A stretch of DNA of 32,748 nucleotides from Asanoa iriomotensis (GTDB lineage Bacteria; Actinomycetota; Actinomycetes; Mycobacteriales; Micromonosporaceae), in NCBI RefSeq assembly GCF_016862515.1, contig NZ_BONC01000081.1, positions 1 through 32,748 on the forward strand. The letters run 5' to 3'. This document shows positions 1 to 32,748 of the stretch, piece after piece. The notes under the pieces were generated by a model. It was not told where the DNA came from, ran no database searches, and saw nothing but the letters and a program-made list of their open reading frames with translations. The position numbers and the translations under genes are program-made. The stretch's first letter is position 1; each line of letters starts with the position of its first letter.

Positions 1-35
1 CCCGCCGCAGCCCGGTCAGGACTTCGAGACGGACC

Positions 36-1622
36 CTAGCTCTTGGCCGGCTGGCGGTTGAGGCCGTAGGTGAGCGCGTCGACCAGGGCCCGCCAGCTCG
101 CCTCGACCACGTTCTCGTGCACGCCCACCGTCGTCCAGTCACGGCCCGCGCCGTCGTTGGTCTCGACCAGCACGCGGGTGACCGCGCCGGAGCCGTGCGA
201 GCCCTCGAGGATGCGCACCTTGTAGTCGCCGAGCACGAACCTCGTCAGCTCCGGGTAGTGCTTCGACAGCGCCAGCCGGAGCGCCTCGTCGAGGGCGTTC
301 ACCGGGCCGTTGCCCTCGGCTGTGGCGATGACCCGCTCGCCGCGCACCCGGACCTTGGCGGTCGCCTCGGAGACCACCGCCCCGTCCTCGCGGTGCTCGA
401 CCAGCACGCGGTAGGACTCCAGCGCGAACGGCCGCGGCACCTCGCCCAGCTCGCCACGGACCAGCAACTCGAAGCTGGCGTCGGCGGCCTCGAACGACCA
501 GCCGCCCGCCTCGAGGTCCTTGACCCGCTGGGTGACCCGGGACAGCTCGGTCGGATGGCCGGCCAGATCGATGCCGAGCTCGCGGCTCTTGAGCTCGATG
601 CTGGCCCGGCCGGCCATCTCGGTGACCAGGATCCGCATGTCGTTGCCGACGACCGAGGGCTCGACGTGGTTGTAGAGCAGGGGATCCACTTTGATCGCGC
701 TCGCGTGCAGGCCCGCCTTGTGTGCGAACGCCGCAGCTCCCACGTACGCCTGATGGGTGTCGGGTGCGATGTTGGCGATCTCGGCGATCGAGTGGGACAC
801 CCGCATCGCCTGTTCCAGGCAGCCGTCCGGTAGGACGGGCAGGCCCAGCTTGAGTTGGAGGTTCGCGACCACGGCGAACAGGTCGGCGTTGCCGGGGCGT
901 TCGCCGTAGCCGTTGGCGGTGCACTGGAAGTGCTCCACGCCGGCCTCGACCGCGGCGACCGTGTTGGCGACCGCGCACGAGGTGTCGTTCTGGCAGTGGA
1001 TGCCGAGCTGGTCGGCGGTGACGCCGAGCCGCGCGGTCAGGTCGGCGATCGCCGCCGTGATCCGGGACGGCAGCATCCCGCCGTTGGTGTCGCACATGAC
1101 CACGCGTTCCGCGCCGCCCTCGAACGCGGCGGCCACCACCGACGCGGTGTAGGCGGGGTCGAAGCGGTAGCCGTCGAAGAAGTGCTCGCAGTCGAGGAAC
1201 ACCCGGCGGTCGTTCTTGACGAAGTGGGCCACGGTCTCGCGGACCATCGCCAGGTTCTCGTCTCCGGTGGTGCGCAGGGCCCGCTCCACGTGCCGGAGGT
1301 CGGACTTCGCGACCAGGCACACGGCCGGCGTCTCCGCGTCGAGCAGGGCGCGCACCTGCGCGTCCTCGCCGACCCCGACGCCGGCCTTGCGGGTCGCGCC
1401 GAACGCGACGAGCTGGGCGTGCTTGAGGTCGAGCTCCGTGCGGGCGCGCTTGAAGAACTCGGTGTCCTTGGGCATCGCGCCGGGCCAGCCGCCCTCGATG
1501 AAACCCACGCCGAACTCGTCGAGCAGGCGGGCGACGGCGAGCTTGTCGACCACCGAGTAGCTGATCCCCTCGCGCTGTGCCCCGTCGCGCAGCGTGGTGT
1601 CGTACACCTGGTAGGAGGGCAT
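36..1622 (-). CDS. cimA: (R)-citramalate synthase
   Basis: Condenses pyruvate with acetyl-CoA to citramalate, the first step of a threonine-independent route to 2-oxobutyrate and isoleucine. The 528-residue protein opens with the DRE-TIM metallolyase motif YDTTLRDGAQREG (residues 5-17), has the metal-binding HCQNDTSCAVAN region and the NGYGERPGNADL motif in mid-barrel, then HKAGLHASAI, and ends in a LeuA-type allosteric dimerisation domain (GPVNALDEAL, LGDYKVRILEG). Length and the TTLRDGAQ(R)EG signature fit the CimA branch rather than LeuA. I chose the ATG just before PSYQVYDTT; the reading frame stays open 66 codons upstream, but that stretch overlaps a terminator hairpin and a leader ORF and lacks family similarity. 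A GGACGACAGGA stretch precedes the start. Transcription is probably controlled by the upstream attenuator. The allosteric domain suggests isoleucine feedback inhibition (family knowledge). Confidence 0.93.
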   Translation of the reverse strand: MPSYQVYDTTLRDGAQREGISYSVVDKLAVARLLDEFGVGFIEGGWPGAMPKDTEFFKRARTELDLKHAQLVAFGATRKAGVGVGEDAQVRALLDAETPAVCLVAKSDLRHVERALRTTGDENLAMVRETVAHFVKNDRRVFLDCEHFFDGYRFDPAYTASVVAAAFEGGAERVVMCDTNGGMLPSRITAAIADLTARLGVTADQLGIHCQNDTSCAVANTVAAVEAGVEHFQCTANGYGERPGNADLFAVVANLQLKLGLPVLPDGCLEQAMRVSHSIAEIANIAPDTHQAYVGAAAFAHKAGLHASAIKVDPLLYNHVEPSVVGNDMRILVTEMAGRASIELKSRELGIDLAGHPTELSRVTQRVKDLEAGGWSFEAADASFELLVRGELGEVPRPFALESYRVLVEHREDGAVVSEATAKVRVRGERVIATAEGNGPVNALDEALRLALSKHYPELTRFVLGDYKVRILEGSHGSGAVTRVLVETNDGAGRDWTTVGVHENVVEASWRALVDALTYGLNRQPAKS

Positions 1623-1666
1623 GTTCCTGTCGTCCTTTCGAAGGCGGTGGGGCCTGGCGCCGCAAC

Positions 1667-1727
1667 AAAAAGACCCCCCGCGAATGCGGGAGGTCTGCGC
1701 GCTCGGCGGTGTCGGGTGCCGGCGCGC
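1667..1727 (-). terminator. Attenuator hairpins of the cimA leader
   Basis: Read on the minus strand, a first hairpin (1697-1727) pairs GCGCGCCGGC with GCCGAGCGCGC (one bulged A, 10-nt loop). Its outermost base is the last base of the leader-peptide stop codon. Immediately next to it is a perfect 11-bp stem (AGACCTCCCGC / GCGGGGGGTCT, loop ATTC, 1671-1696) followed by TTTTT (1667-1671), an intrinsic terminator placed 44 bp before the cimA start. A terminator between a leader ORF rich in Leu/Ile and an isoleucine-pathway gene is the hallmark of transcription attenuation. I could not find a clear antiterminator pairing. Confidence 0.88.
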
Positions 1728-1759
1728 TAGCTGCCAATAATGAGGGCGAGCTGCGTCAC
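1727..1759 (-). CDS. cimA leader peptide (MTQLALIIGS)
   Basis: A GTG-initiated 10-codon ORF encodes MTQLALIIGS and ends with TAG exactly where the first attenuator hairpin begins. It carries two Leu and two adjacent Ile codons. The Ile codons are ATT, which is rare in this high-GC genome, so ribosome progress should be sensitive to charged tRNA-Ile. There is no usefully spaced Shine-Dalgarno (GGAG is 1 nt from the start), but a promoter-like pair places the predicted transcription start on the GTG itself, so the peptide is probably translated from a leaderless transcript. A TTG 30 nt upstream in frame is an alternative start. The role is inferred from architecture. Confidence 0.78.
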   Translation of the reverse strand: MTQLALIIGS

Positions 1760-1766
1760 GCTCCGT

Positions 1767-1795
1767 ACTTTGCCATGGCCGGGCCGTGACGCCAA
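1767..1795 (-). promoter_or_regulatory. Predicted promoter of the cimA leader
   Basis: On the minus strand, TTGGCG (1790-1795) and CAAAGT (1767-1772) are separated by 17 nt. CAAAGT ends 7 nt before the leader GTG, which would make the GTG the first transcribed codon. The -10 match is modest (3 of 6), but spacer and distance to the start codon are identical to those at the ilvB leader. Confidence 0.5.
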
Positions 1796-1829
1796 CTACC
1801 TGACCACATGTCGGGATCACCCATTGGTG

Positions 1830-1855
1830 GGTTTCACACCCCCTGCGCCGGGTAG
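1830..1855 (+). promoter_or_regulatory. SigF/SigB-like stress promoter
   Basis: GGTTT (1830-1834) and GGGTAG (1850-1855) are separated by 15 nt. This matches the general form GTTT-N14-17-GGGTA recognised by actinobacterial SigF/SigB-type factors. It would give a start near 1862 and a 5' leader of about 40 nt for the PRC-barrel gene. Confidence 0.5.
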
Positions 1856-1902
1856 GAAGTTCTGCGACCAGCTACGACAGTCGATACAAGGAGTGAGGTT
1901 CC

Positions 1903-2259
1903 ATGGCGATGAACGCCTACGATCCGTGGACGTTCCGTGACGAGGCCGGCGTGACCGGCTCCGACCTGGTCGGCTACAAGGTCGAGGCGACCGACGGCGG
2001 CATCGGCAAGATCGACAGCGCCAGCAACGAGGTGGCCGCCAGCTATCTGGTGGTGGACACCGGCGTGTGGATCTTCGGCAAGAAGGTGATGCTGCCCGCC
2101 GGCGTTGTCAACCGCGTCGACCACGAGGACCGGAAGGTCTTCGTCGACCGGAGCAAGGACCAGATCAAGGACGCTCCGGAGTACGAAGCGGACAGCCACG
2201 CCGACGAGGTCTACCGGGCCAAGCTCGGTGACTACTACGGCGGTACCCCCCGTATGTAG
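1903..2259 (+). CDS. PRC-barrel domain protein
   Basis: A 118-residue soluble acidic protein. Residues 15-80 fit a PRC-barrel: GSDLVGYKVEATDGGIGKID, then a strand with SYLVVDTGVWIFGKKVMLPAGVV, then VFVDRSKDQIKDAPEY. This barrel is found in ribosome maturation protein RimM, photosynthetic reaction-centre subunit H and many small actinobacterial stress proteins of unknown function. The ATG has a clear AAGGAG about 11 nt upstream. The upstream SigF/SigB-like promoter suggests induction by stress or at stationary phase. The gene stands alone, divergent from the cimA leader, and is followed by a strong terminator hairpin. No molecular function can be assigned beyond the fold. Confidence 0.88.
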   Translation: MAMNAYDPWTFRDEAGVTGSDLVGYKVEATDGGIGKIDSASNEVAASYLVVDTGVWIFGKKVMLPAGVVNRVDHEDRKVFVDRSKDQIKDAPEYEADSHADEVYRAKLGDYYGGTPRM

Positions 2260-2274
2260 CTCGGTCTCACGGCA

Positions 2275-2311
2275 CACCGGCGCCCGCGGGTCTCTCCGGC
2301 GGGCGCCGGTG
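2275..2311 (+). terminator. Terminator hairpin after the PRC-barrel gene
   Basis: CACCGGCGCCCG pairs perfectly with CGGGCGCCGGTG around a 13-nt loop, 15 nt after the stop codon. There is no U-tract, as is common for actinobacterial terminators. Confidence 0.6.
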
Positions 2312-2353
2312 CGTGTCCATAATGGATTTGCGCGGTCGGCTACCGTGGCACGC

Positions 2354-3073
2354 ATGGAGCCCAACCGGTCCGTCGCCCTGGACGGCGTCTTCAACTTCCG
2401 CGACATCGGCGGTTACGCGGGCCACGAGGGCCGCACCGTGCGGTGGCGGCGCGTGTTCCGCTCCGACTCGGTGCACCGCGTCTTACCGGCCGAGCTGCCC
2501 GCCCTGGGTGTGCGCACCGTGATCGACCTCCGCCGCCCGCACGAGCTGGAGCGCGACGGCCGGGTGGCCGACTTCCCCGGCCTGTCCTACCGGCACATCC
2601 ACCCGGAGCACCCGGAGTGGGAGGTGGCGGACGCCGGCGGCGAGCCGACCCGGTTCATCGCCGACCGCTACCGGGAGCTGGCCGAGTTGGGCACGGCGGG
2701 CATCGCCACCGCCCTCAAGGTGATCGCCGACCCGGTCGCGGCGCCGCTGGTCGTGCACTGCGTGGCGGGCAAGGACCGCACGGGCGTGGTCTGCGCGCTG
2801 ACCCTGTCGCTGCTCGGCGTGAGCGACGAGGACGTGGCGGCCGACTACGCGCTGAGCACGGCGGCGTCGGAGCGTTTCTCGGCCTGGCTGCGGGAGTCGC
2901 TGCCGGCGCTCGAGGTGCCGCCGCTGCCGTTCATGGTGTCGCCCGCGGCGGCGATGCTGCTGTTCCTGGCCGAGCTGCGCGAGCGGCACGGCTCGGTCGA
3001 GGGCTACGCCAAGTTCGCGGGCCTGACGACGGAGGACCTGTCGGCCCTGCGGTCGCACCTGCTGGAGCCGTGA
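2354..3073 (+). CDS. Tyrosine phosphatase of the MptpB/LipA type
   Basis: A 239-residue protein with the phosphatase signature HCVAGKDRTG: Cys136 is the predicted nucleophile, and the P-loop HC-x5-R ends at Arg142. The N-terminal half has NFRDIGGY and the strand VRTVIDLRRPHE, typical of the Y_phosphatase3 family that includes mycobacterial MptpB and Listeria LipA. These enzymes dephosphorylate phosphotyrosine and in some members phosphoinositides; the substrate here is unknown. There is no signal peptide or membrane segment. The ATG at 2354 is chosen; an in-frame GTG three codons upstream is also possible, and neither has a good Shine-Dalgarno. It ends at a terminator shared with the convergent downstream gene. 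Confidence 0.88.
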   Translation: MEPNRSVALDGVFNFRDIGGYAGHEGRTVRWRRVFRSDSVHRVLPAELPALGVRTVIDLRRPHELERDGRVADFPGLSYRHIHPEHPEWEVADAGGEPTRFIADRYRELAELGTAGIATALKVIADPVAAPLVVHCVAGKDRTGVVCALTLSLLGVSDEDVAADYALSTAASERFSAWLRESLPALEVPPLPFMVSPAAAMLLFLAELRERHGSVEGYAKFAGLTTEDLSALRSHLLEP

Positions 3074-3102
3074 CGCCGGCCGTCCATGATGGACGGCCGG
3101 CG
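3074..3102. terminator. Bidirectional terminator between convergent genes
   Basis: A perfect 13-bp stem, CGCCGGCCGTCCA / TGGACGGCCGGCG, with a TGA loop starts directly after the phosphatase stop codon and ends 6 nt before the stop of the convergent gene, so it can serve both. Confidence 0.75.
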
Positions 3103-3108
3103 CTTCCG

Positions 3109-3543
3109 TCACTTCTTGAGCGGCTCCAGGCAGAGCACGTCGCCGTCGCGGCCCTTCTTGCCCATCCAGAGCGACGCCTCGGCCGTCGGGTAGGCGGTGC
3201 AGCTGTTCTGCGAGGCGTCGAAGTCCGCCTCCTTGACGTTCTCGACCTTGCCGGCGACCTTCCAACTGGCGGTCGGGTCGTCGCAGCCGACGGTCTTCAT
3301 GTCATCGGCGGACGCGGCCTCGATGAGGCAGTCGCCGGTCGCGGCCGTGGCCGGGTCACCGGACAGGAACTTCCAGGCGACGCCGGCGACGACCACGACG
3401 ATCGGGACGGCCACACGCAGGAGGATCTTGCCGATGTTCTTGCCCTTGGCCGGCTTGGCCGGCTCAGGGGCAGGAGCGTCGGCGGGCGGAGCGAAGGAAC
3501 CGCCGGCTTGCGGGGCGGCGGAAGGGGTGGCCTGGTCGGACAC
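3109..3543 (-). CDS. Small membrane-anchored protein with four cysteines
   Basis: A 144-residue protein. Residues 1-35 are Pro/Ala-rich and probably cytoplasmic, residues 39-60 form one transmembrane helix (IGKILLRVAVPIVVVVAGVA), and the C-terminal domain of about 80 residues lies outside the membrane. That domain has Cys72, Cys87, Cys115 and Cys138, which could form two disulfides. The layout resembles actinobacterial LppU/SCO3897-like proteins, but I am not sure of the family. The GTG start is chosen because AAAGGAA precedes it and the residues before it lack coding character. It converges on the phosphatase gene. Function unknown. Confidence 0.75.
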   Translation of the reverse strand: MSDQATPSAAPQAGGSFAPPADAPAPEPAKPAKGKNIGKILLRVAVPIVVVVAGVAWKFLSGDPATAATGDCLIEAASADDMKTVGCDDPTASWKVAGKVENVKEADFDASQNSCTAYPTAEASLWMGKKGRDGDVLCLEPLKK

Positions 3544-3859
3544 GGGTATTCCTTTCGATGGATTGCCGACCGGGAACGCTAGACCATCTCCGGCCCGCCC
3601 GTGACCCCGAACGGTCATCCGTTCGGCGCCACCACCCACCCGAACGACCATGCTGGTTTCGGGCTAATCGCCGAGCGGCTCCGCGACCGACCATTTCGGA
3701 CGGTGTGATGTCATGCACTCGGCTCTGACCGCGACCCTCGGCGGAGGCCGCGTTCCGGCGGGAGCGACGGTCGTGCCCACGACGGACCCGGGACAGCCGG
3801 CAACGACGACGACGGCGCGCCGGGAACATCCCGACGCGCCGACGCGGAGAATCTGCTTG
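3544..3859. other. Intergenic region upstream of the small membrane protein and downstream of ilvE
   Basis: No convincing gene is seen in these 316 bases. Its left end must carry the promoter of the small membrane protein. Its right end carries a hairpin (3814-3840; GGCGCG and CGGGA pairing with TCCCG and CGCGCC, one mismatch, loop ACA) 20 nt beyond the ilvE stop, a plausible ilvE terminator without a U-tract. Confidence 0.5.
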
Positions 3860-4954
3860 CTAGAAGACCTTTTCGACCCAGCCGTAGGGGTCGGCGGCGC
3901 GGCCGCGCTGGATGTCGACGAGCTGCTTGCGGATGCCCATCGTCGTCTCACCCGAGCCGCCGTCGCCCATCCTGAACGAGCCGCCCTCGAACCGGACCTC
4001 GCCGATCGGCGTGATGACCGCGGCGGTGCCACACGCGAACGCCTCGCGGATGCGGCCACGCTCGGCGTCGGCCTGCCACTCGTCGAACGCTACCGGGCGC
4101 TCGATGACCGCACGGCCGGCGTCGGTGGCCAGGCGCATGACGGCGTCGCGGGTGATGCCCGGCAGGATCGTGCCGAGCGGCGGCGTGACCAGCGTGCCGT
4201 CGTCGTACACGAAGAAGATGTTCATGCCGCCGAGCTCGTCGATCCAGCGCTGCTCGACCGCGTCGAGGAAGACCACCTGGTCGCAGCCGTTGGCGGCGGC
4301 CTCCTGTTGCGGCAACAGCGAGGCGGCGTAGTTGCCGCCGCACTTCGCGGCGCCCGTGCCGCCCGGCGCGGCCCGCGTGTAGTTGGGGCTCACCCAGACC
4401 TTGACGGGCTTGATGCCGTGCTTGAAGTAGGAGCCGACCGGCGACGCGATCACCACATAGAGGTATTCCATCGCGGGCCGGACACCCAGGAAGACCTCGC
4501 TGGCGAACATGAACGGGCGCAGGTAGAGGCTGGACTCGTCGTCCTGCGGGATCCATTCGCGATCGATGGTGATCAGCTGGCGCAGCGACTCGACGAACGC
4601 GCCCTCGGGCAGGTGCGGCATGGCGAGCCGGGTGGCCGAGGTGGTGAACCGGGCGGCGTTGGCGTCGGGCCGGAACATGGTCACCGTGCCGTCGGCGTTG
4701 CGGTAGGCCTTGAGGCCCTCGAAGATCTCCTGCGCGTAGTGCAGGACCGCGCTGGCCGGGTCCATCTGGATCGGGGCGCGGGCCTCGACGCGGGCCTCGT
4801 ACCAGCCCTTTCCGTCGGCGTAACGGGCCGTGACCATGTGGTCGGTGAAAACCCGACCGAACCCGGGGTCGACCATGAGCGCGGCGCGCTCGGCGGCGGG
4901 TACCGGCTGGGGATTCGGGCGAATCTCGAAGTCGAGCTTGTCACCACCGCTCAT
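3860..4954 (-). CDS. ilvE: Branched-chain amino acid aminotransferase
   Basis: Catalyses the last step of Leu, Ile and Val synthesis, moving the amino group from glutamate to the 2-oxo acids. The 364-residue protein is a fold-type IV PLP enzyme. Motifs in order are EIFEGLKAYR, SLYLRPFMFASEVFLGVRP, the PLP lysine in KCGGNYAASLLPQ (Lys204), FLDAVEQRWIDELGGMN and the phosphate-binding GTAAVITPIGEV near the C terminus. Length fits the long actinobacterial/eukaryotic BCAT type. The ATG before SGGDKLDFEI is preceded by GGAGG at 9 nt; upstream in-frame codons are not conserved-looking. It lies 117 bp downstream of leuB in the same direction and may be co-transcribed with it. Confidence 0.94.
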   Translation of the reverse strand: MSGGDKLDFEIRPNPQPVPAAERAALMVDPGFGRVFTDHMVTARYADGKGWYEARVEARAPIQMDPASAVLHYAQEIFEGLKAYRNADGTVTMFRPDANAARFTTSATRLAMPHLPEGAFVESLRQLITIDREWIPQDDESSLYLRPFMFASEVFLGVRPAMEYLYVVIASPVGSYFKHGIKPVKVWVSPNYTRAAPGGTGAAKCGGNYAASLLPQQEAAANGCDQVVFLDAVEQRWIDELGGMNIFFVYDDGTLVTPPLGTILPGITRDAVMRLATDAGRAVIERPVAFDEWQADAERGRIREAFACGTAAVITPIGEVRFEGGSFRMGDGGSGETTMGIRKQLVDIQRGRAADPYGWVEKVF

Positions 4955-5071
4955 CGCGTTGGACCTCCAGATAAGCCGGCGCGCCACGCCGGCAACGCTG
5001 AATAAGGCTGCGAAAGAAACTTACCCCGAACGGTCGTTCAAGGGCGAGAGGGCGCCGGGCGGCGGACGGGT

Positions 5072-6103
5072 TCAGCCGATCGCGGCCGCGGCGAGCCGAT
5101 CTCCGACCCCGGCGGTGCGCAGCGGAGCGCCGGACGTGCGCCCGGCCAGCTCGGCGGCGACCGCCTCGGCTACTCGGTGTGCGGCGTCGGCGTGCCCGAG
5201 GTGGTCGAGCAGCAGCGACACGGAGAGCACGGCGGCGGCCGGGTCGGCCAGGCCCTTGCCGGCGATGTCGGGCGCGGAGCCGTGCACCGGCTCGAACATC
5301 GAGGGGTGCGCGCGCTCGGGGTTGATGCAGCCGCTCGCGGCCATGCCGATGCCACCGGTCACGGCGGCGGCGATGTCGGTGAGGATGTCACCGAAGAGGT
5401 TGTCGGTGACGACGACGTCGTAGCGCTGCGGCTGGGTCACGAGGAACATCGCGGCCGCGTCGACGTGCTGGTATTCGGTGGTCACGTCGGGGTGCCCGGC
5501 GGCCACCGCGTCGAAGGTGCGCGACCACAACGAGCCCGCGTGGGTGAGCACGTTGGTCTTGTGCACCAGCGTCACCTTGCGCCGCGGGCGACGCTCGGCG
5601 CGCGCGAACGCGTCGCGGATGACCCGCTCGACGCCGTGGCGGGTGTTGAGGCTCTCCTCGGTCGCGATCTCGGCAGGCGTGCCCCGGTGTAGGCCGCCGC
5701 CGGCGCCGGCGTAGAGACCCTCGGTGCCCTCGCGCACCACGATCATGTCGATCTCGCCGGGCTTGACCCCGGCCAGCGGGCTGACGACGCCCGGGAACAG
5801 CCGCGAGGGGCGCAGGTTGACGTATTGGTCGAAGACGAAGCGGAGCTTGAGCAGCAGGCCGCGCTCGAGCACGCCCGGCGGCACGGTCGGGTCGCCGACG
5901 GCGCCGAGCAGGATCGCGTCGTGCCCGCGCAGCTCCTCGATCACCGAGTCGGGCAGCACCTCGCCGGTGCGGTGGTAACGCGCGGCGCCGAGGTCGTATT
6001 CGGTCGCCTCGACCCCGGGGAGCACCGCGTCGAGCACCTTGCGCGCCTGGCCGATCACCTCGGGACCGATGCCGTCGCCGGCGACCACCGCGATCCGCGC
6101 CAC
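5072..6103 (-). CDS. leuB: 3-isopropylmalate dehydrogenase
   Basis: Oxidatively decarboxylates 3-isopropylmalate in leucine synthesis. In a citramalate-route organism it probably also acts on methylmalate (2-oxobutyrate formation). The 343-residue protein starts [15 protein letters not shown], has the substrate-binding arginines of [11 protein letters not shown] and [12 protein letters not shown], the catalytic lysine in [11 protein letters not shown], the metal aspartates of [11 protein letters not shown] and the NAD-specific C-terminal [18 protein letters not shown]. The GTG start is supported by AAGGAGCAG upstream and by the usual N terminus of the family; a more distal ATG would add 11 atypical residues. 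The region upstream (6104-6282) is AT-rich for this genome near 6129-6150 and holds the divergent control regions of leuB and the flavin transferase gene. Confidence 0.94.
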
Positions 6104-6282
6104 TGACTGCTCCTTCGTCGGGGAATGCACTAACAAACGTTAAGCTATCGTCCCGCCAACCGGTATGCGGCTCCCACGATGCGGAATCGGGCAGAGTTAC
6201 CCAGGAAACTCTCAGCCGGTGCTCATGCCACCGTCACCCGCAAATCTTAGGTTTAGGCCAGTCTCAGCTGGAAGGGGGCCAG

Positions 6283-7089
6283 ATGCGCCCAGACCTGCGC
6301 CTCGGTGGCGGGCCAGCCAGCACCTCCGCTCACTCCGCCGCCGCCAACGGCGGCCTCGTCGCGCACCACTCGGTGCAGACCTCGACCGCGGGCTTCACGT
6401 TGACCATGGTGAGCCCGCCCTCGATGAGTCGCCGCGCGCTGGCCGCCACGATCGCCGACGCGGTCGGCGAGCTACGCGCGATCGACGTGGCCTACAGCCC
6501 ACTGCGCGAGTCGAGCCTGGTCGCGCGCCTGCGCCGGGGCGAGATCGCGCCCGACGCCTACGCACCCCTCGCCGACCTGATCGCCCGCTGCGACGCCATG
6601 CGCGCGGCGACGGACGGTTGGTTCGACGCCTGGTCGGCACCCGGCGGCTTCGACCCGAGCGCGCTCGTCAAGGGCTGGGCCATGGAACGAGCCGCCGCCC
6701 GGGTCCGGGCCGCCGGCATCAACGACTACGCGGTCGCGAGTGGCGGTGACCTGACGGTACGCGGCAACGCACCGCACGGCGGCCCGTGGCGGGTCGCGGT
6801 GCACCACCCGTACGAGGGTCGCCGCAAGCCGGTCCTGCTCGAGCTGACGTCGGGCGCGATCGGCACGAGCGGCGTGACGGGCCGGGCGGGTCACGTGATC
6901 GACCCACACCGCGCCAGTCCGGTCGACGAGCTCCGCGCGGCCACGGTGATGGGCCCTGACCTGGCCGTGGCCGACGCGTACGCGACGGCGTTGTATGCGG
7001 CCGGCGACGCGGGCCTGGCCTGGTTCCCGACACCCGACGGCTACACCGCGAGCCTGCTACCGAGTCCAACCGCGACACGCGGTGCGTGA
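6283..7089 (+). CDS. apbE: FAD:protein FMN transferase (ApbE family)
   Basis: ApbE-type enzymes move FMN from FAD onto a Thr/Ser of target proteins such as Rnf/Nqr subunits or FMN-binding-domain proteins. This 268-residue protein has the family landmarks FDPSALVKGWAMERAA (about 125-140), NDYAVASGGDLTVRG, and the Mg/FAD site AIGTSGVTGRAGHVIDPH followed by ATVMGPDLAVADAYATAL. It lacks a lipoprotein signal, so it is predicted to be cytoplasmic. It is somewhat shorter than classical ApbE (about 300-350). The ATG has GAAGGGGG five nt upstream. No FMN-binding-domain acceptor or ferric reductase gene is next to it, although these often accompany actinobacterial apbE genes. Confidence 0.85.
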   Translation: MRPDLRLGGGPASTSAHSAAANGGLVAHHSVQTSTAGFTLTMVSPPSMSRRALAATIADAVGELRAIDVAYSPLRESSLVARLRRGEIAPDAYAPLADLIARCDAMRAATDGWFDAWSAPGGFDPSALVKGWAMERAAARVRAAGINDYAVASGGDLTVRGNAPHGGPWRVAVHHPYEGRRKPVLLELTSGAIGTSGVTGRAGHVIDPHRASPVDELRAATVMGPDLAVADAYATALYAAGDAGLAWFPTPDGYTASLLPSPTATRGA

Positions 7090-7240
7090 GTGACCCTTGC
7101 GCACGCTTGCGTCGAATCGATAGCGTGTTCGAGCAGTTACGCAGTGAGGTTTCCGGCGCGGAACGGTCTTCGGGTGACCACTTCGGCGTCTTCGCTCGTA
7201 GCCACCCACCGTGGTGCGCAAGCCAGCGCACGCGAACGTT

Positions 7241-7286
7241 GATCAGCTCCCCAACCGCCATTGCCGAGGCGATTGGGGAGCTGATC
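7241..7286. repeat. Inverted repeat, 18-bp stem with one mismatch
   Basis: GATCAGCTCCCCAA (7241-7254) is perfectly complementary to TTGGGGAGCTGATC (7273-7286). After one mismatch the stem continues CGCC / GGCG around an 8-nt loop. No U-tract follows on either strand, and it is about 150 bp past the upstream stop codon, so a terminator role is uncertain. Confidence 0.8.
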
Positions 7287-7502
7287 GCATTTCAGCGCCT
7301 TCAGCCGACGCTCGGCGCGTGGGAACCGTCAACTGTTGGTCAACGGCGATGCGACCCATGTAGAACCGCCCTCAATCCGCAGCGAAAGCGCACCGCGAGA
7401 CGAGAAGCTCTGGCGACACGAATGGCGAGACGGTAAAGCGCAAACCGTCGCGACGACCGCATGCGGGACGGCGCCTGGACACGTGAGGGAGCGTAGGGGC
7501 GC

Positions 7503-7568
7503 GGTCGTGTTCCGCGACGCCGGGCCGCCGAGCGAAGCAAGGGCGGCCCGGCGTCGCGGAACACGACC
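7503..7568. repeat. Perfect 27-bp inverted repeat
   Basis: The arms 7503-7529 and 7542-7568 are exact reverse complements over 27 bp with a 12-nt loop (GAGCGAAGCAAG). This is far longer than ordinary terminators here. No poly-U follows and it ends 45 bp before the start of the next gene. It could be a very stable RNA hairpin, a small non-autonomous mobile element or a REP-like sequence. No flanking target duplication was obvious. Confidence 0.88.
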
Positions 7569-7613
7569 TCCTCGGCGCCCCGAAGCGACCGAACCATATG
7601 GCACAGTGTCGCA

Positions 7614-7964
7614 GTGAGTTTCGATTTGGTGGTCTGGGCTATGGAGCCGGGCGCCTCGGCAGATGATGTTGGCGCGGCGTTTGAGCTGTGTCGGCAGGGC
7701 GAGCATGTCGCCGGTAGGCCGCATCCGCGAATCGCGGACTTCTATGCCGCGATTACGGCCGCGTACCCGGACCGGCGCACGGACGGTTCGCCTTGGGCGG
7801 CTACGCCTCTGCACGTGGCTACGGATCACGTCGAGATGAAGCTCGACGAGGACTGCCCGGACGAGGTGCTGCTGGCCGTGGAGGAGCTCGCCGGCAAGCA
7901 CGGGCTGATGTTGTTCGACCCGCAGGGCGGCACCGTCTACCCGCCGGGAGCGATGACCTCCTGA
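7614..7964 (+). CDS. Conserved hypothetical protein, 116 residues
   Basis: A small acidic protein beginning MSFDLVVWAMEPGASADD, with RIADFYAAITAAYP in the middle and ending with AGKHGLMLFDPQGGTVYPPG. It looks like a widespread family of small actinobacterial proteins that start MSFDLxVW and carry a C-terminal FDPQ motif. I know of no assigned function, though some relatives sit near polymorphic-toxin loci, which is not the case here. There is no signal peptide or membrane segment. The GTG start has no Shine-Dalgarno, so translation may be leaderless. It converges on serA and ends at a bidirectional terminator. Confidence 0.78.
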   Translation: MSFDLVVWAMEPGASADDVGAAFELCRQGEHVAGRPHPRIADFYAAITAAYPDRRTDGSPWAATPLHVATDHVEMKLDEDCPDEVLLAVEELAGKHGLMLFDPQGGTVYPPGAMTS

Positions 7965-7967
7965 CAA

Positions 7968-8016
7968 CATGAAAAAACGGGACGGGCGGCACGCGGCCGC
8001 CCGTCCCGTTTTCATG
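7968..8016. terminator. Bidirectional terminator between the hypothetical gene and serA
   Basis: A perfect stem ACGGGACGGGCGGC / GCCGCCCGTCCCGT flanked by an A-run and a T-run, so that a U-tract follows on both strands. The ends CATG/CATG extend the symmetry. It lies just after both convergent stop codons. Confidence 0.92.
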
Positions 8017-8019
8017 CCC

Positions 8020-9618
8020 TTATTCGGTGCGCAGGTCGACCGCGCTCGCCGAACCGGCGCCGATCGCGGTCTGTGCCGCGGCGAGCAGCTCGGCGTCGAC
8101 CGCGTTGTCGACGGTCAGCGTCATCAGCGCCTCGCCGCCGGCCTCGCGCCGGGCCACCTGCATGGCGGCGATGTTGACGCCGGCCTCGCCGAGGATCGAG
8201 CCGATCGCGCCGACCACGCCGGGCCGGTCCGCGTACCGGAAGAACAGCAGGATGCCGTCGGCGGCGAGCTCGAGCGCGAAACCGTCCACTTCGGTCAGCT
8301 TGGCGACCTCGCGGCTGCCGGAGATGGTGACGGTGCCGGAGACGCTGACCGTGCGGCCGTCGGGCAGGGCGCCGCGGACCGTGACGTTCGTCGGGTGCTC
8401 GGCGGTGTCGGCCATGGTGACGAGGTCGACCTCGACGCCACGGTCGGCCGCGATGTGCGGCGCGTTGACGTAGGTGACCTGCTCCTCGACCACGGAGGCG
8501 AACAGGCCCTTGGTGGCGGCCAGCTTGAGCACCGACACCTCGTTGCTGATGATCTCGCCGCTGACCTCGACGGTCACGCTGGCGGCGACGCCGCCGGCGA
8601 CCGCGGTGAAGGCCCGGCCGAGCTTCTCGGCGAGCGGCAGCAGCGGGCGCACGTCCTCGGCGACCACGCCGCCGGCCTGCACGTTGACGGCGTCCGGCAC
8701 GAACTCGCCCTGCAGCGCCAGCTTGACGGAGCGCGCGACGGCGAGGCCGGCCTTGTCCTGCGCCTCGGCGGTGGACGCGCCGAGGTGCGGGGTGGCGACC
8801 ACGTTGTCGAACGCGAAGAGCGGCGACGAGGTGCACGGCTCCTTCGCGTAGACGTCGATGCCGGCGCCGCCGACCCGGCCCTCGGCGATCGCGTCGGCGA
8901 GCGCCTGCTCGTCGATCAGCCCGCCGCGCGCGGCGTTGATGATCCGCACGCCGGGCTTGACGAGCGCCAGCTCCTTCTCACTGATCAGGCCGACGGTCTC
9001 GGGCGTCTTCGGCAGGTGGATGGAGATGAAGTCGCTCTCCCGTAGCAACTCCTCCAGACCCACGAGGCGCACGCCGAGCTGTGCGGCCCGGGCCGGCTGC
9101 ACGTAGGGGTCGTAGGCGATCAGCCGCGTGCCGAACGCGGCGATCCGCTGTGCGAACAGCACGCCGATGCGCCCGAGGCCGACCACGCCGACGGTCTTGC
9201 CCTGGATCTCCACGCCGGTGTACTTGGACCGCTTCCACTCCCCCGCCTTGAGCGCGGTGCTCGCGCTCGCCGTGTTGCGCGCGACCGCGAGCAGCAGGGC
9301 GACCGCCTGCTCGGCCGCGGACACGATGTTGGAGGTCGGCGCGTTGACCACCATGACGCCGCGCGCGGTGGCGGCGGGCACCTCGACGTTGTCGAGGCCG
9401 ACGCCGGCGCGGGCGACCACCTTGAGCCGCGGCGCGGCCGCGATGGCGGCGGCGTCGATCTGGGTGGCGCTGCGGACGATCACCGCATCGGCTTCGGCGA
9501 GGGCGGGCAGCAGCGCCTCGCGGTCGGAGCCGTCGACGTGACGGACGTCGAAGTCGTGCGCGAGCACGTCAATCGCGGCAGGGGCCAGTTCTTCGGCGAT
9601 AAGAACGACGGGAGTCAT
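8020..9618 (-). CDS. serA: D-3-phosphoglycerate dehydrogenase
   Basis: First enzyme of the phosphorylated serine pathway. The 532-residue protein is the long actinobacterial type. Its N-terminal split catalytic domain has VIVRSATQIDAAAIAAA and VVARAGVGLDNVEVPAA, followed by a Rossmann NAD domain (VGVVGLGRIG), the INAARGGLIDE motif, the catalytic His in VVATPHLGAST, an intervening (ASB-type) domain and a C-terminal ACT domain (RPGVVGAIGSILGEAGVNIA) for serine feedback. The ATG before TPVVLIAEELAP follows GAGG at 4 nt. It lies downstream of ilvBNC in the same direction but is separated by 162 bp with strong hairpins, so it may have its own control. Serine made here feeds glyA-dependent one-carbon metabolism. 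Confidence 0.95.
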   Translation of the reverse strand: MTPVVLIAEELAPAAIDVLAHDFDVRHVDGSDREALLPALAEADAVIVRSATQIDAAAIAAAPRLKVVARAGVGLDNVEVPAATARGVMVVNAPTSNIVSAAEQAVALLLAVARNTASASTALKAGEWKRSKYTGVEIQGKTVGVVGLGRIGVLFAQRIAAFGTRLIAYDPYVQPARAAQLGVRLVGLEELLRESDFISIHLPKTPETVGLISEKELALVKPGVRIINAARGGLIDEQALADAIAEGRVGGAGIDVYAKEPCTSSPLFAFDNVVATPHLGASTAEAQDKAGLAVARSVKLALQGEFVPDAVNVQAGGVVAEDVRPLLPLAEKLGRAFTAVAGGVAASVTVEVSGEIISNEVSVLKLAATKGLFASVVEEQVTYVNAPHIAADRGVEVDLVTMADTAEHPTNVTVRGALPDGRTVSVSGTVTISGSREVAKLTEVDGFALELAADGILLFFRYADRPGVVGAIGSILGEAGVNIAAMQVARREAGGEALMTLTVDNAVDAELLAAAQTAIGAGSASAVDLRTE

Positions 9619-9639
9619 AGGTCCTCGTAAATTAGGGAA

Positions 9640-9695
9640 GGGGCGCCGGCAGCGGCTGCCTACCACTGAAATGGTAGGCGCCGGGCCGGCGCCCC
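9640..9695 (-). promoter_or_regulatory. Large two-tier hairpin just upstream of serA
   Basis: An outer perfect 11-bp stem (GGGGCGCCGGC 9640-9650 with 9685-9695) encloses an inner perfect 8-bp stem (GCCTACCA 9658-9665 with 9672-9679), separated by asymmetric internal loops. On the minus strand it ends 21 nt before the serA ATG. It may terminate ilvBNC transcripts (only a weak U-rich tail follows) or act as a structured serA 5' leader. I do not recognise it as a known riboswitch. Confidence 0.6.
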
Positions 9696-9737
9696 AGGTT
9701 CTCCTTAAGGCGTGTTTGGGCTCACAACGGGAGCTTT

Positions 9738-9752
9738 CGCCCCGCAGGGGCG
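9738..9752 (-). terminator. Small hairpin after ilvC
   Basis: CGCCCC / GGGGCG with a 3-nt loop, 28 nt beyond the ilvC stop, without a U-tract. It is a weak candidate terminator for the ilvBNC operon. Confidence 0.35.
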
Positions 9753-9780
9753 CTAGCCAGCGCGGCCCACGTGGCCAGAG

Positions 9781-10827
<1,047 letters not shown>

Positions 10828-11343
10828 TCAGGCGGCGCGGAGCGCCGGGCCGGTCGTGATGGAACGGGAGCCGCGACCGATCGCGACCATCCCGGACTGG
10901 ACCATTTCCTTGATCCCGTACGGCTCGAGGTCGCGCAGGAGCGCGTCCAGCTTGTCCGCTGTGCCGGTCGCCTCGATAGTCAACGTGTCCGGAGCCACGT
11001 CGATGACGCGCGCGCGGAACAGGTTCACCGTCTCGAGCACCTGGGACCGGATCGCGCGGTCGGCGCGCACCTTGACCAGGACGAGCTCGCGCTGCACCGA
11101 CTGCACCGGGTCCAGCTCGACGATCTTGAGCACGTTGACCAGCTTGTTGAGCTGCTTGGTGACCTGCTCGAGCGGCGACTCGTCGGCGTTGACCACGATC
11201 GTGATGCGGGAGATCTCGGCGTGCTCGGTCTCACCGACCGCCAGCGAGTCGATGTTGAAGCCGCGGCGGGAGAACAGCCCCGACACCCGGGCCAGGACAC
11301 CGGGCTTGTTTTCCACGAGCACCGACAGTGTGTGCTTGGACAT
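10828..11343 (-). CDS. ilvN: Acetolactate synthase small (regulatory) subunit
   Basis: A 171-residue regulatory subunit that activates IlvB and confers valine feedback inhibition. The N-terminal ACT domain reads SVLVENKPGVLARVSGLFSRR (about 6-26), followed by ISRITIVV. The C-terminal domain includes RELVLVKVRA and ends around SGMVAIGRG. The ATG shares its A with the ilvB stop (TGATG), giving translational coupling; the preceding in-frame GTG is an alternative start one codon longer. Confidence 0.95.
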   Translation of the reverse strand: MSKHTLSVLVENKPGVLARVSGLFSRRGFNIDSLAVGETEHAEISRITIVVNADESPLEQVTKQLNKLVNVLKIVELDPVQSVQRELVLVKVRADRAIRSQVLETVNLFRARVIDVAPDTLTIEATGTADKLDALLRDLEPYGIKEMVQSGMVAIGRGSRSITTGPALRAA

Positions 11344-13217
11344 CACAACTCATCCTCGTCGAAGGCCGGGCGGACGCCGCGGGCGAACATGATCTCGTCG
11401 TTGCTGGTGCCGGCGGCCACCATCGGCCACACCATCGCGTCTTTCCCGACCACGAAGTCGATGACCACGGGCGCGTCGTTGATCGCCATCGCGGCCTCGA
11501 TCGTCTTGTCGACGTCTTCCTTGGTCTCGCAGCGCAGCCCGACGCAACCCAGCGCCTCCGCCAGCTTCACGAAGTCCGGGATCCGGTGCTTGTGCGTGCC
11601 CAGGTCGGTGTTGGAGTAACGCTCGCCGTAGAACAGCGTCTGCCACTGGCGCACCATGCCGAGGTTGCCGTTGTTGATCACGGCGACCTTGATCGGGATG
11701 CGCTCCAGCGCGCAGGTGGCCAGCTCCTGGTTGGTCATCTGGAAGCAGCCGTCGCCGTCGATCGCCCAGACCGTCGTGTCGGGCTGGCCGACCTTGGCGC
11801 CCATGGCCGCCGGGACCGCGTAGCCCATCGTGCCGGCGCCGCCGGAGTTGAGCCACGTGTGCGGCTTCTCGTAGCTGATGAACTGCGACGCCCACATCTG
11901 GTGCTGGCCGACGCCGGCGCAGTAGATCGCGTCGGGGCCGGCGAGCTTGCCGATCCGCTCGATCACGTACTGCGGCGCGAGCGTGCCGTCGGACGGCTCG
12001 TCGTAGCCGAGCGGATAGCGCTGGCGCAGGTCGTCGAGCTGTGCCCACCAGGCGGTGCGGTCGCCGGCGCGGCCGGCCGCCTGCTCCGCGGCGATCGCGC
12101 CGAGCAGTTCCTCGATCACGTACTTGGCGTCGCCGACGATCGGGACGTCCGCCGCCCGGTTCTTGCCGATCTCGGCGGGGTCGATGTCGGCGTGGACGAT
12201 CGCGGCGTCGGGCGCGAACGAGTCGAGCTTGCCGGTCACCCGGTCGTCGAACCGGGCGCCGAGCGCGACCAGCAGGTCGGCCTTCTGCAGGGCGTAGACC
12301 GCCGCGACCGAGCCGTGCATGCCGGGCATGCCCAGGTGCTGTTGGTGCGAGTCGGGGAAGGCGCCGCGGGCCATCAGCGTGGTGACGACCGGGATGCCGG
12401 TCAGCTCGGCGAGCTTGCGCAGCGCCTCGGTGGCGCCGGCCTTGAGGACGCCGCCGCCGACGTAGAGCACCGGGCGCTTGGCACCGGTCATCAGCCGGGC
12501 GGCCTCGCGGATCTGCTTGCCGTGCGGATGCAGCGTCGGCCGGTAGCCGGGCAGGTCGAGGGTGGGCGGCCAGCTGAACGTCGTCTGCGCCTGGAGCACG
12601 TCCTTGGGCACGTCGACCAGGACCGGCCCCGGGCGCCCGGTGCTCGCCAGGTGGAACGCCTCGGCCAGCACCCGCGGGATCTCCTCGGCGTTCTGCACGA
12701 GGAAGTTGTGCTTGGTGATCGGCAGCGTGATGCCCTGGATGTCGGCTTCCTGGAACGCGTCGGTCCCGATGGCCGGGCGGGCCACCTGGCCGGTGATCGC
12801 GACAACCGCGACCGAGTCCATGTACGCGTCGGCGATCGGCGTGACCAGGTTGGTGGCGCCGGGGCCGGAGGTCGCGATGCAGACGCCGACCTTGCCCGTC
12901 GCCTGGGCGTAGCCGGTGGCCGCGTGCCCCGCGCCCTGCTCGTGGCGGACGAGGATGTGGCGGACGGACGAGTCGTAGATCGGGTCGTACGCGGGGAGGA
13001 TCGCTCCACCGGGGATGCCGAACGCGACCTCGACGCCGAGGGACTCGAGCGCCTTGACGAGCGACTGCGCGCCGGTGACCTTGGCCGGGCCCGGCGGGGT
13101 CGGCACGGGGTGGCGCTCGGCGGCCCGCTCCGGCTGGTGGTGACCGGCCTGGGCGGCGACCGTCGCGGGGGTGGCGTGGATCCGGTGGGCGATGGTCTCG
13201 GGAGTGGGTCTGGTCAT
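11343..13217 (-). CDS. ilvB: Acetolactate synthase large (catalytic) subunit
   Basis: A thiamine-diphosphate and FAD enzyme making acetolactate from two pyruvates, or acetohydroxybutyrate from pyruvate plus 2-oxobutyrate. The 624-residue protein has a polar N-terminal extension of about 45 residues, then [23 protein letters not shown], the catalytic glutamate (Glu93) in [14 protein letters not shown], the central FAD domain, and the ThDP motif starting [12 protein letters not shown] and ending in NN. The ATG has a GAAGG at about 10 nt. It is the first gene of ilvBNC and is preceded by an attenuator. The 3' end overlaps the ilvN start by one base. Confidence 0.95.
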
Positions 13218-13301
13218 GGCGGGTGCCTTCGCTCGGTGCTGCGCTCGTGTGGTGTTGGCGATCTGTGGTGACCCCCGGGAGAGTCACGTGCGTCCGGGCA
13301 C

Positions 13302-13361
13302 AAAAATGGCCCTCGTGCAGATGCACGGGGCCAGCGCACTCTCTGGGAACGAGAGTGCGCT
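13302..13361 (-). terminator. Attenuator hairpins of the ilvB leader
   Basis: On the minus strand a first hairpin (13333-13361) pairs AGCGCACTCTC perfectly with GAGAGTGCGCT around a 7-nt loop, and its first base is the last base of the leader stop codon. The next hairpin (13307-13333) pairs TGGCCC and CGTGCA with TGCACG and GGGCCA (one bulged base) and is followed by TTTTT (13302-13306), an intrinsic terminator 85 bp before ilvB. The arrangement matches that at cimA. Confidence 0.9.
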
Positions 13362-13396
13362 CAGGTAAGTACTCGAGACGACCAGCGTGGCGACAT
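13361..13396 (-). CDS. ilvB leader peptide (MSPRWSSRVLT)
   Basis: An ATG-initiated 11-codon ORF ending VLT, with TGA overlapping the first attenuator hairpin. The Val (GTA) and Leu (CTT) codons are uncommon in this genome and lie just before the stop, where stalling would influence hairpin folding. No Shine-Dalgarno is present, and the predicted promoter puts the transcription start on the ATG. Attenuation of ilvB by such leaders is established in actinobacteria. With only one Val and one Leu codon this is a lean version, so the peptide is less certain than the terminator. Confidence 0.68.
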   Translation of the reverse strand: MSPRWSSRVLT

Positions 13397-13400
13397 GGGG

Positions 13401-15827
13401 CTAACTCTGACGTATCTCGCGGGATGAGTCAACTGATCCCACATCATGGGCAGGGGGTGTCGCGGGTGCACGCTGCGCGGGCGGCGCGAGCTCCCCACAC
13501 GCAGGGCGATCAGCGATCTTGTCGGTGCGTACGCCGGTGGCCGGTGCCTTGGTCTTGATCTTGTTCTTGTCCGGGCGGGTGGCCGCGTCGAGCATCGCCT
13601 CCAGGTGCTCGGCCGGCACGCCCCAGCCGAAGAGCTGGCCCTGGCCGAAGCGACAGCCGGCGTCGATGACGGCGGCCTGCTCGCGCGGGTTGGTGACGCC
13701 CTCGGCGATCACCTCGAGGCCGAGCCGGTGGCCGAGGCGGACCACGATGTCGACCAGCGGGCCGCCCTGGGGGCGCGCTTTCAGCCCGTCGACGCCGCCG
13801 GCGAGCGTGACCAGCGGCGCGAAGCCGTGGTCGACGTCCGGCTCGGACTCGCGGACGAGGCTGTGGTCGATCTTGAGGATGTCGATCGGCAGCCGGCGGA
13901 GCTGGCCGAGCGACGAGTAGCCGGTGCCGAAGTCGTCGAGCGCGATGCGCACGCCGAGCGCGCGCAACGCCCGTAGCCGTTTGATCAGCTCGTCGAGGTC
14001 GATGGCGACCGCCTGCTCGGTCACCTCCAGCACCAGCCGTTGCGGCGGCACGCGGTGCGCGCGGAGCGCTTCGGCCACCTGGTCGACGTAGATGGGCGCG
14101 TGCAACTCCCGCGGCGAGACGTTGACGCTGACCCAGACGTCGTGGCCGTCGGCCAGCCAGCGGGAGAGTTGGTGGCAGGCCTGGTGGAGGACCCACGCGC
14201 CGAGCTTGGCGATCATGCCGCATTCTTCGGCGATCGGGATGAACTCGTCGGGGCGGACGGCGCCCAGGTCGGGGTGGTGCCAGCGGAGCAGCGCCTCGGC
14301 GCCGACCGGGCGGACCGACGGCATGATCACCACGGGCTGGAACGCGAGGTGCAGCTCGCCCCGGTCGATCGCGCCGCGCATCTCGTGCTCGAGCGTGGTG
14401 CGGCGGCGCAGCAGCTGGTCGTAGGAGGCGTGGTAGCGCTCGACCCGGTTCTTGCCGCGCTGCTTGGCGTAGCGCAGTGCGAGGTCGGCGTGCTGGAGCA
14501 GCGTGGTGTCGTCGTCGGCGGTGTCGGCGCCCGCGACGCCGATGCTGACGCTGAGGAAGACCCGGCCGGACTTCTGCTCGTAGGGCTTGTTGAGCACGCC
14601 CAGCAGCCGCTCGGCGGCACCCTGCGCCTCGTGCGGCTTGGCCCACATCAGCACCGCGAACTCGTCGCCGCCGAGCCGGGCGGCCACGTCGCCGGGGCGC
14701 AGGTTCATCCGGAGCCGCTGGCCGACCTCGACCAGCACGTCGTCGCCGACGTCGTGGCCGCGCATGTCGTTGACGTTCTTGAAGCCGTCGAGGTCGAGGC
14801 CGAGCAGCACGCACGGCTTGCCGGGCTCGACCTCGTCGGCCAGCGCGCGGAGCAGGCCGCGGCGGTTGGCGAGGCCGGTGAGCGGGTCGGTGTGCGCCAG
14901 CTCCTTGAAGTGCGCCTCGCGGTCCTGCAGGCGGATCGCGTAGTTGCGGACGTCGCGCAGCGCCACGAACTGGCGCACGACCAGGGCGAAGCCCTCCAGG
15001 CTGCCGAGCGCGATGCCCATCGCGGTGAACTCGCCGCCGCCGATCACGTGGACCATGCCCGAGATCGCCATCCCGAGCATCGGGACGAACGCGTAGGTGG
15101 TGCCGCGGCGGATCACGTCGAGCTCGGCGATCGCCTCGGTGTCGACGCCGCGGCCGGCGAACGCGACCACCATGAGCGCGATCGGCATCACCACGCCGCT
15201 GAGGGTGGCCAGGCCCGGGCCGGCCTGGCAGAGCCCCGCGGTGAGCCCGACGCCGCAGGTGGCGACCGAGACCGCGCCGCAGCCCATGAAGAGCAGTCGG
15301 AGCCGCGAGCCCGCGCCGCGCATCGTGACGATCGCGACGATGCCGACCGCGAGCGCCGCCGCGCCGGCGGCGACGTAGATGCCGACGCACGGGCTCGTCG
15401 TCGACCGGCCGAAGATCTCCCACGGCGGCGAGGTCAGCACCCACCCCACGAACCACAGTGAGAACGCGATGACCAGCGCGTCGAGCAGGTGGCGGCCGGC
15501 GATCCGCCGGGTGCCGGCGGCCCAGGGCAGCCGGAGGAGGCCGGCGCAGAGGATGGCGGTGCTGATCGCGCTGCCGATGCCGATGCCGATCGCGAAGTTG
15601 GTGCGGGCGGGCTGGTGGTGGCTCCAGCCCTCGGCGAACGTGAGCACACCGACCAGGGCGATCGCGGTGGTCAGCGCGGCGAGCGCGCTGCCGATCGCGA
15701 GCAGGAGGTGGGCCTGGCGCGCGGCGCCGACCCGAGCGCGTGCGGAGGACACCAGCAGGACCGTGACGACCGCGGCCGCCAAGGTGCCTGCGGCGGCGGC
15801 CAGCGCGGCACCGGTCCCGAAGTGCAC
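13401..15827 (-). CDS. Membrane GGDEF-EAL cyclic-di-GMP enzyme
   Basis: An 808-residue protein from the GTG start. About eight transmembrane helices fill the first ~290 residues, followed by a GGDEF domain (LAHTDPLTGLANRRG; GGDEF at 386-390) and an EAL domain (EAL at 511-513 in AEALLRW, later DDFGTGYSSLGQL and LKIDHSLV). Both signature motifs are intact, and RPGD five residues before GGDEF fits the inhibitory I-site. It may therefore both make and degrade cyclic di-GMP. The EAL part has an insertion of about 25 residues after LKIDHSLVRESE. The N terminus is uncertain: an ATG 26 codons upstream is in frame, but its residues look non-membrane. The stop is 4 bp before the ilvB leader start, and the ilvB promoter lies in its last codons. 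Confidence 0.85.
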   Translation of the reverse strand: MHFGTGAALAAAAGTLAAAVVTVLLVSSARARVGAARQAHLLLAIGSALAALTTAIALVGVLTFAEGWSHHQPARTNFAIGIGIGSAISTAILCAGLLRLPWAAGTRRIAGRHLLDALVIAFSLWFVGWVLTSPPWEIFGRSTTSPCVGIYVAAGAAALAVGIVAIVTMRGAGSRLRLLFMGCGAVSVATCGVGLTAGLCQAGPGLATLSGVVMPIALMVVAFAGRGVDTEAIAELDVIRRGTTYAFVPMLGMAISGMVHVIGGGEFTAMGIALGSLEGFALVVRQFVALRDVRNYAIRLQDREAHFKELAHTDPLTGLANRRGLLRALADEVEPGKPCVLLGLDLDGFKNVNDMRGHDVGDDVLVEVGQRLRMNLRPGDVAARLGGDEFAVLMWAKPHEAQGAAERLLGVLNKPYEQKSGRVFLSVSIGVAGADTADDDTTLLQHADLALRYAKQRGKNRVERYHASYDQLLRRRTTLEHEMRGAIDRGELHLAFQPVVIMPSVRPVGAEALLRWHHPDLGAVRPDEFIPIAEECGMIAKLGAWVLHQACHQLSRWLADGHDVWVSVNVSPRELHAPIYVDQVAEALRAHRVPPQRLVLEVTEQAVAIDLDELIKRLRALRALGVRIALDDFGTGYSSLGQLRRLPIDILKIDHSLVRESEPDVDHGFAPLVTLAGGVDGLKARPQGGPLVDIVVRLGHRLGLEVIAEGVTNPREQAAVIDAGCRFGQGQLFGWGVPAEHLEAMLDAATRPDKNKIKTKAPATGVRTDKIADRPACGELAPPAQRAPATPPAHDVGSVDSSREIRQS
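13404..13432 (-). promoter_or_regulatory. Predicted promoter of the ilvB leader and ilvBNC
   Basis: TTGACT (13427-13432), 17 nt, CAGAGT (13404-13409), then 7 nt to the leader ATG. The -35 is a 5-of-6 match. It lies entirely inside the 3' end of the GGDEF-EAL gene. Confidence 0.6.
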
Positions 15828-16007
15828 ACCACAACTGTGCCGGATCGAAACTGCGCATGGGGGACTGTGTGTGCGACGCGTGATGTCCTGACTACAGGCG
15901 CACATTACGGCATATGGTGCAAATCACGGGCGTGGTTGTCCCGTCTGGTGGACGCAGGGCGTACCTGACGCACGCTCGTCCGGTTTTGTGATGCAAGACT
16001 TGACAAC

Positions 16008-17855
16008 ATGCCCGAGCTGCGTTCCAGGACTTCCACACACGGACGGACCATGGCCGGCGCGCGCGCCCTCTGGCGGGCCACCGGCATGACCGACGACGAC
16101 TTCGGCAAACCGATCGTCGCGATCGCCAACAGCTTCACGCAGTTCGTACCCGGGCACGTGCACCTTCGCAACATGGGCGCGCTGGTCGCCGAGGCGGTCA
16201 CCGAGGCGGGCGGCGTCGGGCGCGAGTTCAACACGATCGCGGTCGACGACGGCATCGCGATGGGCCACGGCGGCATGCTCTACTCGCTGCCCAGCCGGGA
16301 GCTGATCGCGGACGCCGTGGAGTACATGGTCAACGCGCACACCGCCGACGCGCTGGTCTGCATCTCCAACTGCGACAAGATCACGCCGGGCATGCTGCTG
16401 GCCGCGCTGCGCCTCAACATCCCCACCGTGTTCGTCTCCGGCGGGCCGATGGAGGCCGGCAAGACCGTCGCCGTCGACGGCGTCGTGCGCGGCAAGCTCG
16501 ACCTGATCGACGCGATGATCGCCGCGTCCAACGACGCGGTGACCGACGCCGAGCTCAACGAGATCGAACGGTCCGCCTGTCCGACGTGCGGTTCCTGTTC
16601 CGGCATGTTCACCGCCAACTCGATGAACTGCCTGACCGAGGCGATCGGGCTGGCGCTGCCCGGCAACGGCTCGACGCTCGCCACGCACTCGGCGCGGCGG
16701 CAGCTGTTCCTCGACGCGGGGCGGACCGTGGTCGACCTGGCGCGGCGGTACTACGACGACGACGACTCGTCGGTGTTGCCGCGCAGCATCGCCACGCGGC
16801 CGGCGTTCGAGAACGCGGTGGCGCTGGACGTGGCGATGGGTGGGTCGACCAACACCGTGCTGCACCTGCTGGCCGCGGCCCGCGAGGCCGAGCTGGACTT
16901 CGGCGTCAAGGACATCGACGCGATCTCGCGGCGGGTGCCGTGCCTGGCGAAGGTGGCGCCCAACACGCAGAAGTACCACATGGAGGACGTGCACCGGGCC
17001 GGCGGGATTCCGGCGATCCTGGGTGAGCTGGCGCGGGGCGGGGCGCTGGACACGTCGGTGCACTCGGTGCACTCGCCGTCGTTGTCGTCGTGGCTTTCCG
17101 AGTGGGACATCCGTTCCGGGTCCGCTTCCCCTGCCGCCGTTTCGCTGTTCCACGCGGCTCCCGGTGGGGTGCGGACGACCGAGCCGTTCTCGACGTCGAA
17201 CCGGTGGTCCACGTTGGACACCGACGCCGCCGACGGGTGCATCCGGGACTTCGCGCACGCGTACACCGTCGATGGTGGTCTGGCGATACTGCACGGCAAC
17301 CTGGCGCCGGAGGGCGCCGTGGTGAAGACCGCGGGTGTCGACGAGGAGCTGTGGCGGTTCAGCGGGCCGGCGAAGGTGTTCGAGTCCCAGGAGGCGGCGG
17401 TCGACGGCATCCTGGCCAAGGAGATCCAGCCGGGTGACGTCGTGGTGATCCGCTACGAAGGACCGCGCGGTGGGCCGGGCATGCAGGAGATGCTGTACCC
17501 GACGTCGTTCCTGAAGGGGCGCGGGCTGGGGAAGGCGTGCGCGCTGATCACCGACGGGCGGTTCTCCGGTGGGACGTCCGGGCTGTCGATAGGGCACGTG
17601 TCGCCGGAGGCCGCGGGCGGTGGGTTGATCGCTCTGGTCGAGGAGGGCGACGAGATCGTGATCGACATTCCGGCGCGGTCGTTGACCTTGAACGTTTCTG
17701 ACGAGGTGTTGTCGGCGCGGCGGGTCGCTCAAGAGAAGCGGGAGAAGCCTTACACGCCTGTCGACCGCGAGCGGCCGGTGTCGGCGGCGTTGCGGGCCTA
17801 TGCGTCCATGGCTACCTCGGCCAGTGACGGCGCTTACCGGAAGGTGCCGGAGTAG
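16008..17855 (+). CDS. ilvD: Dihydroxy-acid dehydratase
   Basis: Dehydrates 2,3-dihydroxy acids to 2-oxo acids, the step before IlvE. The 615-residue protein begins [20 protein letters not shown] and shows the iron-sulfur cysteines in [10 protein letters not shown] (Cys122) and [12 protein letters not shown] (Cys194), plus the C-terminal [19 protein letters not shown]. It is the long (616-residue) type. The ATG lacks a Shine-Dalgarno and AAGACT lies 7 nt before it, so the transcript may be leaderless. It is the only pathway gene here on the plus strand and has no attenuator. Its last 22 bp overlap the convergent beta-mannosidase gene. Confidence 0.95.
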
Positions 17856-20218
17856 TCGTCGTTCACGCAGCGGAGCACCGGCTTGTCTGTCGGTGCTCCG
17901 ATCGTGAAGGTCACTGATTCGCCCGGGAAGAGGGTCAGTAGGGCGTCGTCGGGATCCGTGCGGTCCGGGTAGAGGGTCAGGTCGCGCAGGAAGGTGCGGG
18001 CCGTGACGGTCAGCTTGGTTCCGTCGAGCTTTGTGTCGTACTCCGCTTTGGGGTAGGCCATGTCCTTGTCCTCGGCGTAGAACCACCAGGCGCGTTCGCC
18101 GTCCGCCTCTGCCCACAGCACCTCTGTGTGCGGGTCGTCGGGTGTGGCGATGGCGTGTGTTATCTCGGTTTTGCTGTGGGGCGCCACTTTTACGTGACTG
18201 GTTTGTTGTGCTTTCGTTTCGCCGTCCAGTGTGGACCTTCTGGTGACGACGGTCGTTTGCCAGGGGGTGCCGGTGTCGTTGACGAGGACGGCCTTCTCGT
18301 GGTTCAGGGTCAGCAGGCGGTCCGCGTACGCCCTTCGTAGGGCGTACCACATGGGTTTGCGGCGGCCGGCGCCGTCGATCGCGCTCCATGAGGTGACCGG
18401 CCAGCAGTCGTTGAGTTGCCAGACGATGGTGCCCATGCAGTACGGGCGGAGGGCGCGGAAGTGCTCGACTCCCAGCTGGATGGCGCGGGCCTGGTTGACC
18501 TGGGTCAGGTAGTGCCAGTCCGCCGTGTGGTGTGTTCTCTTGAAGTGCGCGTCCAGTCCACGTTGGAGCTTCTGCTGGCCGTCGGCCGCCTTCTGGTGGT
18601 GGAGCATACCGGGTGAGTCTTCGGTCAGCGGGTCGTCGGTGATCGACTCTTTGATCGTGGCCCAGGAGGGTGGGGCCTGGTAGCCGAACTCGGCGACGAA
18701 CCTGGGCCGGTGGTCGCGGTAGTGTGTGTAGTCCTTCTGGTTCCAGACGTCCCAGATGTGCATCGTGCCGTGGGCCGGGTCGTTGGGGTGCCGGTCGTCG
18801 GTGCCGGACCAGGGGCTGCCGGGCCAGTACGGTCTCGTGGGGTCGAGGTCTTCGACGATGGCTGGAAGAGTCCGGTGGTAGTAGCCCGCGCCCCAGGTCT
18901 TGTCGTCGAGCTTGTCGCGCCAGCCCCAGTCCGCGTGGCCCCAGATGTTCTCGTTGTTGCCGCACCACCAGATCAGGCTCGGGTGGCTGGCCAGGCGCAC
19001 CACCTGCTCGGCCGCCTCGGCGGCTACTTCGGTGGCGAAGGGTTCCTCCTCGGGGTAGGCGGCGCAGGCGAAGAGGAAGTCCTGCGTGACCATGAGGCCG
19101 TACGCGTCGGCCAAGTCGTAGAAGTCCTCCGACTCGTAGCGGCCGCCGCCCCAGACGCGCAGCAGGTTGACGTTGGCGCCGGTGGCCTGTTGGAGGCGCT
19201 GGTCGAGGCGCTCTCTGGTGATCCGGGACGGGAAGACGTCGTCGGGGATCCAGTTGACGCCGCGCACGAAGATCGGTTGGTCGTTGACCGTCACGGTGAA
19301 CGGGGTGCCGTCCGCGTCGGGCGTGGTGCCGATGCGGACGTCGCGGAACCCGATCTTGCGGTGCCAGGTGTCGAGGGTCGTGCCGGTGTTGTCGGCGAGC
19401 GTGACCTCGAGGTCGTAGCGGGGCTGGTCGCCGTATCCGCGGGGCCACCAGCGTCTCGGCTCGGGGATCTCGAGCGTCAGGTGTGCGGTGTCGCCGGCGG
19501 TGGTCGCGCTGGTGGTGTGCTTCCCGACGGTCGCGGTGAGTGTGAGGGGGCCGTCGGTGGCGCGGGCGATGTCGGCGTGCACCTCGACTCGGCCCGTGTC
19601 GCCGTCGACCGTCACCAGTGGACGGACGCGGTCGAGCCGGGCGGTGTGCCAGAGGTGGAGGTCGACCGGCTGCCAGACGCCGGCGGTGACAAGGTTTGGG
19701 CCCCAGTCCCAGCCGAAGTTGCAGGCCATCTTGCGGATGAAGTTGAACGGTTCAGGGTAGGCGTTGGGTCGGTCGCCGAGGGTGCGTTGCCAGTGCTCGG
19801 CGTAGTCGCGCGCCGGGTGGAAGGTGATCCGCAGTTCGTTGGTGCCAGGCTGCAGGCCGTCGCGGACGTCGAAGCGGTAGGACCTGTGCATGTTGGCGGT
19901 GCTGCCGAGCGGGACGCCGTTGAGCTCCAGGTCGGCGATGGTGTCGAGGCCTTCGCAGACGAGGTCGACCCGGTCGTGCCCGCCTGGGCCCCGCCAGTCG
20001 AAGCGCGCGGTGTAAGTCCAGGTTGTTCTTCCGACCCACTGGAGCAGGGTCTCGTTGCGGTCGTGGAACGGTTCAGGAATCAGCCCGGCGGCGAGGAGGT
20101 CGGTGTGCACGCAACCGGGCACGGCAGCGGGAATCGCTCCGGCGGCGGCCACATTCTCGGGGACCTCGTTGCCGGCCGCGGGCGCGAACGTCCAGCCGGC
20201 ATTGAGCGTTTTCCGCAT
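17834..20218 (-). CDS. Beta-mannosidase, glycoside hydrolase family 2
   Basis: Removes beta-linked mannose from the non-reducing end of manno-oligosaccharides or N-glycan cores. The 794-residue protein starts [17 protein letters not shown] and has the [15 protein letters not shown] motif typical of GH2 beta-mannosidases. The general acid/base is Glu423 in [16 protein letters not shown] and the predicted nucleophile is Glu510 in [13 protein letters not shown]. The beta-sandwich domains flank the TIM barrel as usual. There is no signal peptide, so it is cytosolic and needs an importer, which matches the nearby Opp-type system. The ATG follows GAGGG. It is divergent from the LacI repressor and has an operator at its predicted transcription start. 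Confidence 0.92.
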
Positions 20219-20247
20219 GGGCCCTCGACTCTCCGCCGATGCGATCT

Positions 20248-20263
20248 GCTGAACCGGATAAGT
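20248..20263. promoter_or_regulatory. Predicted LacI operator O1 (beta-mannosidase)
   Basis: GCTGAACCGGATAAGT matches the palindrome ACTTAACCGGTTAAGT at 13 of 16 positions, with the central CG expected for LacI-family operators. It starts 7 nt beyond the predicted -10 of the mannosidase promoter, where binding would block transcription. Confidence 0.7.
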
Positions 20264-20270
20264 TGAATTG

Positions 20271-20300
20271 ACGGTACGATGGTCGCGGGAATGCTGTCAA
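20271..20300 (-). promoter_or_regulatory. Predicted beta-mannosidase promoter
   Basis: A perfect TTGACA (20295-20300), an 18-nt spacer and TACCGT (20271-20276; TAnnnT form) point at the mannosidase gene, with the start falling at the edge of the LacI operator. Confidence 0.6.
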
Positions 20301-20350
20301 CGGCGGTGGTAGCTTGCCCTCGGCAACCATTTCTCCGTCGGGAGGCAGGG

Positions 20351-21373
20351 GTGAAGCGGCCGACGATCGCCGACATCGCGCGGCGGGCGGGCGTCTCGAA
20401 GGGCGCGGTGTCATATGCCCTCAACGGCCAACGCGGCGTGTCGGAGGCAACCCGCCGCCGCATCCTGGCGATCGCCGACGAGATCGGCTGGAACCCACAC
20501 AGCGCGGCCCGCGCCCTCTCGGGCGCCGCGGCGGACACCATCGGCCTGGCGTTGCGCCGCCCGGCCCGGGTCCTCGGCTTCGAGCCGTTCTACATGGAGC
20601 TCATCAGCGGTGTGGAGGCGGAGCTGTCGGACCGCGCGTACGCCCTGATGCTGCAGATCGTGGCCGACGCGGACGCGGAGGTCGACGTCTACCGCCGCTG
20701 GTGGGGCGAACGCCGGGTCGACGGGGTCCTGATCTGCGACCTACGGGTGTCGGACCCACGCATCCCGGTGGTCACGGACCTACACCTGCCAGCGGTGGTG
20801 GTCGGCGGCCCGGAAGGCGTGGGCGACGTCCCGCACGTCTGGAACGACGACGCCGCGGCCCTGATCGAGACGGTGGAGTATCTGGCGGCGTTGGGCCACC
20901 GCCGCATCGCGCGGGTGGCGGGCCTGCCGGATCTGTGGCACACGCGGGTGCGGGCAGGGGCGTTCAAGGAGGCGTGCGGACGCCTGGGCGTGAAGTGGTC
21001 GCAGACGATCGGCACCGACTATTCGGGGGAAGAAGGCGCGCAGGCCACCCGCCGGCTGCTGAGCGGCGAGACCCGCCCGACCGCGGTGATCTACGACAAC
21101 GACGTGATGGCGGTGGCGGGCCTGGGGGTGGCCCAGGAGATGGGGCTGACCGTTCCGGGAGATCTGTCCATAGTGGCTTTCGACGACTCACCGCTGTGCC
21201 GGCTGGTGCATCCGTCGTTGACGGCTCTGGCCCGTGACATCCCCGCCTACGGCGCGCTGGCGGCACGCCAACTCCTGGCCGCTATTGGGGGGCAGTCGGT
21301 CGGCTCGGTCCAGGACGCGACCGCACGTCTGGTCCCCCGCGCCAGCACCGCCAAGCCACGCCCCGTCGACTAG
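20351..21373 (+). CDS. LacI-family repressor of the beta-mannoside locus
   Basis: A 340-residue regulator. The N-terminal helix-turn-helix reads TIADIARRAGVSKGAVSYAL and is followed by the hinge region (SAARALSG). A periplasmic-binding-protein-like effector domain fills the rest, including TIGLALRRPARVLGF and the C-terminal TVPGDLSIVAFDDSPL. The GTG start is chosen for its strong GGAGGCAGGG and because HTH proteins of this family begin within a few residues of TIADIA. It is divergent from the beta-mannosidase with the operator between, and predicted sites upstream of the importer suggest it controls both. The effector is probably a manno-oligosaccharide or mannose derivative (inference). The 235 bp after it, up to the convergent ATPase gene, hold nothing I recognise. 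Confidence 0.9.
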   Translation: MKRPTIADIARRAGVSKGAVSYALNGQRGVSEATRRRILAIADEIGWNPHSAARALSGAAADTIGLALRRPARVLGFEPFYMELISGVEAELSDRAYALMLQIVADADAEVDVYRRWWGERRVDGVLICDLRVSDPRIPVVTDLHLPAVVVGGPEGVGDVPHVWNDDAAALIETVEYLAALGHRRIARVAGLPDLWHTRVRAGAFKEACGRLGVKWSQTIGTDYSGEEGAQATRRLLSGETRPTAVIYDNDVMAVAGLGVAQEMGLTVPGDLSIVAFDDSPLCRLVHPSLTALARDIPAYGALAARQLLAAIGGQSVGSVQDATARLVPRASTAKPRPVD

Positions 21374-21608
21374 GGACACCACCCCCTCTCCGGACTCCGC
21401 GACGCCCACACCTGCCAACCGCACCGCCGCGGCCTTCGGCCATGGCCGGGCATCGGACGCCCGAGCCCACTCGGACCCCACCGACCGCGACGGTGTGTGC
21501 ACTGAACCGCTTTGCTCTTGGCCGGCCAGGTCGGCACCAAGCCCGTCCTGGTCGGTTCGGTTGTGGACGTTGATCGGTAGGTCGTGTCTCGGACCCAGAC
21601 GAAACTAG

Positions 21609-22403
21609 CTACTTAACCGGTTCATTCCAGCGGGTGTGCAAATGAGGGACCGCGGCCAGGAGATTGCGGGTGTATTCGTGCTGTGGGCGGGCGAATACCT
21701 CATCCGTCGGGCCGGACTCGACGACTTCGCCCGCGCGAAGGATGACCGTGCGGTCGCTGATGTAGGTGCCCAGCGCCAGGTCGTGCGTGACGAACAGGAC
21801 GCCCAGGCCCTTGGTCTTCAGGTCGCCGAGCAGGTTGAGCACGTCGATCCGGGTCGAGGCGTCGAGCATGCTGATGATCTCGTCGGCCACCAGCAGACGG
21901 ATGTCCAACAGCAGCGCCCGGGCGATCAGCATGCGCTGGAGTTGCCCGCCGCTGAGTTGGTGCGGGTACTTGTCCAGCACGTCAGCGGGCTCGAGCCGGA
22001 CGCCTTCGAGTGCGGCCTCGACCCGCCGGCGCCACTTGATGGCCGGCACCGATGGAAAGAAGCCGTCGCGGACCAGTGCGAAGACGCGGTCCGCCTTGAA
22101 CACCGGGTTGAACGTGCTGAACGGATCCTGGAACACACCCTGCACCTGCCGGTGATAGCCGCGCAGGGCCCGACCCCGCAGCCCTCCGACCGGCACGTCG
22201 TCGAACGTGATGCTCCCCCGGGTCGGCGACGCCAACCCGAGGACCATCCGCCCGATCGTGGTCTTGCCGCTGCCGCTCTCCCCGATCAGCGAGACCACCT
22301 CGCCGGCCCGGACCTCCATCGACACATCCCGAACGGCCGTCAATTCTCGGGTGCCGAACGCACCCAACCGATAGGTCTTCCACACCCCGTCAAGCCGCAG
22401 CAT
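21609..22403 (-). CDS. ABC importer ATPase, OppF type
   Basis: A 264-residue ATPase with Walker A GESGSGKTT (41-49), signature LSGGQLQRMLIARALL, Walker B LLVADE and switch His in FVTHDL. Walker B is followed by IISMLD rather than the usual (P)xSALD. It lacks the C-terminal Cys-rich Opp extension and ends shortly after HEYTRNLLAAVPHLHT. The ATG is preceded by GGGGAGG at 6 nt. It is the last gene of the importer operon and is separated from the oppD-type gene by a duplicated region. Its last codons (EPVK, stop) form a near-operator sequence. Confidence 0.9.
   Translation of the reverse strand: MLRLDGVWKTYRLGAFGTRELTAVRDVSMEVRAGEVVSLIGESGSGKTTIGRMVLGLASPTRGSITFDDVPVGGLRGRALRGYHRQVQGVFQDPFSTFNPVFKADRVFALVRDGFFPSVPAIKWRRRVEAALEGVRLEPADVLDKYPHQLSGGQLQRMLIARALLLDIRLLVADEIISMLDASTRIDVLNLLGDLKTKGLGVLFVTHDLALGTYISDRTVILRAGEVVESGPTDEVFARPQHEYTRNLLAAVPHLHTRWNEPVK
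21611..21626. promoter_or_regulatory. Operator-like site at the end of the OppF-type gene
   Basis: ACTTAACCGGTTCATT matches the LacI palindrome at 14 of 16 positions, with one complete half-site, but lies in the last codons of the ATPase gene. It is not at a visible promoter. It could be an auxiliary site for looping, or chance. Confidence 0.4.
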
Positions 22404-22587
22404 CACGATCCTCCCCTTCGACCCAACGGCCCAAGGTCACTCCCGGCGGCCATGGCCTGGAACCCGACGCCCGCCGCCAGCCTGACCGGCTCGCCCCGCT
22501 CGTCGGTGCTCTCGACGGCGCCCAGCACGATCCCGACTTCCGGCAGGCCACCTGCTGGTTTTCGACCACCTCAACGGACGGCAGCAT
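22390..22587 (-). pseudogene. Remnant copy of the OppD-type tail (unit 1), read-through ORF
   Basis: Starts ATGCTG and encodes LPSVEVVENQQVACRKSGS, a diverged copy of the OppD-type tail. It has lost the tail's stop codon and runs on for 65 codons into the start of the OppF-type gene. It is preceded by a GGGGGAGATCGTG ribosome-site copy. Probably a duplication relic. Confidence 0.55.
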
Positions 22588-22668
22588 CACGATCTCCCCC
22601 GTCGACCCGACGACCCGAGGTCACACCCTCCGGCCATGGCCTGGAACCCGACGCCCGCCGCCCGCCCG

Positions 22669-22713
22669 TCACGACCCGGCCTTCCAGCAGGCCACCTCAA
22701 CGAACGACAGCAT
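22669..22713 (-). pseudogene. Remnant copy of the OppD-type tail (unit 2), 14 codons
   Basis: ATG, then LSFVEVACWKAGS and a stop: the last residues of the OppD-type ATPase with five residues deleted. A GGGGGAGATCGTG copy precedes it, so ribosomes could initiate here. It is a duplication relic, or possibly a minute coupling ORF. Confidence 0.55.
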
Positions 22714-22794
22714 CACGATCTCCCCCGTCGACCCGACGACCCAAGGTCGCACCCTCCGGCCATGGCCTGGAACCCGACGCTCGCCGACCGCCCG

Positions 22795-23748
<954 letters not shown>

Positions 23749-23749
23749 C

Positions 23750-24670
23750 TCACATCTCCCGCAGCTTGGGGTTGAAGACCTCGTCCAGCCCGACGTTCAT
23801 CACGTACAGCGCGCCTACGATCGCCGTTATCGCCGCCCCCGGCGGGACGAACCACCACCACAGTCCTAGATGGAGCGCGCTCCAGTGGACCGCGCTGTTC
23901 ATCATCAGGCCGAGCGACACCACGTCCGTCGGCCCCAGGCCGATGAAGTCGAGCGTCGCCGCCATCAGCACCGCGCCGCCGAACAGCAGGATGAATGTCA
24001 TGAACAGGTAGGAGCTCATGTTCGGCGCGATCTCCCGGCGGATCACCGCGAGCGGCCGCATCCCGCTTAACCGGGCCAGGTCGACGAACTCCCTTGACCG
24101 CAGCGAGAAGGTCTGCGCCCGCACCGCGCGCGCCACCCACGGCCACGAGAACAGGCCGATGAACAGCGCCTGCATGGGCACCGAGGTGATGCCGACGTAC
24201 GCGTGCAGGATGATCAGCACCGCCAGCGCCGGCAGGACCAGCACGATGTTGGTCAGCATGTTGAGCAGCTCGTCGACCAGACCACCGCGGTAGCCGGCGA
24301 CGAAGCCGATCGTCATGCCGATCAGGCCGGCCAGGCCACCGCCCAGCAGGCCCACCACGAACGTCGACCGGATCCCGTTGGCGAACTGCAGGAACACGTC
24401 CTGCCCGAAGGTGGTCGTGCCGAACCAGAAGTCCGCCGACGGCGGCGACGAGGGCGGGCCCACGTACTCGTTGGGGCCGTGGTCCGTGAAGAACGGCGCG
24501 ACCAGGCCGAGCACGAGGAACGCGAGGATCACGACCGTGCCGCCGACCACCTTCCGGTTTCGCAGCGCGAAATGGAGCACATCGCGGCGGCGCGGACCGG
24601 CCACCGGCGTAACCGGTTCAGCGGGCGCCGGCGCACCGGTTGCCGAAACGTGTTCGGTGGTGTCGGTCAT
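23750..24670 (-). CDS. ABC importer permease, OppC type
   Basis: A 306-residue inner-membrane permease. An N-terminal cytoplasmic stretch is followed by the first helix (VVGGTVVILAFLVLGLVAPF, about 40-60), the FGTTTFGQDVFLQFANGIRST motif typical of OppC/DppC, further helices, and the ATPase-contact (EAA) loop EFVDLARLSGMRPLAVIRRE. The ATG overlaps the oppB stop (ATGA). The frame is open far upstream, but that part is oppB read in another frame. Confidence 0.93.
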   Translation of the reverse strand: MTDTTEHVSATGAPAPAEPVTPVAGPRRRDVLHFALRNRKVVGGTVVILAFLVLGLVAPFFTDHGPNEYVGPPSSPPSADFWFGTTTFGQDVFLQFANGIRSTFVVGLLGGGLAGLIGMTIGFVAGYRGGLVDELLNMLTNIVLVLPALAVLIILHAYVGITSVPMQALFIGLFSWPWVARAVRAQTFSLRSREFVDLARLSGMRPLAVIRREIAPNMSSYLFMTFILLFGGAVLMAATLDFIGLGPTDVVSLGLMMNSAVHWSALHLGLWWWFVPPGAAITAIVGALYVMNVGLDEVFNPKLREM

Positions 24671-25659
24671 GTCGCCCCCTGCATGCCGGTCCGGGTGCGC
24701 GGGTCCACCAGGACGTACACGATGTCGATCAGGAAGTTGGCGGCCAGCACGCCGATCACGATGAACAGGAAGACCCCCTGCAGGAGGAAGAAGTCCTGGT
24801 TCTGGATGGCCTGCAGGATGAGGTGGCCGAGGCCCGGGTACGCGAAGACGATCTCGGTCACCAGCGCGCCGGCCACCAGGACGCCGAGTTGCAGCGCGAG
24901 GCCGGTCAGCTGCGGCAGCAACGCGTTGCGGAACGCGTACCGCCGGATCAGCCGGCGTGGTGCGCCAAGCGCGGCCAGATAGTTCGCGTAGTCGGCCTCC
25001 AGCTCGTAGATGATCAGGTTGCGCATCCCGATCGCCCAGCCGCCGAACGCCACCAGGAACAGCGAGAGGAACGGCAGGAACCAGTGCTGGGCAAGGCTTC
25101 CGACGAACGCCCACGACCATTCCGGCCGCATCTCGAAGCTGTAGCCGCCGGCGACCGGGAACAGCCCGGCCACGATGCCGAGACCCCAGGCGAGCAGGAT
25201 CCCCAACCACATGTACGGCGTGGCGGTCAGCGCGTACGACACCGGCAGCGCGGTGTTGTCGAGCCACTTTCGGCGAGCCGCCAGAGCGCCCACCTTGTTG
25301 CCGGCCCACCAGCTCAACAGGATCGACGGCAGCAGCAGCGCGAGCGTGTAAGGCACCGCGTCGACGATGACGTCCGCCACCGGCGCCGGAAACAACCACA
25401 CGCTCACGCCGAGGTTGCCCTGGAACAGCTCAACCCAGTATTTCAGATATTGCTTCCACAATGGAACGTCGAGCCCGAACACGTTCTCGTAGTAGGCCCG
25501 CATGGGCGCGATGGCCTCCGGGTTCGAGACCGACGTGCGGGTCAACATGCGCAGGACCGGATCCCCCGGCATGAACCGGGGGATCAACCAGTTCAGCGTC
25601 ACCGCGACCACGAAGGTCAGGGCATAGATGGCGAGCTTGCGGCCGAAGTACCGCCTCAT
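24667..25659 (-). CDS. ABC importer permease, OppB type
   Basis: A 330-residue permease starting MRRYFGRKLAIYALTFVVAV (first helix about 8-27), with the PGDPVLRML motif of OppB/DppB proteins, several further helices and the EAA loop ADYANYLAALGAPRRLIRRY. The last helices include VLVAGALVTEIVFAYPGLG. The ATG shares one base with the stop of the binding-protein gene (TGATG); an in-frame start further upstream would lie inside that gene. Confidence 0.93.
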   Translation of the reverse strand: MRRYFGRKLAIYALTFVVAVTLNWLIPRFMPGDPVLRMLTRTSVSNPEAIAPMRAYYENVFGLDVPLWKQYLKYWVELFQGNLGVSVWLFPAPVADVIVDAVPYTLALLLPSILLSWWAGNKVGALAARRKWLDNTALPVSYALTATPYMWLGILLAWGLGIVAGLFPVAGGYSFEMRPEWSWAFVGSLAQHWFLPFLSLFLVAFGGWAIGMRNLIIYELEADYANYLAALGAPRRLIRRYAFRNALLPQLTGLALQLGVLVAGALVTEIVFAYPGLGHLILQAIQNQDFFLLQGVFLFIVIGVLAANFLIDIVYVLVDPRTRTGMQGAT

Positions 25660-27398
25660 CAGCCGACCGGCTTCAGTTGGGTCAGCATCTTGATGCTGCC
25701 CATCTCCCACAGGTTGTTCCAGGTCGTCGGCAGGTCCTTGGGTGCGTCACCGGCCGACGACGGCCAGTTGGTCCAATGTGTCGTGTTGTACTGCGCCCAC
25801 AGGCCGTTGTACCAGAGCGGGATCATCGGCAGCTCGGTCAGGTGGATCCGCTCCAGCTCGGCCATCGTCGTCTTGAACTCCGGCGCGTCCTGCGGCGTGC
25901 GGGCCAGCTTCTGCACGAGGTCCCACGCCGCCTTGTTCTCGTAGCGCGCGAAGTTGGCGGCGAACTGCTGCGGCTGGATCGGGAGCTGGAAGACGTAGTT
26001 GTAGTACTGCCACGGCGTGTTCGACAACCCGGCCCAGTTGTTGAGCAACAGGTCGAACGTGCCGGCGGTACGGGCGTCGTCGAGCGCGCCGGCGTCGGGG
26101 AACTCGGGCACCACGTTGATCCCGGCGGCCTGCGCACTGGCGCTGATCACCCGGGCCGCCTCCATCCAGTCGGTCCAGCCGGCCGGCACGATCAGCGACA
26201 GCTTGACCGGTTTACCGTCCTTGCCCTCGACGAACCCGTCCCGGTTGGTGTCCTGGTAGCCGGCGTCCGCCAGCGTCTTCTTGGCCTTGGCCGTGTCGAA
26301 CCCGAAGCCGCTCTGGCTCACCACGGACTGGTCGACGAACTGGTCCCAGACGGGCAGCAGACCGGTCGGGTTGGCGGCGCGGACGATATTGCCGTACACA
26401 CCCTCGACGATCTTCTTCGTGTCGATCGAGCCGGCCAGCGCCCGCCGGAACGCGACGTCGTTCATCGGCGCCTTGGTGGTGTTGGGAATCAGCATCGCCG
26501 TGTTGGCCGACAGCATGTACGGCGGCTCGGGGAAGTACGTCTTGATCTTGAAGTCGCCCTTGACCAGGTTGGCGATGCCCGGCAGGAAGTTGTTGGACAG
26601 GTCCATGTTGCCCTGCAGCAGCAGGCCGAGCGCGACCTCGTTGCTGGAGTTGACGATGTCCACGATGTACGTCGGCTTCACGTCGAGGCTCAGCGCCTTG
26701 GTCGCCCACCAGTCCGCCTTCTTCTTCCACACCATGCGGTCCTGGTCGTGGGTCAGATACTCGTAGGGCCCCGTCCCGACCGGCTTCTCGTTGGCGTTCG
26801 TGGTGATGTCGGCCTCGGAGCGCGACTCCCAGATGTGCTTGGGCACGATCGCGTTCTCGTACAGCCAGTTCTCCCACTCCTGGATCCGCGGGTCCGTGAA
26901 GGTGAACCGCACGGTGCGCGGGTCGACGACGTCGACGGCGGAGAGCCAGGTCCAGAGATTGCTGTACGGGACGGCTTTGATCTTCCCGAGCTCGACGGTG
27001 TATTTCACGTCGTCGGCGGTCAGCGGCTTGCCGTCGCCCCAGCTGACGCCCTCGCGCAGCGTCAGCGTGTAGGTCTTGTCGGCCCACTCGCCCTTCTCCG
27101 CGAGCCAGGGAGCGAGCTCGGTCTTCTGCGGGTCGAACAGGAACAACGTCTCGTACGCCAGGCCGACGGTGCCCATCGCGTGCCCCGGAATGATCGGGTT
27201 CCAGCTGTTGGGCGGTCCCCACTGGGTGCCGCTGGTGTAGAGCGTCTCGTTGCGCGGGTAGGCACCGCCTCCACCGCCGGGACCGGGCAGCCCGCCGGCA
27301 CCCGATGTCGCGGCGCCGTCGTCTCCGCCGGTGCACCCCGCCATGCCCATCGCGAGCGCGAGCACGCCCGCCACCAGCCACCTCGACCGCCTATGCAT
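25659..27398 (-). CDS. Solute-binding lipoprotein, family 5 (SBP_bac_5)
   Basis: A 579-residue extracellular receptor. The signal peptide ends in a lipobox (GMAGC, Cys22), followed by a Gly-rich linker. The family 5 fold shows YETLFLFDPQKTELAPWLAE, LREGVSWGDGKPLTADDVKY and FRRALAGSIDTKKIVEGVYG. Family members bind peptides, but several bind oligosaccharides (for example mannobiose- and cellobiose-binding homologues in Thermotoga). Linkage to a beta-mannosidase and a shared operator make a manno-oligosaccharide the likely ligand (inference). The ATG has GAGGAGG at 6 nt. It is first in the importer operon, the most strongly regulated position. Confidence 0.9.
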   Translation of the reverse strand: MHRRSRWLVAGVLALAMGMAGCTGGDDGAATSGAGGLPGPGGGGGAYPRNETLYTSGTQWGPPNSWNPIIPGHAMGTVGLAYETLFLFDPQKTELAPWLAEKGEWADKTYTLTLREGVSWGDGKPLTADDVKYTVELGKIKAVPYSNLWTWLSAVDVVDPRTVRFTFTDPRIQEWENWLYENAIVPKHIWESRSEADITTNANEKPVGTGPYEYLTHDQDRMVWKKKADWWATKALSLDVKPTYIVDIVNSSNEVALGLLLQGNMDLSNNFLPGIANLVKGDFKIKTYFPEPPYMLSANTAMLIPNTTKAPMNDVAFRRALAGSIDTKKIVEGVYGNIVRAANPTGLLPVWDQFVDQSVVSQSGFGFDTAKAKKTLADAGYQDTNRDGFVEGKDGKPVKLSLIVPAGWTDWMEAARVISASAQAAGINVVPEFPDAGALDDARTAGTFDLLLNNWAGLSNTPWQYYNYVFQLPIQPQQFAANFARYENKAAWDLVQKLARTPQDAPEFKTTMAELERIHLTELPMIPLWYNGLWAQYNTTHWTNWPSSAGDAPKDLPTTWNNLWEMGSIKMLTQLKPVG

Positions 27399-27445
27399 TG
27401 CCGTCCTCCTCTAGCCGGGAGTCTCAGACGTGCGATGTTAGGTAG

Positions 27446-27467
27446 ATCACTTAACCGGATAAGTGAT
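27446..27467. promoter_or_regulatory. Predicted LacI operator O2 (importer operon)
   Basis: The core ACTTAACCGGATAAGT (27449-27464) is extended by ATC and GAT, so 10 of 11 base pairs in the 22-bp palindrome are symmetric. It is the best site in the window and lies 3 nt downstream of the predicted -10, 48 bp before the binding-protein start codon. Confidence 0.82.
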
Positions 27468-27470
27468 GAC

Positions 27471-27499
27471 ACTGAAACATGGCTTTCGGTTGTCGTCAA
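27471..27499 (-). promoter_or_regulatory. Predicted promoter of the importer operon
   Basis: TTGACG (27494-27499), a 17-nt spacer and TTCAGT (27471-27476). The predicted start overlaps operator O2, the same geometry as at the mannosidase promoter. Confidence 0.6.
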
Positions 27500-27541
27500 G
27501 GGCACAACCAGCAATGAGGGTCGCCAAATGGGAGCGCGCCC

Positions 27542-27557
27542 ACTTAACCGGTTGCTT
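27542..27557. promoter_or_regulatory. Predicted auxiliary LacI site O3
   Basis: ACTTAACCGGTTGCTT has one perfect half-site and a degenerate second half (13 of 16 overall). Its centre is 93 bp from O2, close to nine helical turns, so looping between the two is possible. It is also about 60 bp before the glyA riboswitch. Confidence 0.55.
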
Positions 27558-27618
27558 TAGCAGTCTTCGATGCCTCGGCGCGGGCGCCCGCAACAGGAGC
27601 CTGCTCGGCTAGCATTTC

Positions 27619-27702
27619 CAGGTACTCGCGACTGGCGCAGCGAGGTGGAACTGACCACCGGGGAGCGACCACAGGCAACGCCGCACCGCGCGCCTGGGTG
27701 TG
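27619..27702 (+). ncRNA. ZTP (pfl) riboswitch
   Basis: Conserved blocks of the pfl motif appear in order: CGCGACTGGCG (27627-27637), then GGTGGAACTGACCACCGGGG (27644-27663) followed by AGCG, and after a variable stretch CGCGCCTGGGT (27689-27699), which forms the pseudoknot. ZTP riboswitches sense ZTP/AICAR accumulation during 10-formyl-tetrahydrofolate shortage and turn on folate and purine genes; glyA is a standard target. The expression platform is the short distance to the AGGAGG of glyA (27721-27726), suggesting translational control. No terminator hairpin with U-tract is seen. Confidence 0.88.
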
Positions 27703-27730
27703 GTGTTCGTCCGATGCCTCAGGAGGCGCC

Positions 27731-28999
<1,269 letters not shown>

Positions 29000-29011
29000 C
29001 CGTTTCGGAAG

Positions 29012-29041
29012 GGCTGGGCGGCGCGAATCCGCCGCCCAGCC
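29012..29041 (+). terminator. glyA terminator hairpin
   Basis: GGCTGGGCGGC pairs perfectly with GCCGCCCAGCC around an 8-nt loop, 12 nt after the stop codon, without a U-tract. The following 231 bp to the next gene contain nothing recognisable. Confidence 0.7.
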
Positions 29042-29272
29042 ACCCCCGAGTCAGCGGGAAGCCTGGTCGGGACACCGTCGCGGCGGTGCTCGGTTCGACC
29101 GCGACGTCGCCCGGAGGGGCGGAGCGCGACGACGTACCCGCCGACCGGATCGAGGCACGCCCGCAGGACGCTGCCGGGCCACCCGTTTTGCGCCACCCGC
29201 ATCGCGGGCCGGTCGGCCATTGCCGCGGCACCCGGCCGGAGGCCTGTGCTCAGCTCGAGCGGACGCGAAGAG

Positions 29273-30874
29273 TCAGTTGCCGTCCAGGGTCGTCGCGGTC
29301 GGGGTCGGGGTCGGCGTCGCGGTGGCACTGGGCTGCGGCGGCGCCGGGGTGATCGGTGAGCCGGGCTGCGGCCGCCCGACGACCGTGCGGTTGAGGGTCA
29401 CCTGGGCCTGGCCGGTGCCGCCGAGCTGGATGTCGTCGTACGCCTGCAAGGTCTTGGTGTTGTCGAAGTAGAGCACCGACATCTGCAGCGGCGTCGGCTC
29501 GTCCTTCTCCAGGCCGCGCAGGCCCGCGCCGCCCGTCGACCCCTCGACCAGCACCCGGCTGGGGGTCTTGATGCCCGGCCCCGGCGGCAGCGAACGCACC
29601 TCGCGGCGGTGCAGGTGGCCGGCCAGGATGGTCGGGCAGACGCCGTTGAGGGCCGGCGCCGACTCCGGGTCGTGCACCAGGCAGACGTCGGCGGGCTTGC
29701 CGCTCGCGCGGATGGTCGCCGCCAACTCGGCGCCGGCGTTGTAGACCTGCTCGATGACCTGCCGCGAGCGGCCCGAGCCGGTCGGCGAGGTCTCCTTGTC
29801 GGGGGTGAAACGGGGGTCGCCGATGCCGGCGATGCGCAGGCCCGCCACGTCGACGACCTTGTTCTCCAGGACGACCGAGTTGCGCTGGCGGCCCACCGCG
29901 GCGGCGGTCACGGCCGAGTCATGATTGCCGCGGATGTAGACGTAGGGGACGCCGAGGAGGGAGATCGACGCGACGTACGTGGCCTCGGGCTCGGAGCCCC
30001 AGTCGGTGATGTCGCCGGTGTCGATCACGGCGTCGATGTCGAACTGCTCGACAACGGTGCGGATCGTGGGCCAGGCCGACGGGTTCAGGTGCAGGTCGGA
30101 GACGTGCAGGATGCGGATGCCGCCGTCGACCTGGTTGTAGATCGGCAGCTTGTTGACCGTCGTGTAGATCCGGCTGACGTTGGCGACGATGGCCTTGAGC
30201 TGGTCGGCGTACTTGCCGTAGTCCTGCGCGATCCGCCGCGCGTCACCCACGATCGCGGGGGCGTTGACCAGGAGGCCCTCGTACCGCGGCTGCTCGATCG
30301 AGTCCGGTCGCAGGGTGCCGGCGGCGAGCCCGAACGTGCTCACGGTGACGAGCAGCGCGACACCGCCGCACCAGGCCGCCCGCCGGGTGCTGCGGAAGAC
30401 CAGCAGGCCGATGACGACGGCGCCGAGCACCGAGACGGAGACGGTGCGGAAGCCGAGCCGCAGGATCCCGTCCTGCAGGTCGTCGACCACCGTCTGGCTC
30501 GCCCGGGTGATGCCGGACGGGTCGTTGAGCAACGCCTGGGTGCGCTCCTGGTCGAGGGCGCCGAGGCGGACGGTCAGCCGGAGCGGGCCGTCGTGGCTGT
30601 TGATGTGCAGCGCGCCCAGCGGCGGCACCACCACCTCGGTCTCGCCGGTGGCCGCCGGCCGCACCGACATCTCGGCCTGGAACGGGCCGATGTCGGTCTG
30701 CGCGCGGGCGCCGAGCAGCACGCCGAGGACCAGGCCGACCAGCGAGACCGCGATGATCGACAGGAGCACGCCGGTGCGCCGGCTGAACCTCGACGACGGG
30801 ATCCGGCGCACAGCCGACCAGAGCCGGGCGCGCCACCCGGGCTTGGCCTCGCCCTCCTCAGTCACGGGATCCAT
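29273..30874 (-). CDS. Membrane-anchored metallophosphoesterase
   Basis: A 533-residue protein. A basic N terminus precedes transmembrane helices at about 34-56, 144-161 and 168-187. The calcineurin-type phosphoesterase domain starts near 254 with HVSDLHLNP, DTGDITDWG (286-292), RGNHDS (315-320) and a later GHLHRRE, giving the dinuclear metal ligands Asp, His, Asp, Asn and His. The C terminus is a Pro/Thr-rich tail. The domain after the last helix should be extracytoplasmic. The substrate is unknown. It follows the sugar dehydrogenase gene by 21 bp and is probably in one transcript with it. The ATG is assumed; the Shine-Dalgarno is weak. Confidence 0.87.
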   Translation of the reverse strand: MDPVTEEGEAKPGWRARLWSAVRRIPSSRFSRRTGVLLSIIAVSLVGLVLGVLLGARAQTDIGPFQAEMSVRPAATGETEVVVPPLGALHINSHDGPLRLTVRLGALDQERTQALLNDPSGITRASQTVVDDLQDGILRLGFRTVSVSVLGAVVIGLLVFRSTRRAAWCGGVALLVTVSTFGLAAGTLRPDSIEQPRYEGLLVNAPAIVGDARRIAQDYGKYADQLKAIVANVSRIYTTVNKLPIYNQVDGGIRILHVSDLHLNPSAWPTIRTVVEQFDIDAVIDTGDITDWGSEPEATYVASISLLGVPYVYIRGNHDSAVTAAAVGRQRNSVVLENKVVDVAGLRIAGIGDPRFTPDKETSPTGSGRSRQVIEQVYNAGAELAATIRASGKPADVCLVHDPESAPALNGVCPTILAGHLHRREVRSLPPGPGIKTPSRVLVEGSTGGAGLRGLEKDEPTPLQMSVLYFDNTKTLQAYDDIQLGGTGQAQVTLNRTVVGRPQPGSPITPAPPQPSATATPTPTPTATTLDGN

Positions 30875-30895
30875 CTTTACCCGCCCGCGGCACGA

Positions 30896-32086
30896 TCAAC
30901 TCTTTCCCGCGCCGCCGTCCGAGAACACGAGCCGGAGGATGCGGTCGTCGTCGGGTTTGGGCTCGCCACGCCCGTCCTTGTTGGAGGTGCTGACCCAGAG
31001 CGAACCGTCGGGCGCGACGGCCGCCGCGCGTAGTCGGCCGTATTCGCCCTGTAGCAGCGAGCGGGGCGCGCCGAGGATCGTGCCGGAGTCGGTCAGCTCC
31101 ATCGCCCATAGTCGCTCGCCGCGCAGGCACGCCGCGACCAGCACCCGCTCGACGATCGCCGCGCCCGAGCACGAGGACTCGCTGGTCGGCCAGGTGACCA
31201 GCGGATCGACGAACTTGCCCTGGTTGGCGCCGTCGGCCTTCCCCTCGACCGTCGGCCAGCCGTAATTTTTGCCCGGCTGGATCTGGTTGATCTCGTCCCA
31301 GGTGCTCTGCCCGAACTCGGTGGCCCAGAGCCGCTTGCCGGAGTCCCAGGCGATGCCCTGGACGTTGCGGTGACCCATCGAATAGATCAGCGAGTTGGGG
31401 AACGGGTTGCCGGGCGCCGGCTTGCCGTCGGCGGTCATCCGCAGGATCTTGCCGCCGAGGCTCGTCTTGCTCTGGGCGAGCCCGCGGTCGGAGGCGTCGC
31501 CCGTGGTCGCGTAGAGGAAGCCGTCGGGCCCGAACGCGAGCCGCCCGCCGTTGTGGATGCCGGACAACGGGATCCCGGTGACGATCGGCTTGGGCGCCTG
31601 CCCCAGCGTCAGCTTGGCGACGCGGTTGTCCTCGGCAGTCGAGTAATACACGAATACGGATTTGTCCGACTCGTACTTGGGTGACACCGCGATCCCCATC
31701 AGCCCGCCCTCACCCTGCGCGTCGACCACGTCGAGGGTCTGCACGGTCGCCACCTTGAGCCCGCCGGCATCGGACTCAGGGCCGACCTTGAGGATCCGCG
31801 CAGTGTCGCGCTCCGTCACCAGAGCGCCACCGTCGGGCAGGAAGGCGATGCCCCACGGCACTTCGAGCCCCTTGGCGATGACCGAGACAGCCACCGACTG
31901 GTCGACGCCGCCGCCCCGGGAAGCCGACGGATCGGCCGACGGCGTCGGCAGGTTGGGCGGCTTGCCCGCCGCGTCGGGCTCGGGCGGCCCGAACGAGCAA
32001 CCACCAACCGCGAGCAGCAGCGCAGCAGCGACGAGGGCGGCTGGGCCCCGGCGTCGCCGGCGTCGGAGCAGTGGATGGCGGGTCAC
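30896..32086 (-). CDS. PQQ-type glucose/sorbosone dehydrogenase lipoprotein
   Basis: A 396-residue secreted lipoprotein: an Arg-rich N terminus, a hydrophobic core and lipobox AVGGC, a Pro/Ser linker, then a six-bladed propeller of the soluble glucose dehydrogenase family. Blade motifs include [51 protein letters not shown] (catalytic His) and [13 protein letters not shown]. It is predicted to oxidise an aldose with PQQ outside the membrane; the substrate is unknown. The GTG at 32086 is chosen because the signal peptide is then of normal form and TAGGCT (TAnnnT) ends 7 nt before it, suggesting a leaderless transcript. An ATG 14 codons upstream is also in frame. Confidence 0.88.
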
Positions 32087-32167
32087 GCGGAGAAGCCTAG
32101 CGGGGCAGTCTGACAAGACGGTGTGCATGCAACAACGAAGCCGCGCCGCGCCCGCGCGGTTCCGGCG

Positions 32168-32560
32168 TCAGCCCTCGACGATCGGCTCGGACACGATCCA
32201 CAGGTGTCCGTAGGGGTCGGCGAGGCGCCCGTCCTTCATGCCGTACCCATGGTCAGCGACGGGAAAGACGACCGTCGCGCCGGCGTCGACCAGCGCTTTC
32301 GCCGCGGCGTCGGCATCGGTGACGCCGAGATGCATGATCACGGGCGTCCCACCGAGCGAGGTCGGCGACGGATCACCGCCGTCATCGTCCTTGAGGTGAA
32401 TCCGCGAGCTGCCGATGGTGAGTTCGGTGTGGACGATCCGCCCGCGGTCGTCGGTGAAGCGCGTGCCCTCGACAGCGCCGAGCGCCCGCTCGTAGAACGC
32501 CACAGCGCCGGCTCCGTCGGCCACCACCAGGCGCGGGATCAGTTCGGTCACGAGTTCCAT
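32168..32560 (-). CDS. VOC-fold (glyoxalase/PhnB-like) protein
   Basis: A 130-residue protein made of two beta-alpha-beta-beta-beta modules: IPRLVVADGAGAVAFYERAL at the N terminus and MHLGVTDADAAAKALVDAGA in the middle, ending DPYGHLWIVSEP. This is the PhnB-like glyoxalase/bleomycin-resistance-type fold. Members include dioxygenases, isomerases and drug-binding proteins, and the sequence does not show which applies. It stands alone upstream of the sugar dehydrogenase gene, with 81 bp between. The ATG start lacks a strong Shine-Dalgarno. Confidence 0.85.
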   Translation of the reverse strand: MELVTELIPRLVVADGAGAVAFYERALGAVEGTRFTDDRGRIVHTELTIGSSRIHLKDDDGGDPSPTSLGGTPVIMHLGVTDADAAAKALVDAGATVVFPVADHGYGMKDGRLADPYGHLWIVSEPIVEG

Positions 32561-32589
32561 ACGCCCATCGTCACCCCGGACGGCGCGCG

Positions 32590-32748
32590 ATGTATTGGAA
32601 GAAACGCGCGATCACGGATCTGGTCCCGGGTCCGCGGTGGGCACGACCGCCGCTCCCGCCGGACACCGCTCCGGTGCCAGATCCGCTGCGGCTCACGGAC
32701 AACCACAGAAACCCCAAGACCAACAAACCGCCCGCAGCGCGGCTGCGA
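32590..32748 (+). CDS. Possible partial ORF at the right edge
   Basis: An ATG opens a frame of 53 codons (MYWKKRAITDLVPGPRWARP...) that runs off the window. It is Pro/Arg-rich, has no Shine-Dalgarno and resembles no family I know, so it may be spurious. The same stretch contains a 9-bp inverted repeat (CGGATCTGG 32615-32623 / CCAGATCCG 32677-32685). Confidence 0.2.
   Translation, partial: MYWKKRAITDLVPGPRWARPPLPPDTAPVPDPLRLTDNHRNPKTNKPPAARLR

Follow-up and report, generated by a model that had tools for sequence, protein, structure and literature searches.

Leader peptides rich in branched-chain amino acid codons have been described in front of ilvB, leuS and leuA in Actinobacteria (PMC1262725). 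According to the available text of that study, terminators precede ilvB and leuS, as they do cimA in the present work, leuA carries a pseudoknot element instead, and no conserved structures precede genes of other amino acid pathways, cimA going unmentioned. In the same text, altering codons of the S. coelicolor ilvB leader is reported to have left regulation unchanged, which counts against attenuation by isoleucine. The LVVI codons of the M. tuberculosis ilvB1 leader are needed for induction, and the accessible part of that report states that a stalled ribosome favours an antiterminator whereas a ribosome at the stop codon blocks it (PMC13236596). For the “fast attenuator” of C. glutamicum ilvBNC, mutants described in the available text support adjacent antiterminator and terminator hairpins that compete for a boundary GCC (PMC11857589). 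RNA-seq in S. lividans detected ilvL and other leader peptides, several of them on leaderless transcripts, and none of the eight leaders named in the available text lies at cimA (PMC8079986).

The stretch of DNA analysed here (32,748 nucleotides from Asanoa iriomotensis, hereafter the window) carries a leader of this kind before cimA. Like the M. tuberculosis ilvB1 leader, as far as that is described in the available text, it combines a short ORF holding branched-chain codons with a terminator before the gene, but ilvB1 has LVVI codons whose need is demonstrated, whereas the cimA leader has Ile codons known from sequence (PMC13236596). Hairpins with adjacent bases and a U-tailed terminator are common to cimA and C. 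glutamicum ilvBNC, while the target, cimA, and the Ile codons differ; here the published description, in its available part, was compared rather than the sequence (PMC11857589). In that description the ilvBNC leader peptide starts one base from the transcript start (PMC11857589), and the cimA leader is probably similar. A cimA leader is absent from the available texts of PMC1262725, PMC8079986, PMC12452182, PMC13236596, PMC11857589 and PMC4833913. Our literature search returned no cimA attenuator; subscription papers fell partly outside its scope, so a listing elsewhere is possible. A 2017 paper by Wolf, to which PMC8079986 refers for leader peptides, is reportedly the Actinoplanes RNA-seq paper, and SCO5529 is presumably the S. 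coelicolor cimA. The kind of attenuator is thus a known one; cimA as its target and a sensor run made only of Ile codons appear to be new.

The window contains a minus-strand group of branched-chain amino acid genes, named by NCBIfam as ilvB, ilvN, ilvC, serA, leuB, ilvE and cimA. The presumed target, cimA, encodes citramalate synthase (36 to 1622, minus strand; TIGR00977, 604.7 bits against a cut-off of 450) and starts at an ATG (1622–1620). Ahead of it the original prediction placed a leader ORF, a hairpin beginning at the leader stop codon and a U-tailed terminator, and all three are confirmed by the sequence and a terminator scan. The leader ORF (1727 to 1759, minus strand), recognised by reading and by its conservation, runs for ten codons from GTG (1759–1757) to TAG (1729–1727) and encodes VTQLALIIGS, the codons after GTG being ACG CAG CTC GCC CTC ATT ATT GGC AGC. 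Hairpin P1 (1697 to 1727, minus strand), supported by folding and covariation, has ten base pairs and one bulged A, with arms GCGCGCCGGC and GCCG-A-GCGCGC; its first base (1727) is the last base of the leader stop codon. Directly abutting it is P2 (1671 to 1696, minus strand), an 11-bp terminator hairpin found by the terminator scan and supported by covariation, which reads AGACCTCCCGC-ATTC-GCGGGGGGTCT and then TTTT. The U tract that follows, UUUUGUU (1664 to 1670, minus strand), was read from the sequence, and its T run is conserved in the leader alignment. From the end of P2, 48 bases remain to the cimA ATG. The fold of 1790–1660 has an energy of −65.7 kcal/mol (z = −4.2), and none of 200 shuffles was as stable. 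An ORF at 1903–2259 on the plus strand lies beyond the leader and reads away from cimA, so P2 does not end an upstream gene.

Loci for comparison were picked by their likeness to the window’s cimA, namely the best 80 of 588 confirmed named stretches, plus the window’s genome and 80 relatives; the leader counts are therefore not those of a random sample. At E ≤ 0.001 the protein search matched 81 of 81 genomes, counting the window’s own; some of these matches are weak or partial. Among the named matches listed (best 80 of 588), the nearest was from Asanoa hainanensis at 96 per cent identity. We fetched 155 upstream regions and merged six duplicates, which left 149 distinct regions. In 122 of these a script identified a short ORF with at least two tandem Ile codons and a terminator behind it. 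The remaining 27 consist of 12 in which P1 and P2 were recognised by eye, 11 without the element, three paralogues (L153–L155) and one on a cut-off contig (L054, with only 24 bases upstream). With the paralogues and L054 left out, P1, P2 and leader Ile codons are present in 134 of 145 readable cimA orthologues (122 by script, 12 by eye), so the conservation in relatives that had been proposed as the check on the original prediction is there. The Ile codons of the 12 loci read by eye are single, interrupted or, at L152, paired; eleven orthologues keep the hairpins but have one Ile codon or an interrupted Ile run in place of the tandem, which counts against an Ile-sensing attenuator. Tandem Ile codons with P1 and P2 are kept in Micromonosporaceae, Streptomyces, Pseudonocardiaceae-type genera, Geodermatophilaceae, Glycomyces and Thermobifida, and across leaders both the size of the P1 loop and the stretch between P2 and cimA differ widely. 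A covariance model of the cimA leader found matches in 76 of 81 genomes at E ≤ 1 and, across the phylum, in 88 of 296 genomes at E ≤ 0.01.

The putative sensor is the tandem of Ile codons, ATT ATT (1736 to 1741, minus strand), marked by the conserved tandem run and by ATT/ATC interchange. Synonymous swaps are frequent across the 122 leaders (ATT ATT in 70, ATT ATC in 15, ATC ATT ATT in eight, and others). The original claim that these adjacent ATT codons are rare ones agrees with the window’s cimA, which has 0 ATT against 14 ATC; more widely, ATT makes up 106 of 166 Ile codons in the leaders but, at 73 loci, 54 of 1238 within cimA itself. The sensor had been proposed to respond to leucine as well as isoleucine. 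Only the isoleucine half of that proposal survives, Leu simply being the residue that most often precedes the Ile run (66 of 122 leaders).

Besides the synonymous variation of the Ile codons, signs of translation come from the promoter-like elements. A −10-like element, CAAAGT (1767 to 1772, minus strand), was read 7 nt upstream of the leader start codon, and this placement suggests that the leader probably begins at the transcript 5′ end. The hexamer NANNNT lies 6–8 nt before an in-frame start in 108 of 122 leaders, compared with 13–30 of 122 at eight control distances, which again suggests a leaderless transcript. A possible −35 element, TTGGCG (1790 to 1795, minus strand), 17 nt upstream of the −10 element, is a weak match read from the sequence and was not picked up by a promoter scan of the window. 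The leader is probably translated from a leaderless transcript that starts at or beside the GTG, as the position of the hexamer indicates.

For covariation analysis, the 104 short-spaced leaders among the 122 were reduced to 61 rows by a 90 per cent identity filter, and this alignment folds into P1 and P2. Pairing is satisfied in 93.3 per cent of cells. Changes on both sides occur in 13 of 21 pairs (7 of 10 in P1, 6 of 11 in P2), and the covariation score is 0.289, versus 0.149 for shuffled and at most 0.087 for slid alignments. The window site scores 82.1 bits against the 61-leader model (E = 5.9e-24 within the window), a match that is partly by construction because the window sequence is among the 61. 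Given this conservation and covariation, a chance origin of the leader is untenable. P1 and P2 lie within a narrow range of each other in all 122 leaders, with a gap of −2 bases in 53, −1 in 4, 0 in 58 and +1 in 7; because the stretch folded reached only three bases into P2, these counts leave no room for a larger overlap. Without a ribosome, P1 and P2 thus overlap by one or two boundary bases in 57 of 122 folds, bases whose identity the stop codon also fixes. In the window, the first two bases of P2 can pass to P1, but with P2 already complete this shift costs 4.2 kcal/mol.

We consider it very probable that a ribosome-mediated transcription attenuator sensing charged Ile-tRNA controls cimA. 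Transcription would start at the leader GTG or next to it, and the ribosome would read about six codons before reaching two or three Ile codons. When Ile-tRNA is short it would be expected to stall, mostly on the first of these, and its front edge would then stand just before P1, which could form; in 108 of 122 leaders, folded P1 begins 11–14 nt past the first Ile codon. Placing the ribosome on the last Ile codon instead lowers the mean probability of the outermost P1 pair to 0.01, and so only a first-Ile stall leaves P1 whole. Lying flush against P2, P1 would impede terminator closure, and polymerase would enter cimA. With plentiful isoleucine the ribosome would reach the stop codon (at or within P1’s 5′ half in nearly all leaders) and hold P1 open, whereupon P2 would close and transcription would stop upstream of cimA. 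Against this scheme, P2 is predicted in every ribosome state in the folds (mean probability 0.96–1.00, n = 122). Conservation and covariation, codon identity, the gene and operon context and the P1–P2 abutment are observed here; stalling, the transcription start and the effect of P1 on termination we infer, partly from the experimentally tested ilvB attenuators of C. glutamicum and M. tuberculosis.

By naming the element an attenuator, the original prediction also implied a classical antiterminator. The leader and terminator stand; the antiterminator does not, none having been found on the terminator 5′ arm by duplex energies, a column-pair scan or nascent-RNA folds. Pairing of upstream RNA with the P2 5′ arm does not exceed that of shuffles (mean z +0.38, n = 122), and by spacing class, under a simpler shuffle, mean z ranges from 0.39 to 1.09 with no enrichment. 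When all column pairs of the 61-row alignment were scanned, no conserved alternative helix touched this arm. A three-part switch in the style of the E. coli trp leader might still operate if its antiterminator partner were short or clade-specific and hence missed. In its favour, nascent RNA ending at the P2 5′ arm, left unmasked after the second Ile codon, pairs a mean of 2.53 arm bases, up to eight in some leaders and six in the window, and single leaders such as L126 and L092 offer fairly strong arm partners. However, shuffled arms pair equally (2.87 bases), and a ribosome on the first Ile codon would cover the partner bases: with a 13-nt ribosome edge at that position, 120 of 122 nascent folds leave the arm entirely unpaired, and a mean of 0.02 arm bases are paired versus 0.37 for shuffled arms. 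We judge such a switch unlikely. A separate test of whether the exposed stretch, including the P1 loop, pairs with the terminator 3′ arm led to rejection of that idea (mean z −0.12).

The freedom of the arm in these folds bears on the preferred attenuator as well. With 120 of 122 arms free, a ribosome at the first Ile position masks even the shared boundary that the C. glutamicum model calls for, which makes this part of the explanation slightly less probable. The published ilvBNC hairpins, as described in the available text, share a GCC (PMC11857589), whereas the cimA test folds overlap by 0–2 bases, and these are masked by the first-Ile ribosome.

Second matches to the cimA-leader model in many relatives sit just upstream of ilvB. 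The window’s own ilvB is preceded by such a sibling attenuator, predicted from model R1 (E = 3.8e-9, filters off) and folding at 13301 to 13385 on the minus strand; its leader ends GTA CTT ACC TGA, and its P1 (AGCGCACTCTC/GAGAGTGCGCT) abuts a terminator. Across 20 ilvB loci, leader codons read by eye include Val and Leu and in no case tandem Ile, and a single Ile codon occurs in 11 of the 19 ilvB leaders read. The terminator script missed 5 of 20 ilvB leaders, the window’s own included, and the hairpin gaps counted here are therefore those of the cimA leaders. At six loci, of which four are confirmed by TIGR00396 and two by reading, leuS is preceded by two or three consecutive Leu codons. With Ile runs at cimA, Val/Leu at ilvB and Leu at leuS, leader codons follow the gene. 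Sensor codons often end in A or T (ATT at cimA, counted; GTA and CTT at ilvB, by eye). Two of three genomes fetched from one family have LVVI codons and abutting P1 and P2 before ilvB; the third (L226) is without them. Among 39 model loci read, L211, L212, L220 and L224 match none of the cimA, ilvB and leuS contexts and may be chance. At L220, the weak model match lies before an aminotransferase-like gene, named by reading, which is followed by a serA-like match, and its leader codons are not clear.

The gene context of the orthologues without a leader bears on a second alternative. In all 11, the 500 bases upstream match the end of leuB (nine) or ilvE (two), so cimA is not the first gene there. 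Four distant-group loci have a leuB-ilvE-cimA operon, headed by a leader that contains Val and Ile codons (L196/L231, L199/L232, L200/L233 and L221/L234). One further locus (L235, G050:C1:490000–497500) has ilvB-ilvN-ilvC-leuB-cimA in one row, with cimA lacking a leader of its own. P1 might be a mere pause hairpin that lets the ribosome catch up, with P2 a constitutive partial terminator and isoleucine without effect, and P1 and P2 are indeed compatible in the folds. This would leave unexplained both the Ile runs at cimA as against other codons at ilvB and leuS, and the finding that the leaderless orthologues are those in which cimA is not first, and we hold it to be quite improbable.

The inverted repeat in P1 could alternatively be a DNA operator for a regulator protein. 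Its outer GCGC hardly varies, and the three outer pairs are identical in 61 of 61 leaders, an invariance that would suit a protein site and is itself neutral on pairing. The arm spacing ranges from a few to over 40 bases, which is unusual for a dimer site, the inner P1 pairs covary like RNA, and the adjoining codons and terminator would be unexplained; an operator seems very unlikely. At the window site no Rfam family, T-box included, reached its gathering score, and a loose threshold gave six weak matches (best E = 0.18), all far under gathering scores. A riboswitch directly binding isoleucine or another small molecule would fit a conserved and structured 5′ leader but not the absence of any Rfam match near gathering score, nor the lack, Ile codons aside, of a conserved unpaired core, loop sequences differing freely, and is extremely improbable.

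Returning to the Ile-sensing attenuator, it may be one form of a general Actinomycetota design in which the switch hairpin abuts the terminator rather than capturing it. A stall on the first sensor codon would leave this hairpin whole, and abutment, or a hold on one or two bases, would block the last terminator pairs, with Ile codons at cimA, Val/Leu/Ile codons at ilvB and Leu codons at leuS. We offer this generalisation tentatively and think it slightly more apt to fail than to hold.

Two observations concern other parts of the genome. A search for ilvA in the window’s genome with TIGR01127 gave no match over the cut-off. Partial threonine dehydratase-like matches on two contigs (G000, C2:290249–290647 and C72:38124–38846) together nearly cover TIGR01127 and are perhaps one ilvA split over contigs. 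In the window itself, a ZMP/ZTP riboswitch (RF01750) matches at 27618–27706 on the plus strand with 50.5 bits against a gathering score of 39. It overlaps the start of an ORF called at 27698–28999 on the same strand, and the real gene start may be further downstream.

If the proposed control of cimA is true, a wide range of actinobacteria would have a control of the pyruvate route to isoleucine that is specific to one amino acid and distinct from the shared one at ilvB. Leader codons predict the operon product, and they may aid in distinguishing citramalate synthases from isopropylmalate synthases, which are similar. Together, the cimA, ilvB and leuS leaders would provide many natural variants on how an abutting hairpin could prevent intrinsic termination.
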